A DNA stretch of 64,000 nt from Aromatoleum anaerobium (lineage in GTDB: Bacteria; Pseudomonadota; Gammaproteobacteria; Burkholderiales; Rhodocyclaceae). The position numbers were made by a program, and so were the translations under genes. Of this stretch, positions 1 through 64,000 are shown piece after piece. The notes beneath the pieces are model-generated. The model did no database searches, was not told the DNA's origin, and saw only the letters and a list, made by a program, of their open reading frames with translations. Position 1 is the first letter of the stretch, and each line of letters opens with the position of its first letter. The stretch covers positions 1,240,001 to 1,304,000 of the forward strand of contig NZ_WTVG02000040.1 of assembly GCF_012910705.2 (NCBI RefSeq). Direction: 5' to 3'.

Positions 1-322
1 CATCATCTGGCCGCCGGACGGCGCCGTCATCAGTGGCGGCAAGCTGTGGGTACGCATGGGGCTGCGCAACATGGGCGTGTGCCCGAAAGGCGTCGAACTG
101 CCCAACGTGGGCCATCATCACCTGCTCATCGATACCGAAATCTCCGCCGACGGCCAGATTCCGCTGGACCGGAATCATCTGCATTTCGGCGCCGGCGAAA
201 CCGAGGCGCGCCTCGAGCTTCCGCCCGGCAAGCACACGCTGCAGCTGCTGATGGGCGATCACAACCACGAGCCGCACGACCCCCCCGTATATTCGAAGAA
301 GATATCGATCACGGTGCCCTGA
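1..322 (+). CDS. DUF4399-type protein, 5' end outside window
   Basis: The frame begins at base 2 and runs to a TGA at 320-322, so only the C-terminal part (about 106 residues) is visible and the start lies upstream of the window. It contains GLRNMGV, a GHHHLLIDT block, DRNHLHFGAGETE, a LELPPGKHTLQLLMGD block and a terminal PPVYSKKI stretch. All of these recur in the next gene, so the two are a tandem duplication. The pattern fits DUF4399, a family of small exported beta-rich proteins of unknown function. The clustered histidines could bind metal, which is inference only. Family assignment is by recognition, not by search. Confidence 0.8.
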   Translation, partial: IIWPPDGAVISGGKLWVRMGLRNMGVCPKGVELPNVGHHHLLIDTEISADGQIPLDRNHLHFGAGETEARLELPPGKHTLQLLMGDHNHEPHDPPVYSKKISITVP

Positions 323-377
323 CCGGGTGACGTCCGGAGTTCCAGTTTGATCTTCCGACAAGACCGGGAGCCGATCC

Positions 378-815
378 ATGCACAAGCTCATGCACAAGCT
401 GTTCATCGCCGCCGCCACCGCGTTCCTGCTGCTCGCCGAGGGCGCCCTCGCCGGCAGCACCGCTGCGCCGCCCAATGCCTATCTTTACATCGGCTGGCCC
501 ACCGATGGCCAGGTCCTGCCCGCCGGACGGCCGTTCAAAGTGTGGTTCGGACTGCGCAACATGGGCGTCGCACCGAAGGACGTCAGCTTTCCGAACACGG
601 GCCACCATCACCTGCTGATCGACACCGATCTGCCGTCGCCGGACCAGGAAATCCCCTCCGACCGCAACCACCTGCATTTCGGTGCGGGGGAAACGGAAAC
701 GACACTGGAACTGCCTCCGGGCAGGCACACCCTGCAGTTGCTGATGGGCGACGACAAGCACATACCGCACAACCCGCCCGTATATTCGAGGAAGATCACG
801 ATCACCGTGCGGTGA
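378..815 (+). CDS. DUF4399 secreted protein (tandem copy)
   Basis: 145 residues. The N terminus has basic residues, a hydrophobic stretch (FIAAATAFLLLAEG) and an Ala-Gly-type cleavage region near residue 25, so export to the periplasm is likely. The mature part repeats the preceding gene: GLRNMGV, GHHHLLIDTD, DRNHLHFGAGETE and LLMGD. The start at 378 is chosen because GGGAG at 366-370 sits 7 bases upstream; a second ATG at 390 is possible. The 55-base gap from the upstream copy suggests co-transcription. Function is unknown; His-rich conserved segments leave metal binding open. Confidence 0.85.
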   Translation: MHKLMHKLFIAAATAFLLLAEGALAGSTAAPPNAYLYIGWPTDGQVLPAGRPFKVWFGLRNMGVAPKDVSFPNTGHHHLLIDTDLPSPDQEIPSDRNHLHFGAGETETTLELPPGRHTLQLLMGDDKHIPHNPPVYSRKITITVR

Positions 816-1052
816 GAGCCTCACCCCCGAGCGTGTTACGGGAAGCCGGCGCATGACGCGTCCGTACCGATATCTACAAACCCCTGTAAGACTTACCCCG
901 CGGCGCCGCGCCAGGGCCAGGAGGGAGCACGCTCGCATTCCACCCCCGATCGCACCCGCCCCCTCGCCGCTCACCCCTCCAGCGCCCGCCCAGCGCGGGA
1001 ACGGCGCTTGCTAGGGTCGACTGCAGTCCTAACTTTTGATGGAGGCCAGTCC

Positions 1053-1643
1053 ATGAACCCGCTGATGCGCAAACTCTCTCCGAGTGCGACGCACATGATC
1101 CGCACCGACCACTCGCACGTGCTGTCGGTCTTCCATCAGTACGAGACCGACACCTCGCCGCAGACGAAGAAGGCGCTCGTGAACAGCGCATGCCTGTCGC
1201 TCGAGATCCACGCCCAGCTCGAGGAAGAAATCTTTTACCCGGCGATGCGGCAGGCGATGGCCGAAAGCGCGACGGTCGACAAATCCGTCAGCGAGCACGA
1301 GGAAATGCGGCGCCTGATCGCGCAACTGCGCGGCATGGAGCCGAGCGACCCGCAATACGACGAGACTTTCATGAGCCTGATGCGCGACGTGCTGCATCAC
1401 GCGGCCGAGGAAGAGACCATCATGCTGCCGAAGGCGGAACGCCTGCTCGGCAACCGGCTCGCGGAACTCGGCGCGGAGATGATGAAGCGCCGGCTCGAAC
1501 TGTCCGCCCCGCATGCCGGCGAGATCGCGATGAACGGCGTGCGCACGATGCACACCGGCACGCTGGTAATGACGACGGGGGCGGCGGTAGCGGGCGCGTA
1601 CCTCCTCAAGAAGGTGTTCGAGCGCGGTCATCATCACGCCTGA
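1053..1643 (+). CDS. Hemerythrin/HHE-domain protein
   Basis: 196 residues. Histidine and acidic residues are spaced as in HHE cation-binding (hemerythrin-like) four-helix bundles: IRTDHSHVLSVFHQY near residue 20, then SLEIHAQLEEEIFYPAM, a SVSEHEEMRR helix and VLHHAAEEETIMLPKAE. Such proteins bind a non-haem di-iron centre and serve in O2 or NO sensing, binding or iron-centre repair. The C terminus has an Ala/Gly/Val-rich stretch (VMTTGAAVAGAYLLKKV) that may be a membrane anchor, followed by GHHHA. ATG at 1053 is preferred because GGAGG at 1041-1045 precedes it; an upstream TTG at 1008 lacks this. The role here is unknown. Confidence 0.85.
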   Translation: MNPLMRKLSPSATHMIRTDHSHVLSVFHQYETDTSPQTKKALVNSACLSLEIHAQLEEEIFYPAMRQAMAESATVDKSVSEHEEMRRLIAQLRGMEPSDPQYDETFMSLMRDVLHHAAEEETIMLPKAERLLGNRLAELGAEMMKRRLELSAPHAGEIAMNGVRTMHTGTLVMTTGAAVAGAYLLKKVFERGHHHA

Positions 1644-1680
1644 CCGCCCGCAGCGACGATTTCCCGGCCGCCGCAGCACC

Positions 1681-1717
1681 ACGAGGGCCGCGGGCTTCCA
1701 ACAGCCGCGGCCTTCGT
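1681..1717. terminator. Bidirectional stem-loop between convergent genes
   Basis: Bases 1681-1693 pair with 1705-1717 (13 bp, one mismatch, GC-rich) around an 11-base loop, between the hemerythrin gene (+) and the DUF-type membrane gene (-). There is no strong T-run, so it may act as a stalling or RNA-stabilising hairpin for both transcripts. Confidence 0.5.
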
Positions 1718-1733
1718 CGTTCACATCGTGCGT

Positions 1734-2279
1734 TTACGGACGCAGGGCCACCGGCGGCCACGGCGCAAGCAGCGCCGGCGTCGCCATGTCGGGCGGCATC
1801 TCGAAGTCCTTGCGTGCCGCGCCGCGCATTGCCACCGGCGGCAGCGGCAGACCGCGCCGGTCGTGATAGTCGCGCGCCGGAGGCCGCCCCCGCCGCTCGA
1901 TGCGGTCCAGTGCGTTCGCGCAGCCTGCGTCGAGCGCGGCGACCGCGGCCACCCCGGCAAGCAGCGCCCGCGAGGCGGGCCGGCGGGCATTGCGTGCGTT
2001 GCCGAGCGCCGCGAAATCGAACGCGTCGCCGGCGACGCGCACCCACATCCACGGTCCCGGCCGACGTGCGGCCAGGATGCCGATGCCGGTGACGATCTCG
2101 CGCACGCCGCACGCGCGGACAAAGCGCTCGCTGCCGCGCATCCCGGTCACGCCGGCCACGAGGCGCGGCATCAGCACCTGCGCGACGCCGAGCCCGATGC
2201 TGAACCAGCCGAGGCCGCGGGCGGCGGCACGGGTGCGGCGGTGACGGGTCGCAGTCCTCGTGAAGGCAGTCGCACTCAT
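1734..2279 (-). CDS. Small membrane protein, unknown function
   Basis: 181 residues with two or three hydrophobic segments, including GLGWFSIGLGVAQVLMP near residue 22, the REIVTGIGIL region and the Ala-rich ALLAGVAAVAALDAG near residue 105. The N-terminal block resembles the membrane segment found before SRPBCC (cyclase/dehydrase-like) domains, but no SRPBCC domain follows. It lies 11 bases downstream of the zinc dehydrogenase gene on the same strand, so the two are probably one operon. I do not recognise a defined function. Confidence 0.7.
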   Translation of the reverse strand: MSATAFTRTATRHRRTRAAARGLGWFSIGLGVAQVLMPRLVAGVTGMRGSERFVRACGVREIVTGIGILAARRPGPWMWVRVAGDAFDFAALGNARNARRPASRALLAGVAAVAALDAGCANALDRIERRGRPPARDYHDRRGLPLPPVAMRGAARKDFEMPPDMATPALLAPWPPVALRP

Positions 2280-2290
2280 CGCTCATCTCC

Positions 2291-3460
2291 TCAGGGCTTC
2301 AGGACGACCTTGATGCAGCCGTCCTTCTTGTCGCGAAACGTCTTGTACATTTCCGGCCCGTCCTCGAGCGCGGCAACGTGCGTGACGACGAAGGCCGGGT
2401 CGATCTGTCCTTCCTCGATGCGGCGCAGCAGGTCGCTGGTCCAGCGGTTGACATGGGTCTGGCCGGTGCGCAGCGTCAGCCCCTTGTTCATCAGCGCGCC
2501 GAACGGCAGCTTGTCGATGAGCCCGCCGTACACGCCCGGCACCGACAGCGTGCCCGCCGGGCGGCACACGTAGATCATCTCGCGCAGCACATGCGGCCGG
2601 TCGGTTTCGAGCATGATCGCCTGCTTCGCGCGGTCGTACAGCGAGTCGAGCGACTGCGTTGCGTGGGCTTCCATGCCGACCGCGTCGATGCACTTCTCCG
2701 GCCCCTTGCCGCCGGTCAGCTCGTTGAGCCGCTCGACGACGCTCTCGTCCTCGCAGTTGATCGTCGTCGCCCCCCCGGCCTGCGCCATGCCGAGGCGTTC
2801 GGGGACGCGGTCGATCGCGATGACCTGCTTCGCGCCGAGCAGCACGGCGCTGCGGACCGCGAACTGCCCCACCGGCCCCGCGCCCCAGATCGCGACCGTG
2901 TCGGTCGGCTGGATGTCGCACTGCACCGCTGCCTGCCAGCCGGTCGGCAGGATGTCGCCGAGGAACAGCACCTGGTCGTCGGAAAGTCCGCTCGTGATCT
3001 TCACCGGCGCGACGTCGGCGTACGGCACACGCACGTACTCGGCCTGCCCGCCGGCATAACCGCCGGTCAGGTGCGTGTAACCGAAAAGCCCCGCGGTCGA
3101 ATGTCCGAATGTCTTGTCGGCGAGCGCCTTGTTGCGGTTGCTGCGTTCGCAGACGGAAAAGTTGCCGCGGCAGCACTGTTCGCATTCGCCGCAGCAGATC
3201 GTGAATGGCACGACGACGCGGTCACCGACCTTGAGGCGATGGTCCGCCGCCCCGACTTCGACGACTTCGCCCATGAACTCGTGGCCGAGGATGTCGCCGG
3301 ACTCCATGCCCATCATGAAACCGTCGTAGAGATGAAGGTCCGAACCGCAGATCGCGCAGCTTGTCACCTTCACGATCGCATCGCGCGGATCCTCGATGCG
3401 GGGGTCGGGAACGGTGTCGCAGCGAACGTCCTTCTTGCCATGCCAGCAAAGCGCTTTCAT
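2291..3460 (-). CDS. Zinc-dependent alcohol dehydrogenase (MDR/threonine dehydrogenase-like)
   Basis: 389 residues, a normal length for the glutathione-independent formaldehyde/threonine dehydrogenase branch of the medium-chain reductases. Visible are the catalytic zinc site ([13 protein letters not shown], then GHEFMGEV), a structural-zinc-like cysteine cluster ([16 protein letters not shown]) and the nucleotide-binding GAGPVGQ near residue 195. It should oxidise an alcohol or aldehyde with NAD(P); the substrate cannot be read from sequence. It heads a two-gene minus-strand operon with the small membrane protein and is divergent from the BrkB gene. Confidence 0.88.
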
Positions 3461-3669
3461 CGGGTGGCTCCTTCGATTCCCGGTATATATCTCGGCGACG
3501 GCATCGCCCGGCGGCGACCGGCGTCACGCGCGTCCGCAGCAATCGTCATTCCTGTCCCGACCCGCATCGCGGCTGCCGGCACGGGAAAAAAGAGGGTGGA
3601 GGACGGTGGAAGCGGGGCCCGGAGCGCAAAATGCTTGGCCGCACGGATTCCCGGCGCGAGGGGCTGTTC

Positions 3670-4623
3670 ATGAGGAAAGTATTCGGCTACTGGTTCGGCG
3701 TGCTGCGCAGCACGGTGAATTACTGGCTCGACAGCGACGCGTTCATCCACGCCGCGGCGCTCGCGTTCTTCACCGTGTTCTCGGTTGCGCCGGTCGTCAT
3801 CATCGTCGTCAGCATCGTCGGCGCGGTGCTCGGCGAGGACGCGGCGCGCGGCCAGATCGCCGCGCAGCTCGAACAGGCGATCGGCCCCGAGGCGGCCGAA
3901 GCGGTGCAGACCGCGGTCGCGAGCAGCCGCATCGAAGCCAGCGGCCTGCTGCCGACGCTCGTGGGTATCGGCGCGATGCTGTTCGGCGCGACCACCGTGT
4001 TCGCGCAGATGCAGCGCTCACTGAACGCGATCTGGGGGGTGATGGCGAAACCCTCGCGCAGCAGCGTCTTCCTGCTCGTCAAGGCGCGCCTGCTGTCGCT
4101 GATGGTGGTGCTGGCGATCGGCTTCGTGCTGCTGGTATCGCTGCTGCTGAGCGTGATCCTGAACTCGATCATCGCCTTCGCGAGCGATTGGCTCCCGGTG
4201 CCGGCGCCGTTGCTGGCGGGCGTCGAGACAGTGGTGTCGCTGACGGTCGTCACGCTGCTGTTCGGGACGATCTTCCGCGTGCTGCCGGACGTGATCCTGC
4301 GCTGGAAGGACGTCGCGCTCGGCGCCTTCGTCACGGCGGCGCTGTTCACGTTCGGCCGGTCGCTGATCGCGCTCTACCTGGCGAAGACGGCGCCCGCTTC
4401 GACTTACGGCGCCGCGGGCTCGCTGGTGCTGTTGTTGTTGTGGGTGAACTATTCGTCGCTGATCCTGCTGTTCGGCGCGGCGTTCACGCGCGCGCATCGG
4501 GAATCCCGCGGACTGCCGATCCGGCCGCGCCATTCAGCGGTACTGGTGCATACGGAGGTGGTGGAGGAAAAGGTTTCCGACCTCGAAGGCCGGCCCCCGC
4601 CCGCCCCCACGCCGCCCGCGTGA
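3670..4623 (+). CDS. YihY/BrkB family inner-membrane protein
   Basis: 317 residues with about six hydrophobic helices. The family signature is present: HAAALAFFTVFSVAPVVII near residue 25, the FGATTVFAQMQRSLNAIWGV block, and a late TYGAAGSLVLLLLWVNYSS segment with LFGAAFTRAH. Family members are polytopic proteins of poorly defined function, once called ribonuclease BN by mistake. The ATG at 3670 is chosen because GAGGGG lies just upstream and the protein then begins MRKVFGYWFGVLRS; longer upstream frames are not family-like. It is divergent from the dehydrogenase and convergent with the HupK-like gene. Confidence 0.87.
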   Translation: MRKVFGYWFGVLRSTVNYWLDSDAFIHAAALAFFTVFSVAPVVIIVVSIVGAVLGEDAARGQIAAQLEQAIGPEAAEAVQTAVASSRIEASGLLPTLVGIGAMLFGATTVFAQMQRSLNAIWGVMAKPSRSSVFLLVKARLLSLMVVLAIGFVLLVSLLLSVILNSIIAFASDWLPVPAPLLAGVETVVSLTVVTLLFGTIFRVLPDVILRWKDVALGAFVTAALFTFGRSLIALYLAKTAPASTYGAAGSLVLLLLWVNYSSLILLFGAAFTRAHRESRGLPIRPRHSAVLVHTEVVEEKVSDLEGRPPPAPTPPA

Positions 4624-4644
4624 CGATGAAACTGCGGGCGGGAG

Positions 4645-5859
4645 TCACGCCTGGGCAGGTTTCAGCACGACCTCGAAGTCCTGGCCCGGATCGAGCGACA
4701 GCACGAGCGCCGCGAAGCGCAGCCGCGCCGCCTCCAGCGACGCCGCGCTCCAGCCCGAACCTTCGGTCATGAACGGGCCTTCCGGGTGGAAATTCCACTG
4801 CGTCGGCCCGATGATCGAGTACTCGGCGACGCGTCCGCCGTCGAGCCGCACCGCGTGCAGCACCAGGCCGCCTGCGGTTTCGACCCACGCGAGTCCGGCC
4901 CGGTCGCCAAGCGGCGCCGCGTCGAGCAGCGCCGGCATGTCGTCCGCGAGCGGGTGACGCAGGCGGCTCGCGCAATCTGCCAGATCGATGACACGCGCAA
5001 ACAGCCGCGCCGCGATGCGGTGGCCTTTCGTCAGCAGGATGCGCACCAGCATCGAACCCGCATGGCGCGCGAGCACGCCGGTTTCATGCGCTTGCCCGTG
5101 CAGCGACGGCGTGCGACAGAACTGCGGCGAAGGCACGCCTCCGAGCGTCTCGCCCCAGGCCTGCGCCGACAGCGGCGGCAGCAGCGGCACGGCGCCGTGC
5201 TCGGAGGTCGAGGTGCCGATTTCGATCAGGTCGGCGAGCGCCTCGCCGATCGTGCCGCCCTGCCGGGCGCGTTCGACGAACTCGCGCAACGCCGTCGGCT
5301 CGCGCGTCGCGCGGAAGAAGCCGCCGAGCAGTTCGACCGCGACCAGGTCGAGCAGATCGCCGCCGAGCTCGTAGGCTGCCCGCCCGCCGCCGATCTGCGC
5401 GAGCCCGTGGTGCAACACGGCAAACCGCTCCCGGCGCGGCTCGTGGCCAAACAACACCGGCCAGTCGAGCATCAGCCGCGACAGATGCTCCTGCGCGGTT
5501 TCCGCTGCGACTGTGCGCTCCTCGTCCCGTGCTTCGCCGCGCGCCGCCCCTTCCGCACCGGCGGCGACGAATGCCGCCATCGCGACGATCGTCTGCGCAC
5601 GAGGGGCCGCTGCGCACAGCCCGGGGAGCCGCGCCAGCGCCTCCCCGACCGTGCAGCCGGCGAGCTGCCGTGTATCCGGCGTACGCGAATCAAAATCGAG
5701 GATGGCCGGCGCCGTGACACGTTGGCCATCCCATTGCGCCTCGAGGCGCAGCGGATCGTGCGGCGCGCGCCGCTCCCGAAGTCGTTGCCCGGTCGCCGCC
5801 AAACCCGCCGGGGCAGGGATTCCGACCCTGCGGGCCCCCGCTACCATCCCCTCGAACAT
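4645..5859 (-). CDS. HupK-like / degenerate NiFe-hydrogenase large-subunit homologue
   Basis: 404 residues. The C-terminal region (SIIGPTQWNFHPEGPF, later LDPGQDFEVVL) matches the end of NiFe-hydrogenase large subunits, but the ligand motif DPCxxC is replaced by DPGQ and no N-terminal CxxC is seen. This is the pattern of HupK, an accessory protein of uptake-hydrogenase maturation that resembles the large subunit without its metal site. ATG at 5859 is chosen because AAGGAGG lies upstream; an extension to 5946 is less likely. No other hydrogenase gene is in the window, so it is an orphan here. A maturation or scaffold role is inference. Confidence 0.7.
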   Translation of the reverse strand: MFEGMVAGARRVGIPAPAGLAATGQRLRERRAPHDPLRLEAQWDGQRVTAPAILDFDSRTPDTRQLAGCTVGEALARLPGLCAAAPRAQTIVAMAAFVAAGAEGAARGEARDEERTVAAETAQEHLSRLMLDWPVLFGHEPRRERFAVLHHGLAQIGGGRAAYELGGDLLDLVAVELLGGFFRATREPTALREFVERARQGGTIGEALADLIEIGTSTSEHGAVPLLPPLSAQAWGETLGGVPSPQFCRTPSLHGQAHETGVLARHAGSMLVRILLTKGHRIAARLFARVIDLADCASRLRHPLADDMPALLDAAPLGDRAGLAWVETAGGLVLHAVRLDGGRVAEYSIIGPTQWNFHPEGPFMTEGSGWSAASLEAARLRFAALVLSLDPGQDFEVVLKPAQA

Positions 5860-6036
5860 GAACCCTCCTTGCCCCGATGTCCGGCATCCGCCCTCCGCCG
5901 TCACTGCGATCCGCTCACGAGCGGAGCGGAGGCGGCGGGAGGTCATGATATGCGCCCCCGCGGCCCACGGGAAAACCCGGGTCCGCCATCGAGGGGCAGC
6001 GCCCGCGGCGAAGGGGCTGCCCGCCGCAGATCCGCC

Positions 6037-7470
6037 TCAGCGCGACTCGAGAACCAGGCGGCCGTTGAGCGGCTGGATCGGCCGCCCGTTGCGCGGATAG
6101 AGACGCGCAAAGACGCGCACCTGCTCCGCCGATATCTTCACCGGCTCCTTCATGACCGCCCACACGACGCCTTCGGTACAGGGCGGCGTGACCAGCGATC
6201 CGACATACAGGTAGTGGGCGGGACTGACCGGCACGAGGCTGGCGAGGTCGATCGGCGACGCCGGCGCGTAGCTGCTGCCGCGCTCCAGCGGCAGGCTGTT
6301 CCACAGACTCTGGATCAGCGGATGTCCGCCGGAAGCGCCCTCGAGCAGCACCGCGACGACCGCTATCCGTCCGGCCGCATCGCGATGATGGAAATGCACC
6401 GCCATGTCGGAGGCCTGCCCGCCCACCCGCGCCAGCGACGGCCGGTGGAACTCGAGATGCTCGAGTTCATAGCGCTGGCCGCGGATCTCGACCCCCATGC
6501 CTTCGCCGACCCGCACCTCGAGCGTGCGCCCCGTGTCGGTGATGCGAAACTGCGTCTCCCGGTAATCGAAGCGCAGCGCCTCGAGATCGACGACGACCCC
6601 GCCGCCCAGCTCGATCGGCGACTGGCGCCTGCCTTCGGCACACAGCGACCAGTCCGGCCGCAGCCTGCCCCAGTGCTCCGGGCCCGTCGCACCTTCGTAG
6701 CTCCAGGCGGCATCGCTCACGAAGGGAACCCAGGGGGCCGGCGCGGACTTGGGGATCGGCGACCGGGAAGCCTGCGCCGCACGCAACTTGAGCTCGGGTT
6801 TCGGCCCGGGTTTCGGCTCGAGTTTCGGCTCGGGTTTCGGCTCGGGTTTCGGCTCGGGCTTCGGTTCTGGCTTCGCCTCCGGCCGCGGTGCAGTCGAAGC
6901 GGCGGCAGAAGGCGCCGTTCGGGGCGACGCCTTCGGTGGCGGCACCGGGGGCGCCTGGGTCGCAACCGCCGGGAGCCTGACCGGCGGGCCGATCGCGGAA
7001 TCATCGATGACTGCCGCTGCCGAGGCGACGGCGTCGTGTGCAGCTTTTTGCAGGTCGCTCGCCGACGCGGGCCGGCAGACCTCCTGCCACAAGCGCTCAT
7101 CGACGCTGTTGCGCGCCGCGGATATCGGCCGCTGGTCGAGCACAGCTTCTTCGCGCAGCACGAACTGGCGCGCATCGAGATAGACGCGCTTGACCGTATG
7201 GAACCTGCGGTTGTGGCAATCGAAGCGGTTCAGCGCCTTCACCACGGCATATCCTTCCAACGCGGCCCGTTCCGGCGACAGCACGATCCGTCCCCACGCG
7301 ACCTTGCTGCCGGCATCCGACGCCATGACGCTGGAGCGGTCGATCTCCACCTGGCGCTCGCGGTCCCTGATGACAACCTCCCAGGGCTCGGCGAGCGCCG
7401 CGGGGCTGACGAATGCCAGCGCGACGACCAGGCAGCAGTGCAGGAGGGGCGGCGAGGATTTCATCGTCAT
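6037..7470 (-). CDS. Periplasmic alpha-carbonic-anhydrase-like protein with N-terminal domain and PEPK linker
   Basis: 477 residues: a signal peptide (hydrophobic LLHCCLVVALAFVSPAALA), an N-terminal domain of about 150 residues resembling surface-adhesin-E-like domains, a Pro/Glu/Lys repeat linker, and an alpha-carbonic anhydrase domain from about residue 240. The domain keeps the Thr loop (VTPPCTEG), but where active enzymes have HFH it reads LEFH: E340 takes the first zinc-ligand position, while H342 and H359 are kept at the bacterial 17-residue spacing. The Glu that hydrogen-bonds the third ligand is also changed (AVHFHH). It may be a catalytically inactive CA-related protein or use a Glu ligand. 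The start at 7470 was chosen over 7464 and 7614 by signal-peptide fit. Confidence 0.8.
   Translation of the reverse strand: MTMKSSPPLLHCCLVVALAFVSPAALAEPWEVVIRDRERQVEIDRSSVMASDAGSKVAWGRIVLSPERAALEGYAVVKALNRFDCHNRRFHTVKRVYLDARQFVLREEAVLDQRPISAARNSVDERLWQEVCRPASASDLQKAAHDAVASAAAVIDDSAIGPPVRLPAVATQAPPVPPPKASPRTAPSAAASTAPRPEAKPEPKPEPKPEPKPEPKLEPKPGPKPELKLRAAQASRSPIPKSAPAPWVPFVSDAAWSYEGATGPEHWGRLRPDWSLCAEGRRQSPIELGGGVVVDLEALRFDYRETQFRITDTGRTLEVRVGEGMGVEIRGQRYELEHLEFHRPSLARVGGQASDMAVHFHHRDAAGRIAVVAVLLEGASGGHPLIQSLWNSLPLERGSSYAPASPIDLASLVPVSPAHYLYVGSLVTPPCTEGVVWAVMKEPVKISAEQVRVFARLYPRNGRPIQPLNGRLVLESR
6787..6882 (-). repeat. 12-bp tandem repeat encoding a PEPK linker
   Basis: Eight consecutive 12-base units encode variants of Pro-Glu-Pro-Lys (PEAK, PEPK x4, LEPK, PGPK, PELK) between the N-terminal and carbonic-anhydrase-like domains. 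Such PEPK linkers are typical of periplasm-spanning regions (compare TonB). Copy number may vary between strains by slippage. Confidence 0.85.
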
Positions 7471-7631
7471 GAAGGAGTTCCGGGAGATGTTACGGTCTTC
7501 GGCCGGGATCGGGATATCTTTAGCGACAACCGGCTGCGATTCGTGAAGGGGTGAAGGGGCCGGGCAGCCGGCGCCGATCCATTCCGGATTGCGCTTTGAA
7601 TGTCTGTCTTCCAATCAACGTATCACACCGG

Positions 7632-7637
7632 TAGAAT
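7632..7637 (+). promoter_or_regulatory. Candidate -10 box before the manganese riboswitch
   Basis: TAGAAT at 7632-7637 would start transcription near 7644, just before the riboswitch core at 7651. No good -35 box is visible. The hexamer TAGAAT also occurs ahead of mgtE (near 23141) and the HDOD-kinase gene (61949). Confidence 0.35.
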
Positions 7638-7647
7638 GCGCGCCGTC

Positions 7648-7800
7648 ATCAGGGAGTAGCCGCCCGCGCGGATTCGCGGGGACCACGTCAACAGACTTGC
7701 CCGTCGGGCATGGCGTGGCCAGCCTTCGGGCCTGGCGAGACTTTTGGCTGCATGCCCTCCGATTTTTCGGGCCGGGGAGGCGTGCAGTCATCGGTCATCA
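7648..7800 (+). ncRNA. yybP-ykoY (manganese) riboswitch
   Basis: The leader of the GDT1-type gene carries the conserved yybP-ykoY blocks in order: GGGAGTAGC at 7652-7660, CGTCAACAGACTT at 7686-7698 and GGCCTGGCGAGAC at 7729-7741. Downstream, bases near 7751-7759 (ATGCCCTCC) can pair with 7776-7783 (GGGAGGCGT), a candidate expression-platform hairpin close to the ribosome binding site. This RNA class binds Mn2+ and in proteobacteria switches on Mn exporters (mntP, GDT1/MneA types). Its position fits exactly. Boundaries are approximate. Confidence 0.85.
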
Positions 7801-7818
7801 GCCGGCCCGGAGAACCTG

Positions 7819-8397
7819 ATGAATCTTCCTGCCGAAGCCTTCCTGATGTCCTCGGGCATCGTCGCGCTCGCCGAAATCGGCGACAAGACCCAGCTGCTCG
7901 CCTTCATGCTCGCGGCCCGCTTCCGTCGCCCGTGGCCGATCGTCGCCGGCATCCTGATCGCGACCGTCGCGAACCATGCGTTCGCCGGCGCCGTCGGCAC
8001 GTGGGTCACGACACTGCTCGGCCCGGACCTGCTGCGCGGGGTGCTCGGCGCGTCCTTCCTCGCCATGGCGGCGTGGATTCTGGTTCCGGACAAGCTCGAC
8101 GACGAGGATCTCGCGACGCCGAAGTTCGGCGTGCTCGCGACGACGATCGTCGCGTTCTTCCTCGCCGAGATGGGCGACAAGACGCAGATCGCGACGGTCG
8201 CGCTCGCTGCGCAGTACGGCGCCTTCGCTGCGGTCGTCGCCGGCACGACGTTCGGCATGATGGTCGCGAACGTGCCGGCCGTCGTCGCCGGCGACCGCAT
8301 CGCGAACCGGTTGCCGATCCGCCTGATCCACGGCATCGCGGCGGCATTGTTCGCGCTGCTCGGCGTCGCCGCGCTGGCCGGCTTCGGCGGCGGGTGA
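7819..8397 (+). CDS. TMEM165/GDT1 family manganese exporter (MneA-like)
   Basis: 192 residues, all membrane, with two inverted halves each bearing the family motif: ALAEIGDKTQLLAFMLA near residue 17 and FLAEMGDKTQIATVALA near residue 116. Members of the UPF0016/GDT1 family move Mn2+ (and Ca2+) against protons; bacterial members expel Mn2+. The manganese riboswitch directly upstream supports this substrate. Start ATG 7819 has GGAGAA at 7809; the longer frame from 7744 would run through the riboswitch and is rejected. Confidence 0.87.
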   Translation: MNLPAEAFLMSSGIVALAEIGDKTQLLAFMLAARFRRPWPIVAGILIATVANHAFAGAVGTWVTTLLGPDLLRGVLGASFLAMAAWILVPDKLDDEDLATPKFGVLATTIVAFFLAEMGDKTQIATVALAAQYGAFAAVVAGTTFGMMVANVPAVVAGDRIANRLPIRLIHGIAAALFALLGVAALAGFGGG

Positions 8398-8489
8398 TCG
8401 CATCGGGGGTTCATGAGGAAATGAACGGTTTCGATCGAGACGCTAAAAATCCTTGCCGAAGCCCCCTCCCGTCCGGTAACGTTCGCAGC

Positions 8490-8575
8490 TCGTTGGGGGT
8501 GCCCGTGCGGTTTTCGCACGCGCTGAGAAAAACCCTTTGAACCTGATCCGGATCGCACCGGCGTAGGGAAACGCT
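8490..8575 (+). ncRNA. TPP riboswitch (THI element)
   Basis: The conserved TPP aptamer is readable: GGGGGTGCCC at about 8494-8503, CTGAGAAAAACCC at 8523-8535, TTGAACCTGATCCGGAT at 8537-8553, and ACCGGCGTAGGGAA at 8557-8570. CGTT (8491-8494) can pair with AACG (8570-8573) as P1. It precedes thiD-thiC by about 55 bases and should repress them when thiamine diphosphate is plentiful, most likely by hiding the thiD translation start, as is usual in proteobacteria. Confidence 0.95.
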
Positions 8576-8631
8576 TTCATGCAGACCTGTTCACCACCGC
8601 TCCAGCCATTCTCCCGCACGGGACTCCCCGC

Positions 8632-11446
<2,815 letters not shown>

Positions 11447-11462
11447 GCCCTCATGGCGGTGA

Positions 11463-11489
11463 CCGCGGCCCGGGCATTTCTTGCCGCGG
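11463..11489 (+). terminator. Possible stem-loop after thiC
   Basis: CCGCGGC (11463-11469) can pair with GCCGCGG (11483-11489) 16 bases after the thiC stop. There is no T-run, so it is only a weak terminator candidate. Confidence 0.3.
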
Positions 11490-11497
11490 CCGCGGCC

Positions 11498-11522
11498 GAT
11501 GTTTATACTTCGTATAAACATC
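11498..11522. promoter_or_regulatory. Perfect palindrome, candidate operator of the mazEF-type operon
   Basis: GATGTTTATAC-TTC-GTATAAACATC: 11-base arms match perfectly around a 3-base centre. It ends 15 bases before the antitoxin start codon and is strikingly AT-rich for this GC-rich DNA. MazE/AbrB-fold antitoxins repress their own promoters through such palindromes, so this is the obvious autoregulatory site. The TATAC/GTATA content may also include the -10 box. Confidence 0.7.
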
Positions 11523-11537
11523 ATGAGGCCACCTGAC

Positions 11538-11789
11538 ATGCCCGAAGCCATCCTCGTCATCAAGCACTGGGGCAACAGCCTCGGCGTCCGTTTGCCGGCG
11601 GCAGTGGCCCGCGAAGCGCACCTCAATGCCGATCAGCCGGTGCGAATCACGGTCGAGGAAGGGCGGGTGGTGATTACGCCGCTGCCGGAAGACGTACTGA
11701 CTCTCGAACAACGTCTGGCGCGCTTCGATCCCGGGCGCCACGGCGGCGAAGCGATGGTGAGCGGGAATGTCGGAGCCGAGCGTTGGTAG
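11538..11789 (+). CDS. AbrB/MazE-type antitoxin
   Basis: 83 residues. The N-terminal swapped-hairpin fold is recognisable from VIKHWGNSLGVRLPAAVA and the RITVEEGRVVITPL strand pair, as in MazE/ChpBI antitoxins. The acidic, flexible C terminus (EDVLTLEQRLARFDPG) would bind the toxin. ATG 11538 is preferred over 11523 because GAGG at 11525-11528 is suitably placed and 11523 abuts the palindrome. The stop overlaps the toxin start by 7 bases, so the two are translationally coupled. Confidence 0.85.
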   Translation: MPEAILVIKHWGNSLGVRLPAAVAREAHLNADQPVRITVEEGRVVITPLPEDVLTLEQRLARFDPGRHGGEAMVSGNVGAERW

Positions 11790-12166
11790 CGGCCCGCGGC
11801 AAGGCTGCGTGGGCTCCCGAGCGGCAGGACATCATCTGGATCGACTGCAATCCGCAAGCCGGACGCGAAATGCGCGACCGGCATCCCTTTCTTGTGCTGT
11901 CGCCACGCGCGTTCAATGAGCGCACCTCGCTGGTCGTAGGTCTGCCGATGACCACCGCCGCGTACAACGCCGACAATCCCTTTGCTATTGCCGTCGGGGA
12001 AGCGGGCGGAAGCCGAGCGGGCAAGACGAGCTACGTCCTCTGCCACCAACCCAAATCCTTCGACTGGCGCGTCCGCGAAGGGGCACCACACCCGATGAAA
12101 CGACTGCCGGACGAGTTGTTCGCCAAGGCGTGCGCGGTATTGAATCAGATCGTTCGTCTTGCCTGA
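11783..12166 (+). CDS. MazF/ChpB-type mRNA endoribonuclease toxin
   Basis: 127 residues. The PemK/MazF fold is seen in RQDIIWIDCNPQAGREM, RHPFLVLSP, the FNERTSLVVGLPMTT strands and the SYVLCHQPKSFDWR block. Such toxins cut mRNA at short sequence motifs until bound by the antitoxin. The start is a TTG at 11783 inside the antitoxin stop region; no ATG or GTG is available in frame nearby, and CGGAG lies 7 or 8 bases upstream. A weak start fits keeping the toxin below the antitoxin. The pair looks intact. Confidence 0.87.
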   Translation: MVAARGKAAWAPERQDIIWIDCNPQAGREMRDRHPFLVLSPRAFNERTSLVVGLPMTTAAYNADNPFAIAVGEAGGSRAGKTSYVLCHQPKSFDWRVREGAPHPMKRLPDELFAKACAVLNQIVRLA

Positions 12167-12239
12167 GATCACTCGCGGGAAAGCGCAGCGCTTGCCGCCC
12201 GCCGGCTCGGCGCAGTGGATCGCGACGGGCCTGTAAAAA

Positions 12240-12299
12240 TCAGATGACGCGGATGGTGCTGCCGTAGCGCGCGAGCTTGGTGTCGACGGTGAGCAGGAT
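12240..12299 (-). pseudogene. Remnant of a VapC-type PIN-domain toxin (last codons only)
   Basis: Directly after the antitoxin gene and overlapping its stop codon, the minus strand reads ILLTVDTKLARYGSTIRVI then TGA. This is the typical C-terminal strand and helix of VapC PIN-domain toxins (LLTxDxxLAxYG). The preceding hundred or so codons with the catalytic acidic residues are absent, so the toxin has suffered an internal deletion and cannot be active. The match is short and made by recognition only. Confidence 0.55.
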
Positions 12300-12544
12300 C
12301 AGCGGCTGCCGTCCTGCAGGCAGGAAAACAGCTCATCGACCGGCGCATCGAAATCGTCCGCCATCTGCCAGTCGAGCCCCTTCATGCTGCCGGGCGGGGC
12401 AATTCGGCGGCGTGGCGGATGGTAAGCGGCCAGCCTGGCCACCGGCTGGCCGGCACGCGCGATGACCACCTCCTCGCCACGCTCGACGATTTCGAGCAGG
12501 CGGGACAGGTGGGTCTTGGCTTCATGGATGTTGACGACGTGCAT
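12299..12544 (-). CDS. Phd/YefM-family antitoxin (orphan)
   Basis: 81 residues. The N terminus MHVVNIHEAKTHLSRLLEIV, followed by GEEVVIARAGQPVARL, is the Phd/YefM DNA-binding signature, and the acidic C terminus (ADDFDAPVDELF) would bind a toxin. The partner VapC is reduced to its last codons immediately downstream, so this antitoxin is now an orphan. GAGCTA (12577-12582) and TAGCTC (12593-12598) upstream form an inverted repeat that could be its operator. It may still bind DNA or neutralise a related toxin elsewhere, which is inference. Confidence 0.8.
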   Translation of the reverse strand: MHVVNIHEAKTHLSRLLEIVERGEEVVIARAGQPVARLAAYHPPRRRIAPPGSMKGLDWQMADDFDAPVDELFSCLQDGSR

Positions 12545-12828
12545 GAGAACCTCAGGCTCTGTTGAGCCAAATGAGTGAGCTAAGGTTTAGTCTAGCTCCT
12601 TCAGGATGCATTCATGAGCTCGAACACGGCGCTGCGCCGGTTTGGCAGCCCTTCATCGTGGCAGGCATCCTGGATTCTGGGAGGCTACGCCCCTCGCTCC
12701 AGTGAGGCTGAATTGCTTATGCCGGGGAAGAATTCCTTGCAATCACCCACAGAAAATCCCGCCATCCCTTCATCGCTGCCGCAGCGGATGAGACAATCGC
12801 ACCCTCATCCCGCCAGCCCGAGTCCGCC

Positions 12829-13362
12829 ATGTCCTCCGATGCCCTGCCGATCGCCGCGATCCTCTACACGCCCGCCGACCACATCGAGCCGGTGCTGATC
12901 GAAGCCGCGCGGCGGCTGGCGCAGCAGGGGGTGCGGCTCGGAGGCGTGCTGCAGCACGACATCCCGACGACGACCGACGATCCGTGCGGCATGGAACTCG
13001 AAGACCTGTCGGGCGGCGAGCGGTTTCCGCTGTCGCAGGATCTGGGCAGCGGTTCGGAAGCGTGCCGGCTCGATCCGGACGCGCTTGCGCACGCGGCGAT
13101 GGCGGTGCGCTGCGCGCTCGAACGCGGCGCGTCGGTGGTGTTCATCAACAAGTTCGGCGCGCAGGAGGCCTGCGGGTCGGGGCTGCGCACCGAGATGGCG
13201 ATGGCGGTCGCCTCCGGCGTGCCGGTCGTGACCGCGGTCGGCGAGCGCTTCCTTGCGGAATGGCAACACTTCACCGGCGGCGGCTCGACGCTGCTGCCGC
13301 CCGACGTCGGGGCGATCCTCGAATGGTGGGACACCGTGCGCGTCGCGGCGCGGCCGGCGTGA
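12829..13362 (+). CDS. DUF2478 domain protein
   Basis: 177 residues resembling DUF2478, a Rossmann-like, nucleotide-binding-type family often found near molybdenum transport genes. Visible blocks are AAILYTPADHIEPVLIEAA at the N terminus, RRLAQQGVRLGGVLQHD, the LEDLSGG segment, SVVFINKFGAQEACGSGL (a Walker-B-like strand) and VPVVTAVGERFL. No Mo genes are present nearby. Its stop overlaps the GTG start of the next gene by 3 bases (GTGA), indicating coupling. Function is unproven. Confidence 0.78.
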   Translation: MSSDALPIAAILYTPADHIEPVLIEAARRLAQQGVRLGGVLQHDIPTTTDDPCGMELEDLSGGERFPLSQDLGSGSEACRLDPDALAHAAMAVRCALERGASVVFINKFGAQEACGSGLRTEMAMAVASGVPVVTAVGERFLAEWQHFTGGGSTLLPPDVGAILEWWDTVRVAARPA

Positions 13363-13709
13363 CACTGCGCGTGCCGGACTCCCGCGGCGCCACGCTCGTC
13401 CCGCAGGTTTCGCCTCCGGCTGCGGCGACAACCGGCGGCAGCACTTCGAGCGCGATGCAATGCCGGGCCGGCTGCGGCGCTTGCTGCATCGCGCCGTCGA
13501 TCTCGTCGCCGATCCCCGGAATGCCGAACGGCAAGGCGGCGGGGGTCCGGTGTGTCCAGCTCAGCGCGACGAACCTCTGCGCGATATTCGGCGAACCGGA
13601 GCGGCCGGCCTGCTGCTCCGGCCTGAAGCCCGCCGACGAGATGTGCGGCGCCTCCCGCATCGATGCGTTGCTGTGGCTGGCGAAGCTGGAAGCGGCGACG
13701 AAGCCGTAG
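13359..13709 (+). CDS. YkgJ-family cysteine-cluster protein
   Basis: Up to 116 residues. The core CRAGCGACC, PSISSPIPGMPNGK, VRCVQLS, LCAIF and EMCGASR, with about eight cysteines, matches the YkgJ (CxxxCxxCC) zinc/iron-cluster family of unknown role. GTG 13359 is given because it overlaps the upstream stop. However, the family is usually about 85 residues long and begins just before the first Cys, so ATG 13455 is a real alternative and the first 32 residues (low complexity) may not be translated. Confidence 0.75.
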   Translation: MTLRVPDSRGATLVPQVSPPAAATTGGSTSSAMQCRAGCGACCIAPSISSPIPGMPNGKAAGVRCVQLSATNLCAIFGEPERPACCSGLKPADEMCGASRIDALLWLAKLEAATKP

Positions 13710-13738
13710 CGTGCCGCCCGGCGCCGCGCGCCTTTCCG

Positions 13739-13761
13739 AAAAAAACGCGGCTTGCGCCGCG
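13739..13761 (-). terminator. Intrinsic terminator of the phoX gene
   Basis: On the minus strand, CGCGGC-GCAA-GCCGCG (13746-13761) is followed by a run of seven T (13739-13745). This is a classic rho-independent terminator about 40 bases after the phoX stop. Confidence 0.85.
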
Positions 13762-13799
13762 CGCCTTCCCGGCCCCTTCGAGGGGAGCCGGCCTTCCCG

Positions 13800-15989
13800 T
13801 CAGATGCCGATCTCGCCGCCGTCCTCGCGCGTGATCACGATCGTCGCCGAGCGCGGCCGGGCGCTGTGGCCGTCCGGCCAGTGGCTGCCGAAGCGGGCCG
13901 TCGCGTAATCGGGCTGCGTGGCCTCGCCCGGGTGCTGGATGTTGATGAACAGCGCCCGCCCGTCCGGTGTCTCGGCGAGCCCGGTGATCTCGCACTCCTT
14001 CGGCCCGACGAGGAAGCGCCGCAGGTTCTCCTCGCCGAGCGGCGCGCCGACATAGGTGTTGACCGCCCTGCTCGAGACGCCGTCGCTGCTGACGATGGTG
14101 CGCGGCCCGCCGTCGCCGACACTTCCCGGGACCGCGGCGAGCAGCATGCAGTTCGTGACGTCCGTGTAGGCGCCGTCGTCGGTCTCGATCCACAGCACGC
14201 CGGTCGCCGGGCTGAACCACAGGCCGTCGGGGCTCGAAAAGTCGTTCGCATCGGTGAGGCCGGAGATGTTCACGTCGCTTGCGTCCGCGGTCGCGCGCGC
14301 GCCGAACAGGAACACGTCCCACGTGAAGCGCGTCGCGCCCGCTTCGCCGCCGGCCTCGGCGAAGCGAATGATGTGGCCGTTGGGATTGCCGAGTTGGTTC
14401 TGGCCGGTCGTCTTGCGGTCGTTGTAGAAACGCGGATTCGCGGCGTCGAGCTCGGCGAGCGGGCGGGCCGACGCGTTCGTGTTCGTCAGCGCGACGTACA
14501 CTTCGCCATTCCTCGGATTGACCGCGGCCCACTCGGGCCGGTCCATCCTTGTCGCGCCGGCGGCGTCCGCGGCGAGCCGCGCGTGGACGACGACGTCGGC
14601 CTGGTCGGCGAACGAATACGCGGCATTCCCCGCCGTGACGTTGCCGACGCCAAAGCGCAGCTCGATCCACTCGCCGGTGCCGTCGACGTCGAAGCGCGCG
14701 ACGTAGAGCCGGCCGTCGTCGAGGTACTTGTCGCCTGCGGCAAGCCCGCCATCCGCGTCCGCGGGGTTCCACGGCTGGTTCGACACGTACTTGTAGATGT
14801 ACTCGTCGCGCGAATCGCAGCCCATGTACCACACGAGCGGCGCGCCGGCCCGCACCGGCCCGAGCCACGCCCCCTCGTGCGCGAAGCGGCCGAGCGCGGT
14901 GCGCTTCTTCGGTGTCGACGCGGGGGCGAACGGGTCGATCTCGACGACCCAGCCGTAGGTGTTCGCGGCGTTGCGATAGTCGTCGCTGCCGTCGTCGGAC
15001 GTGCCGAGCTTCATCGCGTTCCAGCGCCCGTAGAGATCGTCGGGCGTGTCCGGCGTCACCGTCGCCCACCGCTCGCGGCCGTTGCCGCGCACGCCGTAGC
15101 GCGCGAACGCGGCGAGCTCCTTCGCGCTGCGGCGCGGGTCGTCGACCGCCGCGACGCGGCGGAAGTAGCCTGCCCAGTTCTCCTCGCACGTCAGGTATGT
15201 GCCCCACGGCGTATGTCCGCTCGCGCAGTTGTTGACCGTGCCGCGCGTTCGGCTGCCGTCCGGCGCGTATTTCGTGACCATGTAGCGCGTCTTCGCCGCC
15301 GGCCCGGCCAGCTCCATGCCGGTCAGCGTGTGGATGCGGCGGTTGAAGCGCGAGTTCCGCTCGTAGCGCCATTCCCCGCCCGCGTTGACCGTCTCGACGA
15401 TGGCGACGCCGTGGGCGTAGAACTCGCGCAGCACCTCGCCGGCGTCGGTGCGCACGCCGTTGGTGACGGTCTGGCCGCGCGGGTGCAGGTACTCCGGCGT
15501 GATCGCTTCGTGGTTCATGCACAGCAGCCCGCGCCGCGACTCGTTCTTGTGGTGCCGGCCGTTTGCGCCGAGCCCGAAGTAATGCATGCCGTCGTGGTGG
15601 TCGCCGGCGCGCAGCGCGAAGCTCTCGGGGTCGTCCCCGCCGTTGTTCAGGTATTCGCCGACGCTCGGCGCGATCGGGTCGCCGAGGCGAAACAGGACAC
15701 TGTAACGGTAGCCGTCCGGCAGGACGACGGCATCATCGAGGCTTTTTGCGACCGGCGCGAAGCCGAGCCGCGCGGCGCGGCGGACGGGAGCGGCAGTACC
15801 CGGGACGGCCGGCGCAGCGAAAGCGTTCGGCAGACCGGCGCCGGCCAGCGTCAGCACCGCGGCGCCGAGCGTGCCGCCGAGCAGTTGGCGGCGCGACAGC
15901 CGCGCGTGCAGCACGGCGTCGAAGCGCGTGTTCCCGGAGGTGTTCGTCGATTCGTCGTCGTGGGACGGGGGCAAGCGGGGATCGGTCAT
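13800..15989 (-). CDS. PhoX/DUF839-family secreted phosphatase
   Basis: 729 residues. The N terminus carries a twin-arginine signal (SRRQLLGGTLGAAVLTLAGAG near residue 32), so it is exported folded. The body has DUF839/PhoX blocks: LLCMNHEAITPEYLH, TPWGTYLTCEENWAGYF, YGWVVEIDPF, LVWYMGCDSRDEYIYKYV and DGLWFSPATGVLWIETD. PhoX enzymes are calcium/iron-dependent alkaline phosphatases that release phosphate from esters. ATG 15989 is chosen for AGAGGA just upstream. Length and Tat signal fit the large PhoX family. It is transcribed alone and ends in a good terminator. Confidence 0.88.
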   Translation of the reverse strand: MTDPRLPPSHDDESTNTSGNTRFDAVLHARLSRRQLLGGTLGAAVLTLAGAGLPNAFAAPAVPGTAAPVRRAARLGFAPVAKSLDDAVVLPDGYRYSVLFRLGDPIAPSVGEYLNNGGDDPESFALRAGDHHDGMHYFGLGANGRHHKNESRRGLLCMNHEAITPEYLHPRGQTVTNGVRTDAGEVLREFYAHGVAIVETVNAGGEWRYERNSRFNRRIHTLTGMELAGPAAKTRYMVTKYAPDGSRTRGTVNNCASGHTPWGTYLTCEENWAGYFRRVAAVDDPRRSAKELAAFARYGVRGNGRERWATVTPDTPDDLYGRWNAMKLGTSDDGSDDYRNAANTYGWVVEIDPFAPASTPKKRTALGRFAHEGAWLGPVRAGAPLVWYMGCDSRDEYIYKYVSNQPWNPADADGGLAAGDKYLDDGRLYVARFDVDGTGEWIELRFGVGNVTAGNAAYSFADQADVVVHARLAADAAGATRMDRPEWAAVNPRNGEVYVALTNTNASARPLAELDAANPRFYNDRKTTGQNQLGNPNGHIIRFAEAGGEAGATRFTWDVFLFGARATADASDVNISGLTDANDFSSPDGLWFSPATGVLWIETDDGAYTDVTNCMLLAAVPGSVGDGGPRTIVSSDGVSSRAVNTYVGAPLGEENLRRFLVGPKECEITGLAETPDGRALFINIQHPGEATQPDYATARFGSHWPDGHSARPRSATIVITREDGGEIGI

Positions 15990-16145
15990 CGGGGAATCCT
16001 CTGCAGGGTTTCTTGTGTCGCGGGAGTGCCCCGGCACGGTATCCGGCGATTGTTAGAGATGCATGACAACGCCCGCCGGCGCCCGCCGCATCGGCTCAAC
16101 AGCGTGCTTAAAGATCATTTCGCTGCCCCGCAACAATCCGCTCCG

Positions 16146-16151
16146 TATAAT
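16146..16151 (+). promoter_or_regulatory. -10 box of the uppP promoter
   Basis: A perfect TATAAT lies 30 bases before the uppP start codon, in the gap between the divergent phoX and uppP genes. No convincing -35 hexamer is seen 16-18 bases upstream. Confidence 0.45.
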
Positions 16152-16180
16152 CCCGGCTTCGAACGCACAAGGCCTCCGGC

Positions 16181-17005
16181 ATGGATCTTCCCCTCCTCGT
16201 TATCGCGCTCATCCTCGGCATCGTCGAGGGGCTGACCGAATTCCTGCCGATCTCTTCCACCGGCCACCTGATCATCATCGGCGACCTGCTCGGCTACAAC
16301 GACGCGACGAGCAAGGTGTTCAAGATCGTCATCCAGTTCGCCGCGATTCTCGCCGTGTGCTGGGACTATCGCGAACGGCTGGTGAGGGTCGCGGCCGGCG
16401 TCGGCAGCGAGGCCGCGGCGCAGCGCTTCGTCGGCCTGCTGTTCATCGGCTTCCTGCCGGCGGCGGTGCTCGGCCTGATGTTCCATTCGACGATCAAGGG
16501 CCTGCTGTTCAACCCGCTGACCGTCGCCACGGCTCTGGTCGTCGGCGGCCTGCTGATTCTCTACCTCGAGCGCCGCGCGTACCATCCGCACATCAATGCG
16601 ATCGACGAGATGCGCTGGCCCGATGCGCTGAAAGTGGGTTTCGCCCAGGCCGCGGCGATGATTCCGGGCACGTCGCGCTCCGGGGCGACGATCCTCGGCG
16701 GGCTCGTGTTCGGGCTGTCGCGCAAGGCCGCGGCGGAATTCTCGTTCTTCCTCTCGATTCCGACGATGTTCGCGGCGACCATCTACGACCTGTACAAGAA
16801 CCGCGACCTGCTCCACATGGCCGACCTGCCGGTGTTCGCGATCGGCTTCGTCGCGTCCTTCTTCGCGGCGATGTTCGCCGTCAAGGCCTTCATCCGCTTC
16901 ATCTCGAACCACACTTTCGTCGCCTTCGCGTGGTATCGCATCGTGTTCGGGCTGGTGGTGCTCGCGACGTGGCAGCTGGGGCTCGTCGAGTGGAGCGAGT
17001 TCTAG
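16181..17005 (+). CDS. uppP: Undecaprenyl-diphosphatase UppP (BacA)
   Basis: 274 residues, an integral membrane enzyme with about eight helices. It removes the terminal phosphate of undecaprenyl diphosphate to recycle the lipid carrier of peptidoglycan and polysaccharide synthesis. The two catalytic motifs are clear: [16 protein letters not shown] near residue 17 and [13 protein letters not shown] near residue 162. Loss or excess alters bacitracin resistance in the family. ATG 16181 gives the family-standard N terminus. Confidence 0.96.
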
Positions 17006-17067
17006 CCGCGCCGCATCCCGCCGGCCGCGGCTAGACTGTCGCTTTCCGGCCGTTCCGAGAGGCTCCG

Positions 17068-17652
17068 ATGATCATCTACCTGCACGGCTTCCGCTCCGCT
17101 CCGGCGTCGATCAAGGCGCAAGCGCTGCAGCGCCACATGGCGGCGAAAGGATTGGCGCACGCGTTCTGGTGCGAGCAGCTGCCGGTGTCGCCGCGCGCGG
17201 CGATCGCGCTGGTCGAGACGCAGATCGCGCACTGCCGCCGCGAACGGCCGGAGCTTCCGCCGACGCTGGTCGGCAGCTCGCTCGGCGGCTTCTACGCGAC
17301 CTGGCTCGCCGAAAAACACGGGCTCGCGGCGGCGCTCGTGAATCCGGCCGTCGTCGCGCCGCTGTCGCTCGAAGCGTGGATCGGCCCGCAGACGAACCTC
17401 TACACCGGCGAGCGCTTCGACTTCACGTCGCGGCACATCGAGGAGCTGCGCGCGCTCGACGTCGCCGCGATCACCCGGCCGGAGCGCTACTGGCTGCTCG
17501 TCGAAACGGGCGACGAAGTGCTCGACTACCGCGACGCGGTGGCGAAATACGCCGGCGCGCGGCAGACCGTGCTCGCAGGGGGCGACCACGGCTTCTCGCG
17601 CTGGAACGACTATCTCGACGCGCTGCTCGCGTTTGCGGGACTGGCATCATGA
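17068..17652 (+). CDS. YqiA/YcfP-type alpha/beta-hydrolase esterase
   Basis: 194 residues. The fold is shown by IIYLHGFRSAPASIKAQ, the nucleophile elbow VGSSLGGFYATWLAEKHG near residue 72, an acid region (LVETGDEVLDYRDA) and the late GGDHGFSRW histidine. This is the small YqiA-type esterase family acting on short acyl esters in vitro. Its stop overlaps the next start as ATGA, so it is coupled to the methyltransferase. Confidence 0.87.
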   Translation: MIIYLHGFRSAPASIKAQALQRHMAAKGLAHAFWCEQLPVSPRAAIALVETQIAHCRRERPELPPTLVGSSLGGFYATWLAEKHGLAAALVNPAVVAPLSLEAWIGPQTNLYTGERFDFTSRHIEELRALDVAAITRPERYWLLVETGDEVLDYRDAVAKYAGARQTVLAGGDHGFSRWNDYLDALLAFAGLAS

Positions 17653-18527
17653 GCGCGCCCGATTTCGACGCGCGCCGCTTCAAGTCGATCGAGCGGGCCG
17701 GTTTCAACCGCATCGCCGCCCGCTATGCCGACGGCGCCCACCTGCGTGCGGACCTCGCCGACGCGCTGCTCGGCGCGGCACGGCTCGCACCGGGCCGGCG
17801 GGTACTCGACCTCGCCAGCGGCCCCGGCCTGCTCGCCCGTGCGGCCGCCCGCCAGGTGCAGCCCGGCGGCTGGGTGCTCGCGAGCGACATCGCCGAGGAG
17901 ATGCTCGCCGAAGGCGCGCGTCGCACGCTCGGCGAGACTGCGGCAGCCGCGCCGTCCGCCGGCGCATCCGGGCTTTCGTTCGCCGCCGCCGATGCCGAAC
18001 AGCTGTGCCTGCCGGACGCGAGCTTCGACTGCGTGCTCGCCGGCCTCGCGCTGTTCATGTTCCCGCACCCGCAGCGGGCGCTGGCCGAGATGCACCGCGT
18101 GCTGCGCCCGGGAGGCCGGGTCGCGCTGTCGACGTGGGGCGCGCGCGACGACGTCCCGCTGATCGGCTGCGCACAGGATTGCATCGCCCGCCTGCTGCCG
18201 GCGCCGAAAGTCGCCCGCCCGTCGGTGTTCCGCTTTGGCGACGCGGCAGTGCTCGAAGCCGCGCTCGCAGCGGCCGGCTTCGTCGACGTGCATATCGAAC
18301 CCTGCCGCTTCACGTGCGAGTTCGCCGACGCCGCAGCGTACTGGCAGGCTTTCCTCGATCTCGCCGGCGGCGCCGCCGAAGCGCTCGCGCGCCTGCCGCA
18401 GGCCACGCAACACGCGTTGCGCGACGCGGTCGCCGCGGAGCTCGAAGCGCACCGCAGCACCGGCGGCACGGGATATTCGCTCGACGCGCTCGCGCTCGTC
18501 GCCACCGCGCAGCGCGCGGCGGAATGA
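17649..18527 (+). CDS. Class I SAM-dependent methyltransferase
   Basis: 292 residues. The SAM site is visible as VLDLASGPGLLARAAA near residue 50, the acidic strand end VLASDIAEEML, and AAADAEQLCLPDASFD before VLAGLALFMFPHP (motif IV), followed by LRPGGRVALSTW. It resembles UbiE/COQ5-like small-molecule methyltransferases, but the substrate cannot be assigned. It overlaps the esterase gene by 4 bases. The longer upstream frame is a shadow of the esterase gene. Confidence 0.85.
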   Translation: MSAPDFDARRFKSIERAGFNRIAARYADGAHLRADLADALLGAARLAPGRRVLDLASGPGLLARAAARQVQPGGWVLASDIAEEMLAEGARRTLGETAAAAPSAGASGLSFAAADAEQLCLPDASFDCVLAGLALFMFPHPQRALAEMHRVLRPGGRVALSTWGARDDVPLIGCAQDCIARLLPAPKVARPSVFRFGDAAVLEAALAAAGFVDVHIEPCRFTCEFADAAAYWQAFLDLAGGAAEALARLPQATQHALRDAVAAELEAHRSTGGTGYSLDALALVATAQRAAE

Positions 18528-18656
18528 ACCCTCGGCGGGCAGACCGCGACCAACGGCGGGTGACGAGGGCCGCGCGCCCCCTCCTGCCCGGGACTTCGAG
18601 CCCGCCGCGACCGAATCCTTTAAACTGTCGGGCTTGCTCATTGATGGCGGTAGCCG

Positions 18657-20564
18657 ATGTTTGTGCTGTTCGAAGAGGACGGGGCCTTCAAGGCCGGGAC
18701 GGTTCTCGCTGATAACGACTCCTCGCTGCAGGTGGAGACCTCTCACGGCAAACGGGTGAAGCTGAAAAGCAACCACGTGCTGCTGCAGTTCCGCGAGCCC
18801 GCGCCGGGGGAACTGCTCGAACGCGCCGCCGCCGACGCCGAGGAGCTGGACACCGGTTTCCTGTGGGAAGTGTGCGGCGACGGCGAGTTCGGCTTCCAGG
18901 ACTTCGCCGCCGAGTACCACGGTCACGCGCCGAACGCCGTCGAAGCCGCTGCCGTGCTGCTGCGCCTGCACTCGGCGCCGATCTATTTCCACCGCAAGGG
19001 GCGCGGGCGTTTCCGCAAGGCTCCCGCCGAGATCCTGCAGGCGGCGCTCGCCGGCCTGGAAAAGAAGCGCCAGCAGGCCGAGGCGATCGAGCGCATGCGC
19101 AGCGAACTCGTCGCGGGCCGCCTGCCGGCCGAACTCGCCGGCATGCTGCCGCAGCTGCTGTACCGCCCGGACCGCAACCGCATCGAGACCAAGGCGTTCG
19201 AGGCGGCCTGCGTCGACGCCGGCCTGTCGGCGCCGCGGCTGCTGCTCAAGTGCGGCGCGCTCGCATCGAGCTACGATTTCCACTATCACCGCTTCCTGTT
19301 CGAACATTTCGAGGACGGCGTCGCGTTCCCGCCTTTCGAGCCGCCGCACGACCCGGCCGAACTGCCGCGCGCCGATGTCGCGGCGTTCTCGATCGACGAC
19401 GCGACGACGACCGAGATCGACGACGCGTTCTCGGTGACGCCGCGCGCAGGCGGCGGCTGGCGCATCGGCATCCACATCGCCGCGCCGGCGCTCGGTTTTG
19501 CGCGCGGCTCGGCGCTCGACGCGATCGCGCGCCGCCGGCTGTCGACGGTGTATATGCCGGGCAACAAGATCACGATGCTGCCGGACGCCGTCGTCGAGGC
19601 CTTCACGCTCGCCGCCGGGCGCGACTGTCCGGCGGTGTCGCTGTACCTCGACGTCACCGCGGCGCTGGCGATCGTCGGCCACGAGAGCCGCGTCGAGCGC
19701 GTGCCGATCGTCGCGAACCTGCGCCACCACGACATCGAGCCGCTGTTCAACGAGCAGGTATTGCACGAGCAGGACGGCCCCGACTTCGCGTGGAAGCGCG
19801 AACTCACCTTGCTGTGGGACCTCGCGACGGTGCTCGAAGCCGGCCGCGGCAAGGCCGAATCCAACCAGAACCAGGTCGATTTCAACTTCTACGTCGACTG
19901 GCAGACCGAGACCGCCGACGGCGCCGGCTACGTGACGATCACGCAGCGCCGGCGCGGTTCGCCGCTCGACAAGCTGGTCGCCGAGATGATGATCCTGGCG
20001 AACGCGACGTGGGGCAAGCTGCTCGACGAAGCGGGCGTGCCGGGCCTCTATCGCGCCCAGAGCGGCGGCAAGGTGCGCATGACGACGGTCGCCGCGCCGC
20101 ATGACGGCTTGGGCGTCGACTGCTACGCGTGGTCGAGTTCGCCGCTGCGCCGCTACGTCGACATGATCAACCAGTGGCAGATCATCTCGGTGCTGCGCCA
20201 CGAGCCGCCGGCCTTCGCGCCGAAGTCGGCGGACCTGATGGCGGTGCTGCGCGACTTCGAACTGACCTACGCCGCGTATGCCGACTTCCAGCGCCAGATG
20301 GAGCGCTACTGGTGCCTGCGCTGGCTGCGCCAGCAGCCCGGCATCGCGGTCGACGGCAAGGTGCTGCGCGACAACCTCGTGCGCCTCGAGACGATTCCGC
20401 TGCTGCTGAAAGTGCCGTCGCTGCCGGTGCAGCTGCCGGGCAGTCGCGTGCGCTTGACGATCGAGGACAGCGACGTGCTCGACGTCGACGTCCGCGCGCG
20501 CTACGTCGAGACGCTCGCCGAGCCGACCCCGGAAGAGGCCGCAGACGCCGCGCTGGAAGGCTGA
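18657..20564 (+). CDS. RNase II-family (RNB domain) exoribonuclease
   Basis: 635 residues. The central RNB domain shows the metal-binding signature AFSIDDATTTEIDDAFSV near residue 243 and SSPLRRYVDMINQWQI near residue 488. The N-terminal part (VFEEDGAFKAG..., then an HxN-like helical region) differs from E. coli RNase II, as in the beta/gammaproteobacterial RNB paralogues. It should degrade single-stranded RNA 3' to 5'. The TTTAAACT stretch at about 18617 may be its -10 region. The TonB-like gene follows after 12 bases. Confidence 0.87.
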   Translation: MFVLFEEDGAFKAGTVLADNDSSLQVETSHGKRVKLKSNHVLLQFREPAPGELLERAAADAEELDTGFLWEVCGDGEFGFQDFAAEYHGHAPNAVEAAAVLLRLHSAPIYFHRKGRGRFRKAPAEILQAALAGLEKKRQQAEAIERMRSELVAGRLPAELAGMLPQLLYRPDRNRIETKAFEAACVDAGLSAPRLLLKCGALASSYDFHYHRFLFEHFEDGVAFPPFEPPHDPAELPRADVAAFSIDDATTTEIDDAFSVTPRAGGGWRIGIHIAAPALGFARGSALDAIARRRLSTVYMPGNKITMLPDAVVEAFTLAAGRDCPAVSLYLDVTAALAIVGHESRVERVPIVANLRHHDIEPLFNEQVLHEQDGPDFAWKRELTLLWDLATVLEAGRGKAESNQNQVDFNFYVDWQTETADGAGYVTITQRRRGSPLDKLVAEMMILANATWGKLLDEAGVPGLYRAQSGGKVRMTTVAAPHDGLGVDCYAWSSSPLRRYVDMINQWQIISVLRHEPPAFAPKSADLMAVLRDFELTYAAYADFQRQMERYWCLRWLRQQPGIAVDGKVLRDNLVRLETIPLLLKVPSLPVQLPGSRVRLTIEDSDVLDVDVRARYVETLAEPTPEEAADAALEG

Positions 20565-20576
20565 GCCGGCTGCGCA

Positions 20577-21492
20577 ATGTCGAGCCGCCCGACCCTCCGC
20601 CGATCGACGCCCGCCGCGAGCGCCCTGCGCACGCTGGCGAAGCTGACCGGCGGCGCGGGGCGGGACGCGCGCCGGCTGCAGCTGGCGCTCGCCGTCTCGG
20701 TAGTGCTGCATGCGGTGATCCTGAGCATCAGCTTCACGCTCCCGGTGCGCCCGCCGATCCGCGATCCGGGGCTGGAAGTCGTCCTCGTCAATGCCCGCCA
20801 CGCCCGCGCCCCCGACAAGGCCGAGGCGCTGGCGCAGGCGAACGTCGACGGCGGCGGCAACAGCGGCCGGCAAGTCAGGCCGAAGTCGCCGCTGCCGCCG
20901 CAGCAAGTCCGCCGCGACGGCAACGCGCCCGTCGAGGCGAGGAAGCGCGTCGCACCGCCCGCGCCGGTCGAGCGCCGCGTCGCAGCCGAAGGCTGGGCAG
21001 CGGTCCGCCCCGCCGCGCACCCGGGGAGACGACGCCGGCCTCGCCGCCACCCCAAGGCTCGATCTCCTCAACAGCGCGGCCACCGTCGCGCGCCTGGAAG
21101 CCGAGATCGACCGCCAGCTCGACGACTACGCCAGGCGCCCGCGCAAGAAGTTCATCGGCGCGCGCACCAAGGAATACCGCTTCGCGCAGTACGTCGAGGA
21201 CTGGCGCCACAAGATCGAGCGCGTCGGCACGCTGAACTACCCGGAAGCGGCGCGCGGGCGGCTGTACGGCAGCCTGCTGCTGGTCGTCGCGATCCGCGCC
21301 GACGGCTCGATCGAGCGCGTCGAGGTGCAGCGCTCGTCGGGCGAGCCGATCCTCGACGAAGCCGCGAAGCGCATCGTCCAGCTCGCCGCGCCGTTCGCGC
21401 CGTTCCCCGGCGACATCCGCGGCGACACCGACATCCTCGAGATTGCCCGCACCTGGACTTTCACCAACGCCGACAAGGTAACCGCGCAGTGA
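20577..21492 (+). pseudogene. TonB-family energy transducer, frame broken at a G run
   Basis: The first about 150 codons (20577 to about 21025) encode a short cytoplasmic part, one membrane helix (LALAVSVVLHAVILSISF) and an Ala/Pro/Arg-rich periplasmic stretch. The C-terminal TonB domain (KIERVGTLNYPEAARG, VVAIRADGSIERVEV, LDEAAKRIVQLAAPF) continues in the +1 frame to the stop at 21490-21492. Removing one G from GGGG at 21023-21026 joins the two parts smoothly (HPGDDAGLAATPRLDLLN). The gene is either truly frameshifted or contains a sequencing error. If intact it would be about 304 residues. It ends overlapping aroE. Confidence 0.78.
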
Positions 21493-22328
21493 CCATCGAC
21501 CGTTACGCCGTCATCGGCAACCCGATCTCCCACAGCCGCTCGCCGGCCATCCACGCCGAGTTCGCGCGCCAGACCGGGCAGCAACTGTCCTACGAGGCGC
21601 TGCTCGCGCCGCTCGACGGCTTTCGCGACGCGGTCGAGCGCTTTCGCCGTGGCGGCGGGCGCGGCATGAACGTCACGGTGCCGTTCAAGCTCGAAGCGTT
21701 CGCGCTGGCCGAGCGCTGCTCGCCGCGCGCGCGCGCCGCCGGCGCCGTCAATACGCTCGCGTTCGGGCCCGACGGCATCTTCGGCGACAACACCGACGGC
21801 GCCGGGCTCATCCGCGACATCGTCCACAACCTCGATCGCCCGCTCGAAGGGCAGCGTGTCCTGCTGCTCGGTGCGGGAGGCGCGGCGCGCGGCGTGCTGC
21901 TGCCGCTGCTCGCCGAGCGCCCGGCGCAGCTCACGCTCGCGAACCGCAGCGTCGACAAGGCGTATGCACTGGCCGAGGCGTTCCGCAGCCACGCCCCGGA
22001 CGTCGCGCTCGACGCGTGCGGTTTCGTCGACTTGGCCGGTCGGGCGTTCGACGTCGTCATCAACGCGACCGCCGCGAGCCTCGCCAACGAAGCGCCGCAG
22101 CTGCCTGCCGGGCTGTACGCGGCGGGCGGGCTGGCGTACGACATGATGTACGGGCGCGGCGATACGCCCTTCCTCGCCGCGGCCCGCAGCGATGGCGCCA
22201 CGCAGCGGGCCGACGGCCTGGGCATGCTCGTCGAGCAGGCGGCCGAGAGCTTCCTGCTGTGGCGCGGCGTAAGGCCGGATACCGCGCCGGTGCTCGCCGC
22301 GCTGCGCCGCCAGCTCGACGGCAGATGA
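21489..22328 (+). CDS. aroE: Shikimate dehydrogenase (NADP+)
   Basis: 279 residues. AroE reduces 3-dehydroshikimate to shikimate in aromatic amino-acid synthesis. Motifs: VIGNPISHSRSPAIHAEFA at the N terminus, NVTVPFKLEAF with the catalytic Lys, NTDGAGLIRDI with the catalytic Asp, and the NADP loop LLGAGGAARGVL. The start is GTG 21489, overlapping the TonB-gene stop as GTGA; the stop overlaps mtgA as ATGA. The upstream frame continuing from 20577 is the frameshifted TonB reading and is not part of AroE. Confidence 0.95.
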   Translation: MTIDRYAVIGNPISHSRSPAIHAEFARQTGQQLSYEALLAPLDGFRDAVERFRRGGGRGMNVTVPFKLEAFALAERCSPRARAAGAVNTLAFGPDGIFGDNTDGAGLIRDIVHNLDRPLEGQRVLLLGAGGAARGVLLPLLAERPAQLTLANRSVDKAYALAEAFRSHAPDVALDACGFVDLAGRAFDVVINATAASLANEAPQLPAGLYAAGGLAYDMMYGRGDTPFLAAARSDGATQRADGLGMLVEQAAESFLLWRGVRPDTAPVLAALRRQLDGR

Positions 22329-23017
22329 AAACCGCGCTGCGCGGCGCAGGCTGGGCGCTGCTGGCGCTGGTCGCGCTGTTCGCGCTGTACCAGCTGTGGA
22401 TTTTCACGCTCGTGCTGTGGTGGAGCCAGTTCAATCCGTCGAGCACGAGTTTCATGCAGCTGCGCCTCGACGAACTGCAGCAGAAGCGGCCGGATGTCGC
22501 ACTGCGGCACGAGTGGGTGCCGTACGAACGCATCTCGATCCACCTCAAGCGCGCCGTGATCACCGCCGAGGACGACACGTTCATCGACCACGACGGCTTC
22601 GACTGGGAAGGCATGCAGCGCGCGCTCGAGAAGAACCAGCGCAAGGGCCGTGCGGTCGCCGGCGGCTCGACGATCAGCCAGCAGCTCGCGAAAAACCTGT
22701 TCCTGTCGCCGTCGCGCAACTACTTCCGCAAGGCCCAGGAGGCGGTCATCACGGTGATGATCGAAACCGTGTGGAGCAAGCGCCGCATCCTCGAGGTCTA
22801 TCTGAACGTGGTCGAATGGGGCAACGGGATTTTCGGCTGTGAAGCTGCGGCGCGGCGCTATTTCCGCGTCCCCGCGGACCGCCTCGGCCCTGCCGAAGCC
22901 GCTCGCCTGGCGGTGATGCTGCCGAATCCGCGCCGCTACGAGAAGCAGTTCGGGCCACGCCTCGCCGCCCATGCAGAGCGGATCCGGTCGCGGATGATCC
23001 ACGCCACGGTGCCCTGA
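22325..23017 (+). CDS. mtgA: Monofunctional peptidoglycan glycosyltransferase MtgA
   Basis: 230 residues: one N-terminal membrane helix (WALLALVALFALYQLW) and a GT51 domain. The catalytic Glu motif ITAEDDTFIDHDGFDWEG, the GGSTISQQLAKNLFLSPS block, and the EVYLNVVEWGNGIFGCEAAA segment are all present. MtgA polymerises lipid II into glycan strands at the periplasmic face of the membrane. It is the last gene of the overlapping rnb-tonB-aroE-mtgA chain. Confidence 0.96.
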   Translation: MKTALRGAGWALLALVALFALYQLWIFTLVLWWSQFNPSSTSFMQLRLDELQQKRPDVALRHEWVPYERISIHLKRAVITAEDDTFIDHDGFDWEGMQRALEKNQRKGRAVAGGSTISQQLAKNLFLSPSRNYFRKAQEAVITVMIETVWSKRRILEVYLNVVEWGNGIFGCEAAARRYFRVPADRLGPAEAARLAVMLPNPRRYEKQFGPRLAAHAERIRSRMIHATVP

Positions 23018-23019
23018 AA

Positions 23020-23045
23020 CCGCCTTCCGGGGAACCGGCTGGCGG
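23020..23045 (+). terminator. Stem-loop after mtgA
   Basis: CCGCCTTCCGG (23020-23030) pairs with CCGGCTGGCGG (23035-23045) with two mismatches around a GGAA tetraloop, starting 3 bases after the mtgA stop. There is no T-run, so it may terminate weakly or protect the 3' end. Confidence 0.45.
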
Positions 23046-23198
23046 CGTGGCCGAGGAGGTCGCCGAGCTGCTGCGCCGAACTTTCGCGGCAGCGCAGCAT
23101 TTTGCCGGATCCGGGGTCGCAAGGGCGGGTCGAAGCCCGTAGAATTCGCGCCTTACGCCCTGTCCCCACCCGATTCCACCCCCGACCCGGAGGCGCCG

Positions 23199-24641
23199 AT
23201 GAGCGCGCAAGACGAGCTCCACCCGGACGACGTCCAGCAGCACCTGCGCGAAGTGCAGGCGCTGCTGTCACGCCACAAAGTGGTGGAAGAACTCGTCCAT
23301 CGGCAGGACATGCCGCGCCACGAGCTCGTCGAAAACCTCGTCCACAAGCAGCACCTGGCCGAGTTGCAGAGTCGCCTCGACAAGCTCCACCCGGCCGACA
23401 TCGCGTACATCCTCGAAGCGCTGCCGCCCGAGGACCGCCTGTTCGTCTGGGACCTCGTCAAGGCCGACCGCGACGGCGACATCCTGCTCGAAGTGTCGGA
23501 CGCGGTGCGCGAGACGCTGATCGAGACGATGCGGCCCGACGAGCTCATCGCCGCGGCCGAAACGCTCGACGCCGACGAGCTCGCCGACCTCGCGCCGGAC
23601 CTGCCGCCCGAGGTCATGCAGGACGTCTTCCAGGCGCTCGACAGCGAAGGCCGCGAGCAGCTGCGCGCGGCGATGTCGTTCCCGGAAGATTCGGTCGGCG
23701 CGCTGATGGACTTCGACATGGTGACGGTGCGCGAGGACGTCACGCTCGAAGTCGTGCTGCGTTACCTGCGCCGCTTCGAGGAGTTGCCCGACCATACCGA
23801 CAAGTTGTTCGTCGTCGACCGCGACGATCACCTGAAAGGCATCCTGACGCTCGAATCGCTGCTGATCAACGATCCGGAGATGACTGTCGCGTCGGTGATG
23901 CACCGCGAGAACGTCATCAGCTTCGAGCCCGACGACGAGGCTGACGACGCCGCGCAGGCGTTCGAGCGCTACGACCTGGTGTCGGCGCCGGTGATCGACC
24001 GCGAGCGGCGCGTCATCGGCCGGCTGACCGTCGCCGACGTCGTCGATTTCATCCGCGAGGAATCCGAAGCCGAGATCCTCAGCCACGCCGGCCTGCGCGA
24101 GGAGGAGGACATCTTCGCGTCGGTGTGGGATTCGGTGAAGAACCGCTGGGCATGGCTCGCGGTGAATCTCGTCACCGCTTTCATCGCGTCGCGCGTCATC
24201 GGCGCGTTCGAAGGCTCGATCGAGAAGCTCGTCGCGCTCGCCGCGCTGATGCCGATCGTCGCCGGCATCGGCGGCAACTCCGGCAACCAGACGATCACGA
24301 TGATCGTGCGCGCGATCGCGATGGGCCAGGTCGAACAGTCGGCGATGCAGCGCCTGATGAAAAAGGAAATCGGCGTCGCGCTGTTCAACGGCGTGGTGTG
24401 GGGCGGGCTGCTCGGCGTGCTCGCGTGGTGGCTCTACGGCAGCGCGTCGCTCGGCGCCGTGATGACGGCCGCGATGACGCTGAACCTGCTGCTCGCCGCC
24501 GCCGCCGGCGTCGTGATCCCGATGCTGCGCATGCGCCTCGGCGCCGATCCGGCGATCGGCGGCTCGGTGATGATCACCGCGCTCACCGACTCGGGCGGCT
24601 TCTTCATCTTCCTCGGGCTCGCGACGCTGTTCCTGCTGTGA
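23199..24641 (+). CDS. mgtE: Magnesium transporter MgtE
   Basis: 480 residues. Domains in order: MgtE N domain (helical, about 30-150), two CBS domains (about 150-270; VTLEVVLRYLRR, LFVVDRDDHLKGIL, VSAPVIDRERRVIGRLTV) and five membrane helices from about 310. The conserved pore segment LAALMPIVAGIGGNSGNQT and the late GADPAIGGSVMITALTDS loop are present. It is an Mg2+ channel gated by cytosolic Mg2+ through the N and CBS domains. The leader shows no M-box or other riboswitch; a TAGAAT near 23141 may be the -10. Confidence 0.95.
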   Translation: MSAQDELHPDDVQQHLREVQALLSRHKVVEELVHRQDMPRHELVENLVHKQHLAELQSRLDKLHPADIAYILEALPPEDRLFVWDLVKADRDGDILLEVSDAVRETLIETMRPDELIAAAETLDADELADLAPDLPPEVMQDVFQALDSEGREQLRAAMSFPEDSVGALMDFDMVTVREDVTLEVVLRYLRRFEELPDHTDKLFVVDRDDHLKGILTLESLLINDPEMTVASVMHRENVISFEPDDEADDAAQAFERYDLVSAPVIDRERRVIGRLTVADVVDFIREESEAEILSHAGLREEEDIFASVWDSVKNRWAWLAVNLVTAFIASRVIGAFEGSIEKLVALAALMPIVAGIGGNSGNQTITMIVRAIAMGQVEQSAMQRLMKKEIGVALFNGVVWGGLLGVLAWWLYGSASLGAVMTAAMTLNLLLAAAAGVVIPMLRMRLGADPAIGGSVMITALTDSGGFFIFLGLATLFLL

Positions 24642-24662
24642 TCCCGGCCGGAGCCCTCGGGT

Positions 24663-25946
24663 TCAGCCGAGGCTCGCGAACACCTTGCGCGCCGCCGCGA
24701 TCGTCTCATCGATGTCGGCCGCGGTATGTGCCGCCGACACGAAACCCGCCTCGAACGCCGACGGCGCGAAGTAGTGGCCGGCGTCGAGCATCGCGTGGAA
24801 GAAGCGGTTGAAGGCGTCGCGGTCGGACGCCATGACGTCGGCGAAGGACTTCGGCACGGCGGCGCTGAAATACACGCCGAACATGCCACCGACCGAGTCG
24901 GCACTGAACGTCACGCCCGCGTCGTTCGCCGCCGCGGCAAGCCCTGCGACGAGCTGCGTCGTGCGCGCGCTGAGGTTTTCGTAGAAGCCGGGTTCGCGCA
25001 GCAGTTTCAGCGACGCGAGGCCCGCGGCGACCGCGACGGGGCTGCCCGACAGCGTGCCCGCCTGGTACACCGAACCGAGCGGCGCGATTTTCTCCATGAT
25101 GTCGCGCCGGCCACCGAAGGCGCCGACCGGCATGCCGCCGCCGATGACCTTGCCGAGCGTCGTGAGGTCCGGCGTGATGCCGTAGAGACCCTGCACCCCT
25201 TGCGGGCCGACGCGAAAGCCCGTCATGACCTCGTCGAAGATCAGCACCACGCCGTATTCGGTGCATAGCCGGCGCAGCCCTTCGAGGAAGCCCGGCAGCG
25301 GCTTGACGAGGTTCATGTTGCCGGCGATCGCTTCGACGATGACTGCGGCGATCTCGCCGCCGCGCGCGCGAAACGCGTCCTCGACCTGCTGCAGGTCGTT
25401 GTAGTCAAGCACGATCGTGTGCTTCGCGAAGTCGGCCGGCACGCCGCCCGACGACGGGTTGCCGAACGTCAGCAAGCCGGAGCCGGCCTTGACCAGCAGA
25501 CTGTCGGCGTGGCCGTGGTAGCAGCCTTCGAACTTGACGATCGCGTCGCGGCCGGTGAAGCCGCGCGCAAGCCGGATCGCGCTCATCGTCGCCTCGGTGC
25601 CGGAGCTCACCAGCCGCACCATCTCGATCGACGGCATCAGCTCGCAGATCAGCTCGGCGATGTCGACTTCGGCCTCCGACGGGGCGCCGAACGACAGCCC
25701 GGCGAGCGCCGCCTCGCGCACCGCCTCGACGATCGCGGGGTGCGCGTGGCCGGCGATCGCCGGCCCCCACGAGCCGACGTAATCGACATAGGCCTTGCCG
25801 TCGGCATCCCACACGCGCGCCCCTTCGGCCCGACTGATGAAGCGCGGCGTGCCGCCGACCGAGCGGAACGCGCGGACCGGTGAGTTGACGCCGCCGGGGA
25901 TGGACTTCCGGGCACGCTGGAAAAGGGTTTCGTTTCTGCTGGTCAT
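24663..25946 (-). CDS. hemL: Glutamate-1-semialdehyde 2,1-aminomutase HemL
   Basis: 427 residues, the exact family length. It makes 5-aminolevulinate from glutamate-1-semialdehyde in C5 haem synthesis. N-terminal [38 protein letters not shown], the [13 protein letters not shown] strand and the PLP-lysine region [16 protein letters not shown] are all present. ATG 25946 is used; the longer frame to 26444 runs over thiE. It is downstream of thiD2 and thiE on the same strand with a 47-base gap, so it is probably co-transcribed. Confidence 0.96.
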
Positions 25947-25993
25947 GTCGAGGGCAACCCGTGATGGCATTTGAAGGGAAAAAAGCGGACGTA

Positions 25994-26620
25994 TCAGGCG
26001 TCGAACAGCGTGCGGTAGGCGGCAGCGCGCGCGCCCGGATCGGGGGCGTCGAAAACGTCGGCGACGACCGCGACAAGACTCGCCCCGGCCGCGATCACTT
26101 GCGCCGCGTTGTCGAGCGTGATGCCGCCGATCGCGGCGAGCGGCACCGCGAGTTCGCGCCTGCCGCGGACGAACAGATCGAGCGGCGCGCGCACTGCGGC
26201 CGGTTTCGTTGCCGACGCGAACACCGCGCCGAACGCGACGTAGTCGGCACCGGCCGCGCATCCCGCCACCGCGCGCGGCCATTCGTCGTAGCAGGTCACG
26301 CCGAGAATGCGGCCCGCCCCGAGCGCGCGTCGCGCCGCGCCGAGATCGCCGTCCTCGCGGCCGAGATGCACGCCGTCCGCGCCGCTCGCGAGCGCGAGAT
26401 CGAGGCTGTCGTTGACGATGAACGGCACGCCGGCCTGGCGGCACAGCGCCGCGATCTGCCGCGCCTGCCCGAGCCGCAGCGCGGCGTCCGGCTGCTTGCT
26501 GCGGTACTGCAGCAGCGCGGGCCGCCCGCCGAGCGCGCGCGCGACCTGCGCGACGAGCGTTGCCGTGTCGGGAGAGTCCGGGGTGATCAGGTACAGCCCG
26601 CGCAGGCGTGCGTCAGGCAT
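25994..26620 (-). CDS. thiE: Thiamine-phosphate synthase ThiE
   Basis: 208 residues, a TIM barrel that joins HMP-PP and thiazole phosphate. Motifs: [65 protein letters not shown] and PLAAIGGI. It overlaps the end of the upstream ThiD-like gene by 8 bases, so the two are translationally linked. No TPP riboswitch is visible ahead of this operon, unlike the thiD-thiC pair. Confidence 0.95.
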
Positions 26621-27470
26621 CGTCGCGTTCCTCGGGCCGCGCCCAGAAGAAGCGGTCGGGCAGCGCCAGCCCCATCCCCGGCCGGTACGCGCCGGAGAGC
26701 GCCTGAAACGTGAACTCCTGGGCCTCGCGCACCGCTTCGGGCACTTCCATGCCGTGCGCCAGCGCAGCCGCGACCGCGCCCGCGAGCGTCGCGCCGGCGC
26801 CGAGGAAACGCGCCGGCAGCCGCTCCCACGCGTCGGTGCGCACGACGCCTTCGGCCCCCATCAGGATATTGACGACCTGCGGCCCCGGCTCGCCGACCCC
26901 GGTCAGCAACACGTATTCCATGCCGAGCGCGAGCAGGTGCGCGACGGCGTCCTCGAGCAGGAGCGGCTCGTCGGCGTCGGCGTCGGCATCCGCGTCCTCG
27001 AGGCTGGCGAGCGCGAGCCGCAGCACTTCGTGGCGGCTCGCGACGAGCACCGTCACCTGCGGCAGGACCAGTTCGGCAAGCGCCGCGAGCATCTCGTCTG
27101 CCGCGCCTTCGTCACCCTCGACGTACGACAGCGCCGGCTCCAGCACGAGCGGCAGATCGGGGTAGTCGGACAGGATCTCGGCGATCGCGGCGACGTTCTC
27201 GACGTTGCCGACCAGCCCCAGCTTCAACGCCTGCACCGGGATATCTTCGAGCACCGCGCGCGCCTGCGCGGCGACCGCGTCGGCATCGAGCGCGAGCAGC
27301 TCCTCGATGCCGCGGGTGTCGCGCACGGCGACCGCTGCGACGACGGTCAGCGGGTGGCATCCCATGCTCGCGAGCGTCAGGACATCGGACTGCAGCCCGC
27401 CGCCGCCCGTCGCATCACTGGTGGCAAAACAGAGCACGGAAGGCGGAACGTCGGAAGTACCGTAAGACAT
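26613..27470 (-). CDS. Second, divergent ThiD-like kinase
   Basis: 285 residues, homologous to ThiD/PfkB-like HMP(-P) kinases: CFATSDATGGGGLQSDVLTL at the start, the VLEPAL strand, then YVLLTGVGEPG. In the canonical ThiD at 8632-9477 the active-site loop is GTGCTLSS; here it reads GAGATLAGA, without the catalytic Cys. An acidic (DA)n run (EDADADADADE, about residue 158) is inserted. It may keep only one kinase step or have changed function. It overlaps thiE by 8 bases and is divergent from rubA. The thiamine link rests on homology and operon. Confidence 0.8.
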   Translation of the reverse strand: MSYGTSDVPPSVLCFATSDATGGGGLQSDVLTLASMGCHPLTVVAAVAVRDTRGIEELLALDADAVAAQARAVLEDIPVQALKLGLVGNVENVAAIAEILSDYPDLPLVLEPALSYVEGDEGAADEMLAALAELVLPQVTVLVASRHEVLRLALASLEDADADADADEPLLLEDAVAHLLALGMEYVLLTGVGEPGPQVVNILMGAEGVVRTDAWERLPARFLGAGATLAGAVAAALAHGMEVPEAVREAQEFTFQALSGAYRPGMGLALPDRFFWARPEERDDA

Positions 27471-27578
27471 TTATGAAGGCTACCTGCTGCTGGGTACGCC
27501 GGCTGGTCTGGCGCGGCAGGGAAAATGCGGTAAGATGCGGCGGATTTTACAGCCAATTCGCGCCGAACACGCCGCCAG

Positions 27579-27758
27579 ATGGCCAGCACGCAATACAAGA
27601 CCTGGATGTGCCTGATCTGCGGCTTCATCTACGACGAAGCCGCCGGAGTGCCCGGCGAAGGCATTCCGCCCGGCACCCGCTGGGAAGACATTCCTCCGAA
27701 CTGGACCTGCCCCGAGTGCGGAGCCCGCAAGGAAGACTTCGAGCAGGTCGAGCTCTGA
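27579..27758 (+). CDS. rubA: Rubredoxin
   Basis: 59 residues. The two iron-binding knuckles are clear: [15 protein letters not shown] (CxxCG) and [14 protein letters not shown] (CPxCG), with the [10 protein letters not shown] segment between. It carries one Fe(Cys)4 centre and transfers single electrons in the cytoplasm. ATG 27579 gives the standard N terminus. It is divergent from the ThiD-like gene and 105 bases before pilG. In other proteobacteria rubredoxin genes also sit near pilG and hemL; the functional link is unknown. A TAAGAT at 27531-27536 may be the -10. Confidence 0.95.
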
Positions 27759-27863
27759 AGTGTGCGAAGGCCGCACCGGCCGGGCGGAGCGGCCCGCGCC
27801 GGAGGATCTTGTCCGGTCGCATGGCGGAAGGCCTGCAAGAACGAACCAGCGAGGATTGACGTC

Positions 27864-28250
27864 ATGGATCTGACCGGACTCCGGGTGATGGTGATCGACG
27901 ACAGCAACACCATCCGGCGCAGCGCCGAGATCTTCCTGACCCACTCGGGCTGCGAGGTGCTCCTCGCCGAGGACGGCTTCGATGCGCTGGCGAAGATCGC
28001 CGACCATCGCCCTCATGTCATTTTCGTCGACATCATGATGCCGCGCCTCGACGGCTACCAGACCTGCGCGCTGATCAAGAAGAACCCGCGGCTTTCGGCG
28101 ACGCCGGTGATCATGCTGTCGTCGAAGGACGGGCTGTTCGACCGCGCCCGCGGCCGCATGGCCGGGTCGGACGAATATCTCACCAAGCCGTTCACCAAGG
28201 ACAGCCTGCTCAGGGCGGCAGCTGCCCACGCCAGCCGCGCCACCGACTGA
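27864..28250 (+). CDS. pilG: Twitching-motility response regulator PilG
   Basis: 128 residues, a single CheY-like receiver. Visible: VMVIDDSNTIRRSAEIFL, phospho-acceptor Asp in VIFVDIMMPRLDGYQ, the MLSS switch Ser and the conserved Lys in YLTKPFTKDSL. In the Pil-Chp system PilG is phosphorylated by ChpA and promotes pilus extension and cAMP signalling. It is the first gene of pilG-H-I-J-chpA. The upstream extension to 27762 is not family-like. Confidence 0.93.
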   Translation: MDLTGLRVMVIDDSNTIRRSAEIFLTHSGCEVLLAEDGFDALAKIADHRPHVIFVDIMMPRLDGYQTCALIKKNPRLSATPVIMLSSKDGLFDRARGRMAGSDEYLTKPFTKDSLLRAAAAHASRATD

Positions 28251-28273
28251 GCGCCACGGGAGCACCGGGACAA

Positions 28274-28639
28274 ATGACGATCAAGAAAATCCTCGTGGTC
28301 GACGATTCGCCGACCGAACGCTTCGCCCTCACCGAGCTGCTGTCCGCGCGCGGCTACCAGGTGGTCACGGCCGAAAACGGCGAGGATGCGATCGCGAAGA
28401 GCCAGAGCGAAATGCCGGACCTCATCCTGATGGATGTCGTCATGCCCGGCATCAACGGCTACCAGGCCACGCGCATGATCGCGCGCAGCGAATCCACCCG
28501 CTCGATCCCGATCATCATCTGCACCAGCAAAGGCCTCGAGACCGACCGCATCTGGGGCATGCGCCAGGGCGCCCACGACTATCTCGTGAAACCGGTGGAC
28601 GGCGCCGAACTGCTCATCCGTATCCAGGCGCTGGGCTGA
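28274..28639 (+). CDS. pilH: Twitching-motility response regulator PilH
   Basis: 121 residues, a second stand-alone receiver: KILVVDDSPTERFALTELL, LILMDVVMPGINGYQ with the acceptor Asp, ICTSKG and DYLVKPVDGAEL. PilH opposes PilG as a phosphate sink or retraction regulator. It starts 23 bases after pilG and 5 bases before pilI, so it is in the same operon. Confidence 0.93.
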   Translation: MTIKKILVVDDSPTERFALTELLSARGYQVVTAENGEDAIAKSQSEMPDLILMDVVMPGINGYQATRMIARSESTRSIPIIICTSKGLETDRIWGMRQGAHDYLVKPVDGAELLIRIQALG

Positions 28640-28644
28640 GGCGG

Positions 28645-29160
28645 ATGGCGAAGCGACTGAGCCTGCGCGAGTTCCAGGAAGACCTCGTCCGCCGTTTCGC
28701 CGAAGCGCGCAGCGACGACCGCCATGCGCTGCTGGGCGTGCGCGCAGGAACGGAAAACTGGCTGATCAACCTGACCGACACCGGCGAGATCCTGCCGGTG
28801 CCGCCGCTCGCGCCGGTGCCGCTCGCGTGCGAATGGTTCCGCGGCCTCGCGAATGTGCGCGGCACGCTGTTCAGCGTCGTGGACTTTGCGGCCTTCCACG
28901 ATGGCGCGCCGATCGATCCGGGTGGCGCGACGCGGCTGCTGCTGGTGGGCATGCGTCACGGCGTCAATTGCGCGCTGCTCGTCTCGCGCGCGATCGGCCT
29001 GCGCAACCCCGACGACTTCCAGCCGGACCGGAGCGGGGGCGACGACGCGCGGCCGTGGGTCCAGGGCCGCCTGCGCGACGCGCGGGAGCGTCTGTGGCTG
29101 AAGCTCGACGTCCCGCAACTCCTTGCGCATCGCGGCTTCCTGAACGCCGGCATTGACTGA
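28645..29160 (+). CDS. pilI: CheW-like coupling protein PilI
   Basis: 171 residues with a CheW fold: LLGVRAGTENWLINLTDTGEI, then WFRGLANVRGTLFSVVDFA near residue 72, and TRLLLVGMRHGVNCALLVSRAIGLRN. It should couple the receptor PilJ to the kinase ChpA at the cell pole. ATG 28645 starts 5 bases after pilH ends. Confidence 0.9.
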   Translation: MAKRLSLREFQEDLVRRFAEARSDDRHALLGVRAGTENWLINLTDTGEILPVPPLAPVPLACEWFRGLANVRGTLFSVVDFAAFHDGAPIDPGGATRLLLVGMRHGVNCALLVSRAIGLRNPDDFQPDRSGGDDARPWVQGRLRDARERLWLKLDVPQLLAHRGFLNAGID

Positions 29161-29211
29161 CGCAAACCGGTTTTTCCCCTGAACGACGATCCGAATTCGC
29201 GGAGCAAGAAC

Positions 29212-31353
29212 ATGGCCCTCAAGCTTCCAAAGCTGGACTTCAGCATCGCCAGGACAGCCTACGTCGAGGATGCACCGGCCGCGACCACGATCATGGAAGC
29301 GCCGCTGCGCCGCCCCGCGACGAAGGAACGGAAGGCCCCGGCGCAAAAGCGCGCCCGCACCGCGTCCGAAAAAATCACCCTGCTGGGCGTCGCCTTCGCG
29401 CTGACGACGATCGCCGGTCTCGGGCTGATCTTCCACCAGTTCCGCGAATCGGCGCACGCGACAACCTACATTTCCATCGCCGGCGAAATGGAAACGCTGT
29501 CGCAACGGATCGCCAAGGCGGCGCAACTGTCGCTGCAAGGCAACCCGCAGGCGTTCGCCGACCTGCGCAGCGGAACGCGCCGCTTCACCGAACTCCTCGA
29601 CACGCTCGGCCAGGGCGGCGCGGTCGCCGGGAAGGGAATTCCGCCGGTGCCGAACAGCGCGCAAACCGGGATCGACGCGCTGCGCAGTGCCTGGAGCGAG
29701 ACTGCCCGCAACGCCGCCTGGCTGATCGACCAGGAGAAGACGCTTCTCGCGCTGACCCAGTCGATCGCGTCGCTCAACGAGCAGGACGAACAGCTGTTCC
29801 AGCAAGCCCGGCATCTTGCGCAATTCAAGCTGCAGACCAATGCTTCCGGCGCCGACATCGCCGCGGCCAGCACCGTCGTGATGTTGACGCAACGCATCAC
29901 GAAGAACGCGAACGCGCTGCTCGTCCCCAACGCGATCGAACCGCAGACCGCGGCCGCGCTCGGCCAGGACGCGCGTGCCCTCGTCGACCTGGTCGCCACG
30001 ATCGCGCAGACGACGACGGATCCCGCGGCGCGTGCGCGCCTGCAGGGTTTCGAGACGCACGCGCAGGACACGCTCGGCGCGGTCACCCGCCTCGTCGACA
30101 ACATCGACGTCCTCGTGCAGGCGAAACAGGCCGGGCGGCAGATCTTCTATCAGGATTCCGAGGCCCTGACGACCCGCGTGCGCGCGCTGTCCGACACCCT
30201 CGACGAGAGCTCCCGCGGCCTGACTCCGGCGACGCTCGGGATCGCCGTCGTCGCCCTGCTCGGCCTGGCGATCCTCGGCCTGATGGCGAAGATCAACAAT
30301 GCGGAGATCGCTGCCCGCGGCGCCGAAGCCGAAGCGTTGCGCAAGAACGCCGAGAACGAACACAATCTTGCCCAACAGGCGATCCTGCGGCTGATGAACG
30401 AGATGGGCGAGCTCGCCGATGGCGACCTGACAGTGCGCACGACCGTCTCGGAGGACATCACCGGCGCGATCGCGGACTCGGTCAATTACACGATCGAAGA
30501 ACTCTCGGTGCTGGTGCGGCGGATCAACGACGCCGCCGGCCGCGTCACCGCCGCGACCGAATCGGCGCAGAGCACGTCGAACGAGCTGCTCGACGCGACC
30601 GGACGCCAGTCGCGGGAGATCCAGGAAGCCGGCGCGGCCGTGCAGCAGATGGCCCGCTCGATGACCGAATCGTCCGAACTCGCGTTGCGCTCGGCGCAGG
30701 TCGCGCGGCGCTCGCTCGACTCGGCGCGCAAGGGCGCGGGCGCGGTCGAAAACACGATCCGCGGCATGAACGACATCCGCGGCCAGATCCAGGAAACCTC
30801 GAAGCGCATCAAGCGGCTCGGCGAGTCGTCGCAGGAAATCGGCGAGATCGTCGAACTGATCTCGGACATCACCGAACAGACCAACGTCCTCGCATTGAAC
30901 GCGGCGATCCAGGCCGCGTCGGCCGGCGAAGCGGGGCGCGGCTTCACCGTCGTCGCCGAAGAAGTGCAGCGCCTGGCCGAACGTTCCGGCGAAGCGACGA
31001 AGCAGATCGCGGCGATCGTGAAGACGATCCAGACCGACACCAAGGATGCGGTCGGTTCGATGGAAACGGCAACGCGCGACGTCGTCGAAGGGGCGCAGCT
31101 GTCCGACGCCGCGGGCCAGGCGCTGGCTGAGATCGGCGACGTGTCGACGGAAACGGCGCGCCTCATCGAACAGATTTCCGGCGACACGCAGCAGCAGGCC
31201 GCGGCCGCGACGCGCGTGGCCGAAGCGATGAAGGAGATCCTCGCGGTCACCGAGCAGACCGCGCGCGGCACGCAGCAGACCGCCGTGTCGGTGGGCCAGC
31301 TGGCCGATCTCGCGGTCGAGCTCAAGGGCTCGGTGTCGGGCTTCAAGGTCTGA
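29212..31353 (+). CDS. pilJ: Methyl-accepting chemotaxis receptor PilJ
   Basis: 713 residues. Order: cytoplasmic N tail, membrane helix ([18 protein letters not shown] near residue 58), long periplasmic PilJ-type helical region, second helix ([17 protein letters not shown] near residue 345), HAMP-like region, then the signalling coiled coil with the hairpin [20 protein letters not shown] near residue 560 and [17 protein letters not shown]. It senses surface contact or pilin and drives ChpA. No CheR/PilK or CheB/ChpB adaptation gene follows in this operon. Confidence 0.95.
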
Positions 31354-31373
31354 CCGCGGCATAGAGGACGCCC

Positions 31374-34300
31374 ATGAGCCACCCTGACGCGCTGGATCTC
31401 GGCCCGCTGACCTGGGTCAAGACCGAAATCGACCTCGCGCTCGCGCGCGCCGACGAATCCCTCGATCAAGCGCTCGGCGCATCGGGGGGCGCCGCCTGCG
31501 TCCAGTTTGCGCAGACTCATCTCCACCAGGCGTGCGGCGCGTTGTCGATCGTCGGCCTCGACGGGCTGAGCCAGTTCGCGTCCTCGCTCGACCAGCTGCT
31601 GGGCATGCTCGCGCACGACGAACGGCCGATCGACGCTTCGACGGTGGAGCTCGCGCGCCGTGCGCTGGCGACGATCGGCAACTATCTCGAGGAGCTTGTG
31701 CACGGCACGCCGGACCAGCCGCTGCGCCTTCTGTCGCTATACGAGGAGATTGGCACCGTCCGGGGCGCGGGGCCGCTGTCGCCCGCGGAGCTGTTTTTCC
31801 CCGACCTCTCGCTGCGTCCTGCGCGGCGCGGCGCGGCGCCGGCCGGATTGAACGAGGACGTCCGCCAGCAACAGCTGCGCACCCACCGCGCGCTGTTCCA
31901 GCGTGGCCTGCTGCAATGGCTGCGCACCCCCGCGGACGCCGCCGGTCCGCACGCGATGCTCGCAGCGGTCGGCGAGATCGAAGCCCTGCACACCGGCACC
32001 CCGGTCGGCGTGCTGTGGTACGCCGCACAGGCCTTCCTCGAGACGCTGATCCATCAGGACCTGCCGGCACGGCCGGAAATCAAGCGCCTGTGCTCGCAGC
32101 TCGATGCCCAGCTCAAGCGCCTGTCCGACATCCCGGTCGTCGTCCCCGACCGCCTCGTGCGCGAGTTGCTGTACTGGACCAGCCAGGCGCCGGCGCGCAG
32201 CGCCCACCAGAAGGACGTCCGCGCGACCTGGCGACTCGACGCGCTGCTTCCGCAACCCGGCGCGACGGTCAGTGCAGCTCCGCTCGCTGCGCTGCTGAAG
32301 ACCCTGCAGGGGCTGATGAGCGCGGCGAAACAGGCCTGGGACGGCTTCGCGGAGGGCCAGGCGGTGGAGCTGCCACGCTTCGACGCGCATCTCGCCGAGC
32401 TCGCCGCACAAGCCTCCCGGCTCGGCCGGCCGGCGCTCGACCGGCTGCTTCGCGGCATCGCCGAATTCATCGCATGGCTGCGCAAGGACCCACTGCGCTG
32501 CAGCGACCCGATCGCGCTGGAAGTCGCGACCGCATTGCTGCTGTGCGAGGCGGGGCTCGAGCGCGGCGCACCCGCTGCCGGATTTTCCGCGCACGTCGAC
32601 GACACGGTCGCGCGCCTGGAAGCGCTGGCGCGAGGCGAGCCGGTCCCTGCTGCCGAGCGTTCGCCGGCCACGGAGACGGCACGGCGCGCGCAAGAGCGCG
32701 ACGCGCTCGGCCAGCTTGCGCGTGAAATCCTGTCGAGCCTCGCCCAGGTCGAGCAGGTTCTCGACGATTTTTTCCGCAACGAGCAGAAACGCACGCTGCT
32801 GGCGAGCCTCGCAAAGCCGCTCGGGCAGATCGCCGGCGCGTTCGCGCTGATCGGCGACGCCCCGGCCGTCGCCCTCGTCGAGGACGCCGCCGGCACGGTC
32901 GCCCGCCTTGCGGACGCCGGGCAGAGCCCCGATCAGGGCGAACACGAACGGCTCGCGCGGCGACTGTCGGCGCTGGGTTTTTACGTCGAAGCCCTGCAGC
33001 ATGGCCCCGCGCAGCTCGAACGCTTTCTCGACCCGCAAGACGTCGAAGAGACGCTGGTCCCGGCCCCTGCGCCCGCCGGCGCACAGTCAGCAGAGCCTGC
33101 CGCATCGCCCCCAGCCGCAGCCGCAGCCGCCGACCTCGATGCCGAACTGCTCGCGATCTTCATTGAAGAAGCCCATGAAGTCCTGGCAACGATCGGCGCA
33201 CGCCTCGACCTGTCGAGCAGCGACGCCGACGCGCGCGAGCATCTCGTCGCGATCCGCCGCGGTTTCCACACCCTCAAGGGCAGCGGCCGCATGGTCGGTC
33301 TGCACGACCTCGGCGAGACCGCGTGGGAGATCGAACAGACGCTGAACCGCTGGCTGCAGCTCGAGTGGACGCCCTCATCCGCCCTTCATCGGCTCATCGA
33401 CGCGGCTCGCACGGCGTTGCTGGAATGGGTGCGCGATCTCGAAGCCGGCCGGGCTCAGGCGCGGGATGTCGCGGCGCTGGTCGCCGAGGCGCAGCACCTG
33501 CGCAGCGACGAAAGCGAGGATCTTCTCGCCGGCCTCGAAATCGAGAGCTCGGTCTTCGATTTCGGCGACCTTCCCGGCAGCGATTCTGAAGCGCCATTGC
33601 TGCCGTTCGAGCCGGAGGTGTTCAACTTCGCGCCGGGCGCGTCGTTCGAAACGGCTGCCGGCGCGCCCGATGCCGGCCCCGACGAGCCGGCCGCACTGCC
33701 CGCGGCCGCCGAACGGGAAGTCGTGCGCATCGGCGCGGCGGAAATCAGCCGGCCGCTCTACGACCTCTACGTCGGCGAAGCGCGTCAGCACCTCGCGGTC
33801 CTGCACGCCGAGCTCGCGCGCCTGGAAGCCAATCCGACCCTGATACCGGCGGAGGAAGCGCTTCGCGCCGCCCATACGCTGGCGGGCATCTCGGGCACCA
33901 CGCGGCTGACGCCGCTGCACGAGCTCGCACGCGGACTCGAACACGCGCTCGAACGCCTGCGCGACACTGCCCAGGAGCCCACGGCCGAACAGGCCGCGCT
34001 GCTGAAATCCGCCAACGACACACTCGGCGCGATGCTGGCCGAAGTGGTCGCGCGCCGCATGCCGCTCGCGGTGCCGGAGCTCGTCGAGCAGCTCGACGAC
34101 GTCGGCCGCGAGACACCGCTGGAAACCGGAACCGAAACCGAAAGGGCGCCGAGCGTCCGCGGCCTCGCCAGCCACGACAACCTCATCGCCGCGCAGCCCG
34201 CCGACGCCGGGAGCGTGCCGTCCGGGCCCGGCTCCCCGGTCCATGACGAACTCGACGCGCAGCTGCTGCCGGTCTTTCTCGACGAAGGCGCAGAGCTGCT

Positions 34301-36614
34301 CGGCGAACTGCACGCAGCGCTGCGCCAGTGGCGCAGCGACGGCGCGGCCGATGCCGCGCAAAGCACGGCGCGATTGCTGCACACGCTGAAGGGCAGCGCG
34401 CGCATGGCCGGTGCGATGACGCTCGGGCAGCACGTCCACCACCTCGAATCGCAGCTCGTTGCAGCGCTCGAAGGCGGACAGGAACCGGCCGGCGGACTGA
34501 TCGACGAACTGACCGCCGGGCTCGATCAGGCCGAACAGCTGATCGACGCGATCGCCGGCGGCGGCCCCGCACAACCGGCGCCGGCCCCGGACGACGCGGC
34601 GCCGGCAACGTCAGCCGGGCAGGACGGGGCGAGCGGCGCCGCCACTTTGCGCGTGCGCGCGGACGCGGTCGATCGCTTCGTCAACCAGGCGGGCGAAATC
34701 GGCATCACCCGCACGCGCGTCGCCGGCGAGTTGCGCACGCTGCGCCGCTCGCTGCTCGACCTGACCGAAAACGTCATCCGCCTGCGCAACCAGCTGCGCG
34801 AAGTCGAGCTCCAGGCCGACGTGCAGATGCAGTCCCGCCTCGCGCGCAGCGACGCGCACGACGGCGCGTTCGACCCGCTCGAGATGGACCGCTACACGCG
34901 GCTGCAGGAACTCACGCGGATGATGGCCGAGAGCGTCGGCGACGTGACGACCGTCCAGCAGAGCCTGTTGCGCAACCTCGACGGCGCGGAGCTGGCGCTC
35001 AACAGCCAGGCGCGCCTGTCGCGCAACCTGCAGCAGGCGCTGATGCAGGTGAGGATGGTGCCGTTCGACAGCCTCGCCGACCGGCTCTACCGGGTTGTGC
35101 GCCAGAGCGCGAAGGAACTGGGCAAGCGTGCTGACCTCGACTTGCGCGGCGGACGCATCGAGATCGACCGCAGCGTGCTCGAACATCTGGTCGCGCCGCT
35201 CGAACACCTGCTGCGCAACGCCGTCGCGCACGGCATCGAACATCCCGACGCGCGGCGCGCAGCCGGCAAGGGCGAAATCGGCCAGATCACGCTGAGCGTA
35301 AGCCAGGAAGGCAACGAAATCGCGATCGCGCTCGCCGACGACGGCGGCGGCCTCGACTACGGGCGCATCGCCGAACGGGCGCGTGCGAGCGGCCTGCTCG
35401 GCGCCGACGAGGCGGCCGACGAGTGGCGCCTGACGAACCTGATCTTCATCCCGGGTTTTTCGACCGCCGACAGCGTGTCGCCGCTCGCCGGCCGCGGCGT
35501 CGGCATGGACGTCGTGAAGTCCGAGACGGCGGCGGCGGGCGGTCGCATCGACGTTCATTCCGAGGTCGGCCGCGGCACCGAGTTCCGCCTCCATCTGCCG
35601 CTCACGCTCGCGGTCACGCAGGCCTTGCTGGTCCGCGCCGGCAGCCGGACTTACGCGATCCCGTCGAGCATGATTGCGCAGGTGCTCGAACTCAAGGCCG
35701 AGCCGCTCGACGCGCTGCGCCGCGACGGCGGCACCGAGTGGCAGGGCCGGCACTTCGCGTACCGCTATCTTCCGCAGCTGCTCGGCGAGCGCTTCACCCA
35801 GCCGCCGGAACAACGCTTCAACTGGGTCCTGCTGCTGCGTATCGGCGCGCAGACGCTGGCGCTGCACGTCGATGCGCTGCGCGGCAACCAGGAAATCGTC
35901 GTCAAGAACGCCGGCCCGCAGCTTGTGCGCATCGTCGGCATTTCCGGCGCGACAGTACTCGGCGACGGCGAGATCGTGCTGATCCTGAACCCCGTCGCCC
36001 TGGCGAGCCGCCGCCTCGCCGAAGGCACCGCGACCGCGGCGAACGCGGGCGGCGAAGCGCCGGAACCGCTGGAGCCGTTCGAGGCGGCGCCGGTCCGCGC
36101 CCCCACCGTGATGGTCGTCGACGATTCGCTCACCGTGCGCAAGATCACCGGACGCCTGCTGGAACGCGAAGGCTACCGGGTCGTCGCGGCGAAGGACGGC
36201 GTCGATGCGCTGGAGCGGCTGCTCGAAGCGGTGCCGGACGTGATCCTGTCGGACATCGAGATGCCGCGCATGGACGGCTTCGACCTGCTGCGCAACATCC
36301 GCGCCGACGAGCGCACGCGCGACGTGCCGGTGATCATGATCACGTCACGGCTCGCCGACAAACACCGCGAGTACGCCGGACGCCTCGGCGCGAACCACTA
36401 TCTCGGCAAGCCGTACGACGAGGACGAACTGCTCGGGCTGCTGCGCACCCATACCGGGCGGGCCGCCGTGCCGGCCTGGCAACGCGTGCCGAGAAAACCG
36501 CGACCTGGGAGCGTGAGTTGCTACGCGGGAGCTGCACGAGGAAGCTGCGACGAAAGATCCCTTCCGCCGCATTCCTGCGCATCCTCGCCACGACGAGCTA
36601 AAATGCAGCCATGA
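31374..36614 (+). CDS. chpA: Hybrid chemotaxis histidine kinase ChpA (PilL)
   Basis: 1746 residues. Order: an N-terminal FimL/Hpt-like region ([14 protein letters not shown] near residue 45) and a long helical part; Hpt with [10 protein letters not shown] near 631; Hpt-like with HTLAGISGT near 833; Hpt with [11 protein letters not shown] near 1002; CheA dimer and ATPase domain from about 1090 ([14 protein letters not shown] near 1275, [10 protein letters not shown] near 1375); CheW domain (about 1405-1550); receiver with [12 protein letters not shown] near 1625. It phosphorylates PilG and PilH to control type IV pili. The last roughly 40 residues are an unstructured tail. It overlaps yqgE by 4 bases. 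Confidence 0.95.
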
Positions 36615-37177
36615 GCGCAATCACTTCGAATCTCACGCACCATTTCCTGATCGCCATGCCGAACATGGCCGATCCGAATTTCGTGCGCAGCCTCACCTAC
36701 ATCGCCGAGCACAACGAGCAGGGCGCGCTGGGAATCATCGTCAATCGGCCGATCGACATGACGCTCGCGGCCTTGTTCGAACGCATCGACGTGCCGCTCG
36801 AAGCGGACGGGCTCGCCGGCCAGCCGGTTTATTTCGGCGGCCCGGTGCAGACCGATCGCGGCTTCGTGCTGCATCGTCCGGCGGGCGAATGGCATTCGAC
36901 GCTCGTCGTGAATGACGAAGTCGGCCTGACGAGTTCGCGCGACATCCTGCAGGCGGTCGGCAGCAGCGGCGAGCCGCCCGACGTGCTGGTGACGCTCGGC
37001 TACGCGGGCTGGACCGCCGGCCAGCTCGAACAGGAGATCGCCGACAACAGCTGGCTGACCGTGCCGGCCGACCTCGCGATCGTTTTCGGACTCCCGCCCG
37101 AGGAGCGTCTCGCCGCGGCGATGCAAAAGCTCGGCATCGACTTCGCGAATCTGAGCGAGTCCGCGGGGCATGCCTGA
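36611..37177 (+). CDS. YqgE/AlgH family protein
   Basis: 188 residues, UPF0301. Hallmarks: [48 protein letters not shown] and [15 protein letters not shown]. Function is unresolved in the family, though its neighbour in most proteobacteria is ruvX, as here. It overlaps the end of chpA by 4 bases (ATGA) and ruvX by 8 bases. Confidence 0.95.
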
Positions 37178-37640
37178 GGCGCCGGGACCAGCGCCCGCCG
37201 CCCTGCCCGCCCGCGGCACCCTGCTCGGCTTCGATTTCGGTCTCGCGCGCATCGGTGTTGCCGTCGGCGAACTCGAAACCCGCCGGGCGAGCGCGCTGCT
37301 GACCCTCCAGGGCGAAGCCAGCGCGCCGCGCTTCGCGGCGATCGCAAAGCTCCTCGACGAATGGCGGCCGGTCGGACTGGTGGTCGGCATGCCGAGCCAT
37401 CTCGACGGCACACCGCACGAAATGACCGCGCGCTGCCGACGTTTCGCGAACCAGCTGCACGGTCGGTTCGGCCTGCCGGTGTTCGAATGCGACGAGCGGC
37501 TGTCGTCGGTCGCGGCGGATGCAGCGCTGGCCGAAGCGGGGACGCACGACTGGCGCGCCCGCAAGCAAGTCCTCGACGCCGTCGCGGCACAGATCATCCT
37601 GCAACACTTCCTGGACACTCATGGACATGCAAAGCCTTGA
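37170..37640 (+). CDS. ruvX: Putative pre-16S rRNA nuclease / Holliday junction resolvase RuvX (YqgF)
   Basis: 156 residues with an RNase H-like fold: [17 protein letters not shown] with the first catalytic Asp, [19 protein letters not shown], and [14 protein letters not shown] with the later acidic residue. YqgF processes the 5' end of pre-16S rRNA in E. coli. It overlaps yqgE by 8 bases and pyrR by 20 bases. Confidence 0.93.
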
Positions 37641-38127
37641 TGCCGAGGCGCTCTGCAAGACGCTGGTCGAGCAGATGCGCCCGCACGTCTCACCGGCGAC
37701 CGCGCTGGTGGGCATCCACACCGGCGGCGTGTGGCTCGCCGAACGCCTGCATCGCGCGCTCGGCCTGAGCCAGCCGCCGGGCTCGATCGACGTATCGTTC
37801 TACCGCGACGACTTCGGCTCGAAAGGCCTGCACCCGCAGCCCAAGCGTACCGAGATCCCGTTCACGGTGGAAGGCGCCGACGTGATCATCGTCGACGACG
37901 TGCTCTACACCGGGCGCACGACGCGCGCGGCGATCAACGAGCTGTTCGACTTCGGCCGCCCGGCGCGCGTCGACCTCGCGGTGCTCATCGACCGCGGCGG
38001 CCGCGAACTGCCGATCGCGCCGCGCTGGTGCGCGCTGACCCTGCCCGAACCCCTGCCCGCGAACCAGAGCCTGCAGCTCGAGGCCGGCGCGACGGGCGAA
38101 CTGACGCTGAGGCTGATCGATGCGTAA
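37621..38127 (+). CDS. pyrR: Bifunctional PyrR regulator / uracil phosphoribosyltransferase
   Basis: 168 residues. The PRPP loop [20 protein letters not shown] near residue 83 and [11 protein letters not shown] are diagnostic of PyrR. In Gram-positives PyrR is an RNA-binding attenuator; in Pseudomonas it regulates pyr genes at DNA level. Which applies here is unknown, and no attenuator is visible because the gene is embedded in an operon. ATG 37621 overlaps ruvX by 20 bases; ATG 37627 is an alternative. Confidence 0.92.
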
Positions 38128-39091
38128 TCCGCAGCTCAACAAACACGGCGAACTGCAGCACCTCTTGACGATCGACGGCCTGCCGCGCGGCATCCTGACG
38201 GCGATCCTCGACACCGCCGCACCCTTCACCGCAGTCGCCGAACGCGAAGTGAAGAAGCTGCCGCTGTTGCGCGGCAAGAGCATCTTCAACCTGTTCTTCG
38301 AAAATTCCACGCGCACACGCACGACTTTCGAGATCGCCGCGAAGCGCCTGTCGGCGGACGTCGTCAACCTCAACGTGTCGACCTCCTCGACCGCGAAAGG
38401 CGAGAGTCTGCTCGACACTGTCGACAACCTGTGCGCGATGCAGGCCGACATGTTCGTCGTGCGCCACGCGGCGAGCGGCGCGCCGTTCCTGATTGCGCAG
38501 CACCTCTTCGCCACCGGCCGCGACGACATCCACGTCGTCAATGCCGGCGACGGGCGCCACGCGCACCCGACGCAGGGGCTGCTCGACATGTACACGATCC
38601 GGCACTTCAAGCGCGACTTCACGAACCTCACCGTCGCGATCGTCGGCGACGTGCTGCACTCGCGCGTCGCCCGTTCGCAGATCAGCGCGCTGACGACGCT
38701 CGGCGTGCCCGAAGTGCGCGTCATCGGCCCGAAGACCCTGCTGCCGACCGACGTCGAGCGGCTCGGCGTGCGCGTCTTCCACGACATCCGCGAAGGCCTG
38801 CGCGGGGTCGATGTCGTGATGATGCTGCGGCTGCAGAACGAGCGCATGAACGGCGCGCTGCTGCCGACGCCGCAGGAGTTCTACAAGGTGTGGGGCCTGA
38901 CCGCCGAGAAGCTCGCGCTGGCGAAGCCCGACGCGATCGTGATGCACCCGGGGCCGATGAACCGCGGCGTCGAGATCGACTCCTCGGTCGCCGACGGCGC
39001 GCAGGCGGTGATCCTGCCGCAGGTCACGTTCGGCATCGCGGTGCGCATGGCAGTCATGAGCATGCTGGCCGGTCAGCAGGGGAGCAAGTAA
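38120..39091 (+). CDS. pyrB: Aspartate carbamoyltransferase catalytic subunit
   Basis: 323 residues. PyrB condenses carbamoyl phosphate and aspartate in pyrimidine synthesis. Motifs: [19 protein letters not shown] near residue 55, [41 protein letters not shown] and [13 protein letters not shown]. It overlaps pyrR by 8 bases and abuts pyrC' with no gap. The pyrB-pyrC' arrangement is that of pseudomonads, where the two polypeptides assemble into a dodecameric enzyme. Confidence 0.97.
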
Positions 39092-40369
39092 ATGAAGATT
39101 CGCATCGCCAATGGCCGCGTCGTGGACCCGGCCAATGGACTCGACGACACGCACGACATGTATCTCGCCGACGGCAAGATCGTCGCCCACGGGCGCGCAC
39201 CCGACGGCTTCACCGCGGAGCGCACGATCGACGCGACCGGGCTCGTCGTCGCGCCCGGCCTGATCGATCTGGCCGCGCGCCTGCGCGAGCCGGGCTTCGA
39301 ATACCGCGCCACGCTCGAATCCGAAATGGACGCGGCGATGGCCGGCGGCGTCACGAGCCTCGCGATCCCGCCCGACACCGATCCCGTGCTCGACGAACCC
39401 GGCCTCGTCGAGATGCTGTGCTACCGCGCGAAGAAGCTGAACCGCGCGCACGTCTATCCGGTCGGCGCGCTGACGGTCGGGCTCAAGGGCGAACGCCTGT
39501 CGGAAATGGCCGAGCTCGTCGAAGCCGGCTGCGTCGCGTTCGGCCAGGCCAACGTCCCGGTCGTCGACAGCGCGGTGCTGTTGCGGGCGATGCAGTACGC
39601 CGCGACTTTCGGCTTCCGCGTGTGGCTGCAGCCGCTCGCGCCTTTCCTGTCGCGCGGTTTCGCGCACGACGGCGAAGTCGCGACCCGCCTCGGCCTGCCG
39701 GGCATCCCGACGGCCGCCGAAACCATCGCGCTGTATGCCCATATCCAGCTCGCCCGCGCGACCGGCGCGCGCCTGCATGTGACGCGGCTGTCAAGCGCCG
39801 AAGGGCTGGCGCTGATCCGGCAGGCGCGCGCCGACGGACTCGACGTCACCTGCGACGTGTCGATCAACCACCTGCACCTGTCCGACATGGATATCGGCTA
39901 CTTCAACAGCAACTGCCACCTCGTGCCGCCGCTGCGCAGCCAGCGCGACCGCGACGCGCTGCGGCAGGGGCTCGCCGACGGCAGCATCGACGCGCTGTGC
40001 TCCGACCACACGCCCGTCGACGACGACGGCAAGCTCACGCCGTTCAGCGAATCCGAGCCCGGCGCGACCGGCCTCGAACTGCTGCTGCCGCTGACGCTGA
40101 AGTGGGCGGAAGAAGCGGGCCTGCCGCTGGGTCAGGCGCTCGCCCGCGTCACCTCCGACGCGGCACGCATCGTCGGCATCACGAAGGCCGGACATCTCAG
40201 TCCGGGCGCGCGCGCCGACCTGTGCCTGTTCGACCCGGCCGCCCACACGACGGTGCGCCGCGACACGCTGCACAGCCAGGGCAAGAACACGCCCTTCCTC
40301 GGGCTGGAATTGCCGGGACGCGTGCACTACACGCTGGTCGAAGGCCAGGTGATGCACGCGCTCGACTGA
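39092..40369 (+). CDS. pyrC': Inactive dihydroorotase-like subunit PyrC' (PyrX)
   Basis: 425 residues with the type I dihydroorotase fold, but the metal-binding histidines are lost: the HxHxREP motif reads DLAARLREPG (A61, R63), the later His-containing strand is WLQPLAP, and the next is HVTRLSSAEG with Arg for His. The final Asp (CSDHTPVD) is kept. This is the pattern of PyrC'/PyrX of Pseudomonas, which has no dihydroorotase activity but is needed for aspartate carbamoyltransferase assembly. A true dihydroorotase must be elsewhere. Confidence 0.92.
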   Translation: MKIRIANGRVVDPANGLDDTHDMYLADGKIVAHGRAPDGFTAERTIDATGLVVAPGLIDLAARLREPGFEYRATLESEMDAAMAGGVTSLAIPPDTDPVLDEPGLVEMLCYRAKKLNRAHVYPVGALTVGLKGERLSEMAELVEAGCVAFGQANVPVVDSAVLLRAMQYAATFGFRVWLQPLAPFLSRGFAHDGEVATRLGLPGIPTAAETIALYAHIQLARATGARLHVTRLSSAEGLALIRQARADGLDVTCDVSINHLHLSDMDIGYFNSNCHLVPPLRSQRDRDALRQGLADGSIDALCSDHTPVDDDGKLTPFSESEPGATGLELLLPLTLKWAEEAGLPLGQALARVTSDAARIVGITKAGHLSPGARADLCLFDPAAHTTVRRDTLHSQGKNTPFLGLELPGRVHYTLVEGQVMHALD

Positions 40370-40479
40370 GCCCGGCCACGGGCGGGAAGAAATCCCGGTC
40401 TCCGCGGGGCGCGACCGGCCTGCCGGATCAATCGCACGGAGATGATCCTGCTCGATTGACAGACGCGCAGCGCCGGCCG

Positions 40480-41709
40480 TCACGCGAGCCTGGGGGCGAG
40501 GCGCTCGAGCATCGCGCGGCGCTCCAGCTCGGCCGCCGCGCGCGTCGCGAAAATGCGGAACACGGCGTCGAGCAGCATCTCCGCCCCCATCTCCTTGCTG
40601 TCGAGGAAGGCGAGGTGGCCCAGCACCTTGCCCTCGCGCCCGATGATCGGGATGCCGATATAGCTCTCGAACGGCCCTTCGACCGGGAACTTCCGCGCGA
40701 GCCCGCACGGATGAAAGCAGGTGCGCGCCTCGTGGATCACCGCCTCGCACGGCGTGCCGGCGAGCTCGTATTCGAGGCTGTCGAGGAACGATGACGCGGA
40801 CCAGAACGCGAGCGTGCGCACCCGCGTCGGCGGCTGGTCGGTGCACTCGGTGATGAAGGCGCACGACACTTCCAGCGCCGCGGCGAAGTGGCGCACGAGG
40901 CAGCGGAAGAAGTCCTCGCCGTAGGTGCCCGCGGTGCCCTCGACGACCTGCTGCAGCACGTACTCGACGCGCTTGATCGCGGTGATGTCGGTGTCGAGCC
41001 CAATGATGCGGTAGGCGCGACCGTTGGCGTGGCGCACCGCGCTGCCGCGCGAGAGCATCCAGCGATAACGGCCGTCCTTGTGCAGCAGGCGCAGCTGGCG
41101 CTCGTAGCGGGGGGTGGCGCCTTCGAGATGGGCCGCGAGCGCGGCCTCGGCGCCGTCGCGATCGTCCGGATGCACGTGCTCGCGCCACGCCTCGATCGCG
41201 TTCGGGAACTCGTCATCGGCATAGCCAAGCAGGCTCTTCCAGCGCGGCGAGAGGATCAGCCGCGCGTTGTCCAGATCGCGCTCCCACAGGCCGTCGTGGG
41301 CGCCGCGCACCGCGATCGCGAGCCGCTCCTCGCTCAGCGCGAGGGCCCGCTCGGCGCGCTCGCACCGCTCGTCCGCGGCGCACAACTCGGCCCGCTGCGC
41401 GGCGGCCGTCTGCTGCAGGCCGTGGATCGCACGCTCGATGCGCCGGAACGCCGCGTCGGCGGCTGCGACCGGCGCCGCCGCGGGCTGCGCTGCGGCTTCC
41501 CCCAGGCGCGCGAGTGCGGCGAGGGGGCGGCGCACGGTGAACTCGACCGTCACCGCGATCACCGCCAGCATCGGCACGAGCCCCGCCAGCAGCGCGGCCC
41601 CGTGCGAGGCTTGCGACACCAGCGCCGGCGCGCCGCCCCACGCGAACGCGCCGGCCAGCACGAGGGCATACACCGCCGCGGGCAGAACGATCTTCGCTGT
41701 CAGGTTCAT
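40480..41709 (-). CDS. Membrane PAS-GAF sensor protein without output domain
   Basis: 409 residues. Two N-terminal membrane helices (IVLPAAVYALVLAGAFAWG; LLAGLVPMLAVIAVTVEF), a coiled-coil linker, a PAS domain with PAC motif (WKSLLGYADDEFP, WREHVHPDDR, GRYRWMLSRGSAVR, GLDTDITAIKR), then a GAF-like domain (FESYIGIPIIGREGKVLGHLAF). It ends after GAF: no kinase, GGDEF or EAL. The start at 41709 is fixed by GGAGG 7 bases upstream; ATG 41715 is too close. It is divergent from bufB and shares the intergenic repeats. It may signal by protein contact. Confidence 0.82.
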   Translation of the reverse strand: MNLTAKIVLPAAVYALVLAGAFAWGGAPALVSQASHGAALLAGLVPMLAVIAVTVEFTVRRPLAALARLGEAAAQPAAAPVAAADAAFRRIERAIHGLQQTAAAQRAELCAADERCERAERALALSEERLAIAVRGAHDGLWERDLDNARLILSPRWKSLLGYADDEFPNAIEAWREHVHPDDRDGAEAALAAHLEGATPRYERQLRLLHKDGRYRWMLSRGSAVRHANGRAYRIIGLDTDITAIKRVEYVLQQVVEGTAGTYGEDFFRCLVRHFAAALEVSCAFITECTDQPPTRVRTLAFWSASSFLDSLEYELAGTPCEAVIHEARTCFHPCGLARKFPVEGPFESYIGIPIIGREGKVLGHLAFLDSKEMGAEMLLDAVFRIFATRAAAELERRAMLERLAPRLA

Positions 41710-41750
41710 GGCCATGCCTCCGTGCGCCGTCGCGCGCGAACTGAAGAAAC

Positions 41751-41778
41751 CTTGACTCCCTCGTGACGCTTCCGTGAC
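41751..41778 (+). promoter_or_regulatory. Three 11-bp-spaced hexamers upstream of bufB
   Basis: CTTGAC (41751), CGTGAC (41762) and CGTGAC (41773) lie exactly 11 bases apart and end 66 bases before the bufB start. OmpR/PhoB-family regulators bind such direct repeats on one DNA face. The same hexamer with the same period lies before bufA1 (45333-45371). The OmpR-type regulator encoded between the two sites is the natural candidate. The site may also affect the divergent PAS-GAF gene. Confidence 0.65.
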
Positions 41779-41843
41779 GACTGCGCGCGACACTGGCCGC
41801 ATCGCCGCGCTCCCGCCGCGCGCCACCACCAGGACCCGACGCC

Positions 41844-42704
41844 ATGCCCCTGCCATCCGACCCCGCGACGAGACCCCGACGCATTCCGCGCCGCGCCGGC
41901 ATCGGCCTGCGCGCCCCGCACTATCGCCGCCTGCTCGACGAGCTGCCCGATGTCGGCTGGCTCGAAGTCCATAGCGAAAATTACTTCGGCGACGGCGGCC
42001 AGCCGCTGCACTACCTCGAACGCGCCCGCGCGCACTATCCGCTGAGCCTGCACGGCGTGGGGCTGTCGCTCGGCTCGGCGCAGCCCCTCGACCGCGGCCA
42101 CCTCGCGCGGCTCGCGGCGCTGCTGCGGCGCTTCGAGCCGGATCTCGTGTCCGAGCACCTGAGCTGGGGCGCGGTGCCGGGCCGCCACCTCAACGACCTG
42201 CTGCCGCTGCCCTACACCGAGGAGGCGCTGGCGGTCACGGCGGCGCACGTCGCCGAAGTGCAGGATGCGCTCGGCCGCCCCATCCTCGTCGAGAACATCT
42301 CGAGCTACCTGCGCTTTCGCCATTCGACGATCGGCGAGGCGGAGTTCATCGCGGCGCTGGCGGCGCAGACCGGCTGCGGAATCCTGCTCGACGTGAACAA
42401 CATCCACGTGAGCGCCGCGAATCACGGCTTCGACGCCGCGGCCTACGTCGAGGCGATCCCGGTCGCGGCGGTGCGCGAGATCCATCTGGCCGGTTTCGAC
42501 CGCATCGGCGAGCTGCTCGTCGACACCCACGGCACGCGCGTCGCGCCACCCGTGTGGGCACTCTACCGGCTCGCGCTGACGCGCTTCGGCGCGGTGCCGA
42601 CGCTCATCGAGTGGGACACCGACCTGCCCGAGCTCGACGTGCTGCTCGCCGAGGCCGCGACCGCGGAACGCTTCATGGAGGCCCATCGTGCCCTCGCTGC
42701 CTGA
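41844..42704 (+). CDS. bufB: MNIO-type (DUF692) bufferin maturase BufB
   Basis: 286 residues, a TIM-barrel multinuclear non-haem iron oxidase. Metal-site segments: [13 protein letters not shown] (H26), [10 protein letters not shown] (E41, H43, E45), [52 protein letters not shown] and [11 protein letters not shown]. Such enzymes modify cysteines of BufA precursors to thiooxazole-type copper-binding groups. The partner BufC overlaps it by 17 bases, and DUF2282 precursors occur at 45450 and 50396. The precursor is not in the same transcription unit, which is unusual. Confidence 0.9.
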
Positions 42705-43461
42705 GTTGCAGGAAACCTTCGCCGCCGCACTGCTCGCCCCCGCGCCCGACGGCGCGCTGCCCTTCGTCGTGGCCGACCGCATCGCGCCGGCCGAGCGCCT
42801 CGCGGTCTATCGCCACAACGTGCGGCACAACTTCCGCGAAGCGCTGCGCGCGGTCTACGCGGTGGTCGACCGGCTCGTCGGCGCCCGCTTCTTCGATTAC
42901 GCGGCCGACCGCTATACCCGCGAGCACCCTTCGACGAGCGGCGACATCCACGCCTTCGGCGCGCGCTTTGCAGACTTCCTCGCCGCTTTCGCACCGGCCG
43001 CGGGCCTGCCCTACCTGCCCGACGTGGCGCGCCTCGAGTGGGCGATGCACGAGGTCTTCCACGCCGCCGCGCCGCCCCCCTTCCCGCTTGAGCGGCTCGC
43101 CGCGCTGCCGGCCGCGGCGCACGCCGCGCTGTGCTTCACGCCGAGCCCGGCGTGCCGGCTGCTCGCCTCGCGCTGGCCCGTGCACCGCCTGTGGGCGCTC
43201 AACCAGCCCGGCGTGGCGTGGGACGAGACCTTCGACCTCGGCGCCGGCGGCGTCACGCTGCTGGTGCGCCGCAGCGGCTTCGAGGTCGAACTCGAGCCGC
43301 TGCCCGGCGCCGAATTCGCGCTGCTCGATCGCCTCGCCGGCGGACAGGCCCTCGCCGCCGCGCTCGAGGCCGTGGGCACGAGCGCGCCGGACTTCGATCT
43401 GGCCGCCTTCCTGCAGCGTCATCTGCTCACCGCCACGCTGTGCGACTTCAGCCCGGGCTGA
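42688..43461 (+). CDS. bufC: DUF2063 bufferin partner protein BufC
   Basis: 257 residues. The N-terminal DUF2063 region is recognised from [10 protein letters not shown], the [19 protein letters not shown] helix, [20 protein letters not shown] and the [19 protein letters not shown] segment, followed by a beta-rich half. BufC proteins recruit the precursor leader for the MNIO enzyme. The start is GTG 42688 with GGAGG at 42677-42681, inside the bufB end (17-base overlap), so the two are co-translated. Its 3' end overlaps the 3' end of the opposing histidine kinase gene by 14 bases. Confidence 0.87.
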
Positions 43462-44545
43462 CGGCGGGCGCGGCCGGCAGTTCGACGACGAAGCGCGTCC
43501 CCTGCCCCGGCGTGCTCTCCGCGCGGATCGTGCCCGCGTGCAGCTCGACGATGCGGCGCGTGATCGCCAGCCCGAGCCCGGCATGGGCGGCGTTGCCGGG
43601 CTCGCCGCGGTCGACCCGGTAGTAGCGGTCGAACACGTTCGCCAGCTCGTTGGTGGCGATGCCCTTGCCGGTATCGCTGACGCCCAGCCTCACCGCCGCG
43701 CCGCCGTCCGCCTGCAGCGTGACGCGGATCGTGCCTTCCGCCGGCGTGTAGCGCATCGCGTTCTCGATGAGGTTCTCGAGCACGCGCTCGATCATGCCGA
43801 TATCGGCGAGCACCATCGGCACCTCGGGCGCGATCTCGGTGACGAGGTGCTGGCCGGCCTTTCTCGCCTGCAGCTCGAACTTCTGCGCCACGTCCTGCAC
43901 CAGTTCGGCGAGCGGAAAGCGCTCCGGCTGCGGACGGATCTCGTGCGCCTCGAGCCGTGTCAGCTCGAACAGGTCGCGCACCAGCTTGCCCAGCCGCTCG
44001 CAGTGGCGGGTCGCCACCTGCAGGTAGCTGCGCCGCTCCTCCGGCGTGAGACTGCCGTCCTTCAGCAGCAGGGTCTCGAGATAGCCCTGCATCGACGCGA
44101 GCGGCGTGCGCAGGTCGTGCGAAACGTTGGCGAGCAGCTCGCGGCGGCGCGCATCGACCTGCGCGAGCGCCTCGAGCTGGCACACGATGCGCTCCGACAT
44201 CTCGGCGAACACCGCTGCCAGCATGTCGATCTCGTCGCCGCCGCCGTTGCCGGCGAGCTGCAACGGCGCGGAGAAGCCGCCGTCGCGGAAGACCTCGATC
44301 GACTCGCACAACGTGCGCAGCCGGCGCGTCAGGAAGCGGAACACGATCAGCGCCGCCAGCAGGCTGAACGCGACCGCGCCGACGATCAGGTAGGTGGCGA
44401 GCTCGAGCAGCAGGTTCGGCTCGAGCACCGTCTGCAGGCGCTCCGGCTCGAACATCGTCTGCGAGGCGACGATCATCAGCCCGCCGACGGCGACGAAAAC
44501 GCCCATCAGCACCGCCGCGAGCCGGCCGTAGAGGGAGCGGAACAT
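43448..44545 (-). CDS. Sensor histidine kinase of the bufferin locus
   Basis: 365 residues. Two membrane helices (about 7-27 and 45-67) enclose a very short periplasmic loop with FEPERLQTVLEPN; then HAMP, HisKA with ANVSHDLRTPLASMQGYLE, and HATPase with LENLIENAMRYTP, SDTGKGI and AGLGLAITRRIV. The periplasmic loop is too small for a classical sensor domain, so sensing may be within the membrane or via a partner. It follows the regulator gene by 2 bases. A metal or redox signal is inferred from the locus, not seen. Confidence 0.9.
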   Translation of the reverse strand: MFRSLYGRLAAVLMGVFVAVGGLMIVASQTMFEPERLQTVLEPNLLLELATYLIVGAVAFSLLAALIVFRFLTRRLRTLCESIEVFRDGGFSAPLQLAGNGGGDEIDMLAAVFAEMSERIVCQLEALAQVDARRRELLANVSHDLRTPLASMQGYLETLLLKDGSLTPEERRSYLQVATRHCERLGKLVRDLFELTRLEAHEIRPQPERFPLAELVQDVAQKFELQARKAGQHLVTEIAPEVPMVLADIGMIERVLENLIENAMRYTPAEGTIRVTLQADGGAAVRLGVSDTGKGIATNELANVFDRYYRVDRGEPGNAAHAGLGLAITRRIVELHAGTIRAESTPGQGTRFVVELPAAPAVSPG

Positions 44546-44547
44546 CC

Positions 44548-45255
44548 TCAGCTCCGCGCCACGTCGCGAAACTTGTACCCCACGCCCCACACCGTCTGGA
44601 TGTATTCGGGCTGGTTCGGGTTGGTCTCGATCTTCGCGCGCAGGCGGTTGATGTGCGAGTTCACCGTGTGCTCGTAGCCGCTGTGGCTGTAGCCCCACAC
44701 CTGGTCGAGGAGCTGCGCGCGCGTGAAGACCCGGCCGGGGTGGCGCGCGAAGTGGAGCAGGAGCTCGAATTCGGTCGCGGTGAGTTCCACCGGCCGGCCG
44801 TCGAGCCGCACTTCGCGCCGCTCGACGTCGATCACGAGCGCGCCGCTCTCGATCACCTGGCCGGTCGCGGCCGACTGGTTCGCGAGGCTCTCGACGCGGC
44901 GGAAGATCGCCTTCACCCGCGCGACGAGCTCGAGCACGCTGAAGGGCTTGGTGACGTAGTCGTCGGCGCCCATCTCGAGCCCCAGCACGCGGTCGAGCTC
45001 CCCGGACTTGGCGGTGAGCATCAGGATCGGCGTGTAGGCGGGGCGCGCGCGGATGCGCCGGCAGATCTCCAGCCCGTCGATGCCCGGCAGCATCAGGTCG
45101 AGGATCACCAGGTCGTAGGGCTTCGCCTCCAGTTCGGCGAACCCGCGCAGCCCGTCCGCGGCGAGCTTGACCGTGCACCCGATGTCGGCGAGCTGCAGCT
45201 TGATCAGCCGGCCGATGTCGGGGTCGTCCTCGATGACCAGTACCTGTCGCGCCAT
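44548..45255 (-). CDS. OmpR-family response regulator of the bufferin locus
   Basis: 235 residues. Receiver with VLVIEDDPDIGRLIKLQL, acceptor D53 in LVILDLMLPGIDG, LTAKSG and DDYVTKPFS; C-terminal winged helix with TATEFELLLHFARHPGRVF, RAQLLDQVWGY and VNSHINRLRAKIE. It is transcribed away from bufA1, with the intergenic region holding 11-bp-spaced repeats. It most likely controls bufBC and the bufA1 operon, and possibly itself. Described bufferin/gig operons are commonly linked to ECF sigma factors, so a two-component system is notable. Confidence 0.92.
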   Translation of the reverse strand: MARQVLVIEDDPDIGRLIKLQLADIGCTVKLAADGLRGFAELEAKPYDLVILDLMLPGIDGLEICRRIRARPAYTPILMLTAKSGELDRVLGLEMGADDYVTKPFSVLELVARVKAIFRRVESLANQSAATGQVIESGALVIDVERREVRLDGRPVELTATEFELLLHFARHPGRVFTRAQLLDQVWGYSHSGYEHTVNSHINRLRAKIETNPNQPEYIQTVWGVGYKFRDVARS

Positions 45256-45332
45256 ACCGTCGCCTCCGGTCGGGTGCTTGAAGCATAGGCAAGCGCGACG
45301 CCCTTCGCCGGCTCGTTTTGCGGTCGGCCGGG

Positions 45333-45371
45333 CGTGACGAAAACGTGAGGATCAGGCGACCGGCGCGTGAA
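45333..45371 (+). promoter_or_regulatory. Four 11-bp-spaced hexamers upstream of bufA1
   Basis: CGTGAC (45333), CGTGAG (45344), GGCGAC (45355, two mismatches) and CGTGAA (45366) are spaced by exactly 11 bases and end 79 bases before the bufA1 start. The motif, period, orientation and distance to the start codon match the array before bufB (41751-41778). It is a candidate operator of the neighbouring OmpR-type regulator and lies between the divergent regulator and bufA1 genes. Confidence 0.65.
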
Positions 45372-45449
45372 TTCTGCCGCCGATCATGCACACCACGGAC
45401 AGGCGCAAAGCCGGTCCGCTTCCCCAATCACCGACATGGAGTGCGAATC

Positions 45450-45749
45450 ATGAAAAGCGAACTGATCATCCGTGGTGCGATGGCGAGCCTGCTTGCGCTG
45501 AGCGTCGTGGCCGCCAGCGGCCAGGCGCTGGCCGCCAAGGGCGACATGGAGAAATGCGCCGGCGTGGCGAAGGCGGGCAAGAACGACTGCGGCACCTCGA
45601 AGAGCTCGTGCGCAGGCACGGCGAAGGCCGACAACGACCCCGAGGCCTGGGTGCTCGTACCCAAGGGCACCTGCGAAAAGATCGCCGGCGGCACGGTCAC
45701 GGACAAGCCCTACAACGCGCCCGGCGGCATGGCCGCGCTGAAAAAGTAA
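45450..45749 (+). CDS. bufA1: Bufferin precursor BufA1 (DUF2282)
   Basis: 99 residues. Signal peptide to about residue 29 (ASLLALSVVAASGQALAA), then the DUF2282 core with four cysteines C36, C47, C54 and C75 in CAGVAKAGKNDCGTS, KSSCAGTAKAD and VPKGTCEKIAGG. DUF2282 proteins are RiPP precursors whose cysteines are modified by BufB/BufC and then chelate copper in the periplasm. ATG 45450 follows GGAG at 45438; the frame from 45318 runs through the regulatory region. It is the first gene of the DoxX-containing unit. Confidence 0.92.
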   Translation: MKSELIIRGAMASLLALSVVAASGQALAAKGDMEKCAGVAKAGKNDCGTSKSSCAGTAKADNDPEAWVLVPKGTCEKIAGGTVTDKPYNAPGGMAALKK

Positions 45750-45830
45750 GCCGCGGCTTCGCCCTGCACCGGCCGCGCGAGCGGCCGGACTGCCCTCCCC
45801 CTTTCTGCGTTCCCTTCCAAGGAGACCGAC

Positions 45831-46322
45831 ATGGATTTCGCAGCCAGCCGCCCCCCGGCCGCCGCCCGCGCGCCCCGGGGCATCATGGCCGGCCTCGGCC
45901 GCGCCGCCGACGCTGCCCGCAGCGCGCTCGTGTTCTTCACCCCGGCGCTCGATTTCGGCATTCGCCTGCTGTTGGCGAGCGTCTTCTTCAAGGCCGGCCT
46001 GACCAAGATCGCGAGCTGGAGCACGACGCTCGCGCTGTTCGAGTACGAGTACGCGGTACCGCTGCTGCCGCCGGAGGCGGCCGCCTGGCTCGGCACCGCG
46101 GCCGAACTCACGCTGCCGGTGCTGCTGGTGCTCGGACTCGGCACGCGGCTCGCGGCGTTCGCGCTGTTCGTCTTCAACATCGTCGCGGTGATTTCCTACC
46201 CGGACCTCGGCGAGGTCGGCTTGAAGGATCACCAGTACTGGGGCCTGCTGCTGCTCGTCACGCTGTTCCACGGTCCGGGCAAGCTGTCGCTCGATCACCT
46301 GATCCACCGGCGTTTCGGCTGA
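45831..46322 (+). CDS. DoxX-family membrane protein
   Basis: 163 residues with four helices: the first (LDFGIRLLLASVFFKAGLTKI) holds the DoxX signature, followed by WLGTAAELTLPVLLVLGLGT, the AFALFVFNIVAVISYPDL segment, and YWGLLLLVTLFHGPGKLSLD. DoxX genes accompany bufA/gig operons, where they are thought to act in membrane redox or transport, with no proven role. AAGGAGA precedes ATG 45831. It probably follows bufA1 in one transcript (81-base gap). Confidence 0.88.
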   Translation: MDFAASRPPAAARAPRGIMAGLGRAADAARSALVFFTPALDFGIRLLLASVFFKAGLTKIASWSTTLALFEYEYAVPLLPPEAAAWLGTAAELTLPVLLVLGLGTRLAAFALFVFNIVAVISYPDLGEVGLKDHQYWGLLLLVTLFHGPGKLSLDHLIHRRFG

Positions 46323-46341
46323 GCCGCGCGAGGAGACGACC

Positions 46342-47697
46342 ATGCATACCGATCGCGCCGCAGTCCTTGCGCCGCCCGCCACCAACCGCGGGTCCGGCGA
46401 CCGCACCATCGTCATCATCGGCGGCGGCTTCGCCGGCACGACGCTCGCCCGCTCGCTCGAACGGCTGCTGCCGGCGAACTGGCACGTGCTGCTGGTAAGC
46501 CAGGAGAGCTACACGACCTTCAACCCGATGCTCGCCGAAGTCGTCGGCGCCTCGGTGTTCCCCGAGCAGGTGGTGGCGCCGATCCGCCAGATGCTGCGCC
46601 GCACCCGCTTTGTCATGGGTACCGTGACCGGCGTCGATCTCGAGCGCCGCACGGTGCTCGCCGACACGCTCGCCGGCCCGCGCGACCTGCCCTATGCGCA
46701 CCTCGTGTTCGCCTTCGGCACGCGCGCCAATCTCGCGCTCGTGCCGGGCATGGCCGAGCACGCGCTGCCGCTGAAGCTCGTCGGCGACGCAATGTTCATC
46801 CGCAACCGCGTGCTGCAGCGCGTCGCACGCATCGAGCTCGAGTCCGACCCCGCGGTGCGCCGGCGGCTGGGGCACTTCGTCGTCGTCGGCGGCGGCTTCT
46901 CCGGCGTCGAGGTGGCTGGCGAACTCGCCGATTTCCTGCGCAGCGCGCGGCGCTACTACCCGCGCGTGCGGGCCGACGAGCTGCAGGTCACGATCCTGCA
47001 GGACGGCCCACGGCTGCTGCCGGAGCTGCCCGAGAAGCTCGGGCACGGTGCCGCACGCTCGATGCGCCGACGCGGCATCGACGTGCGCCTCGGGGCGCGC
47101 GCCGCGCGGGTCGCGGCCGACGGCGTGACGCTCGCCGACGGCACCGCGATTGCCGCCGCCACCGTGATCTGCACCATCGGCACGCATCCGCACCGGCTCG
47201 TCGAGCGGCTCGCGCTGCCGCTCGCGCGCGGGCGCATCGAAACCGCCCCCGACATGTCGGTGCCCGGCGTGCCCGGCGTGTGGGCGATCGGCGACTGCGC
47301 GCTGGTGAAGAACGCCGCGGCGGACGACGCCTTCTCGCCGCCGACCGCGCAGTTCGCGGTGGCCCAGGCGCGGCAGCTTGCGCACAACCTCGCGCAGCGC
47401 ATCCATGGCCGTCCGACGCGCGCCTTCGGCCACGTCTCGAAAGGGATGATGGCCACGGTCGGCCACATGAACGGCGTCGCCCAGGTGTTCGGCGTGCGCC
47501 TCTCGGGGGTGCCGGCGTGGCTGCTGTGGCGCGCCTTCTACCTCCTGCGCATGCCCACCTTCGGCCGCAAGCTGCATATCTGGATGGAATGGACGTGGGG
47601 GATGTTCTTCCGCGCCGACATCACCCACCTGCGCTTCAACCGCAGCAACGAGACGGAAGACGAGCCCGCGCCCGTCGAATCCGCCGCCCTGCACTGA
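46342..47697 (+). CDS. NDH-2-like NAD(P)H/FAD oxidoreductase
   Basis: 451 residues. FAD dinucleotide fold TIVIIGGGFAGTTLARSLERL near the start, second NADH fold FVVVGGGFSGVEVAGELADFL near residue 180, then VPGVPGVWAIGDCALV (FAD phosphate loop) and a C-terminal amphipathic part (WRAFYLLRMPTFGRKLHIW) that anchors type II NADH dehydrogenases to the membrane. It would pass electrons from NADH to quinone or another acceptor. It follows doxX by 19 bases with GAGGAGA ahead. A joint redox job with DoxX is inference. Confidence 0.88.
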   Translation: MHTDRAAVLAPPATNRGSGDRTIVIIGGGFAGTTLARSLERLLPANWHVLLVSQESYTTFNPMLAEVVGASVFPEQVVAPIRQMLRRTRFVMGTVTGVDLERRTVLADTLAGPRDLPYAHLVFAFGTRANLALVPGMAEHALPLKLVGDAMFIRNRVLQRVARIELESDPAVRRRLGHFVVVGGGFSGVEVAGELADFLRSARRYYPRVRADELQVTILQDGPRLLPELPEKLGHGAARSMRRRGIDVRLGARAARVAADGVTLADGTAIAAATVICTIGTHPHRLVERLALPLARGRIETAPDMSVPGVPGVWAIGDCALVKNAAADDAFSPPTAQFAVAQARQLAHNLAQRIHGRPTRAFGHVSKGMMATVGHMNGVAQVFGVRLSGVPAWLLWRAFYLLRMPTFGRKLHIWMEWTWGMFFRADITHLRFNRSNETEDEPAPVESAALH

Positions 47698-47721
47698 CCC
47701 ACCCCCAGCAAGGAGAACGAC

Positions 47722-48504
47722 ATGCTCAAAGGAAAATCCGCGATCGTCACCGGTTCCACCAGCGGGATCGGACTCGGCATCGCGAGCGCGCTCGCCCGCG
47801 CGGGCGCCGACGTGATGCTCAACGGCTTCGGCGACGCCGACACGATCGAGACGCTGCGCTACCGGCTCGAGCAGGAGCACGGCGTGCGCGTGCGCTATTC
47901 GCGCGCCGACATGAGCCGCCCCGAAGCCATCGCCGCGATGGCCGAGACCGCCCGCGCCGAGTTCGGCCACGTTGACATTGTCGTGAACAACGCCGGCATC
48001 CAGCACGTCGCACCGGTCGACGAGTTCCCCGCGGAGAAGTGGGACGCGATCCTCGCGATCAACCTGTCGTCGGCCTTCCACCTCGTCAAGGCGGTGCTGC
48101 CGCAGATGAAGGCCCGCCGCTGGGGCCGCATCATCAACGTCGCCTCGGCACACGGGCTCACCGCCTCGCCGTTCAAGTCCGCCTACGTCGCCGCCAAGCA
48201 CGGCATGGTCGGGCTCACGCGCGCGGTCGCGCTCGAGGTCGCGCAGCACGGCATCACCTGCAACACGGTGTGTCCCGGCTACGTCATGACGCCGCTCGTC
48301 GAGCAGCAGATCGCCGACCAGGCAAAAGCCCACGGCATCTCGCCCGAACGGGTCGTGAGCGAGGTGATGCTGGTGCATCAGGCGCGCAAGGCGTTCGTGC
48401 AGGTCGACGAGCTCGCCGCACTCACCGTGTTCCTGTGCTCGGACGCTGCCGCGTCGATGACCGGGACCGCGCTGCCGATGGACGGCGGCTGGACCCTGCA
48501 CTGA
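47722..48504 (+). CDS. 3-hydroxybutyrate dehydrogenase (SDR)
   Basis: 260 residues, the standard length. TGSTSGIGLGIASALARAGA (NAD loop), NNAGIQHVAPVDEFP, catalytic Ser in NVASAHGLTASPFKSAY, YVAAKHGMVGLT with Tyr/Lys, and the CPGYVMTPLVEQQI block fit BdhA-type enzymes. It converts 3-hydroxybutyrate, a product of PHB breakdown, to acetoacetate. AAGGAGA precedes ATG 47722. It forms a ketone-body group with the patatin and acetoacetate decarboxylase-like genes. Confidence 0.92.
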   Translation: MLKGKSAIVTGSTSGIGLGIASALARAGADVMLNGFGDADTIETLRYRLEQEHGVRVRYSRADMSRPEAIAAMAETARAEFGHVDIVVNNAGIQHVAPVDEFPAEKWDAILAINLSSAFHLVKAVLPQMKARRWGRIINVASAHGLTASPFKSAYVAAKHGMVGLTRAVALEVAQHGITCNTVCPGYVMTPLVEQQIADQAKAHGISPERVVSEVMLVHQARKAFVQVDELAALTVFLCSDAAASMTGTALPMDGGWTLH

Positions 48505-48516
48505 AGGGAGCGTGCC

Positions 48517-49587
48517 GTGAATTTACGAGACATGACCAGCGAGCGGCCAGCCGCCGCTCACAAGAGCCCGCTGCGCGTCAAGCCGGTGACGCTCGCCCTG
48601 CAGGGCGGGGGTGCGCACGGCGCCTTCGCGTGGGGCGTGCTCGACCGGCTCCTCGAGGACGGGCGGCTCGCCTTCGAGGGGGTCAGCGCGACCAGTGCCG
48701 GCGCGATGAACGCCGCGGTGCTCGCCTGCGGCCTGATGCGCGGCGGGCGCGACGGTGCGCGCGCCGCGCTCGCCGAGTTCTGGCGCGACATCGCCGACAC
48801 CGCCGCACTGTGCAGCCCCTTCCGCCAATGGCCGTGGGCGGGCGGTGCCAACGGCCACACGCTCGACAACTCGCCGTTCTACCTGATGACGGACATGCTG
48901 CTGCGGGTCTTCTCGCCCTATCAGTTCAACCCGTTCAACTTCAATCCGCTGCGCGAGGTGCTTGCCCGCCACGTCGACTTCGCCGCGCTGCGCGAGCACG
49001 GGACGCTGCGGCTCTTCCTCTGCGCGACCAATGTCGAGACCGGCAAGGTGCGCATCTTCCCGCGCGAGGAGGTGTGCATCGACGCGGTGCTCGCCTCGGC
49101 CTGCCTGCCCTTCCTGTTCCAGGCGGTCGAGATCGACGGCGAGCCCTACTGGGACGGCGGCTACGTCGGCAACCCGGCGATCTACCCGCTGATCTACGAG
49201 TGCGACACGCGCGACGTCGTGATCGTGCACATCAACCCGATCGTGCGCCGCGGCGTGCCGCACACTGCCGCCGAGATCCTCAACCGCATCAACGAGGTGA
49301 GCTTCAACTCGTCGCTGATGCGCGAGATGCGCGCGATCGCCTTCGTCACCTCGCTGATCGAGCGCGGCAAGGTCGCGCCGGGCGAGATGAAGCAGATGCT
49401 GATCCACTCGATCCGCTCGGACGAGACCATGACCGGGCTCGGCGTCTCGAGCAAGCTCAACGCCGACTGGGGCTTTCTCACCGAGCTGCGCGAGCGCGGG
49501 CGCGAAGAGGCCGAGGCCTGGCTCGCCGCGTCCTTCGACGCGGTGGGCGAGCGCTCCACCGTCGACCTCCGCACCGAATTCCTGTGA
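48517..49587 (+). CDS. Patatin-like phospholipase / acyl hydrolase
   Basis: 356 residues. Oxyanion loop LQGGGAHGAFAWGVLDRLL near residue 30, nucleophile elbow ATSAGAMNAA (Ser; the first Gly of GxSxG is Ala here), and the Asp of the dyad in YWDGGYVGNPAIYPL. It should cleave acyl esters; the substrate is unknown and may be lipid or, from the context, a hydroxyalkanoate. The start is GTG 48517 with AAGGGAG at 48504-48510; ATG 48532 is an alternative. It follows bdh by 12 bases. Confidence 0.87.
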   Translation: MNLRDMTSERPAAAHKSPLRVKPVTLALQGGGAHGAFAWGVLDRLLEDGRLAFEGVSATSAGAMNAAVLACGLMRGGRDGARAALAEFWRDIADTAALCSPFRQWPWAGGANGHTLDNSPFYLMTDMLLRVFSPYQFNPFNFNPLREVLARHVDFAALREHGTLRLFLCATNVETGKVRIFPREEVCIDAVLASACLPFLFQAVEIDGEPYWDGGYVGNPAIYPLIYECDTRDVVIVHINPIVRRGVPHTAAEILNRINEVSFNSSLMREMRAIAFVTSLIERGKVAPGEMKQMLIHSIRSDETMTGLGVSSKLNADWGFLTELRERGREEAEAWLAASFDAVGERSTVDLRTEFL

Positions 49588-49616
49588 CCCCCACCCCCGA
49601 CCCGAGGACCACTGCC

Positions 49617-50447
49617 ATGCAGATCGAAGACATTCTCCAGACCGCGTCGATGCCGCTCGCCAGCCCCAGCTACCCGAAGGGCCCCTACCGCTTCATCGAC
49701 CGCGAGTACATGATCATCACCTACGAATCGGACCCCGCGGCGATCCGCACCGCGGTGCCCGAGCCGCTCGCGCCCGACGGCTCGAACCAGGTGCTCTACG
49801 AGTTCATCCGCATGCCCGACTCGACCGGCTTCGGCGACTACACCGAGTCGGGCATCGTGATCCCGTGCCGCTTTCAGGGCGAGGCGATCAATTTCGTCGC
49901 CCAGATGTACCTCGACTGCGAGCCGCCGATCTCGGGCGGGCGCGAGATCTGGGGCTTCCCGAAGAAGCTCGCGGACGTGTCGCTGAAGGTCGTGCGCGAC
50001 ACGCTCGCCGGCCGCCTCGAGTACGCGGGCCAGCCGGTGGCGCTCGCGAGCATGGCCTACAAGCACGACAACCTCATCTGCGCCGGCAACGGCAGCCTGG
50101 TGTGCGACACCGCGCCGCTGGTGAAGAAGCTCACCAAGACCCAGGTCAACCTCAAGCTGATCCCGGACGTCGATGGGTCGCTGGCGATCGCCCAGCTCGT
50201 CGCCTACAACCTCGCCGACGTGCACGTGAAGGGCGCGTGGGAGAGCCCCGCGCGGCTGCACCTGATCCCGCACGTCAATGCGCCGGTCGCGGACCTGCCG
50301 GTGCGCCGCGTGGTGGGCGGCAGCCACTTCGTCGCCGACCTCACGCTGCCTTACGGGCGCGTGCTGTTCGACTATCTCGCCGACAAGGAGCGCACATGGC
50401 ACACCGACTCGCCAACGCTGCGGTCATTGGCGCCGCAATCGGCCTGA
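49617..50447 (+). CDS. Acetoacetate decarboxylase family protein
   Basis: 276 residues. The catalytic Lys region GREIWGFPKKLADV near residue 112 is clear, with PEPLAPDGSNQVLYEFIRMP before and LIPHVNAPVADLPVRRVV later. The enzyme class decarboxylates acetoacetate to acetone through a Schiff base. Next to 3-hydroxybutyrate dehydrogenase this is consistent with a route from 3-hydroxybutyrate to acetone, but the real substrate is unproven. ATG 49617 follows GAGGA. Its last 52 bases overlap the second bufA-like gene in another frame. Confidence 0.88.
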   Translation: MQIEDILQTASMPLASPSYPKGPYRFIDREYMIITYESDPAAIRTAVPEPLAPDGSNQVLYEFIRMPDSTGFGDYTESGIVIPCRFQGEAINFVAQMYLDCEPPISGGREIWGFPKKLADVSLKVVRDTLAGRLEYAGQPVALASMAYKHDNLICAGNGSLVCDTAPLVKKLTKTQVNLKLIPDVDGSLAIAQLVAYNLADVHVKGAWESPARLHLIPHVNAPVADLPVRRVVGGSHFVADLTLPYGRVLFDYLADKERTWHTDSPTLRSLAPQSA

Positions 50448-50683
50448 GCGTGCTCGCGGTGCAGCAGTTCACCCACGCGCTGCCCGGCTCGCCGAAGACC
50501 TTCACGTCGGAGCGCGAGCGCTGCTACGGGGTGGTGCGGGCCGGGCGCAACGACTGCGGCACCTCGAAGCACGCCTGCGCCGGACAGGCGCGGCGCGACC
50601 GCGACGCCGAGGAATGGCTGATGCTGCCCGCCGGCACCTGCGAACGCCTCGCCGGCGGACGGCTCAAGGCCGGCGCAGCATGA
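50396..50683 (+). CDS. Second BufA-like (DUF2282-type) precursor
   Basis: 95 residues. An N-terminal hydrophobic segment (AAVIGAAIGLSVLAV) looks like a signal sequence or anchor. The core repeats bufA1 with four cysteines C43, C54, C61 and C82 at the same spacing (11, 7, 21): ERCYGVVRAGRNDCGTS, KHACAGQARRD and LPAGTCERLAGGRL. ATG 50396 has AAGGAG 6 bases upstream and lies inside the end of the decarboxylase-like gene (52-base overlap). There is no adjacent bufB/C, so the pair at 41844-43461 could serve both. Lacking a clear AxA site, it may stay membrane-tethered. Confidence 0.83.
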   Translation: MAHRLANAAVIGAAIGLSVLAVQQFTHALPGSPKTFTSERERCYGVVRAGRNDCGTSKHACAGQARRDRDAEEWLMLPAGTCERLAGGRLKAGAA

Positions 50684-50694
50684 AGGAGAGCGTC

Positions 50695-52110
50695 ATGGAA
50701 AGCGCGAGCCTCGACCCGGCCCCGACGGCGGACGCCGCCTTCGCGCGGCTCGTCGCCACGCTGGCGAGACGCCTCGCCGCGCTGCGGCCGGCCTCGTCGG
50801 CCGCGCTGCCGGCCCGCGTGCGGGACGCGATCGCGCGCGAGCAGTACCGCAGCGAGCTGCTCGTCACCGCGGTCCAGCTCGCCATCGCCGCGCTGCTCGC
50901 GCTCCTTTATGCCGGCACGCCGCGCGGCTTCGCGCCCGACGCGCCGGTCGAGGCGGCGCCGCTGGGGCTGTCGCTGTTCGCGATCCTGTCGCTCGTGCGC
51001 CTGTACTTCGCGCTCACCGGCCAGCTCGGGCGCGGGCTCCTCGGCTTCACCGTGGTCGCCGAGATGGCGGTGCTGATGTCCGTGATCTTCGCCTACCACC
51101 TGCAGTACGAGCAGCCGCCGCAACTGTCGCTGAAGAGCACCGAGTTCGCCTACGTCTTCATGCTGATCGCGCTGCGCGCGCTGCGCTTCGAGGCGGTGTG
51201 GGTGGTGCTCTCGGGGCTCACCGCGGCGGCGAGCTGGGTCGCGCTGGTGGCCTGGTCGGTGGCGAGCGCGACGGCGAATCCCGTGACCTGGGACTACGTC
51301 ACGTCGCTGCGCTCGTTCCAGATCCACTACGGCGGCGAGTTCGACAAGCTGCTGGCGATCCTGGTGGTCACCGCGATGCTCGCCTTCTCGCTCGCTCGCG
51401 CGCGGCAGCTGCTGGCCGACGCGGTCGCGCGCGAGCAGGCGGTCGCGGACCTGTCGCTGTTCTTCGACGACTCGGTCGCCGCCCGCATCACCGGCTCCGA
51501 AGCCGAGGTCATGGCCGGCCAGGGCGAGCTGCGCGAGGCTGCGATCCTGTTCCTCGACCTGCGCGGCTTCACCGCGGCCGCCGCGCGCCTGTCACCCGAC
51601 GCGCTGATCGCGCTGCTCGGCGACTACCAAGGCCTGGTGCTGCCGATCATCAAGGCGCACGGCGGCAGCATCGACAAATTCATGGGCGACGGCATCCTCG
51701 CGAGCTTCGGCGCGGTGCGCCCCGATCCGCAGTTCGCCGCGAACGCGCTGCGCGCCACCGATGCGATCCGGCTCGCCGTCGACCGCTGGCGCGCCGCCCG
51801 CGAGGCCGCCGGCCTCCCCGCCCCCGACGTCGGCGCGGGGCTTGCGACCGGCGCGGTCGTGTTCGGCATCATCGGCCACGCGCGCCGCCTCGAATACACC
51901 GTGATCGGCGATGCGGTCAATCTCGCGGCCAAGCTCGAAAAGCACAACAAGGTCGAGCGCACGCGCGGGCTGGCCACGCGCACCGCATACGAGCTCGCGC
52001 GCGAGCAGGGCTACCGCGACGTCCGCGAGATCCTCGCCCGACGCCGCGTCGGCGGCGTCGCGGCGCCGCTCGACCTCGTCGCGCTCGGCGGCGAGCGGGG
52101 CACCTGTTAA
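50695..52110 (+). CDS. Membrane-bound class III nucleotide cyclase
   Basis: 471 residues. About five or six N-terminal membrane helices (residues 60-240) precede a short linker and a class III cyclase domain: metal Asp in LFLDLRGFTAAAARL, base/metal motif DKFMGDGILASFG with Lys typical of ATP use, and YTVIGDAVNLAAKLEK, where the transition-state Arg is replaced by Lys. It probably makes cAMP. ATG 50695 is chosen for AAGGAG upstream; ATG 50680 overlapping the previous stop has none. It is the last gene of the unit; the link to bufferin is only positional. Confidence 0.83.
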   Translation: MESASLDPAPTADAAFARLVATLARRLAALRPASSAALPARVRDAIAREQYRSELLVTAVQLAIAALLALLYAGTPRGFAPDAPVEAAPLGLSLFAILSLVRLYFALTGQLGRGLLGFTVVAEMAVLMSVIFAYHLQYEQPPQLSLKSTEFAYVFMLIALRALRFEAVWVVLSGLTAAASWVALVAWSVASATANPVTWDYVTSLRSFQIHYGGEFDKLLAILVVTAMLAFSLARARQLLADAVAREQAVADLSLFFDDSVAARITGSEAEVMAGQGELREAAILFLDLRGFTAAAARLSPDALIALLGDYQGLVLPIIKAHGGSIDKFMGDGILASFGAVRPDPQFAANALRATDAIRLAVDRWRAAREAAGLPAPDVGAGLATGAVVFGIIGHARRLEYTVIGDAVNLAAKLEKHNKVERTRGLATRTAYELAREQGYRDVREILARRRVGGVAAPLDLVALGGERGTC

Positions 52111-52125
52111 CCCGGCAACCCCATA

Positions 52126-52185
52126 CCGTCGGGCCGAGCCTGTCGAAGCCCTGCCGTCGCCCTGCGACAAGCTCAGGGCGAACGG
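52126..52185. repeat. REP-like inverted repeat
   Basis: Arms of about 21 bases (52126-52145 against about 52164-52185) form an imperfect hairpin ending in GACAAGCTCAGGGCGAACGG, a sequence widely scattered between genes in beta- and gammaproteobacteria. It lies between the convergent cyclase and yggU genes and may also act as a transcription stop. Confidence 0.6.
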
Positions 52186-52203
52186 ATTTACTCGATCACC
52201 GGG

Positions 52204-52500
52204 TCAATAGCCGAGGGCGCGCAGCGCGGCGAGCGCAGCCCCGCGCGGGTCGGCGATCCGCACCCGCTTCGCGCGCGAGCTCTCGCCGCTCACCAGCGTC
52301 ACCGCCGCGCGCGGCACGCCGCAGAATTCGGCGAGGAAGACGCACAGCGCGGTGTTCGCCCGGCCGTCGACCGGCGGCGCGGCGAGGCGCAGTTTCATCG
52401 CCTCGCCATGCGGGCCGGTGAATTCCGTCTTCTTCGCTCCGGGCTGGACATGCAGCGACAGGACGAGGCTGCCGTCCGCGGCTTCACGCAGCCAGTGCAC
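52204..52500 (-). CDS. DUF167 (YggU) family protein
   Basis: 98 residues. DUF167 is recognised from LHVQPGAKKTEFTG, MKLRLAAPPVDGRAN, LCVFLAEF and VTLVSGESSRAKRVRI. Function is unknown; it is widely linked to yggT and proC as here. The start is GTG 52500, 5 bases after the yggT stop; no ATG fits. Confidence 0.88.
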   Translation of the reverse strand: MHWLREAADGSLVLSLHVQPGAKKTEFTGPHGEAMKLRLAAPPVDGRANTALCVFLAEFCGVPRAAVTLVSGESSRAKRVRIADPRGAALAALRALGY

Positions 52501-52505
52501 GCCCG

Positions 52506-53084
52506 TCAGCCCGCGAGCAGCGCGACAAAGTTGCCGCGCAGCCCGCTGACCACCATCAGCACAATCTGCAGCACCAGCAGCAGCACCAGCGGCGACAGGT
52601 CGACGTTCGCGATCGGCGGGATCACGCGGCGGAACGGCCGCAGGAACGGCGCCGACAGATTTTGGAAGACCGACGCCGCCGGGGCGTGCGGGCTGACCCA
52701 CGACAGCACGGCCGACATCAGCACCACGGCGAAGACCAGATAGATCGCCATGCGCAGCAGTTCCAGCAGGCCGAGCCCCCAGACGCCGAGCAGCAGGCCG
52801 GCGACACTGCCGTCGAGTGGCACCCCCCTCACCCACAGCTCGATGAACACCATCAGCGTCTGCAGCACCCAGGCCGGCACGAGACTGGCGAGGTCGATCC
52901 CCATCAGGCCGGGAATCACGCGGCGCAGCGGGCGGACGATCCAGTCGGTCGTCGCGACGACGAACTGGCCGATCTGGTTGCGGAACGACACCCGCTGCCA
53001 CTGCATGAAGAAGCGTGCGAGCAGCATCAGCGTCAGGAAGCCGGCCGCGGTGTTCAGGATCAGGAGCAGCACGTTGCCGAGCAT
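52506..53084 (-). CDS. YggT family membrane protein
   Basis: 192 residues with two YGGT repeats, each a pair of membrane helices around an amphipathic stretch (VVATTDWIVRPLRRVIPGLMGIDL; NLSAPFLRPFRRVIPPIANVDLSPL). Family role is uncertain, possibly osmotic tolerance or division-site organisation. It lies 6 bases after proC and 5 bases before yggU in the operon yggS-proC-yggT-yggU. Confidence 0.92.
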   Translation of the reverse strand: MLGNVLLLILNTAAGFLTLMLLARFFMQWQRVSFRNQIGQFVVATTDWIVRPLRRVIPGLMGIDLASLVPAWVLQTLMVFIELWVRGVPLDGSVAGLLLGVWGLGLLELLRMAIYLVFAVVLMSAVLSWVSPHAPAASVFQNLSAPFLRPFRRVIPPIANVDLSPLVLLLVLQIVLMVVSGLRGNFVALLAG

Positions 53085-53090
53085 GGCCGA

Positions 53091-53915
53091 TCAATCCTTT
53101 CCGAGCTGTTCGCCGAGTTCGCGGCCGCGCACGTCCGCCGCGTGCACCGCGCGCACGATCGCGTCGAACACGCCCGACGACGCCATGCTCGCGAGCGCGG
53201 CCTCGGTCGTGCCGCCTTTCGACGTCACGCGCTCGCGCAACACGCCGGGCGCCTCATCGGAGCCGGCGGCAAGCTTCGCCGCACCGAGCACGGTATCGAT
53301 CGCCAGCCGCCGCGCGGTTGCCGCATCGAAGCCGAGCGAGGCGCCGGCCGCTTCGAGCGCCTCGATGAAATGGAACACGTAGGCCGGGCCGCTGCCGGAG
53401 ACGGCCGTCACCGCGTCCATCTGCGCCTCGTCGGCGATCCACACCGTGCTGCCGACGGCGCCGAGAATGCGCTCGGCCGATTCGCGCCCGGCGGCATCCA
53501 CGGAAGGGTCGGCGTACAGGCCGGTGACGCCGGCGCCGATCAGCGCAGGCGTGTTCGGCATCGCGCGCACCAGCCGATGGTAGCCGCCGAGCCAGCGACC
53601 GACGTCGGCGAGCCGCAGGCCGGCGGCGATGCTGACGACCACCTGGCGCGTCAGGCGCCCCGCCAGCGGCGCGACGGCGGCCTTCATCTGTTGCGGCTTG
53701 ACCGCCAGCACGACGACGTCGCACGCGAGCACCTCGTCATCGACGGCCGGGGCCGTGCGGATGCCGAAGCGCTCCGCGAGCCGCGCGCGGCTGTCGGCCT
53801 GCAGGTCGACCGCCTGGATGTCTGCGCTCGCAAAGCCGCGCTCGGCGAGGCCGCCGATCAGCGCGGTCGCCATGTTGCCGCCGCCGAGGAAACTGATCTT
53901 CATGCGTTCCGTCAT
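53091..53915 (-). CDS. proC: Pyrroline-5-carboxylate reductase ProC
   Basis: 274 residues. It makes the last step of proline synthesis with NAD(P)H. N-terminal FLGGGNMATALIGGL (Rossmann loop), VVLAVKPQQM, VRAMPNTPALIGAGVTGL, AVSGSGPAYVFHFIEAL and RVTSKGGTTEAAL are the family blocks. ATG 53915 (MTERMK) is preferred over 53903 since GAGGAG lies 5 bases upstream; it overlaps the yggS end as ATGA. Confidence 0.96.
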   Translation of the reverse strand: MTERMKISFLGGGNMATALIGGLAERGFASADIQAVDLQADSRARLAERFGIRTAPAVDDEVLACDVVVLAVKPQQMKAAVAPLAGRLTRQVVVSIAAGLRLADVGRWLGGYHRLVRAMPNTPALIGAGVTGLYADPSVDAAGRESAERILGAVGSTVWIADEAQMDAVTAVSGSGPAYVFHFIEALEAAGASLGFDAATARRLAIDTVLGAAKLAAGSDEAPGVLRERVTSKGGTTEAALASMASSGVFDAIVRAVHAADVRGRELGEQLGKD

Positions 53916-54613
53916 GTTTGCTCCTCGCGCACGTTCCGTGCGCCGAAAATTGCAGTGCCTACCCGCACCATCGTCGCACCTTCGGCGATCGCCAGTTCCA
54001 GGTCGTCCGACATGCCCATCGACAGCGTGTCGAGCGCAATCCCCGCGTCGTTGAGGCGATCGCGCAGCTGCCTCAAAGTCGCGAAGCGCGCACGCAACAG
54101 CGCTTCGTCGCCCCCCGCTTCGGGAATGCACATCAGCCCGCGCAGCGCCAGACGCGGCAGCTTCGCGACCGCCGCCGCGAACGCCGGCACTTCGTCCGGC
54201 GCGACACCGCTCTTGCTCGCCTCGCCGCCGACATTGACCTGGATGCAGACGTTCAGCGGCGGCAGGTCGTCGCCGCGCTGTTCCGACAACCGTTCGGCGA
54301 GCTTGAGCCGGTCGACCGAATGGACCCAGTGGAAATGCGCCGCGACGGGACGCGTCTTGTTGCTCTGCAGCGGCCCGATGAAATGCCATTCGAGTTGCAG
54401 CGCGTGCAGCTCGACCGCTTTCGCGACACCTTCCCGGACGTAGTTTTCGCCGAACAGCCGCTGGCCGGCGTGCGCCGCCTCGGCCACGCGCTGCGCCGGC
54501 TGCGTCTTGCTGACGGCGATCAGCGCGACGTCCTCCGGCGTGCGTCCCGCAGCCCGTGCGGCAGCCGCGACGCGCCGGCGCACGGCTTGCAAGTTCGCGG
54601 AGATTGATGTCAT
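53912..54613 (-). CDS. PLP homeostasis protein YggS
   Basis: 233 residues, COG0325 (PLPHP). LIAVSKTQPAQRV holds the PLP Lys, then LFGENYVRE, WHFIGPLQSNKTRPVA, VNVGGEASKSG, LRGLMCIP, LSMGMSDDLELAI and VRVGTAIFG. It binds pyridoxal phosphate and keeps B6 and amino-acid pools balanced. It is the first gene of the minus-strand operon and divergent from pilT. Confidence 0.95.
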   Translation of the reverse strand: MTSISANLQAVRRRVAAAARAAGRTPEDVALIAVSKTQPAQRVAEAAHAGQRLFGENYVREGVAKAVELHALQLEWHFIGPLQSNKTRPVAAHFHWVHSVDRLKLAERLSEQRGDDLPPLNVCIQVNVGGEASKSGVAPDEVPAFAAAVAKLPRLALRGLMCIPEAGGDEALLRARFATLRQLRDRLNDAGIALDTLSMGMSDDLELAIAEGATMVRVGTAIFGARNVREEQT

Positions 54614-54719
54614 ATAGCGGCGGATTTCGGCCGTGGATCAGGCGAGCGAGTATATAGCATCGCGACCGGGACGCCCCCGCGCCCCGCAATCCGCCCGGTC
54701 AACCTCAAGCGACAATCCC

Positions 54720-55763
54720 ATGGACATCACCGAACTGCTTGCCTTCGCGGTCAAGAACAAGGCATCCGACCTGCATCTGTCGTCCGGACTGCCGCCGATG
54801 ATCCGGGTACATGGCGACGTGCGCCGCATCAACCTGCCGCCGATGGAGCACAAGGACGTGCACTCGATGGTGTACGACATCATGAACGACGGCCAGCGCA
54901 AGCAGTTCGAGGAAGTGCTCGAATGCGACTTCTCGTTCGCAGTGCCGAACCTCGCGCGCTTCCGCGTCAATGCGTTCAACCAGAACCGTGGTGCCTCGGC
55001 CGTGTTCCGGACGATCCCGACGAAAGTGCTGAGCCTCGAGGAACTGGACGCGCCGAAGATCTTCAAGGACATCGCCAAGCAGGCGCGCGGCATCGTGCTG
55101 GTGACCGGCCCGACCGGTTCGGGCAAGTCGACGACCCTCGCCGCGATGGTCGATTACGTCAACGAGAACGACTACGGCCACATCCTGACGATCGAGGACC
55201 CGATCGAATTCGTCCACGAATCGAAGCGCTGCCTGATCAACCAGCGCGAAGTCGCCCGCGACACGCTGTCGTTCAACAACGCGCTGCGCTCGGCGCTGCG
55301 CGAGGATCCGGACGTCATCCTCGTCGGCGAATTGCGCGACCTCGAGACGATCCGCCTCGCGCTGACCGGCGCCGAAACCGGCCACCTCGTGTTCGGCACG
55401 CTGCACACCTCGTCGGCGGCGAAGACCGTCGACCGCATCGTCGACGTCTTTCCGGCAGCCGAGAAAGACATGGTGCGCGCGATGCTGTCGGAGTCGCTGC
55501 GCGCGGTGATCTCGCAGACGCTCTTGAAGACCAAGGACGGCCAGGGCCGCGTCGCGGCGCACGAGATCATGATCGGCACCCCGGCGATCCGCAACCTGAT
55601 CCGCGAGAACAAGATCGCGCAGATGTACTCGGCGATCCAGACCGGCCAGGCCGTCGGCATGCAGACGCTGGACCAGAACCTCGCCGACCTGGTGCGACGC
55701 AACGTCGTGTCGGTTGCCGAAGCGAGGCTGCGCGCGCAGAACAAGGACAATTTCGCCGGGTAA
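54720..55763 (+). CDS. pilT: Type IV pilus retraction ATPase PilT
   Basis: 347 residues. Walker A LVTGPTGSGKSTTLAAMV near residue 130, Asp box TIEDPIEFVH, Walker B ILVGELRDLETI, His box GHLVFGTLHTSSA, and the PilT-specific AIRNLIRENK near the C terminus. It powers pilus retraction for twitching, downstream of the Pil-Chp system at 27.9-36.6 kb. ATG 54720 gives the family N terminus MDITELLAFAV. Confidence 0.97.
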   Translation: MDITELLAFAVKNKASDLHLSSGLPPMIRVHGDVRRINLPPMEHKDVHSMVYDIMNDGQRKQFEEVLECDFSFAVPNLARFRVNAFNQNRGASAVFRTIPTKVLSLEELDAPKIFKDIAKQARGIVLVTGPTGSGKSTTLAAMVDYVNENDYGHILTIEDPIEFVHESKRCLINQREVARDTLSFNNALRSALREDPDVILVGELRDLETIRLALTGAETGHLVFGTLHTSSAAKTVDRIVDVFPAAEKDMVRAMLSESLRAVISQTLLKTKDGQGRVAAHEIMIGTPAIRNLIRENKIAQMYSAIQTGQAVGMQTLDQNLADLVRRNVVSVAEARLRAQNKDNFAG

Positions 55764-55879
55764 ATTTCGCCCGGTGATTCCGGCCCGCGGCGCCGCAACC
55801 ACCCCTGTTTCACCCCGATTGGCGGCGATAATCGGGCGACTTGGCATTCAAAGCGGACACTTTCCGCGGGAGCGCAGCA

Positions 55880-57013
55880 ATGGAACGCGATCAGGCCCTG
55901 AAGTTCATGCACGACCTGCTGCGGCTGATGGTGCAGAAAAACGGCTCGGACCTCTTCATCACCGCCGGTTTTCCGCCAGCGATCAAGGTGGACGGGCGCG
56001 TCACGCCGCAGTCGAACCAGACGCTGACGGCGCAGCACACGACCGAACTCGCGCGCGCGATCATGAACGACCGCCAGGCGGCCGAGTTCGAGTCGACGAA
56101 GGAATGCAACTTCGCGATCTCGCCGCCGGGCGTCGGGCGCTTCCGCGCCAACGCGTTCATCCAGCAAGGCAAGGTCGGCCTCGTGCTGCGCACGATTGCG
56201 CAGACGATCCCGAACTTCGACGAGCTCGGCATGCCGCCGGTGCTGCGCGACATCGCGATGGCCAAGCGCGGGCTGGTGATCTTCGTCGGCGGCACCGGCA
56301 CCGGCAAGACGACCTCGCTCGCGGCGATGGTCGACTTCCGCAACGAACACTCCTACGGCCACATCATCACCGTCGAGGACCCGATCGAATACGTGCATCA
56401 GCACAAGAACTGCATCGTCACGCAGCGCGAGATCGGCATCGACACCGACAATTGGGAAGCGGCGCTGAAGAACACGCTGCGCCAGGCGCCCGACGTGATC
56501 CTGATGGGCGAAATCCGCGACCGCGAGACGATGGACTACGCGATCGCGTTTGCCGAAACCGGCCACCTGTGCCTGGCGACGCTGCACGCGAACAGCGCCA
56601 ACCAGGCGATCGACCGGATCATCAATTTCTTCCCCGAAGACCGCCGCCCGCAGCTGCTGATGGACCTGTCGCTGAACCTGCGCGGGCTGATCTCGCAGCG
56701 CCTGCTGCCGCTCAAGGAGCGCAAGGGGCGCGTGCCGGCGGTCGAGGTGCTGCTGAACTCGCCGCTGATCGCCGACCTGATCTTCAAGGGTGAAGTGCCG
56801 GGGATCAAGGAGGTCATGAAGCGCTCGCGCGAGCTCGGCATGCAGACGTTCGACCAGAGCCTGTTCGACCTCTACGAGGAAGATCGGATCAGCTACGAGG
56901 ACGCGCTGCGCAACGCCGACTCGGTCAACGATCTGCGCCTGCAGATCAAGCTCAACAGCAAGCACGGCGACAAGGACCTGGTGTCGGGCATCCAGCACCT
57001 CGACATCGTGTGA
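55880..57013 (+). CDS. pilU: Type IV pilus accessory retraction ATPase PilU
   Basis: 377 residues, a PilT paralogue. Walker A FVGGTGTGKTTSLAAM, VEDPIEYVHQHKNC, ILMGEIRDRETMDYAI, GHLCLATLHANSANQAIDRI and an extended C terminus typical of PilU. PilU assists PilT under load. It starts 116 bases after pilT, probably in the same transcript. Confidence 0.95.
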   Translation: MERDQALKFMHDLLRLMVQKNGSDLFITAGFPPAIKVDGRVTPQSNQTLTAQHTTELARAIMNDRQAAEFESTKECNFAISPPGVGRFRANAFIQQGKVGLVLRTIAQTIPNFDELGMPPVLRDIAMAKRGLVIFVGGTGTGKTTSLAAMVDFRNEHSYGHIITVEDPIEYVHQHKNCIVTQREIGIDTDNWEAALKNTLRQAPDVILMGEIRDRETMDYAIAFAETGHLCLATLHANSANQAIDRIINFFPEDRRPQLLMDLSLNLRGLISQRLLPLKERKGRVPAVEVLLNSPLIADLIFKGEVPGIKEVMKRSRELGMQTFDQSLFDLYEEDRISYEDALRNADSVNDLRLQIKLNSKHGDKDLVSGIQHLDIV

Positions 57014-57054
57014 AGCGTCCGGCCTCCGGGCCGCTGCCTCCGCAGGCCGCGCGC

Positions 57055-58215
57055 CTACTCGCCGCCGGCCGGCTTGCGCCGCATGCTGCCGGCAACCATG
57101 CGGTATTCGAACAGCCGGCACTCGAGCGCGCCGTTGAACAGCGGCGTGCGCTTGCTGGCCTTGAGCCCGATCAGTTTGGGCAGCGCCGGGTCGGCCGTGA
57201 GGAAATAGCAGCGCCAGCCGCTCCAGCGCTGCTTCAGCGCGTCGCCGAACTGCGGATACAGCGCCGCCAGCTCTTCCGCCTCGCCGATGCGCACGCCATA
57301 GGGCGGATTGGTCACCAGCACGCCCGACTGCGCCGGCGGTTCGAGCTTGAGGAAATCGGCGCGGTCGAGGACGACGCAATCGCCGAGCCCCGCCGACTGC
57401 AGGTTGACGCGGCTGCGCCGCACCTGCTCGCCGACGATATCCGAGCCGTATATCTTCAGCCGCCGCGGCGGCTGGCGACGTGCCTCGGCCGCCTGCCGGA
57501 TGCTTGCCCAGGCCGCGCGATCGAGATGACGGAAGCGCTCGAACGCGAAGCCGCGACCGAGCCCCGGCGCGATGTCCAGCGCGATCTGCGCTGCCTCGAT
57601 GAGGAAAGTGCCGCTGCCGCACATCGGATCGAGCAGCGCTTCGCCCGGCTGCCACCCCGACAGGCGCAGGATGCCGGCGGCAAGGTTTTCCTTCAGCGGC
57701 GCTTCGACGGCGGCCGGCTTGAAGCCGCGCTTGTACAGCGGCTCGCCGGAGGTATCGAGATACAGCGTGACGCGGTCGCGCGTCAGGAAGGCGTGGATGC
57801 GGATGGCCGGATTCGCGGTGTCGACGCTCGGGCGCTTGCCGGTCACGGTGCGGAAGTGATCGCACACCGCGTCCTTGATGCGCAACGTGATGAATTCGAG
57901 GCTTTTCAGCGGCGACTGCTTCGCCGTGACATGGATGCGGATCGTGTCGTCGACGGTGAACCACTTCGCCCAGGTCACGCCGTAGGCGAGGCGATAGATG
58001 TCCTCCTCGCTCTGGTAGCGCCCCTCGGCGAGGCGCCACATGACGCGGGTCGCGAGGCGGCTCTCGAGGTTGGCGCGGTAGCACACGCGCCAGTCGCCGG
58101 AAAAACCGACCCCGCCGTGGGTCGGCGCGATCGAAGCGGCGCCGAGCGTCGCGAGTTCCTCGGCGAGCGCCGGCTCGAGGCCGCGCGGACAGGGGGAAAA
58201 AAAGGATTCGGACAT
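57055..58215 (-). CDS. THUMP-domain rRNA methyltransferase (RlmL N-terminal type)
   Basis: 386 residues. An N-terminal THUMP RNA-binding domain (FFSPCPRGLEPALAEELATLG, then the VHVTAKQSP region) is followed by a Rossmann methyltransferase with LLDPMCGSGTFLIEAAQIA near residue 195 and the N2-guanine motif VTNPPYGVRIGE near residue 305. It resembles the RlmL half of E. coli RlmKL, which makes m2G2445 in 23S rRNA; the RlmK half is absent. ATG 58215 (MSESFFSPC) is preferred to 58299 by family length. Confidence 0.9.
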   Translation of the reverse strand: MSESFFSPCPRGLEPALAEELATLGAASIAPTHGGVGFSGDWRVCYRANLESRLATRVMWRLAEGRYQSEEDIYRLAYGVTWAKWFTVDDTIRIHVTAKQSPLKSLEFITLRIKDAVCDHFRTVTGKRPSVDTANPAIRIHAFLTRDRVTLYLDTSGEPLYKRGFKPAAVEAPLKENLAAGILRLSGWQPGEALLDPMCGSGTFLIEAAQIALDIAPGLGRGFAFERFRHLDRAAWASIRQAAEARRQPPRRLKIYGSDIVGEQVRRSRVNLQSAGLGDCVVLDRADFLKLEPPAQSGVLVTNPPYGVRIGEAEELAALYPQFGDALKQRWSGWRCYFLTADPALPKLIGLKASKRTPLFNGALECRLFEYRMVAGSMRRKPAGGE

Positions 58216-58336
58216 ATCGGGGACCGCGACGGGAAAGGGAAGGGAAAGAAAGGAAAGGGAATCGGAAAGGATGCGACGCATCGGGCGGCGCGGCGGCAAA
58301 GCGATCGTGCGACCGCCTCGCCGCCGGCACTGTACG

Positions 58337-58759
58337 TCAGAACGGCTTCAACACCGCGAGAAAGACGACCGCGAACAGCACCAGCACCGGCACTTCGTTG
58401 AACACCCTGAACCAGACATGGCTGCGGGTGTTGCGGCCGGCGGCGAAATCCCGCATCAGTTTGCCGCAGTACAGGTGGTACGCGACGAGGAACAGCACCA
58501 GCATCGTTTTCGCATGCAGCCAGCCGCCGATCGCGATCCTGTCGCCGAAGCCGAACCACAGCCAGAAGCCGAGGCCGACCGCGAGGATGCCGAGCGGCGT
58601 CATGAACCGGTACAGCTTGTATTCCATCAGCGCGAGGCGCTCGCGCGTCGCCGCGTCCTCGACCATCGCATGGTTCACGAACAGGCGCGGCAGATAGAAC
58701 AGCCCGGCGAACCAGCTCACGACGAACGTGATGTGCAGCGCCTTGACCACCAGCATCAA
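58337..58759 (-). CDS. hemJ: HemJ-type protoporphyrinogen oxidase
   Basis: 140 residues with four membrane helices: VKALHITFVVSWFAGLFYLPRLFV carries the conserved His, then FWLWFGFGD, the WLHAKTMLVLFLVAYHLYCGK segment with a second His, and VPVLVLFAVVFLAVLKPF. HemJ oxidises protoporphyrinogen IX in bacteria without HemG or HemY. Its start overlaps the stop of the upstream SDR gene as ATGA. Confidence 0.9.
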   Translation of the reverse strand: MMLVVKALHITFVVSWFAGLFYLPRLFVNHAMVEDAATRERLALMEYKLYRFMTPLGILAVGLGFWLWFGFGDRIAIGGWLHAKTMLVLFLVAYHLYCGKLMRDFAAGRNTRSHVWFRVFNEVPVLVLFAVVFLAVLKPF

Positions 58760-59643
58760 ATGTTTCCTCCGCGATCGTTGCGTGCCGCGGCGAACCCTTC
58801 GCGCACGGTCGGGTATTTCAGGCGCACGCGCAATTCGCGCCGGATGCGCTCGTTCGACAAACGGCGCGACTCCGACATGAACGACAGCGCCATCGGCGAG
58901 AGGGCCGCGGCAATGTCGTCCCGGCTCATGCGCGGCGGCCGCGGAACGCCAAAAAAATCCGCGGCGAAGTCGAAATAGTCCCCCATCTTCATGCTCGTAT
59001 CATCGACCGCGTTATACACCCGCCCCGGGCGTCCGCGAAAGATCGCGACACAGGCGAGCTGTGCGAGGTCATCGGCATGAATGTGGTGGGTATGCACGTC
59101 CTGCTCTGCCAGCAGCACCGGCTCGCCCCGCTGCAGGCGAGCGAGCGGCAGGCGGTCGGCGGCATAAATGCCGGGCGCGCGCAGGATGCTGACGGCAACT
59201 GCGCAGCGGCGCCCGAAACGCCTCAGGCGGCGCTCGGCGTCGACGCGGCGCCGTGCCCGATCGGTCCGCGGCGCGCAACGGCTCGCCTCGCCGACCCACG
59301 CGCCGCCGCAGTCGCCATAGACGCCCGTCGTACTTATGTATATGACCCGCTGTGGTAGACTCGGCCGCTGCGCCAGCGCTGCCAGCAGCCATGCGGTACG
59401 CGGGTCCTGGAGTCCGGCGCCCGGAGGCGGGGCGAAATGCAGGACCGTGTCGGCGATCCCGGCCAGTCGTGCGAGGCTGCGCCGGTCGTCGAGATCCGCG
59501 AGCAACGGGATCGCGCCGCGGGAGCGGAGCGCCGCGCACGCGGTCGGGCTGCGCGTCACGGCATATACCCGGAAGCGTTTCGCCAGCCACGGAATCGCCC
59601 GCATGGCAACGTCACCGCTGCCGACGATCAATATTCTCTTCAT
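58756..59643 (-). CDS. NAD-dependent epimerase/dehydratase-like SDR protein (YeeZ type)
   Basis: 295 residues. Start ILIVGSGDVAMRAIPWLAK (dinucleotide loop, GxGxxA variant), VYAVTRSP, VLHFAPPPGAG, YISTTGVYGDCGG with the catalytic-type Thr/Tyr, ILRAPGIYAADRLPL and HHIHADDLA. It resembles atypical SDRs such as YeeZ; the substrate is unknown. It lies upstream of hemJ with a 4-base overlap and is divergent from the flavin reductase. Confidence 0.83.
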   Translation of the reverse strand: MKRILIVGSGDVAMRAIPWLAKRFRVYAVTRSPTACAALRSRGAIPLLADLDDRRSLARLAGIADTVLHFAPPPGAGLQDPRTAWLLAALAQRPSLPQRVIYISTTGVYGDCGGAWVGEASRCAPRTDRARRRVDAERRLRRFGRRCAVAVSILRAPGIYAADRLPLARLQRGEPVLLAEQDVHTHHIHADDLAQLACVAIFRGRPGRVYNAVDDTSMKMGDYFDFAADFFGVPRPPRMSRDDIAAALSPMALSFMSESRRLSNERIRRELRVRLKYPTVREGFAAARNDRGGNI

Positions 59644-59664
59644 GTCTTAATTATCTCACGCCCG

Positions 59665-60690
59665 ATGCCGTTCCAGATTTCACTCGAGCCTGACGGACAG
59701 CGCTTCACCGCCGAAGACGACCAGACCATTCTCGACGCGGCGCTCGCGGCCGGACTGCTGCTTCCGCACGGCTGCCGGGACGGCGCGTGCGGCGCATGCA
59801 AGGGGCGGGTGCTCAGCGGCGAGGTGGACATCGGCCAGGTTTCGCCGAGCGCGCTGCCCGACGCGGAGCGCGCTGCCGGCCTCGCGCTGTTCTGCCGCGC
59901 CCGCGCCCGCAGCGATCTCGTCCTTGAAGCGCGCAACGTGCGCCGCGCCGGCGACATCCCGGTCAGGAAGCTGCCGTGTCGCGTGCAGCGCCTGCGCCGC
60001 GTGGCTCACGACGTGATGATCGTCGAGGTGAAGCTGCCGGCCAGCGAGACTTTCCGCTTCCGTGCCGGCCAGTACATCGACTTCATCCTCGCCGGCGGCG
60101 GCCGCCGCAGCTTCTCGATCGCCAATGCGCCGGAGGATGCCGATCACCTCGAACTGCACGTCCGGCACGTGCCCGGCGGACAATTCACCGACCACGTGTT
60201 CAACGCGATGAAAGAGCGCGACATCCTGCGCTTCGAAGGCCCGCTCGGCAGCTTCGGCCTGCACGAAGGCTCCAGCGGACCGACGGTGCTGATCGCGGGC
60301 GGCACCGGGTTCGCGCCGATCAAGAGCATCGTCGAGCACGCGATCCGCACCGGAGAACGACGTCCGATAACGTTGTATTGGGGCGCGCGCGACCGCGCCG
60401 GTCTTTACCTCGACGACCTGGCCCGCTCATGGGAATCGCTGCTGCCCGGCTTCCGGTACGTTCCGGTCCTCTCCGAACCCGGCCCAGGCGACTCGTGGAA
60501 CGGGCGAACGGGTCTCGTCCACCACGCCGTGATGCAGGACCTCCCCGATCTCTCCGCCCATGAAGTGTATGCCTGCGGCGCTCCGGCGATGATCGACGCG
60601 GCGCGCCGGGACCTCGTCGCCGAGCGCCACCTGCGCGCAGAGACTTTCTTCTCCGACGCATTCACCTTCGCTTCCGACGCGGGCCGCTGA
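59665..60690 (+). CDS. 2Fe-2S / FAD / NAD(P)H reductase (CDP-6-deoxy-glucoseen reductase-like)
   Basis: 341 residues in three domains: plant-type ferredoxin with CRDGACGACKGRV and ALFC cysteines (residues 35-75), FAD domain with RRSFSIANAP near residue 150, and NAD domain with LIAGGTGFAPIKS near residue 210 and CGAPAMIDAA at the end. It transfers electrons from NAD(P)H to an acceptor protein. The best-named relatives are AscD/RfbI and oxygenase reductases, and the partner is not in view. ATG 59665 begins MPFQISLEP; longer frames lack homology. Confidence 0.88.
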   Translation: MPFQISLEPDGQRFTAEDDQTILDAALAAGLLLPHGCRDGACGACKGRVLSGEVDIGQVSPSALPDAERAAGLALFCRARARSDLVLEARNVRRAGDIPVRKLPCRVQRLRRVAHDVMIVEVKLPASETFRFRAGQYIDFILAGGGRRSFSIANAPEDADHLELHVRHVPGGQFTDHVFNAMKERDILRFEGPLGSFGLHEGSSGPTVLIAGGTGFAPIKSIVEHAIRTGERRPITLYWGARDRAGLYLDDLARSWESLLPGFRYVPVLSEPGPGDSWNGRTGLVHHAVMQDLPDLSAHEVYACGAPAMIDAARRDLVAERHLRAETFFSDAFTFASDAGR

Positions 60691-60694
60691 GACG

Positions 60695-61831
60695 ATGGCC
60701 GAGACTGCCTTTCTCACGCGCGAACCGGTCGTCAACCGCAACCGGGCGATCACCGCGAACCGCTTGATTGCCCATGGCCCGCATATCGCCGCCGTGGTGG
60801 AAATGCTCAACGGACTCGGCGAGACGTGGCCGACGCATCACCCCGTTTTCCTCTGCCTCGGCAAACTCGTGCCGATGCCGGAGCTGATGAAGTGGCAGGC
60901 GCCGACGAACGCGATGATCGAGATTCCGGTGCAGGCCCTCGCCCATCCGCAGACCCAGGCCCTGCTGCCGCAGCTGCGCGAAGCCGGCGTCAGCGTATGC
61001 CTGAGCTGGTTCTCGCCGGGAACGCCTGTGCCGGCCGGCTACGACTGGCGCTTCGTCCTGATGGACAGCAGGAAGCATCAGGCCTCGTCGGGTTCGCCCG
61101 GCATTGCCCTCGCGTGGGGGCTGCCCCATGTCGACGCCTTCGGGCAGGCCGTCCAGGCCGGCTACGACGGCGCCTCCGGCTGGTTCTTCCTGCACGGCAA
61201 TCAGCCGCCGAAGCAGCTGTCGCCGGCGCACGCGCAACTTGTCCGGCTGATCGGGCTGGTGCGCCACAACGCCGACATCCGCGAGATCGAGGCCGTGCTG
61301 CGCCAGGACGTCGCGGTTTCCTACAAGCTGTTGCGCTACATCAACTCCGCCGGATTCGGGCTGATGTGCGAGATCCAGTCCTTCCGCCACGCGGTCAGCA
61401 TCCTGGGCTACGCGAAACTGCACAAATGGCTGTCGTTGCTGCTGGTCACCGCGAACCGCGACCCGGGCGCGCCGGCGATGATGCAGACGTCGATTTCGCG
61501 CGGCCGGTTCATGGAGGAGATCGGCGCGTCGTTCTTCGACAAGTCCGAGCGTGACAACCTGTTCATCACGGGCGCATTTTCGCTGCTCGACGTCATGCTC
61601 GGGACGTCGATGCAGAGCCTGCTCGAGGAGATGAGCCTTCCCGCCGCGGTCAGCGACGCGCTGCTTCTGGATCAGGGCGCCTATGCGCCTTTCCTGAAGC
61701 TGGCGAAAAAGTGCGAAAGCTTCGACCCTGCGGCGTTGCAGAAGCAGGCGGCGGAACTGCAGATCGCTCCGGAGCAGCTCAACCGCGCAATCGTCGGCGC
61801 GCTGGGCTTCGCGGACAGCCTGCAGGCTTGA
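60695..61831 (+). CDS. HDOD-domain signalling protein with degenerate EAL-like N terminus
   Basis: 378 residues. The N-terminal part (FLTREPVVNRNRAITANRLI, then PTNAMIEIPV) aligns in outline with the EAL half of YuxH-type proteins, but the EAL, metal and loop-6 motifs are missing, so no phosphodiesterase activity is expected. From about residue 185 the HDOD domain follows (LIGLVRHNADIREIEAVL, VSYKLLRYINSAGFG, SFRHAVSILGYAKLHKWL). Such proteins act in signalling scaffolds. It starts 4 bases after the reductase gene. Confidence 0.82.
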   Translation: MAETAFLTREPVVNRNRAITANRLIAHGPHIAAVVEMLNGLGETWPTHHPVFLCLGKLVPMPELMKWQAPTNAMIEIPVQALAHPQTQALLPQLREAGVSVCLSWFSPGTPVPAGYDWRFVLMDSRKHQASSGSPGIALAWGLPHVDAFGQAVQAGYDGASGWFFLHGNQPPKQLSPAHAQLVRLIGLVRHNADIREIEAVLRQDVAVSYKLLRYINSAGFGLMCEIQSFRHAVSILGYAKLHKWLSLLLVTANRDPGAPAMMQTSISRGRFMEEIGASFFDKSERDNLFITGAFSLLDVMLGTSMQSLLEEMSLPAAVSDALLLDQGAYAPFLKLAKKCESFDPAALQKQAAELQIAPEQLNRAIVGALGFADSLQA

Positions 61832-61989
61832 GCGGCCCGCAGCCCGAGGGCACTCTCCCCCTGTCGGCAGCGTCCGCAGACGCAGGATCAGGCATGCGTT
61901 AGTCGTTCCCGCAGGCATTCGGTCACATCGCGCGCAACGCGTCGCCCCTAGAATGCCCCATTGTCCCGACAAAAGCGCCCGGCCACCCG

Positions 61990-63984
61990 ATGACGGTCCT
62001 GTCCGAGCAAGGCCTCTTCCCTGTCCGTTCTTTCGCCCCCCTGGCCGAGCACCGGGAGGGGGCGCTGCGGCTGCTCGTTCCCGACGCGCCCGACTGGGAC
62101 GAGCTCGCGTCGCTGATCCTGCGCGACCCGGCCCTGCTGTGTGCGATTTTCGCCGCCGCCCCGCTGCCGCCGCCCCAGCGCCTCGCCTCGACACTGCGCG
62201 TCGAACTCTCGCAGCGGCTGCAGATCCTCGGTGCCAGCGTGCTGCGTGCCTGGCTGCTGCAGCTCGCATGGAGCGCGGCCCCTGTCGATCGCGATGCCCG
62301 CCTGCGCTACGGCGAGGCCCTGATGGGGGCTGAATGCGCGCTCCATCTCGCCCTGGAAACCCGCTACCCGTATCCGGACGAAGCCTATCTCGCCGGCCTG
62401 TGGCACCCGTTCGGAGCGACCGTCGCCCACCGCTGCGGGCTCGCCGGCCCGCTTGCCGACGCGCTGGCATTCGACCACCCGCTGGAAGAAGCCGTGCTGT
62501 CCGCCCATCCGCTCGTGCCCCTGCTGCGGACGGCGCGCCGGCTCGCCCGCGAGGGCTGGGAACGCGAGTTGCCAAGCCTCGTGCGGATGTGCGGCTTGGC
62601 GGTCGAGACGCTCCTGAGCCTGCGTACCGACGTCGGCTTCCTGGTGCGGCAGTCCTCGGCCCCGCCGGCGCTGACCGACGCGATGGTCGACGAACCGGGC
62701 GGCGAGCGGACCGGCGGCGGTGCGCGGGTTGTTGCCAGACCGGGGGCCTCTTGCGGATCGGGCCTTGATGCGGTGCTCGACACGGCGCTGTCCGGACTGC
62801 TGCGGACCGCCTTCATGGACCTCGACCCGCAACGCGTCGCGGAGCGCCTCGCCATGGCGCTTCGCCTGCTGTGCGGAAACGATGCGGATGCGGTATTGGT
62901 GGTCGCCGCCGACGAGCACGGCATCCTCCAGGCGCTGCCGCTGGGCGCGGGGCAGGACATTGCGCAAGCGTACGGCGAACTGCGCCTGCGCCTCGAGGAC
63001 GAAGCCAGCATCATCGCGCTGGCGGCCCGCACGGCAAGCCCTTCGTCATGTTTCCCGCGCTCCGGCGTGCCGCCGCGGAGCGTCCACGACTGGCACATCG
63101 TGCGCTGGCTCGGCCGGGAAGGGATCCGCTGCGTACCCTTGGGGTTGAAGGACGGCGCGGGCGTTGCCGTCATCGCAGCCGACGAGCGCAGCCCGCTGGC
63201 GCCCGCGGCGGCCCGCATCCTGGCCGAACTCGCGACCGCCGCTGCGCGGGCCCTGCGCGACCTCGACCAGCGGCAGAGCGCTCGCGCCGAAGCCGAAGAA
63301 CGCATCGAGGCGCATCATCGCGAACATGTCCGACGCATCGTCCACGAGGCGCGCAACCCTCTCACCGTCATCAAGAGTTACCTCGGCATCGTCGCCCAGC
63401 GCCATCCGGGCGCCAGCGGACTCGCCGGGGAAATGGACGCGCTGCACGGCGAGCTGGACCGCATCGCCGACCTTCTGCAGCGGGCAGCCGAGACTCCGGC
63501 TGCCGAATCCGAACCCGCACGCTGCCGCGTCCCCGAACTGCTGCAGGAACTCCACGGCCTGTACGGCGAATCCCTGTTCGCCCGGCGCGGCATCCGGTTC
63601 GAGCTGCGCGCCGCAGCCGCTCTGCCTGCTGCCGCAATCCCGGGTTCGGCGCTCCGCCAGGTGCTGTTGAACCTGTTCCGCAATGCGGCCGAGGCCCTTC
63701 ACCCGGGCGGCCGCTTCTCGGTTGCCGTTCCCGGGCAGGTGCTTGCAAACGGCAGGCAATGCCTTGAAATCCGCCTGATCGACAACGGCCCCGGCCTGCC
63801 CCCGGAGCGGCTCGCGGATCTTTTCAGCCCCCGTCCGAGCGGCAAGGGCAGCGGCCACGACGGCATCGGCCTGTCGATCGTCCGTGAAATCCTCGAACAA
63901 TGGCACGGCCTGATCCTCTGCCGCAGCCAGGCCGGCAGCGGCACCAGCTTCCAATTGCTGTTACCTCTGGATACAAACACCTGA
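61990..63984 (+). CDS. HDOD-GAF-like histidine kinase
   Basis: 664 residues. An N-terminal HDOD-like domain (LILRDPALLCAIFAAA, LQILGASVLRAWLLQLAW, AYLAGLWHPFGATVAHRCGL), a GAF-like region (about 265-430) and a kinase core: RRIVHEARNPLTVIKSYLGIV with the phospho-His near residue 455, LLNLFRNAAEAL (N box), IDNGPGLPPERL and DGIGLSIVREIL. No receiver gene follows before the window end. The tandem with the previous HDOD gene suggests joint signalling. A TAGAAT at 61949 may be the -10. Confidence 0.87.
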   Translation: MTVLSEQGLFPVRSFAPLAEHREGALRLLVPDAPDWDELASLILRDPALLCAIFAAAPLPPPQRLASTLRVELSQRLQILGASVLRAWLLQLAWSAAPVDRDARLRYGEALMGAECALHLALETRYPYPDEAYLAGLWHPFGATVAHRCGLAGPLADALAFDHPLEEAVLSAHPLVPLLRTARRLAREGWERELPSLVRMCGLAVETLLSLRTDVGFLVRQSSAPPALTDAMVDEPGGERTGGGARVVARPGASCGSGLDAVLDTALSGLLRTAFMDLDPQRVAERLAMALRLLCGNDADAVLVVAADEHGILQALPLGAGQDIAQAYGELRLRLEDEASIIALAARTASPSSCFPRSGVPPRSVHDWHIVRWLGREGIRCVPLGLKDGAGVAVIAADERSPLAPAAARILAELATAAARALRDLDQRQSARAEAEERIEAHHREHVRRIVHEARNPLTVIKSYLGIVAQRHPGASGLAGEMDALHGELDRIADLLQRAAETPAAESEPARCRVPELLQELHGLYGESLFARRGIRFELRAAAALPAAAIPGSALRQVLLNLFRNAAEALHPGGRFSVAVPGQVLANGRQCLEIRLIDNGPGLPPERLADLFSPRPSGKGSGHDGIGLSIVREILEQWHGLILCRSQAGSGTSFQLLLPLDTNT

Positions 63985-64000
63985 ACTGAGGCATCATTGT

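Follow-up and report, generated by a model that had tools for sequence, protein, structure and literature searches.

A bufferin locus of Aromatoleum anaerobium arranged as two units around a two-component gene pair, with a shared tandem-repeat box

The locus described here probably encodes a bufferin system of the Buf1 type (a thiooxazole metallophore), in which the two-component pair that lies next to the two units activates both of them together. A box common to both units, which is conserved in many related bacteria, suggests that a single regulator switches both of them on.

Gene content and recurrence of the locus

Gene calling and profile searches in the window, i.e. the whole 64-kb stretch of DNA that was analysed, found the named genes at or near the places given in a first-pass annotation and confirmed that the layout is real: bufB and bufC form one unit and bufA and doxX another, with a regulator and a kinase gene on the opposite strand between them. 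bufB (41844..42704, plus strand) encodes an MNIO (DUF692) bufferin maturase (NF050167 MNIO_BufB, 382.4 bits, cut-off 310; PF05114, 362.6 bits), which in an alignment of 72 BufB sequences keeps the 44 near-invariant positions. bufC (42688..43461, plus strand) has a GTG start, overlaps bufB by 17 nt and encodes the DUF2063 partner protein (PF09836, 83.1 bits, cut-off 27.2); its score against NF050145 HvfC was 59.5 bits, under the cut-off of 142. The kinase gene is convergent with bufC, their 3' ends overlapping by 14 nt, and the regulator gene is divergent from bufA_a. This gene (45450..45749, plus strand; PF10048, 87.4 bits) encodes the first Buf1 precursor, with four Cys and a signal peptide with an AxA site, and beside it lies doxX (45831..46322, plus strand; PF07681, 63.3 bits, cut-off 23.6). 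With a DUF2282 precursor, a BufB-type MNIO, a DUF2063 partner and a DoxX in one cluster, the window has the components of Buf1. The usual side-by-side order of precursor and maturase genes, which does not strictly define Buf1, is absent: 2869 bp containing the two-component genes separate the MNIO match from the first DUF2282 match. The genome as a whole (G000; 4.56 Mb in 40 contigs, completeness given as 100) contained one MNIO and two DUF2282 matches, all of them at the locus, so that no further copy of either was found elsewhere in it. A sigma-70 promoter scan gave no match, and a terminator scan gave nothing exceeding shuffled sequences.

The response regulator (44548..45255, minus strand) is of the OmpR/PhoB type, with PF00072 Response_reg and PF00486 Trans_reg_C both over their cut-offs, and shares 84% and 73% identity with its orthologues in loci L062 and L068. 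In the sensor histidine kinase (43448..44545, minus strand) HisKA and HATPase_c exceeded their cut-offs and HAMP, at 24.0, fell just below its 25. Alignment of orthologue N-termini, with helices read by eye, points to two transmembrane helices joined by a very short loop. Neither protein reached the cut-off of any of the best 25 curated models listed for it. The models of heavy-metal two-component systems of the CopRS/CusRS type were among those missed, the regulator scoring 170.9 of 279.2 bits against TIGR01387 and the kinase 170.2 of 292.55 bits against TIGR01386; copper is therefore only a candidate signal. A third candidate sensor is a membrane PAS protein (40480..41856, minus strand; PF08447, 84.8 bits) encoded divergently from bufB, in which neither a kinase nor another output domain was found. 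Its start is uncertain, since the longest open reading frame, given here, overlaps both the start of bufB and the bufB box.

We compared 80 kinase loci, of which we assigned 25 to the subfamily of this kinase. Within the 25, bufB was present in 22, bufC, bufA_a and doxX in 21 each and the PAS protein in 24 (in L105 and L111 at 35-36% identity), while the other 55 gave no match for bufB, bufC, bufA or doxX. In three subfamily loci (L105, L111 and L119) bufB was absent from the stretch examined. Chance does not account for the arrangement, which is also seen in other genera that carry kinases of this subfamily; the counts are not independent, as the loci are related (8 of 25 come from Paraburkholderia/Burkholderia, including two from a single genome). 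Azotobacter chroococcum DSM 2286 and Azohydromonas lata are examples of non-pathogenic carriers. In a quick BufB tree, calculated without bootstrap, the window sequence grouped with those of G025 and Azotobacter (SH-aLRT 99), and 14 sequences labelled as belonging to two-component loci clustered together (97). The label required 3 changes on this tree against 19.6 in shuffles, a contrast inflated by near-copies. Vertical inheritance of the locus was considered and dropped: the kinase was found in none of 16 congeners (E 1e-80). DUF2282 together with MNIO occurred in five of these, and the BufB sequences of the four represented in the tree fell into other clades.

Metabolic genes and second precursor of the second unit

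Beyond doxX the second unit continues on the plus strand with ndh (46342..47697), encoding an NDH-2-like pyridine nucleotide-disulphide oxidoreductase (PF07992, 161.3 bits; NDH2_C, 22.4 bits, under its cut-off of 27.7), the 3-hydroxybutyrate dehydrogenase gene hbd (47722..48504; TIGR01963, 375 bits, cut-off 307), a gene with a GTG start for a patatin-like phospholipase (48517..49587; PF01734, 96.5 bits) and the acetoacetate decarboxylase gene adc (49617..50447; PF06314, 245.1 bits; NF002614, 335.2 bits, cut-off 150), for whose product the best solved relative was 3bgt. A second DUF2282 gene, bufA_b (50396..50683; PF10048, 81.5 bits), starts within adc, and a class III adenylate/guanylate cyclase gene (50680..52110; PF00211, 37.9 bits, cut-off 21.9) comes after it, as its orthologues do in other loci. 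The first-pass annotation had left out the four genes between doxX and bufA_b, the cyclase gene and also bufA_b, which lies inside the span given there. No paper on this combination of metabolic genes with DoxX was found in a literature search.

The functional system might consist of bufBC, bufA_a and doxX only, the genes from the flavoprotein to the decarboxylase and the cyclase gene being an older fused metabolic operon with no role in metal handling. Two loci of G025 (L062 and L090) and the Accumulibacter-type loci do combine the regulator with bufBC, bufA and doxX while lacking close matches to the metabolic genes, and adc (at least 63% identity) was present in just 6 of the 25 subfamily loci. 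On the other hand 16 of these loci contain ndh (at least 65%), 14 contain hbd (at least 70%) and 12 contain bufA_b, and in Paraburkholderia/Burkholderia a detached ndh carries a box of its own, which argues against an unrelated metabolic operon. We therefore consider such a reduced system possible but unlikely. A search for the decarboxylase in 121 genomes gave eight matches at E 1e-60, with more than 500 bits only in G000 and in G040, where a bufA operon is also seen around adc. Three class I PHA synthases over the cut-off in G000 are consistent with a link to polyhydroxybutyrate (PHB) but are not a test of it.

Both precursors belong to Buf1; against the BufA2 family NF050166 they scored 24.8 and 25.1 bits, under the cut-off of 60. 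From their family membership we infer copper binding and cysteine modification. BufA_b has four Cys and an N-terminal hydrophobic segment, and in the window it lacks the AxA site which BufA_a possesses. By a crude test such a site was found in 21 of 22 bufA_a products and in 6 of 13 bufA_b products, in the latter mostly within the hydrophobic segment. By this crude rule BufA_b is possibly an uncleaved membrane (signal) anchor. It could also be that bufA_b encodes no working bufferin and that its product stays unmodified or acts as a membrane sensor or decoy. This would agree with the missing signal-peptidase site and with the degraded copy in L101; it seems rather unlikely, given that 11 of 13 copies retain both the four Cys and the NDCGT motif and that the exceptions are this degraded copy and one truncated by the end of the sequence stretch (L106).

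The CGTGA box and its regulator

Ahead of bufB lies a predicted regulator box, CGTGA-N6-CGTGA (41762..41777, plus strand), to which CTTGA at 41751 adds a weaker half-site, followed 11 nt past the last half-site by a -10-like hexamer, GACACT (41789..41794). The predicted box of bufA_a (45333..45370, plus strand) consists of CGTGA, CGTGA, GGCGA and CGTGA in 11-bp steps, again with a -10-like hexamer 11 nt past the last half-site (GATCAT, 45382..45387), which is one base off xAxAxT. On both strands of the 64-kb window [CG]GTGA-N6-[CT]GTGA matched only twice, one of the matches being the bufB box. The four-site pattern had a single match across 300 genomes of the order, at bufA_a of the window; as G025, G034 and G040 are not among these genomes, the count speaks for specificity and not for conservation. 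In the genome as a whole the short two-site pattern showed no enrichment (8 matches against 6 in a backward control); two of the eight were the buf promoters, the remaining contexts listed included no convincing promoter, and the search added no members to the regulon.

Conservation was apparent from the related loci. Tandem CGTGA repeats at 11-bp phase precede 22 of 23 bufB genes and 21 of 22 bufA_a genes (counted for bufA_a at 16/20 or better), against 5.1% and 3.5% of 4000 random 270-mers, and none were found upstream of the control genes bufC (0/22), doxX (0/22) and the kinase (0/29). Six loci (Azohydromonas, Variovorax) have an inverted box at bufB. Three additional plasmid-borne stretches had the box at two of two bufB and three of three bufA genes, one of the latter only at 15/20. 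In the Accumulibacter-type loci bufBCA are contiguous, yet bufA retains a separate box. The -10-like hexamer played no part in choosing boxes. Nevertheless, of 38 distinct promoters (16 of them bufB promoters, L103 and the six loci with inverted boxes being set aside), 36 had xAxAxT exactly 11 nt past the last half-site, and at most one had it at any of 30 other offsets tried; GATCAT of the window is one of the two deviants.

PhoB binds tandem half-sites at 11-bp phase before the -10 element. The window shares with OmpR/PhoB-type systems the domain layout, with receiver and winged-helix domains, and the predicted 11-bp-phased direct half-sites ahead of a -10-like hexamer, and both the repeats and the spacing are conserved at the level of sequence. 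It differs in its CGTGA half-site and in a kinase with hardly any periplasmic domain. The first-pass proposal is supported in part: for two units under one regulator the comparison gives good support, in the shared phased box, the neighbouring OmpR-type regulator and their linkage in other genera.

Binding by the adjacent regulator is a prediction, and OmpR-type regulators share similar half-sites, so the box might co-regulate both units while being bound mainly by another regulator of this type, the adjacent pair being a co-travelling neighbour. G040 would fit this reading, as the 20-kb stretch with its bufA operon and box shows no close match to the pair. A kinase orthologue of G040 does lie on another contig, however, most of the subfamily has bufferin genes near the pair, and the pair adjoins the box in differing gene orders; we judge the alternative quite improbable. 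Related regulators at loci without bufferin genes also hint at a tie between the repeat and this family of regulators: 16 of 53 have the loose form GTGA-N7-GTGA upstream (random expectation 2.3%), although the strict CGTGA form occurred at one of 53.

Relation to known systems and possible function

The first-pass annotation had contrasted the locus with contiguous bufferin operons linked to ECF sigma factors, a contrast which holds in part among relatives. In 121 genomes 43 of 59 DUF2282 genes had an MNIO gene within 1 kb, and 19 of 49 MNIO-DUF2282 loci of relatives had a TIGR02943-like ECF sigma gene within 10 kb. These counts omit two DUF2282 matches that missed the cut-off and eleven MNIO matches that were weak or covered only part of the model (at most 211.5 bits), and include for TIGR02943 all matches over the cut-off and the next three. 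Eleven DUF2282 genes had no MNIO gene within 6 kb, but some of these genes are on short contigs or close to the end of a contig (G060, G078). With one TIGR02943-type sigma factor as query, tblastn at E 1e-4 found no ECF sigma gene in the 64-kb window, and the best TIGR02943 match of the genome (99 bits, cut-off 162.2) lay on another contig.

The window shares with Buf1 clusters of the Caulobacter vibrioides type a four-Cys DUF2282 precursor with signal peptide, BufB, BufC and DoxX (PMC12452194). Where those clusters have ECF sigma and NrsF genes it has two promoters around a two-component pair, and it adds a second precursor and the metabolic genes. The core gene families are also those of gig, an operon of Cupriavidus metallidurans with a relative in Legionella, for which a response to copper and gold has been reported (PMC5413113, PMC13192273). 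The ECF sigma gene rpoQ is close to gig in C. metallidurans, though RpoQ is not essential for gig expression (PMC13192273). Unlike in the window, the available portions of these two papers mention no two-component genes beside the operon, and the two-component passage in PMC5413113 concerns LetA/S. The captophorins (fontiphorin, oxazolin and gonophorin) share the MNIO, the DUF2063 partner and the class of 5-thiooxazole products, but fontiphorin and oxazolin have repeat-type precursors, and the 'transcriptional regulators' described as frequent are of types unnamed in the available text (PMC13097082). The same paper gives an absorbance of ~305 nm for thiooxazoles. In literature searches on the regulation of bufferin and MNIO (DUF692) genes, no title or abstract beginning described a locus with a two-component system, one search being confounded by 'buffering'.

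In the circuit that we propose, the kinase, with almost no periplasmic domain, would phosphorylate the OmpR-type regulator, which would bind the CGTGA repeats along a single face of the helix, where a -35 element would otherwise stand, 11 nt upstream of the -10. It would thereby turn on bufBC, for the cytosolic maturase and its partner, and the bufA_a-doxX operon, for the exported precursor, the flavoprotein and ketone-body genes and bufA_b. Before export, BufBC would turn the two central Cys into thiooxazoles in one or both precursors, the peptides would then bind excess metal, presumably copper, in the envelope, and the metabolic genes may serve the same response.

Bufferins are widespread copper-binding RiPPs, and in the literature available to us their control is tied to ECF sigma factors or left open. 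With a two-component regulon that is conserved and has an explicit operator, the bufferin-inducing signal would become testable. One maturase with two precursors would likewise allow a test of whether a single MNIO can serve several precursors whose genes lie apart from its own, and the linked redox and ketone-body genes a test of what physiology bufferins serve. A search for the box offers a route to precursors that do not adjoin a maturase gene.

A wider reading, speculative and on balance doubtful, is an undescribed envelope-stress circuit in which the short loop of the kinase, its only exposed part, with conserved Met and Glu, senses copper or redox state at the membrane face and induces an exported and a membrane-tethered bufferin from one maturase, together with a 3-hydroxybutyrate/acetoacetate and NADH-oxidising module. 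PHB is stored by Azotobacter, Azohydromonas, Cupriavidus and Accumulibacter. If this reading were true, bacteria that store PHB would combine metal buffering with carbon-storage metabolism in a single response.

Gene content and the two precursors

The locus is a Buf1 bufferin system, a known kind. bufB (41844-42704, plus strand), which encodes the MNIO (DUF692) maturase, overlaps by 17 nt the gene of its DUF2063 partner, bufC (42688-43461, plus). The first DUF2282 precursor gene, bufA_a (45450-45749, plus), is followed on the same strand by doxX and genes for an NDH-2-like flavoprotein (ndh), 3-hydroxybutyrate dehydrogenase (hbd), patatin (pat), acetoacetate decarboxylase (adc), a second precursor (bufA_b) and a class III cyclase (50680-52110). 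Gene calls confirmed the layout proposed in the first-pass annotation, in which the units bufB-bufC and bufA_a-doxX are split by a histidine kinase (43448-44545, minus; its 3' end and the 3' end of bufC share 14 nt) and an OmpR-type regulator (44548-45255, minus). A PAS protein is encoded at 40480-41856 (minus, start uncertain). bufA_b (50396-50683, plus), absent from that annotation, starts within adc and overlaps the start of the cyclase gene.

BufB scored 382.4 bits against a cut-off of 310 for the curated NCBIfam equivalog of bufferin maturases, BufC passed the Pfam DUF2063 cut-off and both precursors passed that of DUF2282. A genome search found a single MNIO match and two for DUF2282, each of them inside the window; if an MNIO of this genome modifies either precursor, that enzyme has to be this BufB.

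BufA_a has a C-terminal tail and a signal peptide, whose AxA site is seen in 21 of 22 orthologues. Four cysteines and an NDCGT motif are present in 11 of 13 BufA_b sequences, one of the others being cut off and one degraded. By a crude test no cleavage site is conserved in BufA_b; in the copies read from Azohydromonas, an N-terminal extension comes ahead of the hydrophobic segment (start codons chosen by script). This pattern suggests that BufA_b may be a membrane-anchored bufferin. In Burkholderia sp. Ac-20365 (L101, 4425-8157) the metabolic part of the operon is apparently degraded, with fragmented adc and pat matches; its bufA_b lacks the third cysteine and reads through into cyclase-like sequence.

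PMC12452194 lists bufferin core genes, ECF/NrsF links, and both unlinked and tandem precursors; 'two-component' and 'histidine kinase' occur nowhere in its main text. PMC13097082 mentions frequent 'transcriptional regulators', which its section 7 does not name. Within the literature searched, largely at title level with few subscription journals and including parts of PMC13192273 and PMC5413113, we found neither a two-component bufferin regulon nor this regulatory and genomic form of the locus described.

A tandem half-site box and its conservation

Comparison of the intergenic regions with loci of three relatives (L062 of G025, L068 of G034, L063 of G040) revealed a direct repeat, CGTGA-N6-CGTGA. 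The pattern [CG]GTGA-N6-[CT]GTGA matches twice in the 64-kb window, both strands counted. One match is 82 bp upstream of bufB; the other is 117 bp upstream of bufA_a, where four half-sites follow one another in steps of exactly 11 bp. The strict two-site form gave 8 matches genome-wide versus 6 for the backward-read pattern, so this short form alone is uninformative. The four-site form CGTGA-N8-TGA-N7-GCGA-N6-CGTGA matched once among 300 genomes of the order, at the window's bufA_a, with no backward match; the draw was made without G025, G034 and G040, and the single match speaks to specificity only.

From named genomes, 80 loci were retrieved with an alignment of three kinases (A1). By kinase identity, 25 of them (L090-L111, L114, L119 and L125, of which L090 is from G025 and L119 from G040; 52-72%) were assigned to the same subfamily as the kinase of the window; the other 55 are at 39-48%. 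In tblastn searches with the window's proteins the 25 loci, which are related, so that neither these counts nor the box counts below represent independent events, matched bufB in 22, bufC, bufA_a and doxX in 21 each and the PAS protein in 24, bufB being not found in the stretches of L105, L111 and L119; bufB, bufC, bufA and doxX had no match in the other 55. Carriers include Azotobacter chroococcum, Caballeronia, Paraburkholderia, Cupriavidus, Azohydromonas, Variovorax and Candidatus Accumulibacter.

We scanned 260 bp upstream of each gene, with a minimum of 9 matching positions out of 10 for two sites (either strand) and of 16 out of 20 for four. Window included, 22 of 23 bufB genes had a two-site box and 21 of 22 bufA_a genes a four-site one; random 270-mers of the same loci gave 5.1% and 3.5%, respectively. 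Two-site boxes were absent before bufC (0/22), doxX (0/22), the kinase (0/29), adc (0/9) and cyclase (0/13) genes, and occurred before 1 of 17 hbd, 1 of 18 pat, 1 of 13 bufA_b and 7 of 20 ndh matches, the ndh boxes being in loci where ndh is detached from the bufA operon. Boxes also precede the PAS protein gene (12/25), which in many loci has its upstream region in common with bufB, and the regulator gene (two-site 3/25, four-site 12/25), whose upstream region is also that of bufA. Azohydromonas and Variovorax have the bufB box in inverted orientation. Three stretches found later, from two plasmids (Cupriavidus oxalaticus X32, two stretches, and Paraburkholderia caribensis), had boxes at 2/2 bufB, 3/3 bufA_a (16, 16 and 15 of 20) and one ndh. 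The two X32 stretches (L190 and L191) are locus copies on one megaplasmid; in the second, the kinase matched in part and bufB and bufC were not found in the 20-kb stretch.

A -10-like hexamer, which played no part in choosing the boxes, lies at a fixed distance from them. In 45 promoters (16 bufB, 22 bufA_a, 6 ndh, 1 czcE; 38 distinct), leaving out six inverted bufB boxes and L103, xAxAxT starting exactly 11 nt past the last half-site had all three letters in 36 of the 38, compared with 0 or 1 at 30 other offsets. The deviating promoters are the window's bufA_a (GATCAT) and bufA_a of L125, for which the script had taken an earlier half-site as its anchor. This spacing indicates that the box lies where a -35 element would be expected, which is typical of PhoB-like activators.

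Loci of the Accumulibacter type have bufB, bufC and bufA side by side, and bufA nonetheless has its own box. Together with the conservation of the box, this argues that loci of this type generally have two promoters, and that regulator genes lying between them are one arrangement among others. The first-pass reading, that modification machinery and substrate are expressed separately under one sensor kinase, is partly supported and widened: two promoters with a common box are present, also in relatives.

ECF-linked loci and locus origin

Across 121 genomes (this one and 120 relatives), 59 DUF2282 genes were counted: the nearest MNIO gene is less than 1 kb away for 43 and 1-6 kb away for 5, and 11 have none within 6 kb. 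The ECF link, described as typical in the first-pass annotation, proved common but not the rule in this sample: judged by one sigma family, a TIGR02943-like sigma lies within 10 kb of 19 of the 49 MNIO genes that have DUF2282 in their neighbourhood. Four genomes match the kinase strongly (G000, the window's own, G025, G034 and G040), too few for a test, and in none of them was such a sigma found beside MNIO.

DUF2282 and MNIO genes occur in 5 of 16 congeners; none of the 16 has the kinase at E 1e-80. A TIGR02943 sigma over the cut-off is present in 14 of them and was not found in the window's genome. A BufB tree places the window together with G025 and Azotobacter, a gammaproteobacterium. The lack of the kinase in congeners and this grouping point to a probable horizontal movement of the whole locus.

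Two-component pairs also adjoin a DUF2282 gene or an MNIO gene in L070 (10161-12663) and L077 (8715-12334), with regulators 47% and 55% identical; they are possibly independent recruitments. Bufferin genes are not near the more distant kinases (L112-L169 except L114, L119 and L125), whose regulators have a loose GTGA-N7-GTGA upstream in 16 of 53 cases and the strict form in one of 53.

Candidate sensor, and further genes behind a box

The window's kinase and 21 of 23 subfamily kinases (the starts of L114 and L125 being unreadable, and L105 and L111 not included) have two apparent helices joined by a short loop in which Met-x-Glu is conserved; that this loop senses copper is a guess. The PAS protein, in which no output domain was found in Pfam, may act on the kinase.

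Boxes also precede ECF sigma genes in L103 (site 1160) and L105 (site 7936). The L103 sigma passes the TIGR02943 cut-off and that of L105 is 66% identical to it, which suggests that in some betaproteobacterial MAGs the two-component system feeds an ECF factor. Also behind a box are a periplasmic cupin in Azohydromonas (L106-L109) and Variovorax (L114 and L125; Pfam check for L106 only), a Met-rich small exported protein in L192 and, in G025 (L062/L090), a CzcE-type protein (PF16986, 78.6 bits). The last gene (L062 8760-9089) lies between bufC and the kinase and has its own four-site box. CzcE is a copper binder; if this protein binds copper too, an envelope metal response would fit the box-linked genes.
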